This document shows positions 1-64,000 of a stretch of DNA of 64,000 bases, piece by piece. Both the position numbers and the translations under genes were made by a program. The notes under the pieces are model-generated. The model had not been told where the DNA came from, did not search any database, and saw only the letters and a list, made by a program, of their open reading frames with translations. The stretch is from positions 62,001-126,000 of the forward strand of contig SHZK01000002.1 of the NCBI GenBank assembly GCA_009692305.1, written 5' to 3'. Positions within the stretch are counted from its first letter, which is position 1, and every line of letters starts with the position of its first letter. This stretch comes from Gammaproteobacteria bacterium (lineage in GTDB: Bacteria; Pseudomonadota; Gammaproteobacteria; Pseudomonadales; Pseudohongiellaceae).

Positions 1-1
1 C

Positions 2-79
2 ACGATCGATTCCGCACAGATCATGGACATCGAAATCGAACAAACTTGGCTTGGTGGTGAACTGGTCTACGAGCAGTAG
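2..79 (+). CDS. Amidohydrolase family protein, C-terminal end only
   Basis: The window opens inside a reading frame that ends with TAG at 77-79. The visible 25 residues end in TWLGGELVYEQ, which resembles the closing beta-strand of YtcJ-like amidohydrolases (usually T.VGGKVVYE). The stop lies 9 bp before the start of the APC permease, so the two are probably co-transcribed. The rest of the gene is outside the window, and the family call rests only on this tail. Confidence 0.4.
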   Translation, partial: TIDSAQIMDIEIEQTWLGGELVYEQ

Positions 80-88
80 GGCCTCAGC

Positions 89-1501
89 GTGACCAGCAAA
101 AATTCCAGCAGCCAACAATTGACCAACGAGCAATTGGGCGCAGCCCAGCCCTCAGGTTTCCGCCGGGTACTGGGGCGCAGTGAAGTATTGGCACTGGCAT
201 TCGGCGCCATGATCGGCTGGAGCTGGGTAGTGCTCTCGGGCACCTGGATCAGTTCCGCTGGCACCCTCGGTGCCATGCTTGCTTTTCTGCTTGGTGGCGC
301 CGCCATGCTGCTCATTGGTCTCACCTACGCTGAACTGACTGCCGCACTGCCCTACGCCGGTGGCGAACACGTCTTCAGTCAGCGCGCGCTGGGGGCAGGT
401 GCCTCTTTTATCTGCACCTGGGCCATCGTGCTCGGTTATGTCTCGGTCGTCACGTTCGAGGCGGTGGCGCTACCCACTGTGCTCGACTCACTGATACCCG
501 GCCTCGACCAGGTGTTCCTGTGGCAGATTGCCGGTTGGGATGTGTATCTGACCTGGGTACTTACGGGCGTTGCCGGTGCTGTGGTGATGACCTGGATAAA
601 TATTCGCGGTGTGCGCATGGCGGCACTGGTGCAGACTGTTGTGGTGGTGGCGATGCTGTTGGTCGCCATCCTGTTTGTCAGTGGCGCGGTCGTTACCGGC
701 GAACTGGCAAACATGGAGCCACTACTGCGCGATGGCGTTTCCGGCATGACCCTGGTGCTGGTGATGGTGCCGTTCATGTTCGTCGGCTTTGATACGATCC
801 CGCAGGCGGCCGAGGAAATCGATCTGCCGTTTCGCGACATAGGCAACGTGCTGATGCTGTCTGTGGCGATGGCAATTGCCTGGTACACCCTGATCGTACT
901 CGGCGTTGGTCTGGTACTGGATGCCGCCGCCCTTTCTACCGCAGCCGCCAATGCCACCGTCGTCACTGCAGAGGCGAGTATACGCATCTATGGCGAAGCC
1001 GGCGGCATCATCCTGCTGACAGCGGGTCTCGCGGGCATTATTACCAGCTGGAACGCCTTCATTCTGGGCGGCAGCCGCGCCATCTATGCCCTGGCTCGCG
1101 CCGACTTGTTGCCGGCCGCGCTGGGTAAACTGCACCCGCACTACCACACTCCGGTAAACGCGATTTTGCTGATTGGTGTGCTATCCATTATCGGTCCCTT
1201 CTTCGGGCGACCGGCGCTGGTGTGGGTAGTTGATGCCGGCGGCCTCGGCATCGTCATCGCCTACGCCATGGTGGCCTGGTCGTTTCTGGTGCTTAGACGC
1301 AAGGAGCCAGAACTGGCACGTCCCTATAAAGTGCCATTTGGCAACCTGGTAGGCACACTCGCACTGCTGCTGTCATTTGGCTTGGGATTGTTATATTTAC
1401 CCGGCAGCCCAGCGGCACTGGTATGGCCGCAGGAATGGGCGATTGTGATCGCCTGGTCAGTGCTTGGTGGCCTGCTGTACTTGTCATCCCGCAAGACTTG
1501 A
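89..1501 (+). CDS. APC-superfamily amino acid/amine permease
   Basis: A 470-residue integral membrane protein, predicted to import an amino acid or amine with a coupling cation. It shows about 12 hydrophobic helices, the first holding the APC signature AFGAMIGWSWV (about residues 37-47), followed by YAELTAALPYAGGEHVFS, the conserved loop around helix 2-3. The length is typical of the family. The chosen start is GTG at 89, with AGGG about 7 bp upstream and only 9 bp after the upstream amidohydrolase stop; the next in-frame ATG would delete helix 1. The pairing with an amidohydrolase suggests uptake plus hydrolysis of an amide or a cyclic amine, but the substrate cannot be read from sequence. 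No lesion is seen. Confidence 0.88.
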   Translation: MTSKNSSSQQLTNEQLGAAQPSGFRRVLGRSEVLALAFGAMIGWSWVVLSGTWISSAGTLGAMLAFLLGGAAMLLIGLTYAELTAALPYAGGEHVFSQRALGAGASFICTWAIVLGYVSVVTFEAVALPTVLDSLIPGLDQVFLWQIAGWDVYLTWVLTGVAGAVVMTWINIRGVRMAALVQTVVVVAMLLVAILFVSGAVVTGELANMEPLLRDGVSGMTLVLVMVPFMFVGFDTIPQAAEEIDLPFRDIGNVLMLSVAMAIAWYTLIVLGVGLVLDAAALSTAAANATVVTAEASIRIYGEAGGIILLTAGLAGIITSWNAFILGGSRAIYALARADLLPAALGKLHPHYHTPVNAILLIGVLSIIGPFFGRPALVWVVDAGGLGIVIAYAMVAWSFLVLRRKEPELARPYKVPFGNLVGTLALLLSFGLGLLYLPGSPAALVWPQEWAIVIAWSVLGGLLYLSSRKT

Positions 1502-1669
1502 ATGCCATTCCGGTATTGATCTTGCGCTGAGCATATCAAGGGGCGGGGGTGGGCGAGGCACCGCGGTGACATGCGCCAGCTGCTCAATTCCGGATCAAAA
1601 TTAAAATTTTGTGCAGCAATCATCACCGGTGCACTGCTTGGGGTACACTTGGCGGTGAGTTCAAGTCAT

Positions 1670-1744
1670 GCGGGTGTAGCTCAGTGGTAGAGTCCTAGCT
1701 TCCCAAGCTAGTTGTCGCGAGTTCGAATCTCGTCGCCCGCTCCA
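1670..1744 (+). tRNA. tRNA-Gly (anticodon CCC)
   Basis: The cloverleaf is complete. The acceptor arms 1670-1676 and 1734-1740 pair over 7 bp with one G-U. The anticodon stem 1695-1699/1707-1711 closes the loop TTCCCAA with anticodon CCC at 1702-1704. GTTCGAATC forms the T-arm. The discriminator is T1741 and CCA is encoded at 1742-1744. I saw no duplicated 3' end nearby that would mark an integrated element. Confidence 0.96.
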
Positions 1745-1774
1745 ATTTTCAAGACAGCTTTGGAAGCGCGCCGC

Positions 1775-3545
1775 TTATTTTTCCAAAATCGCTTTGATGG
1801 ATTCCAGTCGTTCCATGGCGTGCACGTAGCCGGCCTCAACCACTGCATCGAAAGCCTGCCAGTTCAGTAAATCCACATTGCCGAGAGCGGGTTGCAGCAG
1901 CACGTCACTGTAGTCACGCACCGTGGCAGAGTTGGTGGTGCCGTTTATCATTCCCGCTCTTAGCAACACCTGAAAAATATTGATGTGCTTTTCCCGGCCG
2001 GTCACCATGCGAATGAACTTCCACAATGGTGGTCCATCGGCTTCGGAAGAATCTGCGGTAAATACACCCTGCGCGCCTACATCCACTCCGATCACCGGGC
2101 CGCGACCTTGCTGCTGCATGATATCCACGGGCAAGTTATTGATCGTAGCACCATCGACAAAGATCTGACCTTCACTGAAGACCGGTGGCAACACGCCAGG
2201 AATCGCCACCGAGGCCCGCAACCATTACCACAGTTCGCCCTGACGATGCACCGCACTGTGACCCGTGGTGAGATTCGAGGATACACAAAAATACGGCAGT
2301 CTCAGGTCTTCGATAAGCACGTCAGCAAATTCGGGCCGTAGCAGGCGACTGACCTTGCGTCCGGCCACCAGTGCGATAAACGGAAAGGTATAGTCATCCA
2401 GCGGATTGGTGGCGACGAAAGAGCGCTTCATGTGAAACACCATTTCCTGATAGTCCCATCCTGCCGCGATGCCACCGGCAATGATGGCTCCAATACTGGT
2501 GCCACCAACCGTGTCGATGGGAATTGCCGCTTCCTGCAACGCTCGCATCACCCCGATGTGGGCGAAACCGCGCGCACCGCCGCCCGATAGCGTCAAGCCA
2601 AGTCCGCGCCCTGTGAGCAGACGTGCCAGTCGCGAACAATCTGCCATATTACCAATGTGGTGATGAGGAATGTCTGGCATGAGGTCGAGCCAGCCTCTGG
2701 CGGCGTGGGGCACGATGCCATTGGAATTCAGCAGCACCAGCTCCATTCGATATTGCTGACTGGCGTGATTGCCGATGACCGCTTGCCACGGCTGCGGCTT
2801 GGCGACCGCATGCGCCAGCAGCAATATTGAATCAGATTGTCGCAGACACAATCGGCTCCAGGCTGTGGCCTGGGAATCGGTAACATACACCACAAAATCA
2901 TGGCTGCGCTCAATGCCATGAAACCACTGACTGGTATGCTCGGTGCCGCTAACTTGCTGGATCAGAGCGGTGCGCCCAAAGCGTTGCAGGCAGCTGACCA
3001 GTTGGGTGGCAAAGGCGACGCCATCCACTTCCGGACTTTGCGGGACCACGGCAAAGGTCTTCAAGGCGGTGCGCGCTACGACGCTGCAAGCGCTGTGAGT
3101 TTTCCAGCCTCTGCACAATTAGACGGGTGATGTGCAACAGCTCGCGCGGATGATTCTGCATCAGTGCATCGAACCCCTGCTTCGGCCAGCGGCCCAGTTC
3201 CGAGTCGCGCAGGGCAATGATGGTGGCGTTGAGAGGATGGCCGGAGATCAAGGCCATCTCGCCCACAGTCTCGCCCGCCACGATATGTCCCAACAAGCGC
3301 CGGCCGCCCTGGTTCTGGTCAGCGGCAAAGGCCCCAAGGCAACCAGTGATGACGAAATACACCGCGTCGGCATCGTCCCCGGCTTCGAACAGGGTGGTGC
3401 CGCCAGGCAGTGCAAACCATTCAATCTCTTCTGCGATACAGCCCTGTAATTCCGAGCTTAGTTCACTAAACAGTGGCAGGCTGGAAACTACGCTGAGCAG
3501 GCTGGGAATGTCGCCGGTAATGCTGGTTTGGGAATCGTTTGGCAT
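1775..3545 (-). pseudogene. Broken cNMP-binding/patatin-like phospholipase (NTE/RssA-type)
   Basis: Read from ATG 3545 downward, the gene has an N-terminal cyclic-nucleotide-binding domain (about residues 20-150, GETVGEMALISGHPLNATI) and a C-terminal patatin lipase domain. The lipase shows the oxyanion loop GGGARGFAHIG, the nucleophile elbow GGTSIGA and the catalytic DG of FVDGATINNLP, so both dyad residues are still encoded. Two lesions split it. The frame changes between about 3060 and 3090 (…LENSQRLQRRSA to ALKTFAVVPQSP), and an in-frame TAA at 2225-2227 falls inside the conserved stretch GELW-stop-WLRASVAIPG. Intact relatives are cytoplasmic or membrane-peripheral lysophospholipases. Either this is a pseudogene or two separate consensus errors occurred. 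Confidence 0.8.
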
Positions 3546-3606
3546 GAAGGGGCAGATTGGTTTTTTTCAGAGTTTGGCATCAATCGATCTGTAATCAAAG
3601 GGCTTC

Positions 3607-3648
3607 ACCAAAGTGGTTAAACCAAAGCGGTTAGACCAAAGGCGCCAG
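3607..3648. repeat. 14-bp tandem repeat holding two GGTT-A-ACC palindromes
   Basis: About three 14-bp units (3607-3620, 3621-3634 and a degenerate 3635-3648) each begin ACCAAAG. The joints create TGGTTAAACCA (3614-3624) and CGGTTAGACCA (3628-3638), which fit the TGGT-N-ACCA form of operators bound by FadR-subfamily GntR regulators. The repeat lies 62 bp upstream of the patatin gene start and about 140 bp upstream of secF, so it could serve either. The function is inferred. Confidence 0.35.
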
Positions 3649-3785
3649 GGTATTTCAGATTAAGCGATGACCCCTTTGATAATATCGCTCTAACCCCATA
3701 TACTTGATTCCAGCAATACTTCTACCTATTGCGCCGAACACTTCCACTAAAATTGGCCCTCAGGCCTGCACCGACCGCCTCCAAT

Positions 3786-4727
3786 ATGCTACTCACAACT
3801 CAATTCGATTTCATGGAGCACCGCCGTTTAGCACTCACAGTCTCGATAGTTTTCATGATCGTTTCGGCCCTGTCTCTGGCAGTCAATTCCCTGCAGTTGG
3901 GAATGGATTTTACCTCCGGTATCTCGATACGCCTCGGCTATTCAGAATCGGTGGACCTCGATCAGGTTAACGCTACTCTGGATGCCAACGGTTACGGCGA
4001 AGCATCGGTCGTGTCATACGGATCTGACCGCGACATTCGCATCATCTTGCCGGTCACCGAAGAAACCGCCGCCGCTGACCAGGCGCAACAGGCCATCGTC
4101 CTTGGTGAACGTCTGGCTGAACAGCTCCGCGCCAGCACCGAGAGCGAGGTTGTCCTGGCAGGTTCTGATTTCGTCAGTGCCAAAGCCGGTCAGGATCTCG
4201 CCGAAGATGCCGGATTGGGAATATTGGTGTCGCTCGGTGCCGTGATGGTTTACATCTCAATGCGTTTTCAGCTCAAGTTCGCAGTAGGTGCCGTAGTGGC
4301 CCTGGTGCATGACGTGCTGATTACCCTCGGTGCGTTTTCAATTTTTCGCATACAGTTTGACCTCACGGTTCTGGCCGCAATCCTGGCCGTTATCGGTTAC
4401 TCCCTTAATGATACTATTATCGTAGCCGACCGCCTTCGTGAGAATTTGCGGCGCCAGCGCCGCGGTAGCGTGGAAGAACTGATCAACCTTTCCATCAACC
4501 AGACTCTCAGCCGCACTTTGATTACATCGGGTACCACACTGCTGGTCGTCGTTGTATTGCTGTTTGTGGGCAGTGAGGCTTCACGCGGATTCTGCATTGC
4601 CATGTCAATTGGTATATGTGTCGGCACGTACTCTTCTATTTATATCGCCTCTGCTCTGCTGCTCACTTTTAATTTAACGCGCGAAGATATCGCGCTGCCC
4701 GTCAAGGAAGATCTGGGCGCAGTGTAG
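3786..4727 (+). CDS. secF: Protein translocase subunit SecF (orphan copy)
   Basis: SecF works with SecD beside SecYEG to complete protein export using proton-motive force. This 313-residue protein has an N-terminal transmembrane helix (about 18-37), the motif GMDFTSGISIRLGY (canonical GIDFTGGT-like), a periplasmic domain, and a C-terminal bundle of five helices. That bundle holds VIGYSLNDTIIVADRLREN, the SecF counterpart of GYSVNDTVVVFDRIREN. ATG 3786 is preferred over the upstream in-frame codon at 3729 because homology begins at MLLTTQFDFMEHRR. No secD or yajC is adjacent, which is unusual because secDF are normally one operon. A terminator hairpin follows the stop. Divergence in the DFTGG box suggests a second, specialised copy. 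Confidence 0.85.
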   Translation: MLLTTQFDFMEHRRLALTVSIVFMIVSALSLAVNSLQLGMDFTSGISIRLGYSESVDLDQVNATLDANGYGEASVVSYGSDRDIRIILPVTEETAAADQAQQAIVLGERLAEQLRASTESEVVLAGSDFVSAKAGQDLAEDAGLGILVSLGAVMVYISMRFQLKFAVGAVVALVHDVLITLGAFSIFRIQFDLTVLAAILAVIGYSLNDTIIVADRLRENLRRQRRGSVEELINLSINQTLSRTLITSGTTLLVVVVLLFVGSEASRGFCIAMSIGICVGTYSSIYIASALLLTFNLTREDIALPVKEDLGAV

Positions 4728-4736
4728 AATCAGTCT

Positions 4737-4758
4737 GGTTCCACCCGGAACTTTTTTT
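4737..4758 (+). terminator. Rho-independent terminator of secF
   Basis: The stem GTTCC (4738-4742) pairs with GGAAC (4747-4751) around a 4-nt loop, extended by a G-U pair, and is followed at once by seven T (4752-4758). It lies 10 bp after the secF TAG. Confidence 0.75.
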
Positions 4759-4818
4759 GAGCAAGAGAAGAAGTGCGGGCCGAACCCAGCTGCTTACGGT
4801 TCGAAAATACCAGATCTG

Positions 4819-5340
4819 TTACTCGTCGGAGTATTTCACTTCCAGCCGGCGCAATATGGTGATGGAGGTTGTAACTGCCAGCACACTGAGCCCGAACATT
4901 CCCACGATCGACACCCATACTGGTGGCGGCGCGACAATAACAGCCAGGGGTCCCTCGTCGAGGGGAATTGGCAGCAAGCCCTTGAGATAGTAGATGATGC
5001 TGAAAATCTTGAGCGCTGGCGGCAGTAGAAAATGAATAATCTCCCAGCCCGCGATCACGACCACCGGGATTAGTGTATTGCGAAAGAGTAATCCTGATGC
5101 CAGGAACAGAGAGCCATAACCCATACTGGCGAGCAGAACTATTCCGAGATACATGCCAATCTGTTGCAAGGCAATGCCACTGGTAATATCGGTAATCAAT
5201 TGCCCAGTACCAAAGGGTATGTAGAGCAACACGTAGCACAGCGCCGTACTCATTCCGAACAGTACGCATGCAGCCGAGAGTCCTGCCAGGCGCTTCGCCA
5301 CCACCAGAATCTCCCACGATCGGCGAATTGCTGATCGCAT
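4819..5340 (-). pseudogene. 5'-truncated ABC-2 type transporter permease
   Basis: 173 residues with about five hydrophobic helices (LAGLSAACVLFGMSTALCYV, IGMYLGIVLLASMGYGSLFL, LIPVVVIAGWEIIHFLLPP, VSIVGMFGLSVLAVTTSITI). It looks like the C-terminal half of an ABC-2 export permease, including the usual tail of a final helix and a short basic end (RRLEVKYSDE). The N-terminal part is missing: homology-like sequence begins right at 5330-5340, where it collides with the truncated DUF5694 gene on the other strand. No ATPase gene is adjacent. The product is probably non-functional. Confidence 0.55.
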
Positions 5341-5621
5341 TGAATACCGGAGACTTTGTAAATGCAGATAAGCAGTTCTATTACGGAGTCTTAGGCGTCG
5401 GCGACCGCGACATCCAGTCTGGCGCTGACCTCAATGCGATGTGGTACCTTCGCAATGCCAAGATTTTCTCCAAACTTATGCTTGAAACGAAGCCCGGAGA
5501 CAGGGTCCTTGTCGTATATGGAAGCGGCCACAGCTATTGGCTTCGCCACTTCGCCAGCGAAACGCCTGGATATCGAATGGTTGATCCGGTGCCATACCTC
5601 GAACTCGCCAAGGTGCGATAA
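5325..5621 (+). pseudogene. 5'-truncated DUF5694 protein
   Basis: The final about 98 residues of a DUF5694-like protein. The conserved elements seen are GADLNAMWYLRNAKIFSKL, then GDRVLVVYGSGHSYWLRHF and the closing MVDPVPYLELA. These normally follow about 150 N-terminal residues, which are absent. The open frame formally extends back to 5268, but that part is antisense to the ABC permease remnant and does not resemble the family. The function of DUF5694 is unknown. The fragment ends just before a REP-like hairpin, so mobile-element activity may have made the junction. Confidence 0.55.
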
Positions 5622-5623
5622 TT

Positions 5624-5666
5624 AAAGGGGACGGAGGGATTATTTTTTAATCCCTCCGTCCCCTTT
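5624..5666. repeat. REP-like perfect 19-bp hairpin
   Basis: Arms 5624-5642 and 5648-5666 are exact reverse complements (AAAGGGGACGGAGGGATTA and its complement) around a loop of five T. A second related GAGG…GGGGATGGGGACTGAC stretch follows to about 5724. Sequences of this AAAGGGGACGGAGG type are often seen next to REP-associated tyrosine transposases, which is recalled family knowledge rather than something shown here. It could also stop transcription arriving from either side. Confidence 0.6.
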
Positions 5667-5736
5667 TCCTCTCCTTTTCCTCTCAGAGAGGATGGATTTA
5701 TTTTTCCTCCGGGGATGGGGACTGACAAATAAGTAC

Positions 5737-6663
5737 TTAAAACCAGAAGCGCAAACCAGCGACCCAGCGTGTATCCGAACTTCCTTCTTCATGGTCCGAG
5801 TACCGAGCCGTATCCCCATACTGGCGCACTCGTTCCACGCCTATATAAGGCACGATCTGACGGGTAATCTGGTATTTCAAACGCAAGCCTGCCGCAGTAT
5901 CTGACAAGCCGCTACCTACATTTCTGGCGCGATCGTTTTTGCCATATAGATTCATTTCCAGACGCGGTTGCAGCACCCAGCGCTGGGTGAGCAGCCATTC
6001 GTATTCCGTCTCGATATTCAAGGCGGTCCGGCCAGCGGCGCCAAGATACGCAGTGATATCGACATGCAACCAATAAGGCGCTATGCCGCGCATGCCCACC
6101 GCTAACCAGTTGCGATCCGGTCCCTCGCCAGTCTGGTTGTGCACACCCACTTGCGTATTCCAGAAACTGGAAATGGCGTGCGACCACAGCACATCGGTCT
6201 CACTGCCTTCGAAAGAATTGTCTGCGAATTGCCCCTCGGCTTTGATCAGCAAGCGATCATAGCTGCTGCCATACCAGAACCAGGCGTCATAGACGCTGGC
6301 ATCGCTACCGTCGCGGAAGACATGTTCGAGTCGATCGACATGCAAACCACCAAACAACATATCATCCGCCATGTGCATCGCTGGTCCACCCACGGCATAG
6401 GGGCCCTCCCCCATGCGCAGACCATTCGAATAGGCATGGGGATCACGCAAAGTTTCGACAGGGATAATGTCTGCGGAGCCAGCAGGCATTTCACTATGCG
6501 CACTATGATCGACGACAACTGGCGCCGCCGTATGATCATGGTCTTGCGCTTGCAGGCTAGCTGGAATTCCCGCCAGCAATGCAAGCAGCAGTGCTGCTGC
6601 TGAAGTGAAGGGGCCCGTGTTGTTGTGAGAAGGCACAACCGGAGTTGATTCGCCTGTGCTCAT
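5737..6663 (-). CDS. copB: Outer-membrane copper resistance protein CopB
   Basis: CopB/PcoB is an outer-membrane beta-barrel that acts with CopA in periplasmic copper sequestration or export. This 308-residue protein has a signal peptide (helix around ALLLALLAGIPASLQAQ), a His/Met-rich mature N-terminus (DHDHTAAPVVVDHSAHSEM), and repeated amphipathic strands ending in aromatic F (VAGLRFWF), as required for barrel assembly. ATG 6663 overlaps the copA TGA by 4 bp (ATGA), which fixes the start and shows translational coupling; the open frame extends further upstream but only as shadow sequence. No copC or copD follows. The gene looks intact. Confidence 0.9.
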   Translation of the reverse strand: MSTGESTPVVPSHNNTGPFTSAAALLLALLAGIPASLQAQDHDHTAAPVVVDHSAHSEMPAGSADIIPVETLRDPHAYSNGLRMGEGPYAVGGPAMHMADDMLFGGLHVDRLEHVFRDGSDASVYDAWFWYGSSYDRLLIKAEGQFADNSFEGSETDVLWSHAISSFWNTQVGVHNQTGEGPDRNWLAVGMRGIAPYWLHVDITAYLGAAGRTALNIETEYEWLLTQRWVLQPRLEMNLYGKNDRARNVGSGLSDTAAGLRLKYQITRQIVPYIGVERVRQYGDTARYSDHEEGSSDTRWVAGLRFWF

Positions 6664-8423
6664 GCCACCACCACTTCGCGAAACATGCCCGCATCCATAT
6701 GAAATAGTAAATGACAATGCCAAGCCCAGCGGCCGGGCGCGTCGGCAGTCAACTGGAAGCTGATGCGCTGCGCCGGTTGTACGGAAATTGTGTGTTTGCG
6801 TGTCTGCAGTGCGCCCGCTGGATTTTCCAGCTCGCTCCACATCCCATGCAGATGCATCGGATGTGTCATCATGGTGTCGTTGTGCAAAATGATCCGCACA
6901 AGTTCGTTATGACGCAAGAAGATTGGTGTCGAGCGTCCGAACTCAAGGCCATCCAGTGACCAGATATAGCGATCCATGTTACCAGTGAGATGCAATTCGA
7001 TGTCACGCTCGGGCTCGCGTCGATCGGTAAATTCGTCCAGCCCGTGCAAGTCGGCCAGGGTCAGCACGCGCCGTCCGTTGTTGCGCAGCCCGACACCTGG
7101 GTCATCGAGATTGGTACGTGGCATATCTACTAACATGTCTATGCTGGCGCTGAATTCGGTACTGGCGTGTCGCACTATCGGCATGGCGGTCGCTGCCGCG
7201 CCGCCGTGCTCGCTATGATCCATTGCCATCGCCTCATCATGCATGCCGCCCATCATGTCCATCATGTCGAGCCATGCGGGTGCATCGAGTTCCGGCACGG
7301 GCGCGGTGAGCCCCGGACGACTGCTTAGCGTGCCGCGGGCGAATCCGGTGCGTTCCATGGCTTGGGCGAAAATCGTATGGGCATCATCAGTTGGTTCCAC
7401 GATGACGTCATAGGTTTCTCCGGGCCCGAAACGAAATTCATCCACTGTGACCGGATGCACATTGACGCCATCAGTTTGGATGACTTGTAACTTGAGGCCG
7501 GGAATGCGCACATCGTAAAAAGTATTGCCGGTGCCGTTGATAAAGCGCAGTCGCACGCGCTCACCCCGCTGGAAACTCGCTTCCCAGTTACCATTCGGTG
7601 TCGTGCCGTTCATCAGATAGGTGAGTGTATGTGACGACAGGTCACCAAGATCGGTTGGATTCATGCGCATCTGGTTCCACATCTGGCGCTCTTCTGTCGC
7701 CGAGCTCAAGCCTGCCGCTTGCACGTCGCGCATGAATTTCTGCAAGGTGGGTTGATTCAGGTTGTAGTAGTTGGCGGAATTTTTCAGTTTGCGGAAAACT
7801 TCCAGCGGCGGCGCGTCGGTCCAGTCGGACAGCAGAATGGGATAATCCCGATCTACCTGATGGATCTCCTGTGCACGCGGCACGATGACTATGGCGCCGT
7901 ATACTCCTGTCATCTCCTGAAAACCGGAATGGGAGTGATACCAGTACGTGCCATTCTGTTTGACGGTGAATGTATAGGTAAATGTTGCGCCGGGCGCAAT
8001 ACCGTGAAAGCTGACGCCTGGGACACCATCCATCTGGTAAGGCACGATCATGCCATGCCAGTGAATAGAGGTGGTTTCGCGCAAACGATTCGTCACCCGA
8101 ATCGTCACCGTGTCGCCCTCGCGCCAATACAGGGTTGGGCCCGGCATCGAACCATTGATACAGGTAGCCGTGCGCCACACCCCGGTGAAATTCACCGGAG
8201 TTTCGGCAATCACGAGCTCGAATTCGGTACCGGTTAACTGTTGCGGCGCAACGCTGCTGGCGGTCGCCGCCAATACCGCACGGGCAATTGGCGACAGTCC
8301 CAACAGGGTGCCACCTGCCACCAGACCCTGCACGAAGCGGCGGCGGCCGCTACTTACCGGCTTTAAACTGGTCGAATTGCCCTTATTCAAACCGCTTGCA
8401 CTCCAATTACATTCACGAACCAC
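6660..8423 (-). CDS. copA: CopA-type multicopper oxidase (copper resistance)
   Basis: This periplasmic multicopper oxidase probably oxidises Cu(I) and binds copper. Near the N-terminus SGRRRFVQGLVAGG is a twin-arginine signal, consistent with export of the folded enzyme. All four copper motifs are visible: HWHG (residues 121-124), WYHSHSG (about 160), HPMHLHGMW (about 540) and HCHLLFHMDAGM (about 570). A Met/His-rich insert, MMDMMGGMHDEAMAMDHSEHGG in outline, lies near residue 400, as in PcoA/CopA. Its 587 residues match the family. The start is GTG 8423; no better ATG lies in frame before the Tat motif. It is divergent from copRS with a 171-bp control region. Confidence 0.93.
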   Translation of the reverse strand: MVRECNWSASGLNKGNSTSLKPVSSGRRRFVQGLVAGGTLLGLSPIARAVLAATASSVAPQQLTGTEFELVIAETPVNFTGVWRTATCINGSMPGPTLYWREGDTVTIRVTNRLRETTSIHWHGMIVPYQMDGVPGVSFHGIAPGATFTYTFTVKQNGTYWYHSHSGFQEMTGVYGAIVIVPRAQEIHQVDRDYPILLSDWTDAPPLEVFRKLKNSANYYNLNQPTLQKFMRDVQAAGLSSATEERQMWNQMRMNPTDLGDLSSHTLTYLMNGTTPNGNWEASFQRGERVRLRFINGTGNTFYDVRIPGLKLQVIQTDGVNVHPVTVDEFRFGPGETYDVIVEPTDDAHTIFAQAMERTGFARGTLSSRPGLTAPVPELDAPAWLDMMDMMGGMHDEAMAMDHSEHGGAAATAMPIVRHASTEFSASIDMLVDMPRTNLDDPGVGLRNNGRRVLTLADLHGLDEFTDRREPERDIELHLTGNMDRYIWSLDGLEFGRSTPIFLRHNELVRIILHNDTMMTHPMHLHGMWSELENPAGALQTRKHTISVQPAQRISFQLTADAPGRWAWHCHLLFHMDAGMFREVVVA

Positions 8424-8478
8424 AAATTACCAGGATCGAAGTGTACGCGCGGGCTCCTGTCGTCAGAGTGACCCCCCC

Positions 8479-8505
8479 ATTACATTTTTGTAATCCTCGT
8501 GTAAT
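8479..8505. promoter_or_regulatory. Candidate CopR operator between copA and copR
   Basis: ATTACA (8479-8484) and TGTAAT (8489-8494) form a perfect 6-bp inverted repeat around TTTT. A further TGTAAT at 8500-8505 lies 11 bp, one helical turn, downstream. CusR/CopR boxes known from other gammaproteobacteria have comparable A/T-rich dyads. The position in the divergent control region supports copper-responsive control of both operons. A run of seven C (8472-8478) adjoins it. Confidence 0.5.
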
Positions 8506-8594
8506 CTTGCTGGCAGGTCCCAGGGACTATCATGGCCCGATCGCAAATACGGGAGCCGGGATCGGCTCTCTGCCACCAAGCCGGATGCCGCTCG

Positions 8595-9290
8595 ATGAAG
8601 ATTCTGATTGTTGAAGACGAGAAAAAAACCGGCGAGTACCTGCGGCGCGGCCTCACCGAATCCGGCTTTATTGTCGATTGGGTCCAAAACGGGCTGGATG
8701 GTGAACACCTGGCCAGAACCGAAACTTACCAACTCATCATTCTTGACGTAATGCTGCCGGATATTAACGGCTGGCAAGTTATCGCTTCGTTACGGGAGAA
8801 CGGCGTTGATGTGCCGGTACTCTTTCTCACAGCCAAAGACAGTGTCGAGGATCGGGTAAAGGGATTGGAGCGCGGCGCTGATGACTATCTGGTCAAACCC
8901 TTCGCGTTTACCGAGTTGCTGGCGCGCGTGCGCTCGCTGCTGCGCCGCGGCACTTCGACCGCGGCGAGCAATATATTGCAAGTTGCCGATCTGGTACTAA
9001 ACCTGCCAGCCCGGCAAGCGATCCGCTCCGGGCAACGCATCATGCTCACGAACAAGGAATTTTCCCTGCTCGAATTACTCATCCGAAAAAAAGGGGAGGT
9101 GCTGCCACGTTCGCTCATTGCATCCCAGGTGTGGGACATGAATTTTGACAGTGACAGCAATGTGATTGATGTAGCCATTCGACGGCTGCGCTCCAAGATA
9201 GATGAACCCTACGCAGTAAAACTGATTCACACGGTGCGCGGCATGGGCTACAAACTGGAGGCTCTCGATGACAGCTCACACACTCAGTAG
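8595..9290 (+). CDS. copR: OmpR-family heavy-metal response regulator
   Basis: 231 residues. The receiver domain has the acidic pair in VEDE (about residues 7-9), the phospho-acceptor D51 in LIILDVMLP and the conserved Lys in DYLVKPF. The C-terminal winged helix carries [12 protein letters not shown] and the recognition segment [15 protein letters not shown]. The subfamily features ([16 protein letters not shown]) match CusR/CopR/IrlR. ATG 8595 is chosen because MKILIVEDE begins there; the open frame upstream is noise. It overlaps copS by 23 bp and probably controls copAB and itself through the dyad at 8479-8505. Confidence 0.92.
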
Positions 9291-10695
9291 CGCACGACCC
9301 GCGTCGCTGGCCACACGTGTCACCGTGTTTGTCGGCATAACAACTACCTTGTGTTTGATTGTACTGGGACTGGTCGTGCAGCGCTCTATCGAAGCGCATT
9401 TCTTGCAGCAGGATACCAGTGAGTTGCAAGTGGTCGCTGACGCCGTGCGCGAAACCGTGGCATCCCTCAATGGCGCAACCGCCACTCCGGAATTACAGCA
9501 ATCGCTGGAACACGCCGTTTCCGGCCATCACGCGATTTATTTTTTGGTCACTGATGCGATGGGCAAGACCATATATGCCACTCCCGGTGCCGACCTGACC
9601 AGCGTGGCGCAATCCCAGCCTCTGGTCCCGCGCATCGATACCGAAACGGTGTACAGCTGGACAGCCAATGGCACCAACTACCGCGGCGCTGCCATAGCGC
9701 TGACGCCGACTTCAAATGGTTCAGTTGCTGGCACTGCCGGCACCGGTACTCTGGTGGTGGCTACCTCCATCGATTTCCATCTCGAATTTATGTCCAGCTT
9801 TTACCGCAATCTGTGGGCAGTGGTTGTCGGTATCAGTTTGTTCTCAATTCTGGCGGCATGGCTGTCGGTACATCAGGGTCACTCACCGCTGCGACAGGTC
9901 AGCAAGCAGATCCGCGACACCAGTTCCGACAAACTGCACCTGCGCCTGGATACGACGCAAGTGCCAATCGAACTGGTTGATCTGGTATCCGCCTTTAACG
10001 ATATGCTGCAGCGCATGGAAGATGTGTTCAGTCGACTATCGAATTTTTCCGCAGACATTGCCCATGAACTGCGCACGCCGATTACCAACATCATTACGCA
10101 AACCCAGGTGTCGCTGGGACAGACTCGTAACGTCGAGGTGTATCAAGAGATCCTCTATTCCAATCTCGAGGAATATGAGCACATGGCGGCAATGATCAAC
10201 GATATGCTGATGCTGGCGAAAACTGAGAGTGGATTGCTGGAACCCACATTTGTTGAAGTGGATCTTGGCAGCGAAATACAGGATTTATTCGACTTCTTCA
10301 GCGCCTGGTCAGAAGAGAATCAGGTAAGTCTCGAATTGGTTGGAGAGAGTATTCAAGTGCAGTGTGACCGCTCCATGATGAAACGTGCGCTGAGCAACCT
10401 GCTGTCGAATGCCATTCGTCATGCTGCCAAAAACAGTGTGGTGAAAGTGATTATCGAAACTCAGCAAAACACCAGCCGCATAATTGTGGAAAATACCGGC
10501 TCGACTATTCCAGCGGAACAACTGTCGAAAATATTCGACCGGTTCTATCGCGGCGATCCTTCCAGACAGCGCCGCGGTGACGGCGCCGGGCTCGGACTTG
10601 CTATCGTAAAATCCATAGTACAAGTGCATGGCTGGGAAATAGGTGTAACGTCCAGCGCGGGAGTGACACGATTTACGCTAACGATTCCTGCGTAA
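9268..10695 (+). CDS. copS: Heavy-metal sensor histidine kinase
   Basis: 475 residues at the inner membrane. Transmembrane helices at about 16-38 and 174-196 flank a periplasmic sensor domain. They are followed by a HAMP segment, the H-box [15 protein letters not shown] (His near 264), an N-box [13 protein letters not shown] and a G-box [13 protein letters not shown]. The arrangement and the [14 protein letters not shown] phrasing fit the CusS/CopS heavy-metal kinases, which sense periplasmic Cu or Ag and phosphorylate the cognate CopR. Its start lies inside the copR end, so the two are translationally coupled. It is intact. Confidence 0.9.
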
Positions 10696-10766
10696 CACTT
10701 TAGTGAACTGCATCAATCGATCAGATTCAGTGCGAGTCAGAAACGGATAAGCTGTCAAACAGCGCC

Positions 10767-10803
10767 CAAAACTTTCCACCCGTCAGCGTTCAAAAGTTTC
10801 CAC
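10767..10803. repeat. IS21 terminal-region direct repeats
   Basis: CAAAACTTTCCAC (10767-10779) and CAAAAGTTTCCAC (10791-10803) differ at one base and are spaced 24 bp apart, at the 3' side of istB. IS21 elements typically carry multiple short end repeats bound by IstA, so these probably mark the surviving end. Confidence 0.55.
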
Positions 10804-12675
10804 TTTTTCAGTCTTGCGAACCCGCTTCTTGCGGTGTTTAAATCGGTAGGAATCGTTGCCGGTTTCCAGAATATCGCAGTCGTGCGTTACTCTATCTAGC
10901 AGTGCTGTGGTCATCTTGGCATAGCCAAAAACCTGTACCCATTCTCCAAATGACAGATTGGTCGTTATGATCAGCGAGGTTTTTTCGTAGAGGTGGCTAA
11001 TCAGATGAAACAACAGCGCACCACCGGAGGCTGGAAAAGGCAAATAACCCAGCTCATCGATAATCACCGCATCCATCAAGCACAGTTGTTTGGCAAGGTT
11101 TCCGACCTTTCCCAGCATTTTTTCACGCTCCAAGTGGTTCACCAAATCCACCGCATTGAAGAATCGCAATCGCTTGCCGTGATGGATAGCGGCTACCTCT
11201 ATGGCGGTGGCGAGATGGGTTTTGCCAGTGCCAGTGCCGCCCACAAGAATTAGATTGTTTGCGGTGTCCATGAAAGTGGCGCTAGTGAGTTGTTCGATCA
11301 TCGCTTGCGACAAGGGTGTTTCGGCCCAGTCGAAGCCGACTAAATCACGGTGGATAGGAAAGCGAGCGGCCTTGCGTTGATAGCGCAGGCTTTTGAGTTG
11401 ACGGGCGATGTGTTCGGCGGCAATCAACCTCTCCATCCAGACTTCAGGGCGATGGGTTTGTTTGGGCTTCTCGGCTTGCAGTTCACTCCATGCCGTGCAG
11501 TTGCAAGGTTTTGAGTTGGAGGCTGTGATCAATGGACATAGTTGTCTCCCCCTCAAGCTGTCGTAACGCTGGCAATCGGCGATGGGTTCGTGGCATAACA
11601 AGATGCCGTCCGGCAGGTCGATTAAGGCGCTAGGGATACTCGGAGCGATGAGCCGGCGCAGCTCGTTCAGAACAACGGCGGCTCTAATAATGCCGGTCTC
11701 TAACGCGAGCGCACAGGCCATTTCCAGCGCCTCCAAACCCGCTTCACCGGCCAGTAGTAACAGCTCAACAAAGGCACTATCACCCTTAGGCTGCGTAAGA
11801 AGGCGGTCGCGCACCAGCACAATCGCAGGCGGCAAATCCCAGTTCACAAAGGGAGCGCCGTTGCGTAAGGCCCCTGGCTTTTTCTCAAGGATGGGCAAGT
11901 AATGCCACGGATCACAGACCAGTTGATCACGACCAAACACGCGAGCATGGACCGCAATCACCTCGCCTTGCGCCACTAGGCGGACTTGTTCAGCGTTGAT
12001 GCGCACCGAAACGGCTTGCCCCGCATAACACGCCGGCACGCTGTAACGGTTGCGATCCACCCGTACCAAACAGGTTGATGACACCCGCAGCATCTGTTCG
12101 ACATAACCATCAAAGCGCGCGTGACTCGGGCGCAACAGTGGTTGCTCATCGGCAAAGCACTCAGCGATACAGCGCTCGGTTTGGGTGGGATGTTGGCGTT
12201 GCGCCAACTCGGTACAACGACTGGCCAGCCAGGTATTGAGCGCTGCAAACGAGTCGAAACGCGCCAGCGGGGTAAACAGCCATTCGCGCACATTGCCCAC
12301 TTGGTTCTCGACCTGCCCTTTCTCCCAACCTGACGCGGGCGTGCAAGCCACGGGTTCAAACTGGTAATGGTTCGCCAACGTTAAAAAGCGACGATTAAAT
12401 TGCCGCGCCTTACCCACCAGGACCGCATCCACTACGGTTTTGAGGTTGTCGTAAATCAACCGCGCCGGCACGCCGCCAAAATAGTCAAAGGCACAGCAAT
12501 GTGCCTCCAATACCATCTCCTGCCTCTCGCGGGGATAAGCCACCACAAACATCCGCCGGCTATACGCCATACGAAAGTGCGCCACCTTAATCGTCTGCAT
12601 CATACCGCCAATCTCTACCAGCTCTTGGCTCCAATCAAACTGGCAGGCATCCCCTGGCGCAAATACAAGCGGCAC
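10783..12675 (-). pseudogene. IstA (5'-truncated) fused in frame to IstB
   Basis: Residues about 1-370 are the C-terminal part of the IS21 transposase IstA. The integrase core is visible with D in CQFDWSQE, D in LIYDNLKT and E in [13 protein letters not shown], but about 100 N-terminal residues are gone. The rest is the AAA+ helper IstB (Walker [12 protein letters not shown], Walker [12 protein letters not shown]). Normally these are separate overlapping genes. Here the proper istB start appears to be ATG 11539 in another frame ([17 protein letters not shown]), which hits TGA at 11483-11485, while the fused frame resumes with [10 protein letters not shown] small indel in 11485-11505 has therefore merged the frames and destroyed the normal IstB start. 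Probably inactive. Confidence 0.72.
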
Positions 12676-12691
12676 AAAGGCGTCGGTTAAT

Positions 12692-13087
12692 CTGGGGCGG
12701 TGCCTGTATTCAACCCAACGATTCCACTCTGATTCAGAACGCCAGTTTGCAGTGTTACTTGAGAATGAAAAAGATGAACTAAAGTGGTTTAAACCAGCGG
12801 AACGACATTTTCAGATTCGTTTCAGTCATGATGCGCCTCCCTATGAGCCAGACTTTGTGGTCGAAACAAAAAACACAAAATACCTTTGTGAGCCCAAACG
12901 GGCAGACCAGATCAACTCTGAAGAAGTACAGGCCAAAGCGAGAGCTGCAATAAAGTGGTGCGAGTATGCAAGCGCGCATGAAATCGAAAATAAAGGTAAG
13001 CCCTGGAAGTATTTGCTGATTCCCCATGATGCGATTACAGCTACAGCAACGTTGCAAGGATTGGAATCGAAATACACATTGAAATAG
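12692..13087 (+). pseudogene. Type III restriction enzyme Res subunit, C-terminal fragment
   Basis: About 131 residues remain. [20 protein letters not shown] leads into a PD-(D/E)xK-like nuclease motif YEPDFVVETKNTKYLCEPKRA, where D, E and K sit in the expected order. The helicase part and the partner methylase are absent. The fragment begins exactly at the IS21 remnant, so insertion followed by deletion is the likely cause. GTG 12752 would open a 111-residue frame, but homology clearly starts upstream of it. Not expected to act as a restriction enzyme. Confidence 0.65.
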
Positions 13088-13145
13088 CAACTGGTGTTTT
13101 AACGGTGCGCGAGTATGTAAACAGTGGTTCAGAATCCTTCAATTT

Positions 13146-13244
13146 CTACACCACCACAAACTGTCCCATCGTGCCACCGTCCTCGTGTTCCAGGATGTGG
13201 GAGTGATACCAGAACGTACCGGCGAATTGCGCTTGCTCGACATT
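13146..13244 (-). pseudogene. Multicopper oxidase C-terminal remnant
   Basis: A 32-codon relic ending at TAG 13146-13148 reads …AQFAGTFWYHSHILEHEDGG followed by TMGQFVVV. The HSHILEHED string is the last copper-binding motif of CotA/laccase-like multicopper oxidases (HCHxxxHxxxGM), with Ser where the type 1 Cys would be. Nothing upstream is recognisable. It is unrelated to the end of the local copA, which reads HCHLLFHMDAGM, so it is not a simple duplicate of it. Confidence 0.6.
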
Positions 13245-13286
13245 TATCCGACACTGTCCCCATCCCGTTCCTGGATGTGAATTAAA

Positions 13287-14549
13287 ATGAAACTCCTTAT
13301 CGATAATGCTAATAAAATCTATGTGCTACTGCTTGCCGTAATGTTCAATGTTACTGCGTTCGCCGCCGCTGACGAGGCTGGCCAGGCGCTGGTAACACGC
13401 TTCTGGGAGGCGAGTGACGCGGCCGAACGGGAGGCCGCAAGTGCTGCTTTGAAAGGTGCCGCCACTGATATCAATACGCTGTATCGCTGGCTGCAGGCAG
13501 GGCCCACTTACACAGCAGCGGCCGGTGAGAGCCGACACGAGGGTGCACGGGCAGCGGCCGACGGCACCTTGTTCCGTTATGTATATATAGTGCCAGCAAG
13601 CTACGATCCGGCCCGCAGTTATCCGGTGGAATTCATGCTTCATGGTGGCGTCAGTCGCCCGGCCTGGGTCGCGGGCGGTGAATGGTGGCGACGGGGCTAT
13701 GATGAGTATCGCGAACTGGAGCAGATCACTGTGATGCCGGCATCCTGGGAAGACAACTTCTGGTGGCAGGATAGCCAGGCGGAGAATCTGCCCGCGATCC
13801 TGCGCAGCATCAAACAGAGCTATAACGTGGATGATAACCGCGTCTATTTAAGCGGGGTGTCTGATGGTGGCACTGGCGTCTACTTCTTCGCGTTCAAGCA
13901 ACCCACGGAATGGGCCGCGTTCATGCCCTACATCGGCCACCCCGGCGTGCTGCGCAATGCCCAGAGTGGCGGCGGTCATGCCTTGTATTTTGAGAACCTG
14001 ATGCATAACCCCTTGTTTATTGTTAACGGTGAGAACGATCCGCTGTATCCGGCCGCTTCAGTAACACCTTTTATCGACATCTTGAAAGGCGCCAATATCA
14101 AGCATGAATTCACCGTGATTGCGGACGGCGGTCATAACACCAACTGGATGCCCGCTGAGTTACCGCGAATCAATGCGTTCAAGGCGGCGAATGTGCGCGA
14201 CCCGCTGCCAGACAGCCTGATCTGGGTTGCCGACAATGACCAGCGCTATAACCGCAATGCCTGGATTCGAGTGGATGCATTGGCAGACTCGGGGCGTCCC
14301 GGTTTGCTGCAAGTGGAGCGCGTGGGCAATCAGTTCACGGTGAAGGCAGAACGCGTGGCTGCATTCAGCCTGTTGCTGAATCCTGATGAAGTGAACTTAA
14401 ATGAGTTGGTTACTGTGAACGTGAATGGCGCGATGCTGTTCAACGGCCAGGTGTTGCAGGATGCGAACACACTCTTGCGCTACGCCGCCAATGAACTGGA
14501 CCGGTCACAATTGTTCACGGCGGAGCTGCGCTTGCAGGTACCGAATTAA
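13287..14549 (+). CDS. Secreted alpha/beta hydrolase (esterase/PHB-depolymerase-like)
   Basis: 420 residues beginning with a signal peptide (YVLLLAVMFNVTAFAAADE). After a helical region of about 80 residues comes an alpha/beta-hydrolase fold: strand VEFMLHGGV (oxyanion side), nucleophile elbow GVSDGG (Ser near 190), acid in NGENDPLYP and histidine in ADGGHNTNW. A C-terminal beta-rich tail of about 100 residues follows. The substrate is unknown; the dienelactone/polyester esterase group fits best. The flanks are a multicopper oxidase relic and a decayed exported protein, so no operon context helps. The frame is intact and looks functional. Confidence 0.75.
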   Translation: MKLLIDNANKIYVLLLAVMFNVTAFAAADEAGQALVTRFWEASDAAEREAASAALKGAATDINTLYRWLQAGPTYTAAAGESRHEGARAAADGTLFRYVYIVPASYDPARSYPVEFMLHGGVSRPAWVAGGEWWRRGYDEYRELEQITVMPASWEDNFWWQDSQAENLPAILRSIKQSYNVDDNRVYLSGVSDGGTGVYFFAFKQPTEWAAFMPYIGHPGVLRNAQSGGGHALYFENLMHNPLFIVNGENDPLYPAASVTPFIDILKGANIKHEFTVIADGGHNTNWMPAELPRINAFKAANVRDPLPDSLIWVADNDQRYNRNAWIRVDALADSGRPGLLQVERVGNQFTVKAERVAAFSLLLNPDEVNLNELVTVNVNGAMLFNGQVLQDANTLLRYAANELDRSQLFTAELRLQVPN

Positions 14550-16810
14550 TCAAGGTCCCGGCAGCACCGGTATTAAGGTCGCCTGTAATGGGGTAAACCG
14601 AATCGGGATTGATTCCGGCAGATAGATTGCCTGCAGATCATAGAAGTCAGTACCTATCTACAAGTTGTTGATGCGCAGCACTCCCGTCTGATCATAGTCT
14701 GCCACAAACGCTGGCTGCAGCGCTGGATCCAGATCCGCATACGATACAATTTCCAGCGCCAGTGGTCCGTTTAGTGTAATGCGCAACTCGGCGCTGATCA
14801 GACCGCCATCCCACAGGCGCAGGAAAGGCAGGGCAATAATAGTACCGGTAATACTCGGTCGCGCATTCAAGTCGAGCGGAACTGTTGGCGCCACGCCAGG
14901 TACTCGCCCCAGCACGCTGTCACACACGGTACTGCCGATATTGGCCAGAATGAAGTTCGCGAATACGGGCAGGCACATGGCAGACTCGAGCTGTGCCATC
15001 CCGTTCACTGTTACCATTTCATGATAGTAGCCTGCGCCATTCAGATTTGGCGGAGTGTTATCTATCTGGATGCGATAGTTGAATGCGAGGCCGGCACCGG
15101 GTGCCAGCGCATCGATGAAACAAGTTAACGTTCCCGGCTTCTGTTCGGCATTGCCGATCTGGATGCCAACACTCGTCTGGTTACTACCCAGAATGCGACA
15201 GGCTGGATCGGAGATTTCATACACCTGCGTTTCATTGCTCACCAAGCCACCAGCAAGATGCTCGAAGGATATATCCAGATTTTCCAGCATTTCACCCGAT
15301 ACATTTGTTATGCTGACCTGGATCTCCGTGAACTCGCCGAACAGCGCAACAGAGTCAACCGGAGTCTGCACTATTTCCAGATCGTAATTCAGACTCGCTG
15401 AAACAGTAGTACGGTTCGGTAGCGACTCTGGTGCTGCTGGAAATGCAGAGGGAGTAATGGCACTCACCAGATGGCGCGTTTTATTCAGAGAGTAAACCGC
15501 ATCTGCGCCCTGGGCGATATTGTTGCGATCCACACCGCAGGCCACGCTCTTGCAGAATGTGAGCGGATTGGAGAAGCGGTTCAATATTTCTGCCTGACCG
15601 AACAGATTGGCGCCCGGCTGTGCGGTCGCAGTGACAAAGAGGTCGGTGACACCGTAACCTGCTGAATAGCTGAAGGTGCCGCCATCAGGTGCCGCCAGTC
15701 GCGATGATACGATACCCATGTTGGTCGCCAACAGAGGCGAGATATCCATGCGGCCCAGACAGTCAGGCCCGCCATTGATCACCGACAGCATTTCACCCCG
15801 ATGCTGAACGGCACGAAAATCACCTTGCCGCCCCACCGCATTTAAGGCACCGAGCCCGCAAAATGTATCAGTGCTAGGATCCAGTGCATGCAACACAACT
15901 ACCATGTCGCCACCAGAGCCGGCAATCATCTGGTCAAGCATGGCGAAAGCAGAAACGCTGTTTGCCTGGATGGAACTCAAAAGATTTGCCAGAGTGACGT
16001 TGGTCGTCGCGTAAGGTACGGCTGCCAGTCCAGTTCCATTGAACTTGATGGCAACGTTGTTCTCCCTGAAGGTCTGGTTCGTTGCAGTGACAATCTGTGC
16101 TACCCGGCGCCCCAGCTTGCCGCCAAGATACGCGGCCGCGGCGGGTGTATATATAAACAGCACGTCGACAACTGCAGTGCACGCCAACAGTTCCTCAATC
16201 GGCGTGCCAATAGGCATCTGCATGATCGCTTCATCTATATCCGGCACACCGTTGCGATTGAAGTCGATGTCGATGTCGCGCAACAACTGAATCGTGAGAC
16301 TGGATCCACTGACTCGACTGTCGCCATCTGCCAAGCCTGCGGTTATAGCGTCCGGTTGGGTTACCGGAATTGAAGAAGTGGTTACAGCAATCTGGAAACT
16401 GTTACCAACAGTTTTGGATTTTGGACCATCGACGAAGAAGTCCAGAATTTTAGTGCTGCCTGCGGCTACGGCCGGCACCGTGCAACTGAGGGTGCGTGCG
16501 GAGCTGGTGCTGGCTTCGGTACACTCTTTATCGATGTTGCCCAGATTGACACCGCTCGGCATGGTGAGCGCAAATTGACGTCGCTCTAGGGCGCAGCCGT
16601 CGGATTAGCAATTACTATCACGAAGGGCAACAATCCAGTGACCGGATTGTCGAATACATAGCCGCGCTCGGCCCGAAACTCGATACTGGGAGATTGCGCC
16701 ACCGCCAGTTGATTGCAGGCAATAACCAGTAGCCCGCAGCCCGCCACTACAAGGCGTCGCCATGCTGGCTGGTACAGATTTTGCTCAGTGAATTTTCGCT
16801 TCAGGGGCAT
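14550..16810 (-). pseudogene. Decayed secreted reprolysin-like protein with lost zinc site
   Basis: From ATG 16810 a signal peptide (RRLVVAGCGLLVIACNQLAVAQ) precedes a DUF11-like beta domain, a calcium-type motif DIDFNRNGVPDIDEAI, and a metzincin-like domain (VDVLFIYTPAAAAYLGG … GGDMVVVLHAL … SYSAGYG … RFSNPLTF). Where relatives have HExxHxxGxxH this protein reads LLATNMGIVSSRLAAPDGG, with no zinc histidine. Lesions: a frame change between about 16575 and 16595, and TAG at 14658-14660, after which the frame stays coding-like (IGTDFYDLQAIYLPESIPIR) to TGA 14550-14552. The piece 14658-16562 is the longest single frame. It was probably an exported adhesin or protease-like protein and is now non-functional. 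Confidence 0.62.
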
Positions 16811-17091
16811 AAGTACGAGGGCGCTTTTAACACCGCAATAATTGGATAAACCCACATAGTATAGCGGGACTATCCCCCCATTTCCTTGAGTTGCCCGGGT
16901 CATAAATACAGAGTGTTTTTCCCCTTGCTGCATTCAAATCCCACTATGGCCAAACGCCATCAGCGTGCAAATTGTCTGCATAGCGCTACTGCCTAAGGCA
17001 ATTTACTCGAGCCGGATAAGCACCTATAGTTGTGCTACTTGTGCCAACCAGCACTATTGCCAATTGCCAGAAACCACAGGCTGCCGAATCC

Positions 17092-19011
17092 ATGAGTTCT
17101 ACGTCCAGTGCTGCACGAATACCTGTCCAGACCAGCCCTATATCCTGCAAGGAACTCACGCTGCGGGTACTGGTACTCGGCATCCTGTTATCAGTTGTTA
17201 TGGGCGCGGCCAATGTCTATGTGGGCCTCAAGGCCGGCATGACGGTTTCTGCCTCGATTCCTGCCGCAGTCATGGCGATGTTGCTGTTCAAGCTTTTGTT
17301 CAGGAATTCCAGCATTCTTGAGGCTAACCAGGTCCAAACCTGCGCTTCGGCCGGTGAATCACTGGCGGCCGGCGTCATCTTTACCATGCCGGCGATGGTG
17401 TTAATCGGCTTCTGGGATTCGTTCGACTTCTGGTCGGTAACAGTCATTGCCGTGACTGGCGGCCTGCTCGGAATTTTGTTCATGATTCCCATGCGCAAGG
17501 TGTTCATCCTCAACAATACTGAACTCGCCTTTCCCGAAGGCGTGGCCTGCGCGGCGGTACTGAAGTCAGGTGATGAGTCAAACACAGCGGCCGCACAGCA
17601 AGGCGAGGGACGCAATCTGTTGCTGGGCGGACTGATCGGCGCTGGTGTTGCCATTGCCGGAAAACTGTTCGGAGTAATTGCCGGCACCCTCGAAGTCGCG
17701 GCTTCGACTGGTTCGCGCATCTTCTATTTCGGGGGTGACCTGTCACCCATGCTGATAGCGATCGGCTTCATCGTGCGCCTGAATGTGGCGCTACTTATTT
17801 TCATCGGTGGCGCAATTTCCTGGTTGTTCGCAATTCCGCTACTCGGTGGCGGCGAGCTCTATCCGATCGCGCTGGATGGTGCCTACGAGATCTGGAGTAC
17901 ACAGATTCGATATGTGGGCGTCGGTGCCATGGTGCTTGGCGGCTTCGCCTCCCTGATGTCAGTGCGGCACGGATTGATCGCTGCGGTGAGGGAACTAAAA
18001 AACAATCTTGCGAACAGCAATTTATCGAAGCCCGACCTGGATCGGGATATTCCCGCCTGGGCCATACTCAGCATGGGACTGGGTTGCGTAGTGGTACTGA
18101 CTCTGGTGAACTACAGTTTCACCGGTGGTTATGGCATCACGCTGCTCTCTACTGTGGTCATGCTGGTCATGGCATTTTTCTTCACAGCGGTGGCGAGTTA
18201 CCTCGTGGGATTGGTGGGCAACTCCAACAGTCCGGTGTCCGGCATGACTATTACTGCCGTGCTGGTGGCCGGTGGCATGTTGTGGCTATTCAATTACACC
18301 GGCATGGACGCCATGGTGGCGACACTTGGCGTGGCTGCGATTGTATGTTGCGCCGCGTCCACCAGCGGCGACATATGCAATGATCTGAAGACGGGTTCGA
18401 TTGTCGGCGCTGCGCCATTTCGTCAGCAGATCATGCAAATTATTGGTGTGTTCGTCGCCGCCTTTGTCATGTCGCCAGTCTTGAATTTGCTCAACAACAC
18501 TGTCGAAGGCGGCATCGGTGGTCGCGAATTGTCGGCGCCGCAAGCGAGCCTGTTCGCATCTCTCGCTCGCGGTTTTTCCGGCGAAACGGCGCTGCCCTGG
18601 GACATGATTGCGCTCGGCGTACTCGTTGGTGCTGCCATACTGGTGGCGGATGCCATATTGAAGCGTCGCGGCACCACATTCCGCGCTCATCTGATGCCAA
18701 TCGCGGTCGGCATGTATCTACCCTTCGGCATCGCCATTCCCATCCTGATCGGCGGCATCATCGCGCATTTTCATGTTCGCGGTAGCGCTGCGCCCGATCA
18801 CGATCGGGTATTACAGCGCGGCGTATTGTTCTCGTCCGGAGTCATTGCTGGCGAAGCACTTTTGTCTGTTGGCCTGGCCTGTCTCACCGCGCTTGGCGTG
18901 CAGTCGCTGGATCCGGGACTGCCGGCCGGAGTAGTGACATTGATCTCGGTCATTACTGCAGCGGCAGTTATTGTAGCGTTCTTCAAATTAACTAAACCAC
19001 GTTTGTTATGA
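17092..19011 (+). CDS. OPT-family oligopeptide transporter
   Basis: 639 residues, strongly hydrophobic, with about 14-16 helices. The early signature is GAANVYVGLKAGMTVSASIPAAV, followed by the family's NNTELAFPEGVACAAVLKSGDE and GNSNSPVSGMTITAVL. OPT proteins move peptides or metal chelates into the cytoplasm with protons; the bacterial branch is often annotated as peptide transport without experimental proof. The ATG at 17092 is preferred to the upstream in-frame GTG at 17032, whose 20 extra residues look non-coding. No adjacent peptidase was found. Transcription appears to be monocistronic. Confidence 0.88.
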   Translation: MSSTSSAARIPVQTSPISCKELTLRVLVLGILLSVVMGAANVYVGLKAGMTVSASIPAAVMAMLLFKLLFRNSSILEANQVQTCASAGESLAAGVIFTMPAMVLIGFWDSFDFWSVTVIAVTGGLLGILFMIPMRKVFILNNTELAFPEGVACAAVLKSGDESNTAAAQQGEGRNLLLGGLIGAGVAIAGKLFGVIAGTLEVAASTGSRIFYFGGDLSPMLIAIGFIVRLNVALLIFIGGAISWLFAIPLLGGGELYPIALDGAYEIWSTQIRYVGVGAMVLGGFASLMSVRHGLIAAVRELKNNLANSNLSKPDLDRDIPAWAILSMGLGCVVVLTLVNYSFTGGYGITLLSTVVMLVMAFFFTAVASYLVGLVGNSNSPVSGMTITAVLVAGGMLWLFNYTGMDAMVATLGVAAIVCCAASTSGDICNDLKTGSIVGAAPFRQQIMQIIGVFVAAFVMSPVLNLLNNTVEGGIGGRELSAPQASLFASLARGFSGETALPWDMIALGVLVGAAILVADAILKRRGTTFRAHLMPIAVGMYLPFGIAIPILIGGIIAHFHVRGSAAPDHDRVLQRGVLFSSGVIAGEALLSVGLACLTALGVQSLDPGLPAGVVTLISVITAAAVIVAFFKLTKPRLL

Positions 19012-19071
19012 TCCATGCAGCCTCGGCCAACATGATGCTGACACAAGCGCCGGATCAGTCATTGCATTGAT

Positions 19072-19728
19072 CTAGGTGTTTATACGATACCAACCAGCGA
19101 CCGCATAACGATCGCGTTGTGTTGGCAAGACCTCATGGGGAAACTGTTCGCTGAGAAATATTACAAGCGTGGCATAGCCTGGATCTACCTTCACCATTGC
19201 AAGATCTGAGTCAGGAGCAAACAACTGCAACTCGCCGCCCTGCCCCGGCTCCCAACCCTTGTTCAAATACACCACCACGGACAATACGCGATTGCTCTCA
19301 CCCTTGAAGGCATCAACATGCTTGCGGTAGAAATCGCCGGCTTGATAAAACGAGAAATGACTCTCGAAAGAAAATAGTCCGAGAAACAGGTGTTGGTTCA
19401 GATACAGGCGTAAGCGCTCCGCCCAATCCAGCCAGTGCTGGCTGCCCCCATGCTGTTGCTCAATCCAGCAGATTTGATCACGACGCACCAACTGATTGCG
19501 CGTGATGGACGTACCGCGACCGACACCGGCCGCGTGAAACTGCGTAGTGTCCAACTCCGTCAAATAATTCAGCAAACTGCTGCAAATGGCTTCTGGCACT
19601 GCCGCCGGCAGGATGACATAGCCCTGGGTTGCGATGCCTTGCGCGATTGCAGCAAATAGCTCGAGTTCCAGTGCGGAATCCGCTCTGGAAGGGTCGGGCT
19701 GCGGCAAGGGATCAATGACTGTTTGCAT
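19072..19728 (-). CDS. 2OG-Fe(II) oxygenase, SM-20/prolyl 4-hydroxylase type
   Basis: 218 residues from ATG 19728. The double-stranded beta-helix core carries the iron ligands in YRKHVDAF (HxD) and SEQFPHEVLPT (distal H), followed by the 2-oxoglutarate arginine in RDRYAVAGWYR. The intervening RVLSVVVYLNKGWEPGQGGELQLF is typical of the SM-20/PHD-like group. Such enzymes hydroxylate a protein side chain, in pseudomonads for example EF-Tu proline, using O2 and 2-oxoglutarate. It stands alone, convergent with the OPT gene. Residues upstream of 19728 in the same frame look non-coding. Confidence 0.82.
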   Translation of the reverse strand: MQTVIDPLPQPDPSRADSALELELFAAIAQGIATQGYVILPAAVPEAICSSLLNYLTELDTTQFHAAGVGRGTSITRNQLVRRDQICWIEQQHGGSQHWLDWAERLRLYLNQHLFLGLFSFESHFSFYQAGDFYRKHVDAFKGESNRVLSVVVYLNKGWEPGQGGELQLFAPDSDLAMVKVDPGYATLVIFLSEQFPHEVLPTQRDRYAVAGWYRINT

Positions 19729-19893
19729 GTGGAGACTCTGCGGCGATGCTGCTGTGTACCGCAGTTCAATCAGGCAGGCAAGGACAATCAATCAGGCCTG
19801 TTTCGGCCCGCTGATCTGCGGCGATTTGGCTATGGACTTAAGCGGTCTGAACTCTTACTCTTTCGAACAATATTTAACAGCCAGGACATATAA

Positions 19894-20433
19894 ATGAAGC
19901 AGATATTGGCAATGCTGACAGTGGTACTGTCGGTTAATTCAGCGCTGGCAGCGGATAGCGATTTTCCCGGTATCGAAGCGCTGATGAGCACTGCTGAACA
20001 ACGCGCCGCCGGGATTGAAAATCTGACGCCGCAGCAGCTAGAGGCGCTCAATGCCTGGATTGCTCGCTACGCCACAGGCGCAGTGCAGGAAGCGCCTGTA
20101 AATGCACAGACCAACCCATCTCCGGCGCCAGCCCCCGCAGTAGCGACCAATGCAGTCGCTGGCAATACTGTAGCGGCGGCACCGACGGACGATTTCCGCA
20201 CACCAGCTGAGAAAATTGATTTTGTCTCACGCATCGACGGCGAGTTCGCGGGATGGAGTGGACATACGCTCTTCACATTAGAGAATGGCCAGGTGTGGGA
20301 ACAGCGTCGGGGCAGTCGCTGGAAAGTCAGCCTGGACCGACCCGAGGTGCGTATTTACGAAAATTTTATGGGCGCTTTCGAAATGGAAGTGCTGTCAGCA
20401 GGGCGCAGCATCGGCGTGCGCCGAATCCGCTAA
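19894..20433 (+). CDS. Exported hypothetical protein
   Basis: 179 residues with a clean signal peptide (ILAMLTVVLSVNSALAADS). The mature part starts with LMSTAEQRAAGIENLTPQQLE, a short helical motif found at the start of several gammaproteobacterial exported proteins. A Pro/Ala-rich linker (about 66-95) leads to a compact beta domain with FTLENGQVWEQRRGSRWKV and the closing VRRIR. I do not recognise a function; a periplasmic or surface-associated role is all that can be said. The frame is intact and preceded by a 165-bp non-coding region. Confidence 0.65.
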   Translation: MKQILAMLTVVLSVNSALAADSDFPGIEALMSTAEQRAAGIENLTPQQLEALNAWIARYATGAVQEAPVNAQTNPSPAPAPAVATNAVAGNTVAAAPTDDFRTPAEKIDFVSRIDGEFAGWSGHTLFTLENGQVWEQRRGSRWKVSLDRPEVRIYENFMGAFEMEVLSAGRSIGVRRIR

Positions 20434-20565
20434 CGATACTGGAGAGGTACACTCGTACTCATATGCCCGCAGCATTCCAACCGGCGCCAGTGCAGCTGCT
20501 TGCCAAGCGCAATGGACTATGGCGCACCTGTGGGTAGCGACGAATGGTGAATCAAGCGCAATACG

Positions 20566-20880
20566 CTAAACAATGCCTTTAGCTCGTTCCCTGGCATACA
20601 GGTACCCAGGCAGCGCACAGGATAATCCGATACCGAGATTGAGTGCTATAAACAACCAGGGTTGCGGACCCCGTGCTCGTTGCGAGAACATGTAAATCCA
20701 GAACACGAAGGAGCTGATCAGCAAGTCCGCCGTAAAACCACCCGTCGCACCGTTGACGAACAGTGCCTGCACGAATGCAACCAGATCAATACCTTGCGCC
20801 GCCACAAAGTTCGCGTAGAAGACGATCGAAATTATAGCGCCAAGGACTGCCGCAAGCAGATACAGATTCTTCAGACTCAT
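20566..20880 (-). CDS. DUF2834 small membrane protein
   Basis: 104 residues with three transmembrane helices (YLLAAVLGAIISIVFYANF, LLISSFVFWIYMFSQ, LFIALNLGIGLSCALPGYLY). The helix spacing and the FTADLLISSFVFWIYM segment match DUF2834. Its function is unknown. It begins with ATG 20880 and has a GGGAGAGAC-type ribosome-binding sequence just upstream. It is divergent from the ABC pair at 21065. Confidence 0.72.
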   Translation of the reverse strand: MSLKNLYLLAAVLGAIISIVFYANFVAAQGIDLVAFVQALFVNGATGGFTADLLISSFVFWIYMFSQRARGPQPWLFIALNLGIGLSCALPGYLYARERAKGIV

Positions 20881-21004
20881 AGTGTCTCTCCCACGCTAGA
20901 TCACGTGATCAATTGAGATGATGGCTGCAGTGTACGCCAACCGTGGCACGGCGCCATTACCTGTGAGGTAACAACGGGAAAGTTTGTGTATGCAACGTAA
21001 CCTT

Positions 21005-21014
21005 CCCCCCCCCC
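21005..21014. repeat. Homopolymer of ten C
   Basis: A run of ten C lies 51 bp upstream of the ABC ATPase start. Such tracts are prone to slippage in replication and in sequencing. Confidence 0.6.
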
Positions 21015-21064
21015 ACCGAGCAACGTCTACATACCACGTACAGTAAATCAATGGAGAACTCACT

Positions 21065-21787
21065 GTGATCAGACTCGTCAACCTGAGCAAAGTCTATCAG
21101 ACCAGTTACATGGAAACCGTGGCTCTGGACAACATCAATATTCATATTCGCAAGGGCGAGTTCGTCGCGGTGATCGGTCCTTCGGGCTGTGGTAAGTCCA
21201 CTCTGCTCAATCTGGTGGGCATGATCGATACTGCCGCCAGTGGCGAATACTGGTTTGATGGCGTGGAAATCGCCCAGCGATCAGAGAATGAGCTGGTGGA
21301 TCTGCGCAAGAGAAATCTTGGTTTCATCTTTTAGAATTTCAATCTCATCGATGATCTCACTGTCGAAGAAAATGTTGATCTGCCCCTGCTGTATCTCGGC
21401 CTGCCCAGGAAGGAACGTAAACAGAAAGTGGCGAAGGCGCTGGATCTGGTGGGGCTCGGTGCCCGTGCCAGGCACAAGCCAGCCGAACTATCCGGCGGTC
21501 AACAACAGCGCGTTGCCGTAGCACGCTCAGTAGTGGGCGACCCAAAATTAATCCTCGCTGACGAACCCACCGGTAACCTCGATACAAAAAACGGCGACGA
21601 TGTGATGCACATGCTGGCGCTATTGAAAGAACAGGGTGCGACGATTCTGATGGTGACGCACTCCCCGGATCACGGCGCCAAGGCCGATCGCATTATCGAG
21701 ATGCTCGACGGACAAGTCATCAAAGGATCCTCTGCGGATACTGTGATCGCACTCAACAAGAAACAAACTGCGACTGCCCGATCCTGA
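21065..21787 (+). pseudogene. MacB/LolD-type ABC ATPase with amber codon at the Q-loop
   Basis: The frame encodes a complete 240-residue ATPase except for one codon. Walker A GPSGCGKST (about residue 39), signature LSGGQQQR, Walker B LILADEPTGNLD and H-loop VTHS are all intact. At 21332-21334 the codon is TAG where relatives read the Q-loop glutamine (GFIF-stop-NFNLIDDLT), which is what a single CAG-to-TAG transition would give. Without suppression only 89 residues are made. The partner permease follows after 25 bp and is intact. Relatives export lipoproteins, peptides or macrolides. Whether this is a true nonsense mutation or a base-call error is undecided. Confidence 0.78.
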
Positions 21788-21812
21788 TTATTGCTCAACA
21801 ACGGAACTCATC

Positions 21813-24308
21813 ATGTTTACACATTTCGCCAGAATGGCATTCAAAGCTTTGCGTCGGTTCAAACTGCACTCCGTGATCAGCTTGCTCAGTCTCACCTTCG
21901 GATTTCTGTGTTTCATCTCCGCAGTATTGCTGTCGAATTATGTGGACATTTTTGATCAGCATTTTCCTAACTCTGAACGAATCTACAATCTGGTCATTCG
22001 CAGCGACGGCCGCACCGTGCCTGACCAGTTTCCTATTGTGCATAGTCCGGCAGCGGGATACTTGCGCAGCGCATTTCCGGAGATTCCCAATATCGTCAAA
22101 GCAAGTAGCGCTTTCCCGCATGATGTGACCATTGCCGGTCGGGCACAATCACTGGCCGTACGCTATATCGAGCCGCGCTTATTCGATATTTTCCCTATGG
22201 AAACTCTCTATGGGCTCGCACCGGGCGAAGACCTGCCGCCGAATTCAGTCATGATCACTGAAGCGGCGGCGCTCAAGGCGTTCAATCGAACCGATGTGGT
22301 GGGCGAGCGCTTGCTGATTGCCAATCGCCACGATGTGGTAATCGCGGGTGTCGCGAAGAAAACCGAATACCCTTCGCATCTGGTGTCCTCAATTGCAATG
22401 TTCAATACCGAATTATTCGTTCCGGATCAATTGCTGGAAAACACTCAGCGCGATCAAATCGCAGCTGCTGGCGGTGATCCGGATGCTGATCGATGGGGCA
22501 ATCAATCCGACTACGTCTATCTTGAAATTCCGGATGCGTTGCCTTTTGACGTGGATGAATTCAATAGCAGGCTGTTTCAGTTTTCCAAAACAACTGTGCC
22601 GGAAGAGCAATCTACAGGCATGTTCTATGAATTGCTGCCGGTGAATCGCTTGATGACTGCCCAATTTGCTCTGTTGACCGGCGGTTTTGATCTCACTGAT
22701 ATTCTGGTTGTCGCCAGCGCCCTGGTATTGATGATCGGCTGTCTGAACTACTCCAACCTGGTTATTGCCCAATTGTCGTTGCGCAGCCAGGAAATCGGCG
22801 TGCAGAAAATCCTCGGGGCCAAGCGTGGCTTGCTGCTACTGCAATACAGTTTCGAGAGTCTGCTTTTTGTTGGACTGACCTTGTGCCTGACAATGTTTAT
22901 TGTCTTTTTAGCGCTGGCCAGGCTCGGCAGCGCCGGCGTAACCGGTGTCAGTCCCATGATGCTGTTAAATCCATCACTTTGGCTCTATATCCTGGCGGTG
23001 TCGGTACTGATAGTGATTATTGCAGGCAGCTATCCCGCCCTGCCCACTGCGACAGTACCGGTGGTCACCATGTTACGACCCAAAGGCCCCAGCGGCTATT
23101 CCGAACGCCTGCGTGCGCTGATGGTAGGTTTGCAATTTTTTGTCTCTGGTACGCTCATGATATTGGCTCTGGTTATGTACGCGCAGAATGGTGCCATGAC
23201 CAGTCAGCTTGATGGCACTACCGCCGATCCAAAGATTGCGATTTTCACCCCGGTGGATACCTACACTGTCGACCGCGAATTGCTCATTACCGAGTTGAAA
23301 CAACACCCATCCATACTTTCAGTCACCCAGGTTGATGTCCTGCCCTGGGAAATCAGCAGCTCCGGAACCGGTATGCGGCGCACGCGGGAAACCGTCGAGG
23401 AGGCAATCCAGATAAGTTACCACGACGTGGGTTACACATATCTGGAGACGCTGGGCATTCCTCTGCTCGGTGGGCGTGACTTCAGTCGTGATCGCGCCAA
23501 TGATCTGTTACCGCCCTTCAATCAGGTTGCGCCAGGAAGTGGCCCCTATTCAATACTTATAGATGACCAGATGGCGCAATCACTGGGTTGGGCCAATGCG
23601 ATCGAGGCACTGGGTCAGAGTGTATTTCGTCACATCGAGCCACCGACTGTACCGGAAGCAATGGTGGTCGAATTTACCATCATAGGCGCCGTGGGCGAGC
23701 TACCATATCAATTTATAGATTTCAGCATGTTCGGATCACGGGGCAATATGTACTTCCTGCGCCCACACAGTGCAGGCAATTTGCTGGTGCGTGTCGCTCG
23801 TGAAAACCTGAATGATGGCATGGTTCACATTGATGAAACATGGACGCGTTTAATGCCTACGATTTCATTGAAGCGAAGATTTATTGATGAATTGTTTTTC
23901 GATACCTACACGATCTTTCTGACAATCAGCACTTCAATCAGCACACTCTCTATCGTCGGCTTTCTCATTGCCAGAATAGGTCTGTTAGGCAACGCCACAT
24001 TTATTACCAATATCCGGCAGAAGAAAGTGGGCATTCGCAAGGTGATGGGCGCGAGCAGCAAGAAACTGCTGGCGATGTTGCTGATTGATTTCGCCAAGCC
24101 CATCATGATCGCGAATGCGATTGCCTGGCCGCTGGGCTATGTCATTGGTACTGGCTACACAAGCCTGTTCGCTGCGCGTGCGGAGGTTACCATCGTGCCA
24201 TTCCTGGTGAGCTTTCTGCTGTCCGTGCTGATCGCCTTCGCAGCCGTACTGTCGCAATCCTGGAAGAGCGCGCGCGTGCGCCCGGCGCAGGTTTTACGGT
24301 ACGAATAA
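21813..24308 (+). CDS. FtsX/MacB-like ABC transporter permease
   Basis: 831 residues with the double-unit architecture of FtsX-domain permeases. An N-terminal helix (ISLLSLTFGFLCFISAVLLS), a large periplasmic MacB-PCD domain and a three-helix FtsX bundle (about 285-420) are followed by a second periplasmic domain and a last FtsX bundle (about 690-831) ending SWKSARVRPAQVLRYE. The EIGVQKILGAKRG and KVGIRKVMGASSK coupling motifs are present in both halves. It would act with the ATPase at 21065, from which it is separated by 25 bp; that ATPase is interrupted. The substrate is unknown. ATG 21813 follows a weak GGAACTC site. Confidence 0.83.
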   Translation: MFTHFARMAFKALRRFKLHSVISLLSLTFGFLCFISAVLLSNYVDIFDQHFPNSERIYNLVIRSDGRTVPDQFPIVHSPAAGYLRSAFPEIPNIVKASSAFPHDVTIAGRAQSLAVRYIEPRLFDIFPMETLYGLAPGEDLPPNSVMITEAAALKAFNRTDVVGERLLIANRHDVVIAGVAKKTEYPSHLVSSIAMFNTELFVPDQLLENTQRDQIAAAGGDPDADRWGNQSDYVYLEIPDALPFDVDEFNSRLFQFSKTTVPEEQSTGMFYELLPVNRLMTAQFALLTGGFDLTDILVVASALVLMIGCLNYSNLVIAQLSLRSQEIGVQKILGAKRGLLLLQYSFESLLFVGLTLCLTMFIVFLALARLGSAGVTGVSPMMLLNPSLWLYILAVSVLIVIIAGSYPALPTATVPVVTMLRPKGPSGYSERLRALMVGLQFFVSGTLMILALVMYAQNGAMTSQLDGTTADPKIAIFTPVDTYTVDRELLITELKQHPSILSVTQVDVLPWEISSSGTGMRRTRETVEEAIQISYHDVGYTYLETLGIPLLGGRDFSRDRANDLLPPFNQVAPGSGPYSILIDDQMAQSLGWANAIEALGQSVFRHIEPPTVPEAMVVEFTIIGAVGELPYQFIDFSMFGSRGNMYFLRPHSAGNLLVRVARENLNDGMVHIDETWTRLMPTISLKRRFIDELFFDTYTIFLTISTSISTLSIVGFLIARIGLLGNATFITNIRQKKVGIRKVMGASSKKLLAMLLIDFAKPIMIANAIAWPLGYVIGTGYTSLFAARAEVTIVPFLVSFLLSVLIAFAAVLSQSWKSARVRPAQVLRYE

Positions 24309-24320
24309 CTGTTTGATAAA

Positions 24321-26021
24321 TTAAAACGCCCCCTGCTGCATTAAGGTAGTGGCATAGTCTGCGGCTCGCGCGCTGAATGCCATGTAGGTCAGGGATGGGT
24401 TCTGGCAGGCGGAAGAAGTCATGAACGAGCCATCGGTAATGAACAGGTTTGGTACATCATGGGCCTGACACCAACCATTCAGCACCGAGGTCGCCGGGTC
24501 TCGACCCATGCGCGCACTGCCCATTTCATGAATGCGGTTGCCGGGTTTGCTGAGGTCGGAACCGCTGGAGGTAATGCCGGTACAACCTGCCGCCTGCAGC
24601 ATGGCGACAGCATCCTTGCGCGCTTCTGCTTGCATGCGGATTTCGTTCTCGCCATAGGTGACATGGAATAACGCCAGTGGATTGCCCCACTTGTCGCGTC
24701 TTGTGCGATGCAAGGTGACGCGGTTCTCCGGATTCGGCAATTGTTCGCCGAACGCGAGAATATTGAAACGCCAGGGACCGGTGCCGCGATGTGACTCCTT
24801 GAACTGACGGCCGATACCGGCAATCTGTCCGCCGGCATTGCCCAGTGGACTGGAGCCGCCTTGGAAACCGAAGCCGCGGGTATAGGGCTTGTCGTTTTCG
24901 GTGACGTTGGCATAGCGCGGAATATAAATACCACCACTGGGTCGGCGTCCATAGACGATCTGGTTCTCGAATCCACTGAGCATCCCTGCCGCACCACCAC
25001 TGCTGACATGATCCATCAGATTACGCCCGACCTGATCGGAGCTGTTCACCAGACCGTTCGGATACTTTTCCGATGTTGATTGCAACAAGATCATGGCTGA
25101 AGCGATCGCCGATGCGTTGAGGAAAAGCACGCGTGCGGTATAGGTGCGGGTTGCATTCGTCTCCGCATCGATCACCCTCACACCGGTTACACGGTTACTG
25201 ACGGCGTCATATTCGAGCGACTGTACAATCGCGTTGTGCACCATGGTTAAATTGCCGGTGCGTTGCGCGGCTGGCAGCGTCGCATTGAGTGACGAAAAAT
25301 ACGCTTTAAAGGTACATCCGCGATGACACTGATTGCGGGCCTGACAATTGCTGCGCCCCAGTTCACGCTGTTCGGCGGTGGCGTCAGTCAGGTGTGCGAC
25401 ACGAGCAGGAATGACCTTGCGTCCCTGAAACGTGGTTTCGATACGCGCCTTCACAGACTTCTCGGCATCGGTTAACTCGAATGCAGGCTGGAAGACACTG
25501 TCGGGCAACTGCGGCAGATTTTCCATGCTACCGGCGATGCCGATAAAAGTTTCCACTTTCTCATACCAGGGTTTGATGTCGGCATAGCGCACCGGCCAGT
25601 CCACCGCAACGTTCTCTTTCTGATTTGCCTCGAAGTCGTAATCGCTGAGACGATATACCTGGCGTGACCACATGATGGAGCGTCCAGCCGTGTGATAGCC
25701 GCGCAGCCAGTCATAGCTTGTGCCAGGCGCTTCCTCATAGGGATGCTCGTCATCTTTCACCCAGAAATGTTTGGTGGATTCTTTGATAGCGTACGCCACA
25801 CCGCCATATTGTTTTGGATAGTGCTCGGCAATTTCAGCTTGTGCCACGTTGTCCAGGTTCGGAGACTGCCAGGGTGGCAGTTGATCGGTGTAGTCCCGTT
25901 CCGGAATAATTTCAGGACCGCGTTCCAGCACCAGCACTTTCCAGCCGCGCTCGGTCAACTCCTTTGCAGACATGCCACCACTCATGCCTGAGCCCACTAC
26001 GATTGCATCGAAATCTGCCAC
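24321..26021 (-). CDS. GMC-family oxidoreductase (gluconate/glucoside 3-dehydrogenase type)
   Basis: 566 residues. The FAD-binding start VVGSGMSGGMSAKELTERG (GxGxxG), a cysteine-containing RSNCQARNQCHRGCTFKAYF segment and the C-terminal HEMGSARMG / CQNPSLTYMAFSARAAD signature place it with gluconate 2-dehydrogenase, fructose dehydrogenase and glucose 3-dehydrogenase large subunits. It would oxidise a sugar or cyclitol hydroxyl and pass electrons to the respiratory chain. It starts with GTG 26021 behind GAGAGG (complement of 30-35 in 26030-26035). No signal peptide is visible; export is probably with the Tat/lipoprotein partner encoded 79 bp upstream. It is the last gene of the operon. Confidence 0.87.
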   Translation of the reverse strand: MADFDAIVVGSGMSGGMSAKELTERGWKVLVLERGPEIIPERDYTDQLPPWQSPNLDNVAQAEIAEHYPKQYGGVAYAIKESTKHFWVKDDEHPYEEAPGTSYDWLRGYHTAGRSIMWSRQVYRLSDYDFEANQKENVAVDWPVRYADIKPWYEKVETFIGIAGSMENLPQLPDSVFQPAFELTDAEKSVKARIETTFQGRKVIPARVAHLTDATAEQRELGRSNCQARNQCHRGCTFKAYFSSLNATLPAAQRTGNLTMVHNAIVQSLEYDAVSNRVTGVRVIDAETNATRTYTARVLFLNASAIASAMILLQSTSEKYPNGLVNSSDQVGRNLMDHVSSGGAAGMLSGFENQIVYGRRPSGGIYIPRYANVTENDKPYTRGFGFQGGSSPLGNAGGQIAGIGRQFKESHRGTGPWRFNILAFGEQLPNPENRVTLHRTRRDKWGNPLALFHVTYGENEIRMQAEARKDAVAMLQAAGCTGITSSGSDLSKPGNRIHEMGSARMGRDPATSVLNGWCQAHDVPNLFITDGSFMTSSACQNPSLTYMAFSARAADYATTLMQQGAF

Positions 26022-26100
26022 GGTTATTTCCTCTCTCTCATTTCAGCTTGCTGAAATTATTGTGCTTTTGCTGTCAGGCTTATTCCTGTTAACACCACGC

Positions 26101-26634
26101 TTACCGGATTTCCACACTGGCGTCCCAGCGCCCAGGCACTGCTACCCATTTCAATTCCTGCACGGCGCCGGGTTCGGTGGCGAAATAACTCTGGGTGATA
26201 TAGCCCTTGCAGCTGCGATAGCCCTGCAAGCTGCTGTCGCCATTGAATGCGGCGGTGTCGAGAGCAATCAAGGCAACTTCGGCATCGCCGTCCGCTGCCT
26301 GCACAAAGTCGCCATTTACAGCGGCGTTCAAGCGTTCATCCACCAGCGCCAGTGCGCGCCGATGTGTTCGCTGTGTGTCGGCGCTCGCCCAATCTGCCAT
26401 AAGGCTATCTATGTAACCCGGTACGTTGACATCCACTGCTCCCGGAGTTTCGGTGCGCGGAATAATCAGATCGCTCAGTCTGGTGACCAGCACCAATTCC
26501 CGGTCTGTATAGAAGCGGCTGGTCGCCCCCGACGGTGTTGAAACTACCGAGGCCACTCCGCCACAGGCGCTGAGCAAGCTGGCGCCGCCGAGGGATACGA
26601 TCAGTCCCTGTAAAACTTCGCGTCTGGTGTGCAT
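26101..26634 (-). CDS. Gluconate 2-dehydrogenase subunit 3 family protein
   Basis: 177 residues from ATG 26634. The N-terminus MHTRREVLQGLIVSLGGAS with LLSACGG combines a twin-arginine-like motif and a lipobox-like cysteine. The mature part contains LVTRLSDLIIPRTETPGAVDVNVPGYIDSL, the hallmark of the hitch-hiker subunit of gluconate and glucose 3-dehydrogenases. The subunit escorts the FAD-containing GMC subunit across the membrane and stabilises it. It lies directly before the GMC gene, as in known dehydrogenase operons. The usual dihaem cytochrome c third subunit is absent here. Confidence 0.85.
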   Translation of the reverse strand: MHTRREVLQGLIVSLGGASLLSACGGVASVVSTPSGATSRFYTDRELVLVTRLSDLIIPRTETPGAVDVNVPGYIDSLMADWASADTQRTHRRALALVDERLNAAVNGDFVQAADGDAEVALIALDTAAFNGDSSLQGYRSCKGYITQSYFATEPGAVQELKWVAVPGRWDASVEIR

Positions 26635-26677
26635 GGTTTTTGTCCCTGGATCCTGTTCGGTGAAGTGCGGGTGCAAC

Positions 26678-27526
26678 CTAGAAACGCAAGTTGCGCACTG
26701 TGTAAATGCTGTAAGCGACCGACACGAGTCCATTGCCGGGGTTGTCGTGTTCGATGAAATAATGTTCGAAGCCGCCAGTATCGACACGACTGAACAATTC
26801 CGCAAATTTGATCGTGCCTCGCCCTACATCTACCATACGGCCCTGCGCGTCCCGGTCTTTCACGTGCAACATGGCGAAACGACCTGGATATTTATTGATG
26901 TATTCTACCGGATCGACACCGGCAGTGACTATCCAGAATAAATCCAGCTCCATGGCAACCAGTTCCGGATCTGTCTCTTCCATGAGAATGTCATAGGGTC
27001 GTTGCCCCTCAACGATGGCAAACTCGAAGTCGTGATTGTGATAGCCCATCTTCAAGCCTGCTGCCTTGCAGGTTTCCCCCGCCCGGTTGAGTGTCTCGGC
27101 ATGGCGGTGATAGTCCGCAAGAGTACGTTCATTGCCCGGCAGTGATGGTACGACGATATATTTCTGGCCGAGTGTCTGGGCCGCCTCGATCTCACCGGCG
27201 AGATTGTCGCGAATCGCTTGCAGCTGAATGTGTGCAGCAGGGGAAGTGAGTCCATTGGCATCCAGCATACTGCGCACCTGACCAGGGCTATTTCTCATAT
27301 AACCAGCGAATTCCATTTCCTTGAAGCCCAGTTCGGCGACGCGGGCCAGGGTACCGGCGAAATCGCGGCTCATCTCATTGCGCAACGAGTACAGTTGCAG
27401 GCCGACGCTGGCAACCCTTCGCGATTGTGCGGAGCTCACGCTCCATGGAACTGTTGTTGCCAAACCTAATGTGGCTGTGGATTGCAAAAAATTGCGTCGG
27501 CTGTGCTTGTTCAGTATGTCACTCAC
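26678..27526 (-). CDS. Exported sugar phosphate isomerase/epimerase-like TIM barrel
   Basis: 282 residues. A Tat signal HSRRNFLQSTATLGLATTV is followed by a xylose-isomerase-like TIM barrel: GLQLYSLRNEM, the metal ligands in MGYHNHDFEF and MELDLFWIVTAG, then MLHVKDRDAQG and HYFIEHDNPG. These barrels isomerise or epimerise sugars, or cleave 3-keto-glycosides, with a divalent metal. Export to the periplasm puts it beside the GMC dehydrogenase, so it could act on the oxidised product there. It overlaps no neighbour; gaps are 43 and 78 bp in the same-strand operon. Confidence 0.86.
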   Translation of the reverse strand: MSDILNKHSRRNFLQSTATLGLATTVPWSVSSAQSRRVASVGLQLYSLRNEMSRDFAGTLARVAELGFKEMEFAGYMRNSPGQVRSMLDANGLTSPAAHIQLQAIRDNLAGEIEAAQTLGQKYIVVPSLPGNERTLADYHRHAETLNRAGETCKAAGLKMGYHNHDFEFAIVEGQRPYDILMEETDPELVAMELDLFWIVTAGVDPVEYINKYPGRFAMLHVKDRDAQGRMVDVGRGTIKFAELFSRVDTGGFEHYFIEHDNPGNGLVSVAYSIYTVRNLRF

Positions 27527-27604
27527 ATTAAATTTCCTTTATTTTTTGTCAGTTGCTGCATTCACGTTATATGGTTGCAGTTACCGCCAGCGATTCAACT
27601 GGGT

Positions 27605-28765
27605 TTACTCCAGACTTTGCCAGATGCTGCCGGTTCTGGATGATGCTACTACTTTTTCAATAAATTTTACGCCGCGCACGCCGTCGGCCAGTGTTGGTAA
27701 TAACGTGGCTGGTGCGGGCGTGCCGCTGCGGCGTGCTTGCACGCAGTCGGCGAATTCCTTGTAGAGATTGGCAAAACCTTCCAGAAAGCCTTCCGGGTGG
27801 CCGGCGGGAAGGCGGGTGGCGAATTGCGCGTTGGCGCCAATTCCGGAACTGCCGCGGGTAAGCTTTTTGAGAGGCGCTGCGATTGGTTTAAAAAGTAGTA
27901 CGTTGGGGTCTTCCTGAAACCATTCCAGGCCGGCCTTTTCGCCGTAGATCCGAAGGCGCAAGCCGTTTTCGTGACCACTGGCGACCTGACTCGCCCACAA
28001 GGTGCCGCGGGCACCGTTGTCGAAGCGCAGGAGTACGTGGGCGTTATCATCCAGTTTGCGGCCGGGAACGAAGCTGTGCAGGTCGGCCAACAGGCTGGTG
28101 CAATTAAGTCCGCTGACGAATTCGGCGAGATGAAAGGCGTGACTGCCGATGTCGCCGATGCTGCCGCCTGCACCAGCCTGGGCTGGGTCGGTGCGCCAAG
28201 TGGCCTGTTTCTGGCCCTTCGCTTCGATATTGCTGGCGAGCCAATCCTGCGGATACTCAACTTGCACCAAGCGTATTTCGCCGAGTGCGTCAGCGGCGAT
28301 CAGGTCGCGTGCCTCACGTACCATGGGGTAGCCGCTGTAGTTATAGGTGACAGCGAACAGCAGGCCGCTGTCCTGCGCCAACTTCTGCAAGGCTTCCGCG
28401 TCGGCCAGGGTCGATGTCAGAGGTTTATCGCAGATGACATGGATGCCGGCTGCCAACATCGCTTTCGCGACCGGAAAATGCCGGTGATTGGGAGTGACGA
28501 TGACGCAGGCCTCGATGCCGTCCTTGAGCTTCGCTTCTCGCACCGCCATGTTTTCGAAATCGCTATAGCTGCGCTTGCTGTCGATGCCGAGGGCGTCCGC
28601 TGAGGCGAGTGCGCGCTGGTTGTCGCTGCTGAGTGCGCCCGCCACCAGTTCGAAGCGGTTATCCAGTCGCGCCGCGATGCGGTGCACTTCACCAATAAAC
28701 GCACCCTGCCCGCCGCCTACCATACCCAGGCGAATCTTGTGCGGTACCTGGTTGGTGCCAGCCAT
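27605..28765 (-). CDS. Gfo/Idh/MocA-family oxidoreductase
   Basis: 386 residues, cytoplasmic. The Rossmann fold starts LGMVGGGQGAFIGEVHR (GxGGxx type) and continues with the CDKPLTSTLADAE motif containing the catalytic-site lysine. The C-terminal alpha/beta domain has GSIGDIGSHAFHLAEFVSG, where the D…H pair is typical of MocA/inositol-dehydrogenase relatives. The reaction is NAD(P)-dependent oxidation or reduction of a sugar or cyclitol hydroxyl. Its start shares 1 bp with the stop of the upstream isomerase (TGATG), indicating translational coupling. Confidence 0.88.
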   Translation of the reverse strand: MAGTNQVPHKIRLGMVGGGQGAFIGEVHRIAARLDNRFELVAGALSSDNQRALASADALGIDSKRSYSDFENMAVREAKLKDGIEACVIVTPNHRHFPVAKAMLAAGIHVICDKPLTSTLADAEALQKLAQDSGLLFAVTYNYSGYPMVREARDLIAADALGEIRLVQVEYPQDWLASNIEAKGQKQATWRTDPAQAGAGGSIGDIGSHAFHLAEFVSGLNCTSLLADLHSFVPGRKLDDNAHVLLRFDNGARGTLWASQVASGHENGLRLRIYGEKAGLEWFQEDPNVLLFKPIAAPLKKLTRGSSGIGANAQFATRLPAGHPEGFLEGFANLYKEFADCVQARRSGTPAPATLLPTLADGVRGVKFIEKVVASSRTGSIWQSLE

Positions 28766-29820
28766 CAGCGAATTCCCAGGATGCGACGGTTGGCGCTGTC
28801 ATCAGTACCGGCGTCAGCAAAGTCATCGAAGGCCCGGTCCGTCACACGAATGATATGGTCCTTGATGAATTGGGCGCCTTCGGTTGCGCCATCTTGCGGG
28901 TGCTTGAGGCAGCATTCCCATTCGAGCACGGCCCAGCCTGGAAAATCATTGGCAGCCAGTTTCGAAAACATGGCTTTGAAATCCACTTGCCCATCGCCGA
29001 GTGAACGGAAGCGGCCGGCGCGATCAATCCATGATTGATAGCCACCATAGACTCCTTGTTTAGCAGTCGGGTTGAACTCGGCATCCTTGATGTGAACCAT
29101 GGTGATGCGCTCTTTATACGCATCGAGAAAGCCGAGATAGTCCAGCTGCTGCAACACCATGTGACTCGGATCGAACAGGATGTTGCAGCGCGGGTGATTA
29201 TTCACGCGCTCCAGAAACATTTCGAAACTGACGCCATCGTGCAGGTCTTCACCGGGATGGATCTCGAAGCCAATGTTCACACCTGCTTCATCGAATTCGT
29301 CCAGAATGGGCAACCAGCGGCGGGCGAGTTCGTCAAATGCCATGTCTATCAATCCGGCTGGTCGCTGCGGCCAGGGATAGAAATACGGCCAGGCCAACGC
29401 TCCCGAAAAACTGGCGTGGTCGCTAAGCCCGAGATTGCGCGATGCGTGTGCGGCCATGATCAGCTGCCCCACCGCCCATTCCTGTCGCGCCGCTGGCTTG
29501 CCACGCAATTGCGCTGGCGCGAAACCATCGAACATCTGGCCATATGCCGGATGCACGGCGACGAGTTGGCCCTGCAGATGGGTCGAGAGTTCGGTGATTT
29601 CGATGTCGTGATTGGCCAGTATGTCGCGCACATCGTCGCAGTACGCATGACTCTGTGCCGCCGCTTCAAGATCAAACAGACGTGTATCCCAGCTGGGAAT
29701 CTGAATGCCTTTAAAACCACAGTCGGCGGCCCAGCCCGCGATTTCATCCAGTGAATTGAAAGGTGATTCGTCGCCAGCGTACTGGGCGAGAAAGATGGCC
29801 GGGCCTTTGATGGTTTTCAT
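28765..29820 (-). CDS. Sugar phosphate isomerase/epimerase (cytoplasmic)
   Basis: 351 residues without a signal peptide. The TIM barrel of the xylose-isomerase-like superfamily is shown by GFKGIQIPSWD, VNIGFEIHPGEDLHDG (metal Glu/His), CNILFDPSHMVLQQLDY (metal Asp/His), MVHIKDAEFNP and WAVLEWECC (last metal Glu). This long form is common beside Gfo/Idh/MocA enzymes in cyclitol and glycoside catabolic operons. It follows the binding-protein gene by 48 bp and overlaps the oxidoreductase by 1 bp. Confidence 0.87.
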   Translation of the reverse strand: MKTIKGPAIFLAQYAGDESPFNSLDEIAGWAADCGFKGIQIPSWDTRLFDLEAAAQSHAYCDDVRDILANHDIEITELSTHLQGQLVAVHPAYGQMFDGFAPAQLRGKPAARQEWAVGQLIMAAHASRNLGLSDHASFSGALAWPYFYPWPQRPAGLIDMAFDELARRWLPILDEFDEAGVNIGFEIHPGEDLHDGVSFEMFLERVNNHPRCNILFDPSHMVLQQLDYLGFLDAYKERITMVHIKDAEFNPTAKQGVYGGYQSWIDRAGRFRSLGDGQVDFKAMFSKLAANDFPGWAVLEWECCLKHPQDGATEGAQFIKDHIIRVTDRAFDDFADAGTDDSANRRILGIR

Positions 29821-29868
29821 AATTATTCTGCTTTTTATCAGCTGCTGCTTAACTTGGTCGAATTCAGC

Positions 29869-30840
29869 TCAAAACGGTGATTCCGGAAAATAGTACTGTT
29901 CCGCATTGTCCCTGGTGATGAGCGGCGAACCGAGAATGTACTCACCCTCCACCGGCATATTGGCAATGAATTTGAGTGCGGTCAGTTCCATCGCAGTGGA
30001 GATCATGGCTGGCGGATATAACACATCAACCGGGGTCAACCGGTCGCCGTCCATGACGCGTTTGACAATTTCCTTCATGCCAGCACCACCGACGATAAAC
30101 AGGTCGTCCTCACGCCCGGCCTGACGCACGGCCTGAATCACACCAATGGCGATGTCATCATCCTGCGCCCATACCGCGTCAATCTTTGGAAAGCGCGCCA
30201 GAAAATCCTGCATCACGGTGAAGCCGTCATCGCGATTCCAGTTCGCGTATTGATTGTCCAGCACATTGATGCCACTACCGGCGATGCTGGCCATGAAGCC
30301 ATCAAAACGCTGTTCGTCGACTACCGTGGGAATACCGCGCAACACGACGATGTCGCCGCTGCCCCCCAATGCTTCCTTTATATACTCGCCGGAGACCCGA
30401 CCCATCTCGGTATTGTTGCCGGCAACATACACATCCTGGATGCCGGGCTCGCTGAGGCCGCGATCCACCACCGTGATAAACACGCCACCGCGTTTCACAT
30501 TGCTTACCGGTCCGGTTAAGGGAGCTGATTCAAATGGCAGTATGACAAGAGCATCAATGTTATGAACGGCGACCAGATCCTCAAGATCGTTGGCCTGTTC
30601 GGAGGCACTGCCGGCGGTGACTATGACAATACTCAAGCCGGGATGAGCTGCCTCCAGACGCGCCTTCGTTTGTTCAGCATGGTAGTTCAAACCGCCGGCC
30701 CAGCCATGGGTGGCGGCGGGGATGGAGACTCCGATCGTCTGGGCGACAAGCGTGGATGGAACCATGACTGCAACCAAGCCTGCACCCATACCTAGAAAAC
30801 CGGCACAGGCAAGACTCAGAATTTTTATCAATGAACGCAT
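29869..30840 (-). CDS. Sugar ABC transporter substrate-binding protein (RbsB-like)
   Basis: 323 residues. The signal peptide (ILSLACAGFLGMGAGLVAVMV, cleavage near ALVAQ) is followed by a type I periplasmic binding fold starting TIGVSIPAATHGWAGGLNYHAEQ and including LEDLVAVHNIDALVILPFES, VDRGL and the hinge VWAQDDDIAIGVIQAVRQAG. These fit the ribose/inositol/xylose cluster. It would bind the sugar in the periplasm and deliver it to the permease encoded 49 bp upstream. The ligand is not predictable from motifs. Confidence 0.9.
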   Translation of the reverse strand: MRSLIKILSLACAGFLGMGAGLVAVMVPSTLVAQTIGVSIPAATHGWAGGLNYHAEQTKARLEAAHPGLSIVIVTAGSASEQANDLEDLVAVHNIDALVILPFESAPLTGPVSNVKRGGVFITVVDRGLSEPGIQDVYVAGNNTEMGRVSGEYIKEALGGSGDIVVLRGIPTVVDEQRFDGFMASIAGSGINVLDNQYANWNRDDGFTVMQDFLARFPKIDAVWAQDDDIAIGVIQAVRQAGREDDLFIVGGAGMKEIVKRVMDGDRLTPVDVLYPPAMISTAMELTALKFIANMPVEGEYILGSPLITRDNAEQYYFPESPF

Positions 30841-30889
30841 ACTGTTCTCCCGGGTAAAGCTTTTGTGGTGCCAAGCGCAGGTCGTGTAT

Positions 30890-31855
30890 TCAGTGCTTGC
30901 GCCAGCTACCGCGTTGCAGATAGACGGCGACGATTACGATTATGCCCTGAACCGCGCCATTGAGATAGTTGCTGACGGAATCGGTCAGATTGAGGATATT
31001 GCCGATCAGGGTCAGCATCAACGCACCAACTACCGCACCCCAGATGCGACCATAGCCGCCCTTCAATACCGTGCCGCCGATGATCACAGCAGCGATCGCT
31101 TCCAGTTCCCACAATATGCCAGTCTGGCCCGAAGCCGAGCCCAGGCGCGGGACATAGATTATGGTAGCGATGGCGACGCAAACGCCTTGCAGAATATAGG
31201 TAGCGGTCTTCACGCGGTCGACGTTGATGGCTGAATAGCGCGCGACATTCTCGTTGGAGCCGACGGCGAAACAATGGCGCCCGAACACCGTCATGTTGAG
31301 CAGCACATAAGCGATTACAGCAACGGCCAGAAATACCCACACCGGATACGGCAGCCCGAACAAGGTGTTGTAATACACCGCACTGTATACATCGCCTATC
31401 CCAAAGTTGAGCGACAAGGTGCCACCATCAGCCATATAGGTTACCAGTGAGCGATAGATGCCCATGGTGCCGAGCGTGACAATAAACGCCTCGATCTTGG
31501 CCCGCGTTGTCAGCAAACCGTTCACGAGGCCGGCCACGGCACCGATGCCGACAGAGGCGAGCATGGCCAACAAGACAATTGCGATTGGTGAATCGATAGT
31601 GTCTACCAGAGAATTCATCAACAGAATCATGCAGCCGGAAATGAACGCCGCCAGCGAACCCACCGAGAGATCGATACCGCCGGCAGTGATTACAAAGGTG
31701 GCACCGATCGCGACAATGCCGATGAAGGAACTGCGCGCGAGAATATTAGTCAAGTTACCGGCACTGAGAAAGGCGTCGCTGACCAGTATGCCAATGCCGA
31801 AAATAAGCAGCAGTGCGACGAAGGGTCCGGCAGTTTTCAAATCAATTGTTGGCAT
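30890..31855 (-). CDS. Sugar ABC transporter permease (RbsC-like)
   Basis: 321 residues with about 8-10 helices. The family motifs FVITAGGIDLSVGSLAAFISG and GTVLKGGYGRIWGAVVGALML are present; the second ends in the EAA-like coupling region. This inner-membrane subunit is likely a homodimer working with one RbsA-type double ATPase. It starts 3 bp after the ATPase stop, so the two are tightly coupled. Confidence 0.91.
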   Translation of the reverse strand: MPTIDLKTAGPFVALLLIFGIGILVSDAFLSAGNLTNILARSSFIGIVAIGATFVITAGGIDLSVGSLAAFISGCMILLMNSLVDTIDSPIAIVLLAMLASVGIGAVAGLVNGLLTTRAKIEAFIVTLGTMGIYRSLVTYMADGGTLSLNFGIGDVYSAVYYNTLFGLPYPVWVFLAVAVIAYVLLNMTVFGRHCFAVGSNENVARYSAINVDRVKTATYILQGVCVAIATIIYVPRLGSASGQTGILWELEAIAAVIIGGTVLKGGYGRIWGAVVGALMLTLIGNILNLTDSVSNYLNGAVQGIIVIVAVYLQRGSWRKH

Positions 31856-31858
31856 TTC

Positions 31859-33439
31859 TTATCCAATGGCTCGTTGTATTGGTACGGGTATTTGCTGCCG
31901 CGATTTCAGACCTGTGGCATAGCGCATGATCTCGTGTTCCTCAATTTCATCATCCTTGAGTATGCCGGTGAGATCGCCGTGATACATCACTGCAACCCGA
32001 TCGGACAAGCCGATGATCTCTGTGATGTCTGATGAAATCAGGATAATCGAATGGCCGGATGCAGCCAATTGGTTGATGAATTGATAAATCTGGCCCTTCG
32101 TGCCTATGTCGATGCCACGTGTGGGTTCGTCAAATATCAGGACCGACGGTTTGGCCGCGAGCATCTTCGCCAGCAGTAGTTTTTGTTGATTGCCGCCTGA
32201 GAGATTGCCTGCGAGCACATTGGCATCCTTGATGCGGATGTCAAAGGCATCCACCACGGCCGCAAGAGCCACCTCTTCCTGCTTCTTATGGATGAGCAGC
32301 CCGGCGTAATTGCTGAGCGCGAACAGGGAGAAATTCATGACGAGGCCCTTGTCCAGCAGCAGGCCACTGCCTTTGCGATCCTTGGTCAGATAAGCGATGT
32401 TATGGCGGCGTGCTGTAGCCAGGTCGCGCAACACCACCGGCTTGTCAGCTACTTCCAGCGTCCCGGTATTGGCGCGTGCCGCGGCTCGCAATCCCACTAC
32501 TGTTTCCAGTAGCGCCGTGCGGCCGGAGCCCACGAGCCCGGCGAATCCCAGAATTTCACCGCGCTGCAACTCGAAACTCACCGGCGTATTGGTACCTGCC
32601 ACAAGCAAGCGGGTTACGCGCAATGCGCACTGCTGGTAATCGGGCGTGCTGCTGCGCGGCGGAAACAAGTCGCTCAGTTCCCGTCCGACCATCAGCCGCG
32701 CCATGTCATCCTGGGATAAATCCTGCGCCGCGTAATGGCCTACCAGTGTGCCGTCCCGCAAAATAGTAATGCGGTCGGCGATCTGCGCAATCTCATCCAG
32801 CTTGTGGGAGATGTAGACGATCGCCACGCCCTGCTGTCGTAAACGCTCTATAAGCGCGAACAATACTTGGCTTTCTTTCTGCGTTAACACCGCCGTGGGT
32901 TCATCGAGTATCAGCACCCGCGCCTGTTTCGATTGCGTCTTTGCAATCTCCACCATCTGTTTTGCAGACACTGCGAGAGTGTGCATTGGCGTGTCGGGAT
33001 CGATATCACACTCCAGCGCTGCCAAATACTCGCGCGTCAATCGTCGCATCGTAAACTTGTCGAGAAAGGGTCCGCGCGTGAGCTCATGCCCGAGAAAAAT
33101 ATTCTCGGCAACAGTAAGCTGCTCAACCAGATTCAATTCCTGATGTATCAGGATGACACCCTCTGCTTCCGCGCGGGCCTGCTGCCAATGTGCATCCACA
33201 CGCACGTTGCCTTCGGCGGCCACTGCGTGCAATAGCAGTTCGCCGGCCGTAACTGACTCAAACCCTGCCAGAATTTTCACCAGTGTGGATTTACCGGCAC
33301 CATTTTCGCCGAGCAGTGCCAGCACTTCACCGGCGCGAATCTCCAGATCGATATCCTGCAGTACCGTCACCGCTCCAAATGCCTTGCGCAAATTGCGCAG
33401 GGACAGAACGATTGGATTGCTGGTGGCGGTCGCGGTCAT
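31859..33439 (-). CDS. Sugar ABC transporter ATPase, double NBD (RbsA/MglA-like)
   Basis: 526 residues with two nucleotide-binding domains. NBD1 has Walker A GENGAGKST (about residue 43), a signature region LAVSAKQMVEIAK and Walker B VLILDEPTAVL. NBD2 has the degenerate Walker A GLVGSGRTALLE, signature LSGGNQQKLLLAK and Walker B VLIFDEPTRGIDIG. The degenerate second site is normal for RbsA/MglA proteins. It energises import by the adjacent permease and binding protein. Its ATG overlaps the sulfatase stop by 4 bp (ATGA), linking the sulfatase to the transporter in one transcript. Confidence 0.92.
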   Translation of the reverse strand: MTATATSNPIVLSLRNLRKAFGAVTVLQDIDLEIRAGEVLALLGENGAGKSTLVKILAGFESVTAGELLLHAVAAEGNVRVDAHWQQARAEAEGVILIHQELNLVEQLTVAENIFLGHELTRGPFLDKFTMRRLTREYLAALECDIDPDTPMHTLAVSAKQMVEIAKTQSKQARVLILDEPTAVLTQKESQVLFALIERLRQQGVAIVYISHKLDEIAQIADRITILRDGTLVGHYAAQDLSQDDMARLMVGRELSDLFPPRSSTPDYQQCALRVTRLLVAGTNTPVSFELQRGEILGFAGLVGSGRTALLETVVGLRAAARANTGTLEVADKPVVLRDLATARRHNIAYLTKDRKGSGLLLDKGLVMNFSLFALSNYAGLLIHKKQEEVALAAVVDAFDIRIKDANVLAGNLSGGNQQKLLLAKMLAAKPSVLIFDEPTRGIDIGTKGQIYQFINQLAASGHSIILISSDITEIIGLSDRVAVMYHGDLTGILKDDEIEEHEIMRYATGLKSRQQIPVPIQRAIG

Positions 33440-34755
33440 CGATTAAACATTTGCGGCAGCACGGCGCTGTTGAATTGCTGTTGTCCCGCCACCAGCAGGC
33501 TGTGCAAACGCGCCGCAACTTCCGGCATTTCCCGGGTGTAGCTATAGGTTTCAGAAGGATCCTTGAGCAGATCGAACAGCAAGCCATTGGGACTGTAATA
33601 GGAAGCTGGATGATCGAAGCGGGACACGGCGGCGCGGTAACGGGATTCCACCACCAGTTTCCACTGGCCCGCACGCACAGCAGTTATGCGGTCACCATCA
33701 AACAGGTATAGTGCCTCGTGGGAAGAATTTGCCCCGTCACGCAGCAGTGGCAACATATCTTTACCGTCGATCACGCGGTCGGCAGGCAGTTCACCACCGG
33801 CAATACCGACCAAGGTCGGAAACAGATCAATGTTCATGGCGGGTTCGTCTGACTTTTGTCCCGCTGGCAGCACTGATGGCCAGCGCGCGATGAACGGCAC
33901 TCTCAAACCACCTTCCCAGGATGATCCCTTGCGATCTCGAAAGGGGCCAGCACTGCCCTCAAACCACGGACCATTGTCTGAAGTGAACACGACCAGTGTA
34001 TTCTCATCCAGCCCGTTTGTCTTCAGTGCCGCCAGTACCTCGCCCACACTCCAGTCGATGGTCTCTACCGTATCACCATAGATACCTGCATCCGATTGCC
34101 CGCTGAAACGATTGGACACATGCAGCGGCACATGGGGAAATGTGTGTGGTATATACAACAGAAACGGCCGTTCCCGATTCTCACCAATAAACCGCACTGC
34201 TTCCTCTGTATAGCGCTCGGTCAAGGTAGACTGATCCACCGGATCCTCTATTACCTGATCACCCCGATACAACTGTAACGGCGCCATGTCATTGCTGTGC
34301 AGCAAACCGAAGTACTCATCAAAACCATTGTTGAGAGGCGACCACTCCAGCCGGCTACCGAGATGCCACTTGCCAAACAACGCCGTGCGATAACCCTGCC
34401 CCTGCAAGGCTTCGGCAATGGTGGTTTCCTCAGCCGCAATATGAATCTCGTTTCCCGGGCGCGCCACATCGTTAACGAGCGCCAACCGAATCGGATAGCG
34501 ACCCGTCATCAGTCCGCCGCGAGCCGCTGTACACACATTCGCGCTGGAATAAAAATTGGTGAGCAGCACTCCCTCCTGCGCCATCCGATCCAGATGCGGT
34601 GTCCTGATCAAGGTCGACCCGTACGCCCCCACATCCCCATAGCCCAAATCGTCTGCAATGATAATCACGAAATTCGGCGGCCGGTCGGCAGCCTGCAGTA
34701 TCAAGGAATAAATGAGCACTATTGAAGTAAGGAGTATTTTTATTCTTATGTGCAC
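33436..34755 (-). CDS. Secreted type I sulfatase
   Basis: 439 residues. The signal peptide (IKILLTSIVLIYSLILQAA) is followed by IIIADDLGYGDVGAYG, giving the calcium Asp pair at 35-36, and the activation site NVCTAARGGLMTGRYP. Cys75 is the residue converted to formylglycine; the motif reads C-T-A-A-R rather than C-x-P-S-R, an allowed variant. GKWHLG, HTFPHVP and FTSDNGPW supply the remaining active-site residues. It removes sulfate esters in the periplasm. As first gene of the operon and coupled to the ABC ATPase, it probably desulfates the imported sugar. No sulfatase-maturase gene lies in the window. Confidence 0.9.
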   Translation of the reverse strand: MHIRIKILLTSIVLIYSLILQAADRPPNFVIIIADDLGYGDVGAYGSTLIRTPHLDRMAQEGVLLTNFYSSANVCTAARGGLMTGRYPIRLALVNDVARPGNEIHIAAEETTIAEALQGQGYRTALFGKWHLGSRLEWSPLNNGFDEYFGLLHSNDMAPLQLYRGDQVIEDPVDQSTLTERYTEEAVRFIGENRERPFLLYIPHTFPHVPLHVSNRFSGQSDAGIYGDTVETIDWSVGEVLAALKTNGLDENTLVVFTSDNGPWFEGSAGPFRDRKGSSWEGGLRVPFIARWPSVLPAGQKSDEPAMNIDLFPTLVGIAGGELPADRVIDGKDMLPLLRDGANSSHEALYLFDGDRITAVRAGQWKLVVESRYRAAVSRFDHPASYYSPNGLLFDLLKDPSETYSYTREMPEVAARLHSLLVAGQQQFNSAVLPQMFNR

Positions 34756-34820
34756 TTGCAGATTCCTCTTATTAAAATTTCTAATGGCTCAATACTGCAT
34801 GTATCGGAAGTAGAGTGCCC

Positions 34821-35218
34821 GTCAGGGTCGCGAGTCGGTAAAGCATCGCGGGCCCCACCGTGAATACATCCCTGTAGGCTTGGGCTCGGCATCCATGCAT
34901 CGCACATCCCCGCCATGCTTCACCGACCCGCACCCCCCATAGTGCAGTTATACTTTCATCAAACCCAAAATAAAATTCATTTATTCCTCTACAGAGGATC
35001 TTTTTTTAAGAGTATCTCTGCGCTCAAAGGGGCGGAAGGGGGGTGATGCGCTGCAGGGATGTGCGAGGCATGGATGCCGAGCCCAAGCCCTCAGGGGTGA
35101 AGCAAGCGCTTTTACAAGCGCCAGCTTGCGGCGCAGCTGAACGACGCCAATCTATGATTGGCGGCTGGGCCGGGTTCACGGCGGGCCCAGCAGAGCATTA
35201 CCCACTTGCGACCCTGAC
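34821..35218. repeat. 398-bp MITE-like element with long imperfect inverted repeats
   Basis: The stretch 34756-35249 holds no gene. Its core has ends GTCAGGGTCGC (34821-34831) and GCGACCCTGAC (35208-35218), flanking GGGCCCCACCGTGAA / TTCACGGCGGGCCC. The 34-bp arms 34877-34910 and 35056-35089 match with one mismatch (GGCTTGGGCTCGGCATCCAT and its complement at their outer side). The right half carries about 87 extra bases with small hairpins near 35105 and 35150. The structure is two inverted copies of an intergenic repeat, or one non-autonomous element. A short open frame inside it (35043-35243) is not credible as a gene. Confidence 0.72.
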
Positions 35219-35249
35219 CAGCACCGATCTACCTTACATATAAACGAAA

Positions 35250-37256
35250 TTACTTAGTGCCCGGCATAATCTCGAACCCCGGATCAAAATCCACCAACAC
35301 ACCCGCCAGTTGCTCTAGAACCGCTACATTTCCCTGTGCCGTACCAATCCCGGACCGCAGTTGTTCCGCCAAGGTCCGGTCCCCGATAATAACTGTGTTG
35401 AGATCAATGCGATTCATGGAAATGGTCACATCCGGATTCGGTAACAAGAATCCTTCTATGTTGCTGAGCGTTCCGTGACTCATTTCCACAATAAAGTTCT
35501 GGTTCGTGTCTGGCGTGCTGAAGTTAATCGTATAGTTCATGCTGTCGGCAAGCTTGCTGTCGACACGGATGGCTATCGCATCCCACCACTGCGAAGTAGT
35601 CATCGCGCGCGCCGAGCTTGGTGTGGTCCCGCGCGCCGCTCCCATTGCAGCGGCTCCGCTACGCAGTTCCTGCGCAGACGCAAGGAATACGTTGCGCATA
35701 CTTGAGCTTTCGTATTGATAGCCTAACTGTTCGAATACGGCGGCGAGCAGGTCTTTGGCGCTTGAATTGGAAGGCTCGGCGTACACGAGTTTGTTGAGGA
35801 TTTCCATGGCGAGTCGATAGTCGCCTGCGTCATACAAGGCCGTGGCACGCTGCATAATAACGTCAGCGCCTTCCATCATCTCCACAAACAGAGGCGCGGA
35901 CTCCGACGGTGACAAGGGCGCCAGAGTGGCCGGGTTGCCGTCCCAGAAGCCCAGATAGCGATTGATGACTGCGCGAGAATTGTGAAATTCCGAGCCGTGA
36001 TACTGGCGCATGCTCCATTCCTGTTGCAGGCTCACTGGCACCTGATACTCGTTGTGGATCTCGTTGATGGTGACACCCTGATTGGCGTGGAAGAGCACCT
36101 GATTGTTCAGATTGGCGTAAGCGTCGCGCTGTGTTCGCATCACTTGCTGTATACGGTCGTTGCCCCAACGTGGCCAGTTGTGAGATGCCACCATCACCTC
36201 GGCTTCCTGCCCATAACGATATAGCGCCTCGTTGATCTGTTTCGACCACTGCAGGGCATCGCGTACGAGTGCGCCACGCAGTGTGTAGATGTTGTGCACG
36301 GTCGCCGTAATGTTTTCGGCGGCCCAGAATACCTTCTGATCAGGAAACCAGGCATTCATCTCGGCCGGTGCTTCGGTGCCGGGAGTGTTCTGGAAGACGA
36401 TGCGTACACCGTCGATGACGTGTTCTTCAAATGCAGCCTCGATCAACAATGTCGGTGCGACGAGACCACTGGTGCCCGCTGCCAAAGCCTTGCCGATGGC
36501 GGAATCCACCTGCCCGAACGGGCTACTCGGAATCACCCGGCCATATTGCAACGCAGCGCGGCGCGACATGGCATTGCCGGCATAGACACTCTCGGAGATT
36601 GCCTCATGCATGAAGCCGGTAGGCGCAATGATCTGTACATCACCGGCATTCACAGCGGCTTCGCTAGTCACTCCGAGTATGCCGCCGTAGTGATCGGCGT
36701 GAGAATGGGAATAGACGACGGCCCGCACCGGCAGTTCGCCGAGATGCTCATTGACGAGGGCCAGTGCGGCGGCGGCCGTTTGCGTGGTAAGCAACACGTC
36801 GAAGATAATCCAGCCCGAGTTGCCTCTAACGAGCGTCATATTAGCCAGATCCAGGCCGCGCACCTGATAGATAAAATCACGCACCACCTCATACAAGCCA
36901 AAATTCATGTTTAGCGTGGCCTGACGTTGCAATGACGGATGAATAGTGTCGAACTCGCGTCCTTCCAGCAGGAAGTCATAACGACTCATGTCCCAGACCA
37001 CGGCGCCATTGGCGGCGAGAATCTGCCGCGAGGCCGGTGCCGCGATGAAGCCGCGGCGCGATTCTTCGAAATCCTGCTCGTCTTCAAACGGCAGCGATGC
37101 ACGCAAGCCGGCCTGTAACGCGGCGGTGTAAGTGCTGGGGCCGGTTCCCTTCGGGTTAAAATGATCCTGGGCGAACAGGTTTACACTGGCAGCAATCCCC
37201 AGCAGACACGCCAGGGCTGACTTCCCCAGCCCAATTAATATTGATTTGACACACAT
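35250..37256 (-). CDS. SdsA1-type alkyl sulfatase (MBL fold)
   Basis: 668 residues. A signal peptide (ALACLLGIAASVNLFAQ) precedes a metallo-beta-lactamase domain with VVYSHSHADHYGG (HxHxDH, about residue 178), the metal-bridging Glu region WAAENITATVHNIYTLRGA and ASHNWPRWG. A dimerisation helix region (ALYDAGDYRLAMEILNKLVYAEP) and an SCP2-like C-terminal domain (about 540-668, LADSMNYTINF…GDRTLAEQL) complete the architecture of SdsA1/BDS1. Such enzymes hydrolyse linear primary alkyl sulfates such as dodecyl sulfate in the periplasm. It is cut off from the sugar operon by the inverted-repeat element and from the TPR gene by a terminator. Confidence 0.92.
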   Translation of the reverse strand: MCVKSILIGLGKSALACLLGIAASVNLFAQDHFNPKGTGPSTYTAALQAGLRASLPFEDEQDFEESRRGFIAAPASRQILAANGAVVWDMSRYDFLLEGREFDTIHPSLQRQATLNMNFGLYEVVRDFIYQVRGLDLANMTLVRGNSGWIIFDVLLTTQTAAAALALVNEHLGELPVRAVVYSHSHADHYGGILGVTSEAAVNAGDVQIIAPTGFMHEAISESVYAGNAMSRRAALQYGRVIPSSPFGQVDSAIGKALAAGTSGLVAPTLLIEAAFEEHVIDGVRIVFQNTPGTEAPAEMNAWFPDQKVFWAAENITATVHNIYTLRGALVRDALQWSKQINEALYRYGQEAEVMVASHNWPRWGNDRIQQVMRTQRDAYANLNNQVLFHANQGVTINEIHNEYQVPVSLQQEWSMRQYHGSEFHNSRAVINRYLGFWDGNPATLAPLSPSESAPLFVEMMEGADVIMQRATALYDAGDYRLAMEILNKLVYAEPSNSSAKDLLAAVFEQLGYQYESSSMRNVFLASAQELRSGAAAMGAARGTTPSSARAMTTSQWWDAIAIRVDSKLADSMNYTINFSTPDTNQNFIVEMSHGTLSNIEGFLLPNPDVTISMNRIDLNTVIIGDRTLAEQLRSGIGTAQGNVAVLEQLAGVLVDFDPGFEIMPGTK

Positions 37257-37275
37257 AACAGGTTTTCTCTGGAGT

Positions 37276-37324
37276 AAAAAAAACGGTGCCAGTCAGCTTA
37301 TTGGCACAAGCTGTATGGCACCGT
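37276..37324 (-). terminator. Rho-independent terminator of the TPR gene
   Basis: Read on the minus strand, the arms 37316-37324 and 37283-37291 pair over 9 bp (ACGGTGCCA with TGGCACCGT). An inner 6-bp stem (37294-37299 with 37308-37313) and an 8-nt loop complete it. A run of eight T on the minus strand (37276-37283 as A) follows at once. This is the clearest terminator in the window. Confidence 0.88.
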
Positions 37325-37364
37325 GATTCGTGTTCAGGGTTGTCGCCCTTACAGACGGTCGCTC

Positions 37365-39032
37365 TTACAGACGCGAGCGCTCAAGCGTCACATCAGCATT
37401 GCGCCACAAGGACTCAAGCTGGCGCTCGATGATAGCCGCTTCCTGATTCTTACCCTGGGCACGCAGTGCCTGACCGAGTCCGAATGAGGCCCAGCCGTTC
37501 TGTTGGCTCCACTCCAGATCCTTGCGATACACCGCCTCCGCTGCCACCGCATCGCCTGCCTTTAACAACGCGGCACCGAGGTACAGGCGTTGCGACTGGG
37601 TCCAATCTGGCGGTTCGGTGTAGTTGAGGTTGTCCTGAAATTCCACGGCCTGCGTGTAGTGGGCCACAGCGGCATCAAGATTGCCTTTCGCTTCTTCGAT
37701 CTCGCCCATCAGTCCATGCATGGCCAGGGTCAGTACATGGGAAGCCGGGGTTGGGCTAACGCCGAAATCATTCACGTCCGGCGCCGCAATGGCAGCCTGG
37801 ATGTTGGCCAGCTCTGCTTCGGCCGGAGCCATGTGGCCCTTGGCCAAATGGGCGCTGCCCATCACGTAGCTCCACATGCCTTTCAGGTAAGGTGATGTCT
37901 GCACGCTATTCACCGCATTGTCCGCGTGAATCTTGTCCCAATTGCCAAAAATCTTGTCCACCAGATAAGTATGGGCAATGGTTTTCTGGCCACGGCGATC
38001 CATGGGGTTGGCGTGTTCGGCATTATGACTGCCTGCGGTGGCAGCCCCCTCGTAATTGCCCTGCAGGTAGTTCGCATAGCGCACGAAGTCCAGAGCATGG
38101 GCAGAGTGAGAACGGTGTGACAGAGGATAGGTGCCAATCGTGGGTAAATTGGTGTCGCCCCAGATTTCAGCGAACTGCAGGTCTACGATCTGGGACCGCT
38201 CGTTGATATCGATTGCCTTCTCGTATTCACCGACGCGCAAGTAAATGTGGCCTGGCATATGCACCATATGACCGGAAATCGGCACTATACTTTCCAGTTT
38301 CTGCGCCGCTGGCATGGCCAGTTCCGGTTGGGAAGAGGCTTCCATCAAGTGTATATATAAATGATTGGCACCGGGGTGATCGTGCTCGGCGATCATCGCC
38401 GCTTCCAGCGCGGTCTTGGCCTCGTCTGTGCCGCCTTTGGCTGAGCCGTCCAGATTCCAGTAATCCCAGCGGGTGGTATTCATGTAAGACTCGGCGAATA
38501 TAGTGGCAACATCCGGATCATCCGGGTACTTGTTGTACAACTGACGCATGGCCTCGAGATAGGCGAAGTCACGTTCGCGGTTGTCGGGTATGGCGTCCTT
38601 GTTATAAAGGATGAACATGGCATTAATCAGGTCGCGTTCCAGCGGGCTGCCGTTATTGGCCAATTCCAGGGCGCGACGCACCGCTGCCAGCCCGGCTCCC
38701 TGCGGATCATCGGGCATGTTGGCGTAACGGCTGTTCGGGTTCGGACCGGCGGCATGGGCCAGACCCCAGTAAGGCATGGGATGATCGGGGTCCAGACGGG
38801 ACGCTTCCTGATAAGAGGCGATGGATTCCGGAAAATAGAAGCTATATGCCATGCGTAAACCCTGGTCGAAAAAGGCTTGTGCCTCGGCATTGTCAGTGGA
38901 GATCGGTTTGCTATAAGTACCGGCCCCCGGCACGATGATAGCCAGCGCGCCATCGCTGTTTTGGGCGGAAACCAGTGTCGAAGTAGCGATCAAAACCACG
39001 GCGGTGGTAATGAGCGAGAGCAATCTAGCCAT
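37365..39032 (-). CDS. Exported tetratricopeptide-repeat protein
   Basis: 555 residues from ATG 39032, which has AGGAGAAT about 4 bp upstream. The signal peptide LLSLITTAVVLIATSTLVSAQ is followed by helical repeats: AEAQAFFDQGLRMAYSFYFPES, ASYQEASRLDPDHPMPYWG and others up to YRKDLEWSQQNGWASFGLG. Distinctive motifs are HPGANHLYIHLMEAS and SGHMVHMPGHIYLRVG, a His-rich pair seen in a family of large exported TPR proteins of unknown role. The periplasm is the likely site. The function is not known; scaffolding is a guess. It is transcribed alone, with its own terminator. Confidence 0.78.
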   Translation of the reverse strand: MARLLSLITTAVVLIATSTLVSAQNSDGALAIIVPGAGTYSKPISTDNAEAQAFFDQGLRMAYSFYFPESIASYQEASRLDPDHPMPYWGLAHAAGPNPNSRYANMPDDPQGAGLAAVRRALELANNGSPLERDLINAMFILYNKDAIPDNRERDFAYLEAMRQLYNKYPDDPDVATIFAESYMNTTRWDYWNLDGSAKGGTDEAKTALEAAMIAEHDHPGANHLYIHLMEASSQPELAMPAAQKLESIVPISGHMVHMPGHIYLRVGEYEKAIDINERSQIVDLQFAEIWGDTNLPTIGTYPLSHRSHSAHALDFVRYANYLQGNYEGAATAGSHNAEHANPMDRRGQKTIAHTYLVDKIFGNWDKIHADNAVNSVQTSPYLKGMWSYVMGSAHLAKGHMAPAEAELANIQAAIAAPDVNDFGVSPTPASHVLTLAMHGLMGEIEEAKGNLDAAVAHYTQAVEFQDNLNYTEPPDWTQSQRLYLGAALLKAGDAVAAEAVYRKDLEWSQQNGWASFGLGQALRAQGKNQEAAIIERQLESLWRNADVTLERSRL

Positions 39033-39173
39033 AAAATTCTCCTGATATGGGTATTCCGGGCAGTATACCTTCAAGTCGGGTAATATCAGAACTGCGTTCG
39101 CTATTAGCCAGCGCCATTTAGCAATCTCAATTCAGTGCTAAAACCTGTTAGCGCAACAGCAATGGAAAGTCCC

Positions 39174-39818
39174 ATGAACGAGATCGTCATCGAGGTATTT
39201 ACCGACTACGTCTGACTCTGGTGTTACCTCAGTACCGTGAGTATTGATAAATTGAAAGCCAATTATCCCGTGCGCATACGCTGGGTGCATTTTCCCCTGC
39301 ATCCCAAGACGCCGCCGGAAGGCAAGTCACTGGCCGAGCTGTTTGCCGGGCGCGACATCGAGCCGATGCGAAAACGCATGCGCAGCCTGATGCAGGAGGC
39401 AGGTCTGCCCTACGGCGATCGCACTCATACCTATAATAGTCGCCTGGCGCAGGAGCTGGGGGCGTGGGCTGACACCCAACCCGGCGGCGCCAAGCTGCAC
39501 GATGCTTTGTACCGCGCCTATTTCGCTGAGGCGGTGAACATTGCAGACATAGACAAGTTGGTAGAAATTGTCGGCAAAGAAGGACTCGATCGTGACGCGG
39601 CTCGCACCGTGCTGGAAACCCGATCATTCAAGGCAGCGGTGGATGCGGACTGGGCGCGCTCACGGGCAGCAGGCATCACTGGCGTGCCGACATTTACCCA
39701 TGGCGATCTGGTAGTGGTCGGCTGTCAGCCTTATGAAATCCTAGAACGTTTTGTGCAGCACATCATCGGTTCAAAGGAAAAGAGACCACCAGCAGACACC
39801 GACTTCGCAAATCCATAA
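39174..39818 (+). CDS. DsbA/FrnE-like thioredoxin-fold protein with in-frame TGA at the active-site Cys (candidate selenoprotein)
   Basis: Read from ATG 39174 (GGAAAG upstream), the product is 214 residues in a single frame if TGA at 39213-39215 is decoded. The start reads MNEIVIEVFTDYV-(TGA)-LWCYL. Relatives have CPWC exactly here, so the TGA sits at the first redox cysteine and gives a U-x-x-C motif. The rest is intact and typical: FPLHPKTPPEGKSL, YNSRLAQELGAWAD and the cis-proline loop GITGVPTF. Known DsbA-like selenoproteins use this position. A small hairpin 12 nt after the TGA could be part of a SECIS. The alternative is a nonsense mutation, also because CPWC would be changed to xLWC. 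Without readthrough, translation could only restart near GTG 39237 and would lack the active site. Confidence 0.6.
39225..39243 (+). promoter_or_regulatory. Possible bacterial SECIS hairpin
   Basis: CTCA (39228-39231) pairs with TGAG (39238-39241) around the loop GTACCG, and two more pairs form outside a one-base bulge. The apical loop begins 16 nt after the TGA and its first base is G, both within the limits usually applied to bacterial SECIS elements. The stem is short, so this is weak support only. Confidence 0.3.
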
Positions 39819-39988
39819 GGGCGCGCTCAAGTGTGCAGGTATGCAGTTAAAGCGCTGGGATACCTGCTGACTGACTATTGTAGTTCTGAGAAATTAACTC
39901 TATCTTCGCCGCCACCAGACAAGTTTTACCACTGCGAATCAGCGGCAAACCTAAAAGCCGTTCCTTCTAAACTAACGGAGAATGATCA

Positions 39989-40363
39989 ATGTTCAAGCAA
40001 GCTCTTACTTTTACAAGCCTCATGTTTTTGACTTCCATGTTTTTCACTTCCATATTAGTGGCACAATCACCGGCTGATGGCACCTGGGTTTTTTCGATGC
40101 AGAGTCCGATGGGCGCGGTTGAAGCCAATGTAGTCATGGCGGTTGATGGCGCGACTCTGACCGGTGAGTTCGACCTGGGTAACGGACGCAAGTGGCCAAT
40201 TGAAGGCGGCACCATTGAGGGCAACAAAATCGCGTTCAGTATCACTCGCGATGGCGCGTCCATGACGTATGTGATGAGCGGCAATATAGATGGCGGCACC
40301 ATCGTAGGTCTAGCTGAGGCAATGGGTACTACAGCTGAATGGTCAATGTCCCGCAGCAATTGA
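39989..40363 (+). CDS. Exported small beta-rich hypothetical protein
   Basis: 124 residues. A signal peptide (SLMFLTSMFFTSILVAQS) is followed by about 95 residues with a regular pattern of short strands: DGTWVFSMQSPMG, MAVDGATLTGEF, GGTIEGNKIAFSI, YVMSGNIDGGTIVG and TAEWSMSR. This fits a small lipocalin-like or calycin-type barrel seen in many exported proteins of unknown role. ATG 39989 is preceded by CGGAG (about 12 bp upstream). It is convergent with the CoA-transferase gene 24 bp away. No function can be given. Confidence 0.65.
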   Translation: MFKQALTFTSLMFLTSMFFTSILVAQSPADGTWVFSMQSPMGAVEANVVMAVDGATLTGEFDLGNGRKWPIEGGTIEGNKIAFSITRDGASMTYVMSGNIDGGTIVGLAEAMGTTAEWSMSRSN

Positions 40364-40387
40364 TCCTCGCATTTCCTTCGATCAAGT

Positions 40388-41605
40388 TCAGGTAAAGCTC
40401 GCCACAATTTTTCGGTCATGCAGATCAGCGATCTCCGCGGCACTCAATCCCAGAGTGTCCGCGAGTATTGCTTCCGTATGCTGGCCGAGTTGTGGCGCTG
40501 GTCGCGGCGGCTCGGAATCCAAAGCAGTGAAATAGGCTGGATGCGATGGCAGCAGCACATCACCGATACCTGGTTGTTGCACGCGACTGAAGAGCGGATT
40601 CTCTGTGGAACAATCCGGATCAGCTTGCACGAGTTGGGTAATTGTCTGATAGGGTCCCCAGCAGGCACCGGCAGCATCCAGAGCAGTGGTCACTTCAGCA
40701 TATTCTCGCGCTGCAAACCAGGGCTGGAATATTTTCAACAATCGTTCTCTGGCCGTGAAACGATCGCCCTCCTTGTTAAAGTCGAGTTTTAATTCCGCTG
40801 CCAATCCGGCAATCTCATTTGTAGTTCCCGTGACACTGACCAATGCCTGCCATTGATTCGGGCTGACGCCGACCAGCATCACGCGACGACCGTCACGACT
40901 TTCAAAGTCATGACCGAATGTGCCAAATATATGATTGCCGAGTGGCGGCCGTACCGCGCCATTGATTGCTACCTCGGCGAGATAGCCGAGGTGGCCCATC
41001 GTCGCGAGCGCCACATCCGCCAATGCCAGCTTGATGAATTGGCCTGCGCCGCGCTGGCGGCGATGGCGTTCCGCCGCGAGCAAACTTAACGCAATCTGTT
41101 GGCCCGCGATTATATCCCAGGCTGGAAACGGATTATTCACCGGCGCACCGGAAGCTCCACCACCGGTGAGATAGGGTAGTCCGACCTTGCTGTTCACGGT
41201 GTAGTCAAGTGCACTGCCACCATGACGATCACCGGTGAGATTAAGATAAATTAGATCTGCGCGCCGGGCGCGCAACGCAGCATCAGCCAGCCAGCCGCGC
41301 GCCGGAAAATTGGTAACGAACAGTCCAGCGTCTGCACCGGGCGCGGTTATAAGGCGCGCGAGCAATTCCTGACCTTCCGGGTTTTTAAAATCTACGGCGA
41401 TGGAGCGCTTGCCCTTATTCAGGCTATGCCAGTACAGACTCTTGCCGGAGGCTGTCACCGGCCAACGCCGGTAATCGATGCCGCCGCCGATTTGATCGAA
41501 ACGAATCACATCGGCGCCGAGCAGGGCCAATGTCATGCCGCCAGAGGGTGCGGCGATAAAGGCACTGCTTTCCACCACGCGTAATCCTTCCAGAATTTTC
41601 TGCAT
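40388..41605 (-). CDS. Class III CoA transferase, mesaconyl-CoA C1-C4 transferase (Mct)-like
   Basis: 405 residues, about the size of Chloroflexus Mct. The CaiB/BaiF fold is shown by LRVVESSAFIAAPSGGMTLALLGADVIR in outline, LNKGKRSIAVDFKNPEGQEL and the loop NLTGDRHGGSALDYTVN, with the catalytic Asp expected in the last region. From memory, the strings IGGGIDYRRWPVT, LFVTNFPARGWL and the DPDCSTENPLF tail are shared with Mct, which moves CoA between the C1 and C4 carboxyls of mesaconate. A racemase or another CoA transferase remains possible. It sits in a minus-strand trio with a hydratase and an Mcd-like dehydrogenase. Confidence 0.72.
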   Translation of the reverse strand: MQKILEGLRVVESSAFIAAPSGGMTLALLGADVIRFDQIGGGIDYRRWPVTASGKSLYWHSLNKGKRSIAVDFKNPEGQELLARLITAPGADAGLFVTNFPARGWLADAALRARRADLIYLNLTGDRHGGSALDYTVNSKVGLPYLTGGGASGAPVNNPFPAWDIIAGQQIALSLLAAERHRRQRGAGQFIKLALADVALATMGHLGYLAEVAINGAVRPPLGNHIFGTFGHDFESRDGRRVMLVGVSPNQWQALVSVTGTTNEIAGLAAELKLDFNKEGDRFTARERLLKIFQPWFAAREYAEVTTALDAAGACWGPYQTITQLVQADPDCSTENPLFSRVQQPGIGDVLLPSHPAYFTALDSEPPRPAPQLGQHTEAILADTLGLSAAEIADLHDRKIVASFT

Positions 41606-41633
41606 CGCGATCGCCTTTCTGTGCTTGACAAAT

Positions 41634-42491
41634 CTATTCGAGTAACAGGTAACCGTTGTTGATAACCAGTTTGTCCTGCTCTACAGACTTGCAGCGAAAC
41701 GCGAGCTGGTTATCCTCGCGCCAGATTTCGGTGCGAATCGTTTCGCCGGGATACACCGGCGCGGAAAAATGCAGGCGCATATGTTTGAAGCGAGCCGGGT
41801 CGTAGTCGCAGCAAGTCTTCAGCAAGGCATGGGTAAGTACCCCGAGCGTACATAGTCCATGCAGAATCGGCACCCTGAACCCTGCCGCTTGCGCGATTTC
41901 CGGAGAGGCGTGCAGCGGATTGAAATCGCCTGACAATCGGTACAGCAGCGCCTGCTGCGGCAGAGTCGCCAGGTCGCACACAAAATCAGCAGCTCTGGAT
42001 GGAATCAGATCGGTCTTGACGAGGCTTTTGCGCTCACCCCCAAAACCGCCATCACCACGCGCCAATATCGCGGTGATAATTGTGCAATAGTCATCACCCG
42101 TGATGACATCGCGCACCGTGCGCTCAGTCACTATATAAGCACCCAGTCGTGCGCCTTTGTCAGACACCTCGGTAAAGCGCGTGGTCGCGGTCACTGTCGC
42201 TGTTGGCGGCAAGGGTTTATGCATGATGATTTCCTGACCGACTTGCAACAGCTGCACCCAGTCCAGCCCAAGGGCAGGCTCTTTCGCCCAGAAGCCTGGA
42301 TGCGCGAGCATCACCGATTGACTCGGCATCACCAATAGATTGTCCTCGTACACAAAACGCAGCTGCTGCAAATGTGTCGGGTCGCTGCCCATGCCCACGC
42401 CGAGTGCGTAGAGCATGCAGTCCTGCGCCGTATAGGTCTGTGTTACCTGCGGAAAGATGTAGTGCAGCAATTTGTCAGGATCAGCAAGCAT
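41634..42491 (-). CDS. MaoC-family enoyl-CoA hydratase (hydratase 2 type)
   Basis: 285 residues forming a double hot-dog fold. The C-terminal half holds the hydratase 2 motif LLYRLSGDFNPLHASPEIA with the catalytic Asp/His pair, followed by GFRVPILHGLC. The N-terminal half (YTAQDCMLYALGVGMGSDP) is the degenerate hot-dog typical of the peroxisomal MFE-2-like group. It adds water to a 2-enoyl-CoA. Next to Mct-like and Mcd-like genes, mesaconyl-CoA or a branched enoyl-CoA is the likely substrate. Its start lies 2 bp after the acyl-CoA dehydrogenase stop. Confidence 0.87.
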   Translation of the reverse strand: MLADPDKLLHYIFPQVTQTYTAQDCMLYALGVGMGSDPTHLQQLRFVYEDNLLVMPSQSVMLAHPGFWAKEPALGLDWVQLLQVGQEIIMHKPLPPTATVTATTRFTEVSDKGARLGAYIVTERTVRDVITGDDYCTIITAILARGDGGFGGERKSLVKTDLIPSRAADFVCDLATLPQQALLYRLSGDFNPLHASPEIAQAAGFRVPILHGLCTLGVLTHALLKTCCDYDPARFKHMRLHFSAPVYPGETIRTEIWREDNQLAFRCKSVEQDKLVINNGYLLLE

Positions 42492-42493
42492 AC

Positions 42494-44098
42494 TCAGGCT
42501 GCATTCTCCACGAGGCTGCGGGCGATGACCTTCAGGGCAAGCACCTCTTCTGAGCCTTCGAATATCGACAGCACCCTGGCGTCCACGAAGTACCGACTCA
42601 CTGCCGACTCTTCGGCGTAACCCATGCCGCCATGCATCTGCATGGCGTCACGTGTAATCCATTCGGCCGCGCGGCAGGCGAATAGTTTTACCAGGCTCGC
42701 CTCCATTTGGCCGCCGCCGTTGTCAAGCAGGCGCGCCACGGCATAACTGAACTGACGACAGGCGGTAATTGTGGCCAACATGCGCGCCAGTTTTTCCTGA
42801 ATCAGTGGATACTCTCTCAGCGTCTTGCCAAAAGTTTTGCGTTGTTGCACGTAGGCATGGGCCTGTTCAAACGCCGCTTGCATAACACCGATCGCGCGGG
42901 CTGCGGTTTGAATACGGCCACCCGAAAATCCCGCCATGGTGAAATAGAATCCCCGCCCCTCTCCTGCCTGCTCTCCAACCAGATTGCCAGCGGGTACGAA
43001 ATAGTCGGTGAAGAACAGATCATAAGAGTGCATGCCGCGATAGCCGAGCGTGGCAATCGCCTTGCCGATCAGCGTGCCACCACCAGTTGGCTGGTGCTCG
43101 AATTCATGTCCCGCGTAGGCTGGCTTTTCTATAACAAACAGACTGAGGCCGCGATGACCCAAGGCCTTGTCCGGATTGGTACGTGCCAACACCACCAGAA
43201 TTTCGGAGCGCCCGGCAAAGGTACACCAGGTCTTGTTGCCGTTCAGAATCCAGCCACCAGCAACCGGAGTTGCGCGCAGCGCGACCGCCGCCACGTCGGA
43301 ACCGGTATCGGGTTCAGTAATTGAAATCGCGCACAACTGCGCGCCAGAGGCGAGTCTGGGTAACCATTGCTCCTGCTGCGCCGCGGTGCCGCCACTGAGT
43401 AATGCCCGTGCGGCAATTTCTGGCCGAGTGATCAGGCTGCCGGCAGCGCCGAGTGAACCGCGCGACAAGGCTTCGGTCACCACGATCATACCGAGGCTGT
43501 CGGGCGCAGCGTCTGGCTGCAGTCCACCGAAGCGCTGCGGAATACAACTGCCGAAGCAACCGAGTTCGGCTGCTTTTTGAATTATCACTTCAGGAATATC
43601 GCTGTCCTGGCGATGGATAGTTTCCGCCAGTGGCATCACCACTGCCTCGGCAAAACGCGCAAAAGTCTGGAGCATCATGTCGATGTCACCACCAAGCATG
43701 GACGGCATTTCCGTGACACCTTGTTCCAGAATTGCCGCACCGATCGCTGCGAGACGCGCCGAGGACTGACCCGGGTTCGCAGTAGCGCTGACTAACGGTT
43801 GCAACATGGCAATTGACAGTCCCAGATCACCGCTGCGTGTCAGCAGACGCGACAGGATGGAACGTTGTGCCTCAAGGATGAACATCAGTGCCAGTGATTG
43901 ACAGAGTGCGTTATCAGTGAGGGTAGCCGCATAGTCGGCCATGGCGCGCGCCGCATACAACTCGGCCACACTGAGCGCCAGGTCATAACAAACCTGCTGT
44001 TGCTCATCGAACAAGTCATTATTGAACACGCCGTCGCGCAGACAACGGGCTTTGATGTGACGCAAACTGGCGTCGAGTAATTGTTGGGTGGCATCCAT
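42494..44098 (-). CDS. Acyl-CoA dehydrogenase, (2S)-methylsuccinyl-CoA dehydrogenase (Mcd)-like
   Basis: 534 residues from ATG 44098. This is about 150 longer than a standard acyl-CoA dehydrogenase because of an N-terminal helical extension (EQQQVCYDLALSVAELYAARAM…), which is characteristic of Mcd. The dehydrogenase core follows: CAISITEPDTGSDVAAVALR, GWILNGNKTWCTFAGRSEIL, then MHGGMGYAEESAVSRYFVDA and the catalytic-Glu region LSIFEGSEE. It uses FAD and passes electrons to ETF. Mcd oxidises methylsuccinyl-CoA to mesaconyl-C1-CoA in the ethylmalonyl-CoA pathway. No Ccr or Ecm gene lies nearby, so a route to C5 acids other than the full pathway is possible. Confidence 0.75.
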   Translation of the reverse strand: MDATQQLLDASLRHIKARCLRDGVFNNDLFDEQQQVCYDLALSVAELYAARAMADYAATLTDNALCQSLALMFILEAQRSILSRLLTRSGDLGLSIAMLQPLVSATANPGQSSARLAAIGAAILEQGVTEMPSMLGGDIDMMLQTFARFAEAVVMPLAETIHRQDSDIPEVIIQKAAELGCFGSCIPQRFGGLQPDAAPDSLGMIVVTEALSRGSLGAAGSLITRPEIAARALLSGGTAAQQEQWLPRLASGAQLCAISITEPDTGSDVAAVALRATPVAGGWILNGNKTWCTFAGRSEILVVLARTNPDKALGHRGLSLFVIEKPAYAGHEFEHQPTGGGTLIGKAIATLGYRGMHSYDLFFTDYFVPAGNLVGEQAGEGRGFYFTMAGFSGGRIQTAARAIGVMQAAFEQAHAYVQQRKTFGKTLREYPLIQEKLARMLATITACRQFSYAVARLLDNGGGQMEASLVKLFACRAAEWITRDAMQMHGGMGYAEESAVSRYFVDARVLSIFEGSEEVLALKVIARSLVENAA

Positions 44099-44199
44099 AT
44101 GATTGGAGCGTGCGCGCAAGAAATTGGAAGTAGTGATTCTAGCAGTTATCAGTCCTGAATTACCCGTCACATATCCTTGTCACATAGCCCAGTCACACT

Positions 44200-44661
44200 T
44201 TAAAGCGTCTTGCACATCAACAAGGTTTCGATGCCGCGATAGTAAAAACGTTCGACAGGTCGCCAACCGAGTTCCGAATACAGGCCGCCGCTGAGATTGA
44301 CGGTTTGCAAATACAGATGGGGTAAGCCGCGCGCGCGCGCCAGATCGATGACCTGCTGCGTCAATTCTGAGGCAATCAGTTCACCCCGATGGGGCGCATC
44401 GACGAACACGCTGCCGAGCCAGAACTGCTTGTCTGGAAACATTCCGGCGAGTTCCTGCATTTTCAGTACGGCGGTGCCGACAGCCTGGCCTTGCTTCATC
44501 GCCAGAATATGAATCGGAAGTTGGTCTTTGTGCAGAGACTCCAGCAACTGCTGTTCCAGTGCTTCGATGTCCGGCCCCATGCGATCGGCCCAGATCGTAT
44601 GCCACCAGGCAATGACTTGTGGCACCAGGTACGGATGATCAGCCAAATACTCGAAGCGCAT
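44200..44661 (-). CDS. GNAT-family N-acetyltransferase
   Basis: 153 residues. The acetyl-CoA fold is shown by HILAMKQGQAVGTAVLKMQEL (strands 3-4), WLGSVFVDAPHRGELIASELTQQVIDLARARG (motif A, R/Q-x-x-G-x-A variant PHRGELIA) and LYLQTVNLSGGLYSELGW (motif B). It transfers an acetyl group to an unknown amine. It stands alone, 102 bp upstream of the dehydrogenase gene on the same strand. A GGTT-A-AACC palindrome lies 65 bp upstream of its start. Confidence 0.8.
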   Translation of the reverse strand: MRFEYLADHPYLVPQVIAWWHTIWADRMGPDIEALEQQLLESLHKDQLPIHILAMKQGQAVGTAVLKMQELAGMFPDKQFWLGSVFVDAPHRGELIASELTQQVIDLARARGLPHLYLQTVNLSGGLYSELGWRPVERFYYRGIETLLMCKTL

Positions 44662-44725
44662 GGGAAAATCCTGGAAAGCTTATTGCAGCTGAAAACCAGC
44701 ATGGTTATTAGGATATGCCAACAAT

Positions 44726-44738
44726 TTGGTTAAACCAA
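44726..44738. promoter_or_regulatory. GntR-type operator-like palindrome
   Basis: TTGGTT and AACCAA form a perfect 6-bp inverted repeat around one base. The core TGGTTAAACCA is identical to the one at 3614-3624. PdhR/LldR/FadR-type GntR regulators bind TGGT-N-ACCA dyads. It lies upstream of the acetyltransferase gene; control is inferred only. Confidence 0.3.
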
Positions 44739-44776
44739 GGTTCACCACGGTGTGTCAAAAATAGTACCAACAATAA

Positions 44777-45046
44777 TCACTTGAGCTTCCCCCTGATTCT
44801 ATAGGAGACTGTGGCTTGTTGAGCGGTGTCTTCAGTTCCCTGAATAGATAGCTCGGGGTGGTAATGCTCGTGATTCCCGGACAGGGATTGCTGACCATTG
44901 TGATCGGTCTGATCCTGCTGGACTTTCCAGGCAAGTATCGCTTGCAACGCAATCTGATTCAGCGCAAACCGGTATTGAAGTCAGTAAACTGGTTGCGCGA
45001 ACGCGGCGAGCGGGCGCCACTTATGTTTGGCGACCATACCCCGTAA
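44777..45046 (+). pseudogene. Remnant of a small PGPGW-like membrane protein
   Basis: The C-terminal part reads LGVVMLVIPGQGLLTIVIGL, then LLDFPGKYRLQ and SVNWLRERGERAPL, a pattern common in small inner-membrane proteins of unknown function. In the same frame upstream, LLSGVFSSLNR is followed by TAG at 44849-44851, so the helix-forming segment is split by a stop. The only open piece would be GTG 44858 onward, 62 residues. The usual N-terminal helices are not recognisable. Probably a decayed gene. Confidence 0.5.
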
Positions 45047-45061
45047 CCCTGCACCGTTCTT

Positions 45062-46423
45062 CTAGATCATTCCCAAATTCCACATGACCCACACTGCGGC
45101 AAATGAAGAGACGCCGCCAACCAAGGTGGCGCCGCCGTAGCAGAGCACAGCGTCAGCCGCACTCAACCGCGTCAGACTGGTGCATACCCAGAAATAACTG
45201 CTGTTCACGTATTTGATAATAACCGACCCACAGGCACCCGAGAGCATTGCCGCTTCCGGCGATAATCCCAGCGTACCCAGCATCGGCGCCACCAGAGAGG
45301 CCGCGGTGATTACACCCACGGTGGTGGAGCCGGTGATCATATTACCGATGATGCCAATCGCGAACGGCAACAGGATTGTGGGCAAACCATAATCAGTGAA
45401 TAGCATGGCAATATATTCCACCGCTGGCGTGCCGCGCAGAATCGCACTGAGCGAGCCACCGAGGCCGGTTACAACCAGAATCATCGCGGATGTGCGCAGC
45501 GCCGCTTCCACCCACTTGTCCTTGGCCTGCTCCCGCGCATCTTTACTCTTGATATTGCGATAGGCCAACCACACACCAATCGCCAGTGCGATTACCGGCC
45601 AGCCGAGATAGGAGAATATGTTGCGCAGGAGATTCCCTTCCGGCAACACCAGGCTAACTACACTCTGGGTGCCAATCAGCGCAATTGGAATCACGATCGG
45701 CATGTAAGAGCTCAAGGTGCCAGGTAGTTCCTGTTCCGGATTGTCGAGTGCCTGGCCATCGAACTCATCCGAGGGTGGTGTATTGATACGCGGACCCACG
45801 ACATAAACGCCCCAGATCCAACTGGCAATAGCTCCGAAGAAGCATGCGATGCTGCCAAACACTATGGTCTTGCCAATGTCGGCACCGACCAAAGCCGCAG
45901 CCGCGAGCGGGCCAGGCGTTGGCGGCACAATTGCATGGGTCAGCTGCAGGGCGCCGACCATACCGGTAGCCATGGTCGCTATGCTTACACCCATGGCCCT
46001 CGCGGCGGAATGCACCAGCGGATTCAGGATCACAAAAGCCACATCGGAAAAGATGGCAATACCGAGTACAAATCCGGTCATCGTCAACGCCAGTGGCATT
46101 CGATTCTCACCGATCAGGTTAACCATAGATCGTGTGATGACCTGAATGGCACCGGTGTGTTTCAGCGCCTCAGCGATGATCGAGCCCAGCACGATGACGA
46201 CTCCGATCGATCCCAGCGTATTGCCAAAACCAGTCTCGAAGGCGTCGATGAAATTATTCTGCTGGATGCCGGGCAGCACGCCGAACAACAAGATTGGTAT
46301 CAGCAGCGCGAAGAACACATGCCACTTCCATTTGGCAATCAGGAACAGGAGCAGGAAGATGACTGCGGCGAAGCCGAGCAGTGAGACGAGTGGACTGGTA
46401 GTGACTGCGGTAGCTGGATCCAT
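45062..46423 (-). CDS. GntP-family permease
   Basis: 453 residues and about 12-14 helices. The GntP features are HAIVPPTPGPLAAAALVGADIG (central conserved loop) and the terminal GSTTVGVITAASLVAPMLG … LSGACGSVIIKYVNSSYFWV. The family imports gluconate, D-glycerate, D-serine or related hydroxyacids with protons. The aminotransferase gene lies 59 bp upstream on the same strand, so the substrate could feed glyoxylate or hydroxypyruvate metabolism. The exact substrate is unknown. Confidence 0.9.
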   Translation of the reverse strand: MDPATAVTTSPLVSLLGFAAVIFLLLFLIAKWKWHVFFALLIPILLFGVLPGIQQNNFIDAFETGFGNTLGSIGVVIVLGSIIAEALKHTGAIQVITRSMVNLIGENRMPLALTMTGFVLGIAIFSDVAFVILNPLVHSAARAMGVSIATMATGMVGALQLTHAIVPPTPGPLAAAALVGADIGKTIVFGSIACFFGAIASWIWGVYVVGPRINTPPSDEFDGQALDNPEQELPGTLSSYMPIVIPIALIGTQSVVSLVLPEGNLLRNIFSYLGWPVIALAIGVWLAYRNIKSKDAREQAKDKWVEAALRTSAMILVVTGLGGSLSAILRGTPAVEYIAMLFTDYGLPTILLPFAIGIIGNMITGSTTVGVITAASLVAPMLGTLGLSPEAAMLSGACGSVIIKYVNSSYFWVCTSLTRLSAADAVLCYGGATLVGGVSSFAAVWVMWNLGMI

Positions 46424-46482
46424 GTAATTCTCTTCTTGTTATAGTTTTTTCTGTTGCTTGTTCGTCGGTCTGTCTTGCCGTA

Positions 46483-47661
46483 TTAATTGCTTGATAGAAA
46501 ATTCAGCGCGGCATTGATGCCACCGGGCTTATGCGGCACACCGGCAAGACGCAGCCCCATCTCGACTCCGCTTAGAGTTCCCGCGAGCATCAGCGCATTG
46601 AAGTCGCCGATATGCCCGATGCGGAACACGGTGCCCTTCACTTTTCCGAGCCCCATACCCAATGACATATTGTAGCGCTCCAGAATGATGCTGCGTAGAT
46701 TGTCCGCATCATGCCCTGCTGGCATGACTACCGCCGTCGTCGAGTTCGAATACTCCGCTGCGTTGATACACAGATTTTCCAGACCCCAGGCCGCCACTGC
46801 CCGTCGCGTGGCCTCCGCCAGTCGCGCATGGCGCCGGATGACATTATCTATGCCTTCCTCATGCAGCATCGACAAGGCTTCATCCAGGCCATATAACAAA
46901 TTGGTGCTGGGCGTGTACGGGAAGTAACCCTTCTTGTTGATCTCCAGCATTTCCTTCCAGCTAAAATACGAGTGCTGGAATCTTGAAGTCTTGCCGGCTG
47001 CCATTGCCTTCTCGCTGACCGCGTTAAAGCACAGACCCGGCGGCAACATCAGCCCCTTCTGGGAGGCGCTGATGGTCACATCCACACCCCAGTCATCGTG
47101 TCGCACTTCAGAGCAAGCCAGGGAAGACACGGCATCCACGAGTAATAGTGCCGGATGTCCGGCCGCATCCAGCGCCTTACGTATTGCCGGGATATTGCTG
47201 GTGGCACCGCTCGAAGTTTCCGTGTGCACGGCTAACACTGCTTTTATGGTGTGGCTCTTGTCTGCGCGCAGGCGTTCCTCGACTACAGATGGTACGATAC
47301 CGTGCCGCCAGTCTCCCGTTACCCAGTCCACATCGAGCCCCAACTTGACCGCCACGTTTTTCCACAGCGTCGCAAAATGGCCAGTTTCGAACGCGAGCAC
47401 CTTGTCTCCCGGAGACACAGTGTTAAGCAAGGAAGACTCCCAACCACCAGTACCGGAGGCAGGAAAAATAAAAATCGGTGATCTGGTATTGAATACCGGA
47501 ATCAATTGTTTCTGGATGCGGAAGGTCAGATCGGCAAAGCCTAGACCACGGTGATCGATAGTAGGCTGCGCGATAGCACGCAGAATTCTGTCCGGCACAT
47601 TGGACGGCCCTGGTATTTGCAGGAAGTGCCTGCCGGCTTGATATGGGGATGAGTCAGACAT
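46483..47661 (-). CDS. Class V aminotransferase (serine/alanine-glyoxylate type)
   Basis: 392 residues, a PLP enzyme of fold type I. IPGPSNVPDRILRAIAQPTIDHRG starts the family-typical N-terminus, FPASGTGGWESSLLNT binds the phosphate, LLLVDAVSSLACSEVRHDDWGVD holds the PLP-ring Asp and TISASQKGLMLPPGL the Schiff-base lysine. These strings match serine-glyoxylate and alanine-glyoxylate aminotransferases. It would convert glyoxylate to glycine, or serine to hydroxypyruvate. The start is ATG 47661 (MSDSSPYQAG) rather than the longer frame. It is linked with the GntP permease downstream. Confidence 0.87.
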   Translation of the reverse strand: MSDSSPYQAGRHFLQIPGPSNVPDRILRAIAQPTIDHRGLGFADLTFRIQKQLIPVFNTRSPIFIFPASGTGGWESSLLNTVSPGDKVLAFETGHFATLWKNVAVKLGLDVDWVTGDWRHGIVPSVVEERLRADKSHTIKAVLAVHTETSSGATSNIPAIRKALDAAGHPALLLVDAVSSLACSEVRHDDWGVDVTISASQKGLMLPPGLCFNAVSEKAMAAGKTSRFQHSYFSWKEMLEINKKGYFPYTPSTNLLYGLDEALSMLHEEGIDNVIRRHARLAEATRRAVAAWGLENLCINAAEYSNSTTAVVMPAGHDADNLRSIILERYNMSLGMGLGKVKGTVFRIGHIGDFNALMLAGTLSGVEMGLRLAGVPHKPGGINAALNFLSSN

Positions 47662-47719
47662 GAATAGCAATCGTTCCCTGTTGGAAGAAGTAATAAACTG
47701 AATGCAACTATAAAAAGAC

Positions 47720-49348
47720 CTAGCGCGTGATTAGTCCTACGAATTCAGACCAGGGTGTAATGTGGCCGTGAATCGGAATAATGGTTTCGACATCCAGACC
47801 GAGTCTCTGCACGTGACTGTACAGACTGTTGTTGGCCGGACTGCCTGCCACTGCCGGCCCGGCTTCAACCAGCGGTCCATCAAACAGGTCGGCTTCTATC
47901 AATATTTTCTCGGCGGGCAGATATGCAATCAGCATACCCTCCACATGAGCCAGTGGATGCACGTAAGATATTTCCAGCGTGCGCTGGTTATCGGTCAACA
48001 CATAATTCTCACGCACGGTCTCATATTGATAGCCCTCTGCCAGCTCGGTCGGTGGCCACAGGCTCAGCATGTCCGGGTCCAGTGTGCGCTGCGCATAGTT
48101 CAGCACGTCCCGCGTATAGAAGTCGTAGTTTTTCCAGTGGGTGATGATGGTGGCACCGATGTGCATATATGTGCGCAGGCCACCAATATGATCATGGTGT
48201 TGATGGGTATTGATCAGGAAACGAATCGGCTTGTCTGGCACCAGCTGCACAATTGCTTCGATCACGGCGAGATTGCGTGCCTCATTCAGCGGCGCCTCGA
48301 CCACGGCAACATAGTTCGCAAACTCAATGGCAACACTGTTGTGCGACCCGCCACCCAGCAACCAGACGCCGTCGGCGACGGCAGTAGTTGCAACCACGGT
48401 ATCCGCTTGCGTCGCCGCGCTGGCCTCGATTACCGCGGTCGGCACCGCTACCGGGTCAGGGCACACATTCGCCTGAATTTCGGCCAGCGAACCGCCGAAG
48501 GCATTGTGTCCCGCGTTAGTGCTCTGGGCCTGATAGTTGTCATCCCAGCCGGTGTGGGAATGCCACACCGAAGGAAAGCGAATGCCATCGCCGATGTCCA
48601 GATAACTGTCATTGGTGAATTCATGTTCGTAATTGGTATCGCCCAGCACGGGGTCCGGCACCCAGGTATGAATGCGCTGCAATAGATTCTGCGAATTGAT
48701 GGTGGCATCAACGCGAAATTTGCCCAGCACGTAAATCGACACGACAGTCATCTTCTCGGGATTCACGGTCGCTCCATCGCGACCCATCTCGCCAAGTTCC
48801 CAACGCCAGGTCGCGCGCGGATTCGCTCCTGGCAGCATCGCCGCCTTGAGAAAGCCATGGGGGTTAATCCATAAATCCAGTTGCCAGCGTTCGGCGTCAG
48901 CCGCCGCTGCCGCAACCGGCACTGCGTTCTCGCCATCGCGATGCCAGGCGTATGCACCATTTACCATGAATGCCTGCTGCAATTCCTGTTGCACCGGGGT
49001 GCCACCTTTCCAGCCGAGCCCGTATTTCCACGACGCGGGATTATTGCCTGGCGTGCGTTCGAATTGCTCGAGCATCGTGCCGGTTTGCCAGTTCATGACA
49101 CGCCGGTAATTTTGCAGCGGCTCGCCGCGCGGCCAATCCACTTCATAACCATGCAAACGCTGCTGCCCGACCTTGCCGCCGTACGCGCTGCCGGCGATGC
49201 TGACACATTGCAGTTGGTCCGTGCCGATAGCGGCACGTGCCGCCGCCAGCACTGGATAAGGATCAACGAAGCCTGGCGGTAATGACTGACCTGATGCACT
49301 ACTGCCACACAGCACTGCGAAGACGTAAAGCCAACATCTTCTATTCAT
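47720..49348 (-). CDS. Exported MBL-fold metallo-hydrolase
   Basis: 542 residues. Signal peptide WLYVFAVLCGSSASGQ. The first 310 residues are a beta-rich region without a recognised function. The C-terminal metallo-beta-lactamase domain follows, with LINTHQHHDHIGG (HxHxDH, about residue 390), HPLAHVEGMLIAYLP (third His), ILIEADLF (bridging Asp) and IPIHGHITPW (final His). It belongs to a periplasmic group often seen beside amidohydrolases; the substrate is unknown. The upstream amidohydrolase on the same strand is 91 bp away, so the two may be co-transcribed. Confidence 0.83.
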   Translation of the reverse strand: MNRRCWLYVFAVLCGSSASGQSLPPGFVDPYPVLAAARAAIGTDQLQCVSIAGSAYGGKVGQQRLHGYEVDWPRGEPLQNYRRVMNWQTGTMLEQFERTPGNNPASWKYGLGWKGGTPVQQELQQAFMVNGAYAWHRDGENAVPVAAAAADAERWQLDLWINPHGFLKAAMLPGANPRATWRWELGEMGRDGATVNPEKMTVVSIYVLGKFRVDATINSQNLLQRIHTWVPDPVLGDTNYEHEFTNDSYLDIGDGIRFPSVWHSHTGWDDNYQAQSTNAGHNAFGGSLAEIQANVCPDPVAVPTAVIEASAATQADTVVATTAVADGVWLLGGGSHNSVAIEFANYVAVVEAPLNEARNLAVIEAIVQLVPDKPIRFLINTHQHHDHIGGLRTYMHIGATIITHWKNYDFYTRDVLNYAQRTLDPDMLSLWPPTELAEGYQYETVRENYVLTDNQRTLEISYVHPLAHVEGMLIAYLPAEKILIEADLFDGPLVEAGPAVAGSPANNSLYSHVQRLGLDVETIIPIHGHITPWSEFVGLITR

Positions 49349-49397
49349 GGCGTCCCCACTCGTTTATTTTTCTGTCTTGATACTGCTGCTTATTTTT

Positions 49398-49430
49398 CTG
49401 CTCTAGTATTTTCTGCTCTGGTATTTTCTG
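49398..49430. repeat. 15-bp tandem repeat upstream of the MBL gene
   Basis: CTGCTCTAGTATTTT (49398-49412) and CTGCTCTGGTATTTT (49413-49427) are adjacent and differ at one base. They lie in the 91-bp gap between the amidohydrolase stop and the MBL-hydrolase start. The role is unknown. Confidence 0.5.
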
Positions 49431-49439
49431 CAAACCGAG

Positions 49440-50747
49440 CTACTCGGGCACCCTGTTGCCTGCGATCCAGACACTCTCGATGGACTTCGTATTCTCGATA
49501 TTATCCAGCGGGTTCGCACCCAATACGATCAAGTCGCCCCACTTGCCAGGCTCCAGCGTGCCCACGTCACCCGCATTCATGCAATCTGCTGCGACCCCAG
49601 TTGCCGCGCGAATCGCCTCCAGCGGAGACATGCCTGCATCCACCATCATATGCATTTCCATGTGTTCAAAATAACCCTGAAAACGCGCTGGTGGTCCGGT
49701 GTCTGTGCCCATGGCAATCCTGACACCGCCTTCGCGCAAGCGTTGGATGTTATCCATGGCGACAGTCAGTGCCACTTTGTAACCCTGTGCGGCAGCGCTG
49801 TTCTGCATGCGCGACTGGTATTCTGGCGTGGATAGTTCGGAGATGATTGCCGGCTCCACTTCTTTCAGAAAATACGGATCGGCAAAGAACCCGGGCACAC
49901 TCTCGTAGACGAAGGTGGATACCTCGCGCGTCAAGGTGGGGATATAACACACATTCTTCGCATTAATCAGATCGATGAATTCGCGGTCTACCGGCATATC
50001 ACGCACGCTATGGGCGATCAGATCGGCGCCGGCATTGAGGATATACTTTGCATCATCCAGATAAAATAAATGCACGGCAACCGGCAGGCGCCGAATATGT
50101 GCCTGGTCTACCAGAGCATCGAACAAGAGGCGTGGCATCTTCTCGGTGGCGCCGAGATTGTCATCGACGCGCACCTTGATGTAATTGGCGCCCATGTCGG
50201 CATTGCGATTTACTTCAGCGCGAATTGCCGCCTCGGTATCACCCAGCACCACACTGCCGGCGACGAAGATGCGGGCGCGATCAAGATCGGCATTGAACTG
50301 ACTATTGCGCAGCGCATAGCCCTGCTCTTCATCTCCTCCCAAACTGTATACGGTAGTCACTCCATAGCGGGCATAGAGACTCAATTGGCGCAGAAGATTC
50401 TCGGTGGTATAGGCGCCAGTGCCCAGACCCACAGTATTGCCAACATGCCCATGCGCGTTAACCAGGCCCGGCATGATGACCTTGCCACTGACATCAATTT
50501 GCTGCGCGTTGGCAGGAATCGTCACCGCACTGCGTGGACCAACGCTGCGAATGCGGCCATCGGTAATCACAATAACGGCATCTTGCAGCGGTGCCGACGC
50601 GGTGCCATCGATGATGGTGGCGCCGACGAATGCGATGCTGCCCGTATTGGCAGACAGGGAGCCTACAAAGGAAATGGTAAGAATGAACAGCAGCGCAAGG
50701 GGAGCGATTAACGGGATTTCTAGTGTAGTTTTAAATGGCAAAGTCAT
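49440..50747 (-). CDS. Exported amidohydrolase
   Basis: 435 residues from ATG 50747, fixed by a strong AGGAGG 7 bp upstream (50755-50760 on the complement). The signal helix LIAPLALLFILTISFVGSL precedes the composite beta-domain IAFVGATIIDGTASAPLQDAVIVITDGRI and the first metal motif VMPGLVNAHGHVGN (HxH type). Later come ADLIAHSVRD and IAMGTDTGPPARFQGYFEHMEM in outline, with the metal Asp in GTDTG, and the closing GKWGDLIVLGANPLDNIENTKSIESV. It hydrolyses an amide or imide bond of an unknown substrate in the periplasm. It is divergent from the YdiJ-type gene over 145 bp. Confidence 0.86.
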   Translation of the reverse strand: MTLPFKTTLEIPLIAPLALLFILTISFVGSLSANTGSIAFVGATIIDGTASAPLQDAVIVITDGRIRSVGPRSAVTIPANAQQIDVSGKVIMPGLVNAHGHVGNTVGLGTGAYTTENLLRQLSLYARYGVTTVYSLGGDEEQGYALRNSQFNADLDRARIFVAGSVVLGDTEAAIRAEVNRNADMGANYIKVRVDDNLGATEKMPRLLFDALVDQAHIRRLPVAVHLFYLDDAKYILNAGADLIAHSVRDMPVDREFIDLINAKNVCYIPTLTREVSTFVYESVPGFFADPYFLKEVEPAIISELSTPEYQSRMQNSAAAQGYKVALTVAMDNIQRLREGGVRIAMGTDTGPPARFQGYFEHMEMHMMVDAGMSPLEAIRAATGVAADCMNAGDVGTLEPGKWGDLIVLGANPLDNIENTKSIESVWIAGNRVPE

Positions 50748-50892
50748 AGCGTGCCCTCCTGCGAGCATTGGAGAGGATTCCCGGTTAAATTGCAATATGT
50801 CATGCTGCAAGCGCCATGACGTGGTCGCTGGCGGGATATGATATAAACACGATGTACCGTAGAGTAGTGAACTCAGGCAATGACAAATTATT

Positions 50893-53796
50893 ATGTCAAA
50901 CATAGATAGCAGTGCCCTGGCCGCACGACTGCGTCGCGAACTAGAAGGTGAAGTACTGTTCGATGACTTCAGTCGTGGTCGCTACAGCACCGACGCCTCG
51001 ATTTACCAGATCATGCCTATTGGCGTCACCATTCCCAAATCCGAACAGGATGTACAGACCGCGCTGCAGATTGCGGTTGAAGCCGGAGTGCCGGTATTAC
51101 CCCGGGGTGCCGGTACATCCCAGACCGGCCAGGCCATTGGCGCGGCGTTGATCATGGACACGACGCGGCATCTCAACAGGATACTGGACTTCGACGCCGC
51201 GCACCGCACCGTGTGCGTACAGCCCGGCATGGTGCTGGATCATCTCAACCAGTTCCTGAAACCCCACGGATTGTTTTTCCCGGTAGACGTGTCTACCGCC
51301 AACCGCGCGACCTTGGGCGGCATGGCTGGCAACAACAGCTGCGGCTCGCGTTCGATTCGCTACGGCAATATGGTGCACAACGTCCGCGCCATCGATGCCT
51401 TGTTAGCCGATGGGTCGCAGGTGCACCTGGGTGCATTACCGCAGCGACAAGTCACCCAGACACATTCTTCGCACACAGAACTGGTCAACAAGATGCTGGC
51501 TCTTGGCGCCAGAGAAGCGGACGAAATAGCCGAACGCTTTCCCAAACTGTTGCGCCGTGTCGGTGGCTACAACATCGATGTGCTCAGCACTTATAACCCT
51601 AACATGTCTCACTTGTTGGTCGGCTCGGAGGGTACGCTCGCCTTCTTCCAGCGCATTCACCTTGACCTGCAGCCGCTGCCGGCACACAAGACTCTTGGCG
51701 TGTGCCATTTCCCCACATTCTATGCCGCGATGGATGCCACTCAGCATATCGTCAAACTGAATCCCTCGGCAGTAGAACTGGTGGATCGCACGATGATCGA
51801 CCTGGCGCGCGACATTCCCATGTTTGCCGCCACCGTCAACCAGTTCGTGCAAGGCGAGCCGCAGGCGCTGCTGCTGGTGGAATTCGCCGGCGAGAATCAG
51901 GCTGAACAATTGCAGAGTCTGCGTCAGCTGGTTGAGTTGATGGGTTCCTTGGGATTTCCCGATGCGGTAGTGGAAGCGACCGAACCGAAATTCCAGCAGG
52001 CGATCTGGGAAGTGCGCAAGCAGGGATTGAATATTATGATGTCCATGAAGGGCGACGGTAAACCCGTGTCTTTCATCGAAGACTGCGCCGTAGAACTGAA
52101 AGATCTCGCCGAATACACACGCCGCCTCACCGACATTTTTCACAAGCACGGCACTACTGGCACGTTCTACGCCCATGCATCGGTGGGCTGTCTGCATGTG
52201 CGTCCGGTGTTGAATATGAAACAGGCTGCCGGTGCGCACAAGATGCGCGCGATAGTCGAAGAGACGCTGGAGATGGTGCGCGAGTACAAAGGCTCTCACT
52301 CCGGCGAACACGGTGATGGCCTCGCCCGCTCGGAATTTCACGAGGCGATGTTCGGCCGCCGCATGGTGGCGAATTTCGAGGAAGTGAAGGACAGCTTCGA
52401 CCCCGGCGGCACCTTTAACCCCGGCAAGATTGTTAGAGCCAGCAAGATGGATGACCGCAGTCTGTTTCGGTTTAAGCCGGATTACAAGATCGAGCCAATT
52501 GCCACGACCATGGACTGGTCGGCCTGGGGCAGCTTCAACCAGGCTGTGGAGATGTGCAATAACAACGGCGCCTGCCGTAAAGCCGATGTCGCCGTCATGT
52601 GTCCATCCTTTCGCGCAACTGGTGATGAACAACATTTAACTCGTGGTCGCGCGAACAGTCTGCGGTTGGCGGTGAGCGGACAACTGGGCAAGGACGCGCT
52701 CGTGTCCGCGGCCATGTACGCGACCATGGATCTGTGTGTTGGCTGCAAGGGCTGCAAGCGTGAGTGTCCCACCGGTGTGGACATGGCGAAGATGAAAATT
52801 GAATTTCTGCATCAGTACTACCAGAAACATAGCCTGCCCTTAAAGGACCGCCTCGTCGCCTACCTGCCACGCTATGCACACTGGGCCCGACATTGCTCGA
52901 TTCTGTTGAATCTGCGCGACCAGATACCCGGTTTTGCCAAACTTTCTGAATGGATTTTCGGATTCAGTAGTCGGCGGCCATTACCGAAGTGGCGACGCGA
53001 TCACTTTCAGGCGGATCGGGAGCTTGCCGTGACCTCGAGTGCTGCTGCCGGCGCCAGAGAAGTGGTGTTGTGGGCAGACACGTTCAACACTGCATTCGAA
53101 CCAGAGAACGCGCGTGCGGCACTGGCTGTGCTGCGAGCGGCTGGCTATAAAGTGATATGCCCGACCCCGCTTGATCGGGGCCGTCCACTGTGTTGCGGAC
53201 GCACCTTTCTCAGCAGCGGATTGGTAAATGAAGCCAGAGCCGAGGCGCGCCGCACCATTGCCGCGCTCAAGCTCTATGTCGAACGTAATGTCCCAATCAT
53301 CGGATTGGAACCCTCCTGCCTGTTAACCCTGCGCGACGAATTCCCATCGCTGTTGCCCGGGCCAGACACCGCAGCATTGGCGCTAGCCTCCTTTCTGCTG
53401 GAGGAATTTCTTGCCACAGAACACGCGCAGGGAAAACTAAAACTCGACTTGCAGCCATTACCGGTCAAACAGGCACTGTTACACGGTCATTGTCACCAGA
53501 AGACATTCGGCATGATGTCGTCCGTGCAAAAAGTATTGGCGCTGATCCCTGAGCTGGAAGTAAAAACGATCGAATCCAGTTGCTGCGGTATGGCTGGCGC
53601 ATTCGGCTACGAAGCCAAACATTTTGACATATCAATGCGCATGGGTGAATTGAACCTGTTGCCGGCAGTGAGAGGGGCGGCTGCAGATACTCTGATCATC
53701 GCCGATGGCACCAGTTGCCGGACACAGATACGGGATGGCGCGGCACGCAATGCATTGCATGTCGCGCGCGTGCTGGAGATGGCGCTGGCAGACTGA
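50893..53796 (+). CDS. FAD- and Fe-S-containing oxidoreductase (YdiJ-type 2-hydroxyacid dehydrogenase)
   Basis: 967 residues. The N-terminal FAD-binding domain has VLPRGAGTSQTGQAIG and NNSCGSRSIRYG, then the FAD-oxidase C domain. The middle holds two iron-sulfur motifs, CNNNGACRK…CPSFRATGDEQHLTRGRAN and DLCVGCKGCKRECPTGVDM. The C-terminal CCG domains carry RPLCCGRTFLSSGLV and SSCCGMAGAFGYE, which bind a further cluster. The architecture matches YdiJ (D-2-hydroxyglutarate/D-lactate dehydrogenase) and Dld2-like enzymes, which pass electrons from a D-2-hydroxyacid to the quinone pool. It faces the GntP/aminotransferase block, so a hydroxyacid imported there could be its substrate. Confidence 0.88.
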   Translation: MSNIDSSALAARLRRELEGEVLFDDFSRGRYSTDASIYQIMPIGVTIPKSEQDVQTALQIAVEAGVPVLPRGAGTSQTGQAIGAALIMDTTRHLNRILDFDAAHRTVCVQPGMVLDHLNQFLKPHGLFFPVDVSTANRATLGGMAGNNSCGSRSIRYGNMVHNVRAIDALLADGSQVHLGALPQRQVTQTHSSHTELVNKMLALGAREADEIAERFPKLLRRVGGYNIDVLSTYNPNMSHLLVGSEGTLAFFQRIHLDLQPLPAHKTLGVCHFPTFYAAMDATQHIVKLNPSAVELVDRTMIDLARDIPMFAATVNQFVQGEPQALLLVEFAGENQAEQLQSLRQLVELMGSLGFPDAVVEATEPKFQQAIWEVRKQGLNIMMSMKGDGKPVSFIEDCAVELKDLAEYTRRLTDIFHKHGTTGTFYAHASVGCLHVRPVLNMKQAAGAHKMRAIVEETLEMVREYKGSHSGEHGDGLARSEFHEAMFGRRMVANFEEVKDSFDPGGTFNPGKIVRASKMDDRSLFRFKPDYKIEPIATTMDWSAWGSFNQAVEMCNNNGACRKADVAVMCPSFRATGDEQHLTRGRANSLRLAVSGQLGKDALVSAAMYATMDLCVGCKGCKRECPTGVDMAKMKIEFLHQYYQKHSLPLKDRLVAYLPRYAHWARHCSILLNLRDQIPGFAKLSEWIFGFSSRRPLPKWRRDHFQADRELAVTSSAAAGAREVVLWADTFNTAFEPENARAALAVLRAAGYKVICPTPLDRGRPLCCGRTFLSSGLVNEARAEARRTIAALKLYVERNVPIIGLEPSCLLTLRDEFPSLLPGPDTAALALASFLLEEFLATEHAQGKLKLDLQPLPVKQALLHGHCHQKTFGMMSSVQKVLALIPELEVKTIESSCCGMAGAFGYEAKHFDISMRMGELNLLPAVRGAAADTLIIADGTSCRTQIRDGAARNALHVARVLEMALAD

Positions 53797-53805
53797 CAAC
53801 GGATT

Positions 53806-54138
53806 TCAGTCGGAGCTGGAACTGAAGAAACAGAGGCTGCCGCTGTTCACCACGCAGTCAACCAGATCCAGCAAAATGTGCACACACAAACCAATGCCTA
53901 ACACTCGAGTATTGGGTGGAAGCAGCAGCGCCACATAAAGAATTATTGGCAACAAGCTATGCAGGGGATGAAAGCCAATGCTGCAACGCGCGGGATCATA
54001 GATTGGATTCGCCAATAGATGATCCGCGTCGATGAGCAGCGCCAGCAACATGACGCCATATTGCCTTAGCCATTGCGGCCGGTAGCAGGCTCCAGCAATG
54101 AGCGCCGGAACCAGAAAATGCAGCGCGATGTGTAGCAT
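53806..54138 (-). CDS. DUF6122 small membrane protein
   Basis: 110 residues with three or four helices. MLHIALHFLVPALIAG, LLIDADHLLANPIYDPARCSIGFHPLH and LGIGLCVHILLDLVDC are the conserved blocks of DUF6122, whose DADH and HPLH motifs resemble those of YdjM-like metal-dependent membrane hydrolases. The function is unknown. It is convergent with the YdiJ-type gene; only 9 bp separate the stops. Confidence 0.78.
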   Translation of the reverse strand: MLHIALHFLVPALIAGACYRPQWLRQYGVMLLALLIDADHLLANPIYDPARCSIGFHPLHSLLPIILYVALLLPPNTRVLGIGLCVHILLDLVDCVVNSGSLCFFSSSSD

Positions 54139-54191
54139 CGGAAATTCCCTCTCCTGCCTCTATTGCGCGCTCTGCAATGCAACCACCAATC

Positions 54192-54635
54192 CTAGAAGCG
54201 CACTTCCAGATAGGAGATCGCGCCTTCTACTTCGCGGTACATATGTGGCGTGCCTTCAGGAATCAGAATCGCATCACCTACAGCCACGCGTTCGGCGACA
54301 CCGCCATCGATACCAGCGCGACCGCCATCCGTAGCTGGCACCAGCGTACCACCAGTAACCAGTGTGCCAGCCCCTTCCGTGATGTAATGCAGTTCGGTGC
54401 CTACTTCATGCACGATGGCGCCGGCAGCCTCGGTGCGGCGGATCACGTTGATGCGATAATCATCTTGCACCGTCACCGTGCCAACCGCCATGCCCGGACG
54501 CTCACCGGCAGTGCGCACCAAACCATCGGCGATAGCGGCAGCCTTCACATACAAGGCTGGTTGTGACGCAGACTGGGCGAATATCAAAGCGCCGCAACCG
54601 GTAACTATAATTCCTGCCAGAATCTTTTTTAACAT
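54192..54635 (-). CDS. Exported cupin-domain protein
   Basis: 147 residues. A signal helix (LAGIIVTGCGALIFAQS) precedes one cupin barrel: EVGTELHYITEGAGTLVTGG (motif 1, one His plus Glu) and VAVGDAILIPEGTPHMYREVEG (motif 2 with His). The metal set E…H…H is partly present. Its role is not predictable; small exported cupins are often isomerases or sugar-binding. ATG 54635 has AGAAGGATAGA upstream. Confidence 0.75.
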   Translation of the reverse strand: MLKKILAGIIVTGCGALIFAQSASQPALYVKAAAIADGLVRTAGERPGMAVGTVTVQDDYRINVIRRTEAAGAIVHEVGTELHYITEGAGTLVTGGTLVPATDGGRAGIDGGVAERVAVGDAILIPEGTPHMYREVEGAISYLEVRF

Positions 54636-54694
54636 TGATTCTATCCTTCTTGTTGTTTGAAAAACTGGTTGAGACTTGCTCTATAGCTTATAAC

Positions 54695-54728
54695 AAAAAG
54701 CCCACATCACTCTCTGGCGATGCGGTCT
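54695..54728 (-). terminator. Terminator hairpin after the serine hydrolase at 54791
   Basis: 54699-54708 pairs with 54719-54728 over 8 of 10 positions around a 10-nt loop. On the minus strand the stem is followed by five T (54695-54699 as A). It lies 63 bp past the stop of the serine hydrolase gene, which it probably ends. A plus-strand T run on the other side makes it potentially bidirectional. Confidence 0.55.
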
Positions 54729-54790
54729 TTTGTTGCGATCAATCTGATCTGCTTACATCAGTCTTTATCGATACGATTTATTGATACAAC

Positions 54791-56020
54791 TTATTGGTAC
54801 AACAAGCCGCGCATCGCGCCGTGGGTTTGGATCGAGTACATGATGTCATCGTTCTGGATCATGCCAACGAAGACGATGTTTTGTACAGGATCAATCCAGA
54901 ACCAGGAACCGGCAATGCCCCACCACCAATGGGTTCCTTCCGGTGCCCCATTGAATTTCGCCGAGTCATTTACCACCGCGAAATCCACGCCGAACACGTT
55001 GCCGGGATAGAGTGCGCCAATGCCATCGATACTGTCAGGTAACTGATTGCTGCGCATGATCTGCACAGCCGCCTCTGAAAGGATGCGGGTGCCATTGAGT
55101 TCGCCGCCATTCAAATGCATCTGGGCAAACTTCATGTAGTCGCTGGCAGTGGAGGTGAGTCCGCCGCCGCCGGAGAAGAATGCGGGTTTTTCCAGGAAGT
55201 CACCGTTATCCGAGCGCTGCAAGGTGCCGTCGGCGCCTGGTCGATACTGACCGGCGAGTCGGCTGGCTTTGGCGGCTTCAACGTAAAAGCCGGTGTCTAC
55301 CATACCCAATGGGCCAAAGATGCGTTGTTGCAGGAATTCATCAAACGGCTGTCCTGACAGCACTTCAACCAGATAGCCCTGCACGTCTACGGAGATGCTA
55401 TATACCCACTGGGTACCCGGCTGATAACCCAGCGGAATCTCACCGAGTTTTGGAATCTGATCGGCGAGCGCGACATCGCGGCTCATTATGCCAGCTTTCA
55501 AATAGGCATTCGACACCGGACCGGAGGACAGGGGTGGAATGTACATGAGGCCGCCGGTGTGGCTCACCAGTTCCTGAATAGTCATGGGATGCGCGGCTGC
55601 TTCGGTGGCCACTGAGCCATCGGCATTCTCCGCAGTAAACACCTGCATATTGGCGAATTCAGGGATGTATTTCTCCACCGGATCGCTCATCTGAAATTTG
55701 CCTTCATCGTGCAGAATCATGAGCGCGGTGCCAGCTACTGGCTTGGTCATGGAGAAGATACGGAAGATGGAGTCAGTCGTCATGGGCACACTGTCTTCCA
55801 CGATCTGATTGCCGAAGGCCTGACTCATCTGGATCACGCCGTCTTTGGCGATCATCACCACGGCCCCGGAAAGTTTGTTGGCATCTACTCGCGCCTGCAA
55901 GTCAGCCGCGATAGCGTCAAGTCTTGCCTGCTCGATGTCAGCGCCAGCAACGTTGGTAGCGAACAGCACGCCAACGATAAATAATGCAAATGTTCTGGAA
56001 ACCTGCAGATTGCGTAACAT
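54791..56020 (-). CDS. Class C beta-lactamase-fold serine hydrolase
   Basis: 409 residues from ATG 56020, with GGGGG about 9 bp upstream. Signal helix TFALFIVGVLFATNVAGA. The catalytic SxxK is SMTK (S90-K93) in DSIFRIFSMTKPVAGTALM. The Tyr motif is VYSIS (about 205), in place of YxN, and the third motif region is HWWWGIAGSWFW. This is the esterase-type (family VIII) pattern rather than a true beta-lactamase. It is probably a periplasmic esterase or D-aminopeptidase. The upstream gene at 56132 is a paralogue on the same strand, 111 bp away. Confidence 0.86.
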   Translation of the reverse strand: MLRNLQVSRTFALFIVGVLFATNVAGADIEQARLDAIAADLQARVDANKLSGAVVMIAKDGVIQMSQAFGNQIVEDSVPMTTDSIFRIFSMTKPVAGTALMILHDEGKFQMSDPVEKYIPEFANMQVFTAENADGSVATEAAAHPMTIQELVSHTGGLMYIPPLSSGPVSNAYLKAGIMSRDVALADQIPKLGEIPLGYQPGTQWVYSISVDVQGYLVEVLSGQPFDEFLQQRIFGPLGMVDTGFYVEAAKASRLAGQYRPGADGTLQRSDNGDFLEKPAFFSGGGGLTSTASDYMKFAQMHLNGGELNGTRILSEAAVQIMRSNQLPDSIDGIGALYPGNVFGVDFAVVNDSAKFNGAPEGTHWWWGIAGSWFWIDPVQNIVFVGMIQNDDIMYSIQTHGAMRGLLYQ

Positions 56021-56131
56021 GTGAAATACCCCCTTTCGACTTTCTATGTATAAAACTGCGGCTATTAGATCACCAATTGCCAATGCCACCTAGCAGCTCG
56101 GGACGAGCGCTGGCTATAGCGCGCCCAAAGA

Positions 56132-57400
56132 CTAGCGTCGTTCCAACAGCGCGGCGTCAACCATTGCGGAGAACTCCTCACGAAAGCCGGCACCATCGGC
56201 CGGCGACACCTGCGCCATGATTACCGTAATCAGGTTTTGGCTGGGATCGATAAAGAAGCGGGTGCCGGCGGAGCCGTCCCACCAGATCGTGCCCTCACTC
56301 ACTGGAAAATTGTACACTGCCGGATCCATTACCAGATTAAAGCCACCCAGGGTCCAGCCGGAACCCAGCCAATAACCATTGTCGCCAATTGGCATCGCCT
56401 GTTCCGGTACCCCATTGAGATACATCAATTCGGCGGTAGCCTCGCTCAATACCCGCGTGCCGTTGAACTCACCCTTGTTCATTACCATCTGCGCGAAGTG
56501 CAGATAATCCATCACGCTGGAAAGCATGCCGACGCCGCCTTCGATGAGTTTTGGTTTAGCAGTGAACGGTACTGTCTCGATTTCATAAGGTGTCAGCCTG
56601 CCTTCAGTTGGGCGGTACACTACGGCCAGGCGCTCCGCATCAGAGCCGGTCGCCCAGAACATCGTGCTGTTCATCACCAATGGCGCAAACAGATGTTGTT
56701 GCAGATATTCCTCGAATGGCTGTCCTGACCACACCTCTACCAGCTTGCCGAGTATCGTGGCATGAATGCCATACAGAAATGCAGAACCGGGTTGGTGAAA
56801 CAGAGGCACGCGCGCGGCGTTGTCCACCATTTCATCCAGCGTGATATTGCGATCGCGCACTTTGTTCTCGACATACAGCCGCGAGCTGCGACTGCCGAGG
56901 CCCGAGGTGTGGGTCAACAGCTGCGCCACGGTAATGTCACCGACTCGTGCCTGCGTTTGCATAACATCTGTGCTATTAGGATTCAGCAGCACACGCTGGT
57001 CGGCAAACTGTGGCAGATATTTTTTGATTGGATCATCAAACTGGAATTTGTCCTGGTCATACAACTGCAACACGGCAATACTGGTAATCTGGCGGCTCAT
57101 GGAATACAGGCGAAAGAGCGCATCCTTCGGCATCGGCTTGCCCTGCTCCAGGTCCATCTGTCCCAGTGCTTCAAAATAAATCAGTTTGCCATCACGGGCG
57201 ACAGCGGCGACGACGCCGGCAATATCACCGTCATCGATATGTTGTTGCAGTTTTGCCGTGGCCGCCTGCAAGCCGCTGCTGGCAACACCCACGCTCTCTG
57301 GTGTAGCAGTAGTCATCGACTGCGCCAGCACGGACTGGGTAAATCCGACCGCCAACAACAGCGCTGTAATTGATAGCCACGTGCTTTTGTGCCCGAACAT
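56132..57400 (-). CDS. Serine hydrolase paralogue with SxxR in place of SxxK
   Basis: 422 residues, signal helix SITALLLAVGFTQSVLAQ. The fold matches the downstream paralogue: DALFRLYSMSRQITSIAVLQ, LLTHTSGLG, FLYGIHATILGKLVEVWSGQ and IWWDGSAGTRFF. However the nucleophile motif reads S100-M-S-R103, so the general-base lysine of the family is arginine (codon CGC). Everything else is full length and undamaged. It may be a binding protein, a slow hydrolase, or a functional variant. Periplasmic. Confidence 0.82.
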   Translation of the reverse strand: MFGHKSTWLSITALLLAVGFTQSVLAQSMTTATPESVGVASSGLQAATAKLQQHIDDGDIAGVVAAVARDGKLIYFEALGQMDLEQGKPMPKDALFRLYSMSRQITSIAVLQLYDQDKFQFDDPIKKYLPQFADQRVLLNPNSTDVMQTQARVGDITVAQLLTHTSGLGSRSSRLYVENKVRDRNITLDEMVDNAARVPLFHQPGSAFLYGIHATILGKLVEVWSGQPFEEYLQQHLFAPLVMNSTMFWATGSDAERLAVVYRPTEGRLTPYEIETVPFTAKPKLIEGGVGMLSSVMDYLHFAQMVMNKGEFNGTRVLSEATAELMYLNGVPEQAMPIGDNGYWLGSGWTLGGFNLVMDPAVYNFPVSEGTIWWDGSAGTRFFIDPSQNLITVIMAQVSPADGAGFREEFSAMVDAALLERR

Positions 57401-57484
57401 GGTTGGGTCTATTCCTGATATTTGTTGTTATGGATAAATAATTCGTTTTTGAAATCTGCTTCAGAAAACTGATTGAGTGTCTCT

Positions 57485-57525
57485 TCAATCCAACGTCTCC
57501 TCAATCCAACGTCTGCTCAATCCAT
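57485..57525. repeat. 16-bp tandem repeat across the DUF885 stop codon
   Basis: TCAATCCAACGTCTCC (57485-57500), TCAATCCAACGTCTGC (57501-57516) and a partial third copy (57517-57525). The stop codon of the DUF885 gene (57501-57503) lies in the second unit. Unit-number changes would add or remove C-terminal residues. Confidence 0.6.
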
Positions 57526-59384
57526 CGGTCAATGCGCGCATGCATCACCGGCATCGGCACGGCACCCGCGCCAAGTACTACATCGTGAAACGCACGAATA
57601 TCAAACTGGTCGCCGAGAGCTGACTCGGCACGGGCCCGTGCCTGCTGGAAATTGAGCATGCCAATCTTGTAGGCCGTGGCCTGTCCGGGGCCAGTGATAT
57701 AGCGCTTTATTTCCGAGCGTATCGCTCCTTCGGGTATCGCGGAGTTATCGAGAAAATATTGCACTGCTTGATCCTCAGTCCAGCGCTTGGCATGCATGCC
57801 GGTGTCGACCACCAGCCGCACCGCGCGCCAGATCTCGCCGGAGAGGCGACCGAATTCGGAATAGGGATCGGCGTAGCCGCCCATCTCTTTCGCCAGCCAT
57901 TCGGCATAAAGACCCCAGCCTTCGGTGTAGGCCGTAGTGCGATACTGGGTGCGAAAACGCGGCACATCAGTGAGTTCCTGCTGAATTGAAATTTGCATAT
58001 GATGACCGGGATTGCCCTCGTGGTAGGCAATGTCTTCTATCTGGTAGATCGCCAACGTGGACATGTCAGACATGTGCGCATAAAACACTCCAGGGCGGGA
58101 GCCATCCGGCGAGCCGGAACGATAATGCTGCGCCGCTCCAGGTTGCTCGCGAAACGCCTCCACCCGACTTACAGTGAGTGGTGCCTTCGGCAGACGCCCG
58201 AAGAATGCCGGTAATTTTTCGGCGATGGCAGTGAGATGCAGATTGTTCTTGTCGAGATAGTCTTGGCGACCCTCGTCGGTGTCCGGATAATAAAATTGCG
58301 GATCTTCCCGCATGAACATAAAAAATTCCGGCAGCGTGCCAGCGAATCCAGTTTGCGTCATGATCGCTTCCATCTCACCACGCAGGCGTGCCACTTCCGA
58401 CAAACCAATGTTATGAATTTCGTCAGCGGTGAGATCCACCGTGGTCATCAGGCGCAGCCGCTGGTTGTAATAATTCTCGCCATCAGGCAAGGCCCATGCG
58501 CCTTGCGGCACGGCATCGGCGCGCGGCTTGTCTTCTTCCAGCCAGGCCAATACGCTGGCGTATGCTGCCAGCACTTCGCCGGACAATACTGCCCGCGCTT
58601 CCTCGCGCAATGACTGCGCCTGTTGCGCGTCCACCAGATTCTTGTCCACCAAAGCATCGAGCTTGGTTTGCAGGTCTACCCAGATCGGCGAATTCGGCGT
58701 ACTGTCGTTGCTGCTGAATGGAACACCGGCCGTAACACGTCCAATCTCGTCGATGGCAAAATCATAGTCGAAAGCCGGCGGACGAATTCCCAACGCGGCA
58801 GCTGCGCGCGCACGCTCCAGCAGCTGGGCAAACGCGCGGTCAATTTCCCCCAGTCTGGCGATGTAGGCTTGCAGGCCAGCCAGCGTGTCCACACTGTGAA
58901 AAGAAATCATGAAACTGGGCAGTCCCGCATGGGGTCCACCGCGACCGAAAATGTAATTGTGATACTGGAAAGGCACGCTGCTCTCGGCCTGAGCCAGCCC
59001 AAATTCCCACATGTCCCAGCTCAACTTGCCTTCTTCAGTGAGATTGTCGTAGACGAACCCGGAGCGCATGCTCGCCACGCTCTGACGCAGCCACTCCAAT
59101 TGTTGATTTGTTCCCTCGAGTGAGTAGTCATCGAGTTTATCGTTGTCAGTTTTTTCACCGAGTACGGTGCGGGTCTGCGGTGAGAAATCCAGTTGTGCTT
59201 CGTATTGCTCATCAAGCCAGGTGTTGAGACGCTCAGTCTCGACTGCAGCCGCTGCGATGACCGGCGTGGATGCTGTATCAATAGAGCTTGTAGAGGAAGC
59301 AGGATTGTCGTCACCGCAAGCGGCTATCAACAAAGACACCAACAAAGGCAACAACAACCGTAACTCTTTCACTAAGCAACGCAT
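57501..59384 (-). CDS. DUF885 lipoprotein (putative metallopeptidase)
   Basis: 627 residues. LLLPLLVSLLIAACGDD is a lipoprotein signal with the lipobox Cys near 23. The DUF885 hallmark EDIAYHEGNPGHHMQIS (HExxxGHH-like, about residue 460) provides probable metal ligands, and QYRTTAYTEGWGLYAEWLAKEM supplies a further Glu. The gluzincin-like pattern suggests a zinc peptidase anchored in the membrane; few members have been studied. It lies upstream of two serine hydrolases on the same strand (101-bp gap). ATG 59384 is chosen because the signal begins there. Confidence 0.84.
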   Translation of the reverse strand: MRCLVKELRLLLPLLVSLLIAACGDDNPASSTSSIDTASTPVIAAAAVETERLNTWLDEQYEAQLDFSPQTRTVLGEKTDNDKLDDYSLEGTNQQLEWLRQSVASMRSGFVYDNLTEEGKLSWDMWEFGLAQAESSVPFQYHNYIFGRGGPHAGLPSFMISFHSVDTLAGLQAYIARLGEIDRAFAQLLERARAAAALGIRPPAFDYDFAIDEIGRVTAGVPFSSNDSTPNSPIWVDLQTKLDALVDKNLVDAQQAQSLREEARAVLSGEVLAAYASVLAWLEEDKPRADAVPQGAWALPDGENYYNQRLRLMTTVDLTADEIHNIGLSEVARLRGEMEAIMTQTGFAGTLPEFFMFMREDPQFYYPDTDEGRQDYLDKNNLHLTAIAEKLPAFFGRLPKAPLTVSRVEAFREQPGAAQHYRSGSPDGSRPGVFYAHMSDMSTLAIYQIEDIAYHEGNPGHHMQISIQQELTDVPRFRTQYRTTAYTEGWGLYAEWLAKEMGGYADPYSEFGRLSGEIWRAVRLVVDTGMHAKRWTEDQAVQYFLDNSAIPEGAIRSEIKRYITGPGQATAYKIGMLNFQQARARAESALGDQFDIRAFHDVVLGAGAVPMPVMHARIDRWIEQTLD

Positions 59385-59492
59385 AAAAACTCCGGAATGA
59401 ATTGGGTGAGCGAGCTCAGAAGAGCTGAGTGTGTAGCTGCGGGCAACCTACTTGAATTAAGGGCGCGAGCCGCCAACACAGTGCCGGAAACG

Positions 59493-60344
59493 CTAATCGT
59501 TTCGCGGAAGCTTGTCCAGCTGGAGACAGTCTTGCAGTACCGCGCGCCAGTCAAATCCAGGATCTGCCAGCGCCAGAAAATTCGGGTTCAGCAGCGAATC
59601 CTGCTGGTTGTAGCGCAGCGCTTCGAAACGCGTGTTTACCACCGCGCCACCTGCAGCCGCAAGAATGGCATGGGCCGCAGCCGTATCCCATTCACTGGTT
59701 GGTGCCAGCCGCGGATAAAAATCGGCCTTGCCCTCCGCCAGCAGACACAGTTTCAGGGAACTGCCCATACTGACCTCGTCTACTTCCGCAAATGCATGGC
59801 GCAGTTGCGCCAACACTGAGTCCAGCGTCTGATCACGGTGACTGCGACTGGCGACAACCCGCACCCGCTGCTGTACTGACATGCGCGTTGCATGTATTGC
59901 CACTCGCGCAGTATTTGGGTGTTGCACGAAAGCGCCCGTAATCAGGCTGCCGCTGTAAGTGACTCCGGTAACCGGCACATATACCACGCCGAGCACGGCC
60001 GCGCCGTTTTCGATGAGTGCAATATTGACGGTGAATTCACCATTGCGTCTGACGAATTCCCTGGTGCCATCGAGGGGATCCACCAGCCAGTAGCGGTGCC
60101 AGTTTTTCCGAATGGCAAAAGCTATGGGAACTGACTCTTCCGACAACACAGGAATATCCGGCGTCAATGCCGTGAGTTGCTCAACGATCAGAGTATGTGC
60201 GCGCCGGTCGGCTTCGGTAATGGGCGAGTGGTCCGCCTTCAACGTTACGCTGGGTGCTTGCGCCTGCTCGTAGACTTCCAGAATGCGCGCGCCGGCCGCG
60301 AGGGCGATGCTGCTGACGGCCTGCAAGAGCTGTATCTGATTCAT
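59493..60344 (-). CDS. cysQ: 3'(2'),5'-bisphosphate nucleotidase CysQ
   Basis: 283 residues from ATG 60344. The inositol-monophosphatase fold carries the metal motifs VLSEES, WLVDPLDGTREFVRRNGEFTVNIAL and EWDTAAAHAILAAAGG. CysQ removes the 3'-phosphate from PAP left after sulfate assimilation and controls PAPS levels. The start lies well inside a longer open frame whose extra 21 residues look non-coding. It stands alone; sulfate assimilation genes are not in view. Confidence 0.9.
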   Translation of the reverse strand: MNQIQLLQAVSSIALAAGARILEVYEQAQAPSVTLKADHSPITEADRRAHTLIVEQLTALTPDIPVLSEESVPIAFAIRKNWHRYWLVDPLDGTREFVRRNGEFTVNIALIENGAAVLGVVYVPVTGVTYSGSLITGAFVQHPNTARVAIHATRMSVQQRVRVVASRSHRDQTLDSVLAQLRHAFAEVDEVSMGSSLKLCLLAEGKADFYPRLAPTSEWDTAAAHAILAAAGGAVVNTRFEALRYNQQDSLLNPNFLALADPGFDWRAVLQDCLQLDKLPRND

Positions 60345-60610
60345 TATCTGTCCGCAAAATCTTGTGTGTAGTCCGGCAGCGCCGATGCTGGGCGGGATGG
60401 TTTCCAATTATCTGCCTGGTATCAAATTGCTTGTATATATAGAAACAAGAACCCCAACAAGCTGCTGCCGAAGATTAGTTTCTAATTTACACCTGCCTTC
60501 GGTAAGCTTCGGCATGTGCATTCTCTTGTGGACAGGATAGTGCATCACAATTGCACTGTTGCCAAGAATTCGCCAAACCGCCACCAACGTAGCCACGCCG
60601 GAGTCCGTTC

Positions 60611-61270
60611 ATGCCACCCTGGGCAGAAATTGAAACAGTGATGTTCGATATGGACGGTACGCTGCTGGACCTGCATTTCGACGACTATTTCTGGCAAATT
60701 CTGGTGCCCCGTACTTACAGCTCGGTGCATGGCGTGAGTGAGGAAGCTGCCCGGGAAATCATCAATTGCAAGTATGCTGAAGTGCGTGGCACGCTGGACT
60801 GGTACTCACTCGACTACTGGGAGACCGAACTCAATTTTGATATCAAGCACCTGAAACACTCGAATACCGAACGCATTGCCATTCGCCCCAATGTGGAAAA
60901 ACTGCTGGAGGCGTTGCAACTGACTGACAAACGCGTGCTGCTGGTTACCAATGCGCATCCCATTGCGATGGAAATCAAACTCAATCACACGCGCATCCGC
61001 GACTATTTTCACAATTGCATCAGCTCTCACACTTTATCCCTGGCGAAAGAAAATCATGGCTTTTGGAGCGCCTTGCGGCGCACCGAATCTTACGACCCGG
61101 AACGCACACTGCTGTTCGACGACAGCCTGCCAGTGCTGCGGCAGGCACGCCGGGAAGGTATCAAGCATCTTTACGCCATCAAAAAACCGGACAGCCAGCG
61201 CCCGGAACTGACCCTGGCTGAGTTTCCCCAGGTGGCAGACTTCGAACATATGCTGCCGATTGGATTCTGA
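60611..61270 (+). CDS. yrfG: GMP/IMP nucleotidase YrfG (HAD superfamily)
   Basis: 219 residues. HAD motif I is MFDMDGTLLDLHFDDYFW (D near 14 and 16), motif II LLVTNAHP, motif III the Lys in SLAKENHGFW and motif IV TLLFDDSLPVLRQAR. The arrangement matches YrfG, which dephosphorylates GMP and IMP. It is followed 12 bp later by hslR, the same order as in Escherichia coli, supporting the assignment. ATG 60611. Confidence 0.9.
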   Translation: MPPWAEIETVMFDMDGTLLDLHFDDYFWQILVPRTYSSVHGVSEEAAREIINCKYAEVRGTLDWYSLDYWETELNFDIKHLKHSNTERIAIRPNVEKLLEALQLTDKRVLLVTNAHPIAMEIKLNHTRIRDYFHNCISSHTLSLAKENHGFWSALRRTESYDPERTLLFDDSLPVLRQARREGIKHLYAIKKPDSQRPELTLAEFPQVADFEHMLPIGF

Positions 61271-61282
61271 AGGATCGACCGC

Positions 61283-61705
61283 ATGGCTATCTCCAGAGAC
61301 CACCCACCTGCTTCTGCCCTGACCCGGGTGCGACTGGACAAATGGCTGTGGGCGGCCCGTTTTTACAAGACCCGTTCCCAGGCCAAACAGGCTATCGAGG
61401 GTGGCAAGGTGCACTGTGATGGTGGCCGCTCCAAACCCGGTAAGGAAATCGGCATTAATGCGATCATCACCCTGCGGCAAGGTTTTGACGAAAAGACGGT
61501 CCTGGTTACGGGACTCTCAGAGCAGCGCCGCGGCGCACCGGAAGCACAGTTGTTATATGCGGAAACCCCGGCCAGCATCAAACAGCGGGAACTGCTCGCT
61601 GCCCAGCGCCTGGCACAACAGGCTGGCAACCGCGAGACTGCGGGTCGGCCCGACAAAAAACAGCGCCGAGCCATCCATCGCTTCAAGCAATACCCTGAAG
61701 GCTGA
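61283..61705 (+). CDS. hslR: Heat-shock protein 15 (ribosome-associated Hsp15)
   Basis: 140 residues. The S4 RNA-binding domain starts RLDKWLWAARFYKTRSQAKQAIEGGKVHCDG. The basic C-terminal tail (QRRAIHRFKQYPEG) is typical of Hsp15, which binds stalled 50S subunits that carry peptidyl-tRNA after heat shock. ATG 61283 has AAGGA about 10 bp upstream. It is co-transcribed with yrfG. Confidence 0.92.
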   Translation: MAISRDHPPASALTRVRLDKWLWAARFYKTRSQAKQAIEGGKVHCDGGRSKPGKEIGINAIITLRQGFDEKTVLVTGLSEQRRGAPEAQLLYAETPASIKQRELLAAQRLAQQAGNRETAGRPDKKQRRAIHRFKQYPEG

Positions 61706-61880
61706 CGCGGCCCAAAAACGACATGAGTTAGCGCTCTGAGGGGTTATTTGGCATAATGCCTGCCGCCTCACTGTTTGCCGGTTTGAAGCGCCACAATATT
61801 ATATCTATCAATCACTTGCTCAACTGACAGTGCTGTTTACCAGCCATAGCTGCGCGGGCAGGAAGTGAATCGGAGTTATC

Positions 61881-63449
61881 TTGGCCAAGCCTTACAGTGA
61901 AAGTCTCACCCGTTACCACCTGCCTGAATTCAAGCCGCAATGGGGCGCTCTCAAGCGCGGCATCGAGAAAGAATGTCTGCGCGTAACCCCGAGCGGTCAC
62001 ATCGCCACCTCGGATCATCCCTCCGTGCTGGGCTCCACGCTCGCCAATCCTTATATCACCACGGATTTCTCAGAGGCCCTGCTGGAGTTCATCACTCCCG
62101 TCTACGACAACATCGATGAATGTCTGGGCATGCTGGAAAACATCCACCGCTTCACACTGCAGAATCTCGAAAACGATGAGATGATGTGGGTGTCGAGCAT
62201 GCCCTGCCCGCTGGCCGCTGAATCAGATATTCGTCTGGCAGAATATGGCAGTTCCAATATCGGCAGACTGAAGTACCTGTACCGACAAGGCCTGAGCAAT
62301 CGTTACGGCAGGTTGATGCAGGTTATCGCCGGCATTCATTACAATTTTTCCATGCCCGAATCATTCTGGCCCCCCTATCAGAAGATATGTGGTGACCAGG
62401 GCTCCCTGCAGGAATTTCGCTCCAGAAAATACTTGCACCTGATTCGCAACTTCCATCGCTATTCCTGGTTACTGATTTATTTGTTCGGCGCATCGCCGGC
62501 GGCCTGCAAATGTTTCGTACAGGGACGCAAGCACAACCTGCAGCCGCTGGATGACTACAGCCTGTATCTGCGCCACGCTACGTGTTTGCGCATGGGCAAT
62601 CTCGGCTACAAGAGCGATGCGCAGAAGTCACTGTTCGTGTGCTACAACGATATGGCGTCTTACGCAGACTGTCTCGCTACCGCTATGCGCACACCCTACC
62701 CGGATTATGAAAAAATCGGGCTCAAGAAAGATGGCGAATACCTGCAGATCAATGCCAACCTGCTACAGCTTGAGAACGAATTTTACAGCACTATTCGCCC
62801 GAAGCGCGTGATCAAGAAAGGTCAGCGGCCATTGCATGCACTCACTAGCGAGGGCATTGAGTACGTGGAAGTACGGCTGCTGGACTTGAATCCCTATCTG
62901 CCACTGGGCATCGATGCCGAGCAGATTAATTTTCTCGACACATTCCTGCTGCACTGTCTGTTGAGCGAGAGCCCGACGTGTCACAAGCAGGAATTTTTCG
63001 AAGTCTCCAGTAACATCGCCCTCGTGGTGGAGCAGGGTCGCGATCCTGCCCTGGAATTGAATCTTGAAGGGAAGACAAAGGGCATGCGCGAGTGGGCCAA
63101 TGAATTGTGTGCTGATCTTGCGCACAGCGCTGCACTGCTGGACGAGATTAAGGGCAGCAACAAGCATCAGGCGAGTCTCGATGTGCAGACAGCAAAGGTG
63201 AATAATCCGGCACTGACACCTTCCGGAAAAATTCTCGCCGAGATGCAAGCCAACAAACTTTCATTTTTTGATTTCTCCATGCAACAATCGCGTACAAACA
63301 AGGCGTATTTGCAAAACAATGGGCTGGATGCGAAAGCGGCGGCACATATGCGCACGACAGCTGCGCAATCAATAATCGAACAACGGGAAATCGAAGAGGC
63401 GGATGAATTGAGCTTTGATGATTTCCTGACTCAGTGGAATACCAATTAA
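61881..63449 (+). CDS. gshA: Glutamate-cysteine ligase GshA
   Basis: 522 residues of the gammaproteobacterial GshA type, first step of glutathione synthesis. Visible elements are GIEKECLRVTPSGHIATSDHP, TDFSEALLEFITPV, IAGIHYNFSMPESFWPP, VEVRLLDLNPYLPLGID and RTNKAYLQNNGLD. The start is TTG 61881 behind CGGAG (5 bp spacing); no ATG lies in frame before the conserved N-terminus. TTG starts often lower expression. dsbB follows after 21 bp. Confidence 0.94.
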   Translation: MAKPYSESLTRYHLPEFKPQWGALKRGIEKECLRVTPSGHIATSDHPSVLGSTLANPYITTDFSEALLEFITPVYDNIDECLGMLENIHRFTLQNLENDEMMWVSSMPCPLAAESDIRLAEYGSSNIGRLKYLYRQGLSNRYGRLMQVIAGIHYNFSMPESFWPPYQKICGDQGSLQEFRSRKYLHLIRNFHRYSWLLIYLFGASPAACKCFVQGRKHNLQPLDDYSLYLRHATCLRMGNLGYKSDAQKSLFVCYNDMASYADCLATAMRTPYPDYEKIGLKKDGEYLQINANLLQLENEFYSTIRPKRVIKKGQRPLHALTSEGIEYVEVRLLDLNPYLPLGIDAEQINFLDTFLLHCLLSESPTCHKQEFFEVSSNIALVVEQGRDPALELNLEGKTKGMREWANELCADLAHSAALLDEIKGSNKHQASLDVQTAKVNNPALTPSGKILAEMQANKLSFFDFSMQQSRTNKAYLQNNGLDAKAAAHMRTTAAQSIIEQREIEEADELSFDDFLTQWNTN

Positions 63450-63470
63450 TTTTTTAGGCAGGAGCAAGTA

Positions 63471-63983
63471 ATGGCACTGGCAATCCCCGGCAATCGACTT
63501 TTAAACCTTGGCATTTTTATAACCAGCGTCATCACCATTGGCATTGTGCTCTACATGGAACACGTCATGCTGCTGTCGCCCTGCGGCTTGTGTATCACGC
63601 AGCGTGTGTTTGTCATTCTGTGCGGTGTAACCTGTCTTGCTGCTGCCATCCATAATCCCGGCGCGCAAGGCCAAAAGCTCTATGCCTTTGGTGGCGCATC
63701 CATGTGTGTGTTCGGCAGCTATTTCGCCGGTCGCCAGATCTGGCTGCAGAATTTGCCTGAGGACCAGGTGCCCGCCTGCGGACCCGGCCTCACTTACATC
63801 TACGAAAACTTTCCAATCATGGAAACTCTCAGCTTCCTTTTGAAAGGCGATGGCAACTGTGCGGAAGTAGGCTGGCAATTTCTTGGCATTCTGTCGATCC
63901 CGCAATTGGCGCTGATCGCATTCGTGTTCCTGTTCAGCATCTGCATGTTTATCGCCTTCAGAAATCAGCCACAGACTGCTTGA
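63471..63983 (+). CDS. dsbB: Disulfide bond formation protein DsbB
   Basis: 170 residues with four helices. The first periplasmic loop holds C38-G-L-C41 (SPCGLCITQR), the quinone-linked disulfide. The second loop has C103 (PACGPGL) and C130 (GDGNCAEVGW), the pair that reoxidises DsbA. All four cysteines and the Arg after the first pair are present. DsbB passes electrons from DsbA to quinones. ATG 63471 is preceded by GGCAGGAGCAAGTA. It lies directly after gshA. Confidence 0.93.
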   Translation: MALAIPGNRLLNLGIFITSVITIGIVLYMEHVMLLSPCGLCITQRVFVILCGVTCLAAAIHNPGAQGQKLYAFGGASMCVFGSYFAGRQIWLQNLPEDQVPACGPGLTYIYENFPIMETLSFLLKGDGNCAEVGWQFLGILSIPQLALIAFVFLFSICMFIAFRNQPQTA

Positions 63984-64000
63984 GACAAATAGGCAGCCGC

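Follow-up and report, generated by a model that had tools for sequence, protein, structure and literature searches.

DsbA-like selenoproteins and FrnE relatives

DsbA-like selenoproteins carry a UxxC motif with selenocysteine (Sec, U) in the first position and have been listed as a DsbA-like protein of COG2761 with 9 sequences (PMC1088965), as DsbA 1 of pfam01323 with 63 sequences (PMC2398784) and as DsbA-like protein form 1 of PF01323 (PMC13188914). According to PMC8945050, FrnE is predicted to be a cytoplasmic reductase of the DsbA family; the active site of the Deinococcus FrnE proteins reads CP(W/F)C, and a C-terminal CxxxxC motif is found in many FrnE members, though not in all.

The gene studied here lies in a stretch of 64,000 nucleotides from a genome of the family Pseudohongiellaceae (contig SHZK01000002.1, positions 62,001 to 126,000), referred to as the window. 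Its codon 14 is a TGA, which is very probably read as Sec, resulting in a thiol-disulfide oxidoreductase of the DsbA/FrnE type. The recoding is deduced from the presence of the sel genes, the Sec/Cys pairing among homologues and a conserved SECIS element, which together support the proposal of an earlier note on this DNA that Sec replaces the first redox cysteine.

The window protein contains both the PF01323 domain and a UxxC motif, by which DsbA-like UxxC form 1 and DsbA 1 are recognized, and it belongs to this already described class, whose published members were compared by their description, i.e., domain and motif. As far as the class is described in the cited papers, the window gene shares with it the PF01323 domain, Sec in the first position of UxxC, a bacterial SECIS element after the UGA and marine relatives; it differs in having ULWC where its own relatives have UPWC. 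Among proteins of solved structure, the window protein is closest in sequence to Deinococcus radiodurans FrnE (5cnw and others; phmmer E-value 3.9e-20) and Streptomyces coelicolor SCO1869 (3gl5; 1.5e-10), which are also the nearest by Foldseek rank. The FrnE motif CP(W/F)C starts with Cys, and the D. radiodurans protein has the C-terminal CxxxxC, whereas the window protein has Sec, a Leu in the second position of the motif and no CxxxxC. Because CP(W/F)C is absent, we call it FrnE-like rather than FrnE. There is also weak similarity (residues 107-194, 33 bits) to NF041057, the Rcas_1661 family thioredoxin-like (seleno)lipoprotein; however, this score is far below the 190-bit cut-off, and the family is by its name one of lipoproteins. 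A scan against NCBIfam gave no match above any cut-off, and one literature search combining Pseudohongiella with selenoprotein found no paper.

The locus adds a well-supported selenoprotein and a SECIS element that are common to most sequenced members of the genus. A small test set for the benefit of Sec in this fold is provided by neighbouring genera that switch from Sec to Cys and by the naturally occurring pair of ULWC and UPWC.

The gene and its active site

The features of the gene are collected in Table 1. The frame consists of 214 codons plus a stop codon; the TGA at codon 14 is its only internal stop, and the frame is open to the end thereafter, as had been claimed. The Pfam DSBA domain (PF01323) spans residues 5-193 and scores 105.8 bits against a cut-off of 25.6. 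The TGA is followed by CTC TGG TGT, which gives U14-L15-W16-C17, and residues 14, 17 and 184 are the only U or C of the protein. The loop GVPTF with P172, which we take to be the cis-Pro of the thioredoxin fold, is likewise intact. A gene caller that treats the TGA as a stop could start at GTG 39237 and annotate a 193-amino acid frame, thereby losing the active site. A structure model of the protein was mediocre (pLDDT 73.5, pTM 0.64, 23 rows) and superposed badly on its PDB matches (13.7 A and TM 0.44 at best); the fold assignment therefore rests on sequence, and the model was used for no distance. In a scan of the window against Rfam, one tRNA and no selenocysteine element were detected.

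Table 1. Features of the DsbA/FrnE-like selenoprotein gene, in window positions.
Feature	Position	Strand	Evidence
DsbA/FrnE-like selenoprotein coding frame	39174..39818	+	ATG start; PF01323 105.8 bits; preceding in-frame stop at 39105
GGAAAG upstream of the ATG (spacing 4 nt), putative ribosome binding site	39164..39169	+	suggested by the sequence
TGA codon 14, very probably a Sec codon in place of the first redox Cys	39213..39215	+	TGA in the genus versus Cys codons in other genera
Codon 15, CTC (Leu)	39216..39218	+	of the 68 remaining genus copies read, 67 have Pro and the decayed one has Leu
Codon 17, predicted resolving Cys	39222..39224	+	Cys in 68/69 genus copies; Arg in the decayed copy
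Hairpin of the earlier note, CTCA-GTACCG-TGAG, 4 bp	39228..39241	+	overlaps the SECIS hairpin; less conserved
SECIS hairpin of 7 bp with the loop CGUGA (39236-39240; G at 39237, U at 39238)	39229..39247	+	conservation, synonymous constraint, recoding test
Codon 172, presumed cis-Pro of the thioredoxin fold	39687..39689	+	Pro in 69/69 genus copies, 21/21 Cys homologues and 27/27 other loci
Codon 184, third Cys	39723..39725	+	Cys in 66/67 genus copies covered there

Sec and Cys forms among homologues

A protein search of 137 genomes of the family (E-value at most 1e-10) matched 96 genomes, and within the genus of the window species the gene was found in 68 of 84. The codon was read in all 69 copies of the genus, among them two like copies in genome G067, and in 21 of the 28 matches found in other genera. 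Codon 14 is TGA in every genus copy, one of which is decayed, and TGC or TGT in all 21 homologues from other genera, which is the expected Sec/Cys pairing and places the TGA at the first Cys of CPWC in relatives, as had been proposed. The conservation of the same TGA across the genus excludes chance, and since the 68 other copies have it too, a read error at 39213 is unlikely. Three genus copies have a later stop at codon 203 or 206, which was taken as a normal end.

A search of genome contigs yielded 27 loci, of which 26 have TGA and one has TGC; nine repeat genus sequences already counted, and 17 of the 18 new ones have TGA. Their record labels include SAR324, Desulfobacterales and Nitrosomonadales. 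A quick tree was built from 108 rows, 86 with Sec and 22 with Cys; many of its forks are weakly supported, and the Sec/Cys label requires two changes on it. The single TGC locus (L122, Betaproteobacteria) encodes a Cys homologue that is nested among Sec copies on this tree and lacks the SECIS element; it is possibly a reversal from Sec to Cys. In plasmid records, the homologues among the matches listed (10 of 19 records) were all below 60% identity. With respect to gene neighbourhood, 56 loci were examined (the nine repeats included), many of which are too short to show both neighbours: a relative of the divergent TPR gene adjoins in 33 and a relative of the convergent CoA-transferase gene in 22.

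A conserved SECIS element

The 7-bp hairpin downstream of the TGA has the sequence UCAGUAC-CGUGA-GUAUUGA and, folded alone, an energy of -4.8 kcal/mol. Among 82 distinct TGA sequences, all seven pairs are present in 72 and six in the remaining 10, the decayed copy included. Of the 22 distinct Cys sequences, one forms six pairs and none seven. Loop position 2 is G and position 3 is G or U in all 82 TGA sequences. Among the changes within the pairs, one replaces both partners (pair 39231-39245, A-U to G-C) and several affect a single side; as covariation is thin, the case for the SECIS element rests on constraint. Synonymous conservation at codons 19-25 shows a mean excess of 0.61 over the seven codons (p = 4e-6; 68 genus sequences, the decayed copy L089 left out), and the five codons of highest synonymous constraint in the gene are all located within this segment; conservation is also raised at codons 15 and 17 and at some codons before the TGA. 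When 80 sequences were recoded synonymously 1000 times (two sequences with N were left out), full stems averaged 1.2 per round with a maximum of 6, compared with 70 observed. For the window sequence alone, 323 of 20000 synonymous recodings gave all seven pairs.

A published model of bacterial SECIS elements specifies a loop of 3-9 nt, an upper stem of 4-16 bp, a G in loop positions 1-2, a distance of 16-37 nt from UGA to loop and a minimum free energy of at most -7.5 kcal/mol, and a subset of elements is stated to fall outside it (PMC13188914). The window element agrees with the geometry (5-nt loop, 7 bp, G in the second position followed by U, 20 nt from UGA to loop) but misses the energy limit, as the 42 nt after the UGA folded with the SECIS reach -6.4 kcal/mol. 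The fold of the first 38-48 nt from the UGA reaches -7.4 kcal/mol with a structure other than the SECIS.

The small hairpin that the earlier note had placed 12 nt after the TGA, with G first in the loop, does exist and is weak, as stated there; the overlapping hairpin one base downstream is better supported. As a SECIS candidate the former was rejected, since its energy is -2.3 compared with -4.8 kcal/mol and its four pairs are all formed in only 58 of the 82 distinct TGA sequences, compared with six or seven of seven pairs in all 82.

Leucine 15 and the integrity of the window copy

The change from Pro to Leu inside the motif, which had been held against a selenoprotein, is confirmed, and no other intact copy read shares it. 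UPWC is present in 67 of the 69 genus copies, and the second Leu is that of the decayed copy, which belongs to another branch of the tree. A 33-base stretch of the window recurs at 19 other places in 18 genomes with a single difference, CCC for CTC. CTC at codon 15 may be real or a sequence error. Deinococcus FrnE-like proteins with CGWC or CIWC have been described, which shows that Pro is dispensable in this fold (PMC8945050).

CTC at codon 15 also allows ACUC to pair with GAGU, in competition with the SECIS. The lineage could thus be one of real selenoproteins in which recoding has been reduced or lost in the window species. In line with this, the mean pair probability of the SECIS helix, folded from the UGA, is 0.24 for the window compared with a median of 0.97 in 80 sequences; however, thirteen other sequences score still lower, the window being 14th from the bottom. 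Without the UGA the value rises to 0.79, and it reaches 0.96 (median 0.97) once the UGA and the 9 nt after it are masked, which a ribosome at this site would presumably bring about. As the protein is also free of decay, reduced recoding is distinctly unlikely.

At the 94 columns that are at least 90% conserved, the window copy has four departures; intact relatives have 0-11 and the decayed copy has 23. Its divergence lies somewhat above the median (rank 55 of 69 by median dN), and comparison with the nearest relative gives a dN/dS of about 0.12 (0.208/1.74), a rough value because synonymous sites are near saturation. These data also bear on the possibility that the gene is a pseudogene, i.e., a Cys-type DsbA gene hit by a chance nonsense mutation, perhaps with a restart at GTG 39237 and a truncated product without the active site. 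Such an origin would fit two other window genes with nonsense codons and the decayed copy of the same gene in another genome of the genus (G077). However, it is already refuted for the lineage by the TGA shared by all 69 copies read, and the frame that stays open after codon 14, the low dN/dS and the few departures at conserved columns make it highly improbable for the window copy as well.

The decayed copy itself (L089, C185:20880-21526 of G077) has the motif ULWR and a second TGA at codon 52 and is split into two pieces; its genome keeps selA. The statement that other window genes carry nonsense codons holds for at least two. A frame for an ABC transporter ATPase (21047-21787, plus strand) is broken by TAG at 21332-21334, and a frame for a patatin/NTE-like phospholipase (1775-3118, minus strand) by TAA at 2225-2227; in each case both flanking pieces match the respective domain (PF00005 and PF01734).

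Selenocysteine machinery of the genome and the genus

The genome of the window species (3.08 Mb, 60 contigs, 94% complete) was searched for selA, selB, selC (tRNA-Sec) and selD, and all four scored over their cut-offs: selB at C1:515-2431 (375 bits, cut-off 242), selA at C43:9142-10524 (578 bits, cut-off 267.9), selD at C56:56608-57528 (294 bits, cut-off 125) and tRNA-Sec with the anticodon tca at C1:5082-5173 (64.9 bits, cut-off 47). That no sel gene is in view in the window had been noted correctly; they are located elsewhere in the genome.

The TGA could also be read as another amino acid through a changed genetic code or general suppression, and an open frame through a TGA could not by itself discriminate between these cases. 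However, of 29 long open frames sampled from the window (not all of them checked as genes), 11 end in TGA, the in-frame TGAs seen occupy redox positions and the genome encodes the Sec machinery, so that such a reading has a practically negligible probability. Insertion of Sec remains by far the most probable reading.

Across the family, selA is found in 93 of the 137 genomes. Within the genus, 60 of the 68 genomes with the gene have selA (in broken pieces in G088), and so do all 16 genomes without it. In the other eight, where no selA match was obtained, tRNA-Sec is present in six and selB scores above its cut-off in four; G057 and G117 show tRNA-Sec without a selB above that cut-off, and neither is seen in G114 (85% complete) and G128 (65%). 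The missing genes are likely due to gaps in draft genomes. In a further genus of the family (g2), selA is found in none of 11 genomes, and its eight matched homologues are all of the Cys form. As selA is also present in some genomes that have a Cys form (e.g., G013 and G016), the link between the gene and selA is one-way.

Three of the 17 AhpC-TSA matches in the genome of the window species hold one in-frame TGA each, at known Sec positions. These frames have the motifs TGGU (L143, C49:25794-26159), UPYC (L144, C6:198603-198998) and WUGC (L147, C52:5137-5484) and are probably further selenoproteins; the Sec motifs listed for peroxiredoxins and Prx-like proteins include TxxU, UxxC and UGC (PMC1088965, PMC2398784). 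As to other candidate selenoproteins of this genome, a search for formate dehydrogenase-N alpha gave four matches, none over the cut-off, and one for Rdx/SelW gave no match. The selD gene (L018) lies within an open frame of 757 amino acids compared with a model of 311 positions, which may point to a fusion with another domain.

Proposed mechanism

The UGA would be decoded by SelB loaded with Sec-tRNA under the direction of the 7-bp hairpin, which starts 13 nt downstream of this codon. By analogy with the thioredoxin/DsbA fold and D. radiodurans FrnE, Sec14 would act as the nucleophile that attacks a disulfide or an oxidised thiol, Cys17 would resolve Sec14 as a selenenylsulfide, and a cellular, cytosolic reductant would reset the enzyme. 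With the active site as early as residue 14, a signal peptide cannot be accommodated in front of it; the protein is therefore probably cytoplasmic, in agreement with the predicted location of FrnE proteins, and would likely serve in the cytosol to repair damage to disulfides or by oxidation.

Any part of Cys184 in this mechanism is speculative. Located in the turn after the cis-Pro loop, it might be a gained third redox residue that resets or diverts the selenenylsulfide, with Leu15 as a retuned site in the window species, a combination that we consider rather unlikely. Cys184 is present in 66 of the 67 genus Sec copies covered there, in none of the 18 covered Cys-type homologues of the family and in 4 of the 17 Sec copies outside the genus set.
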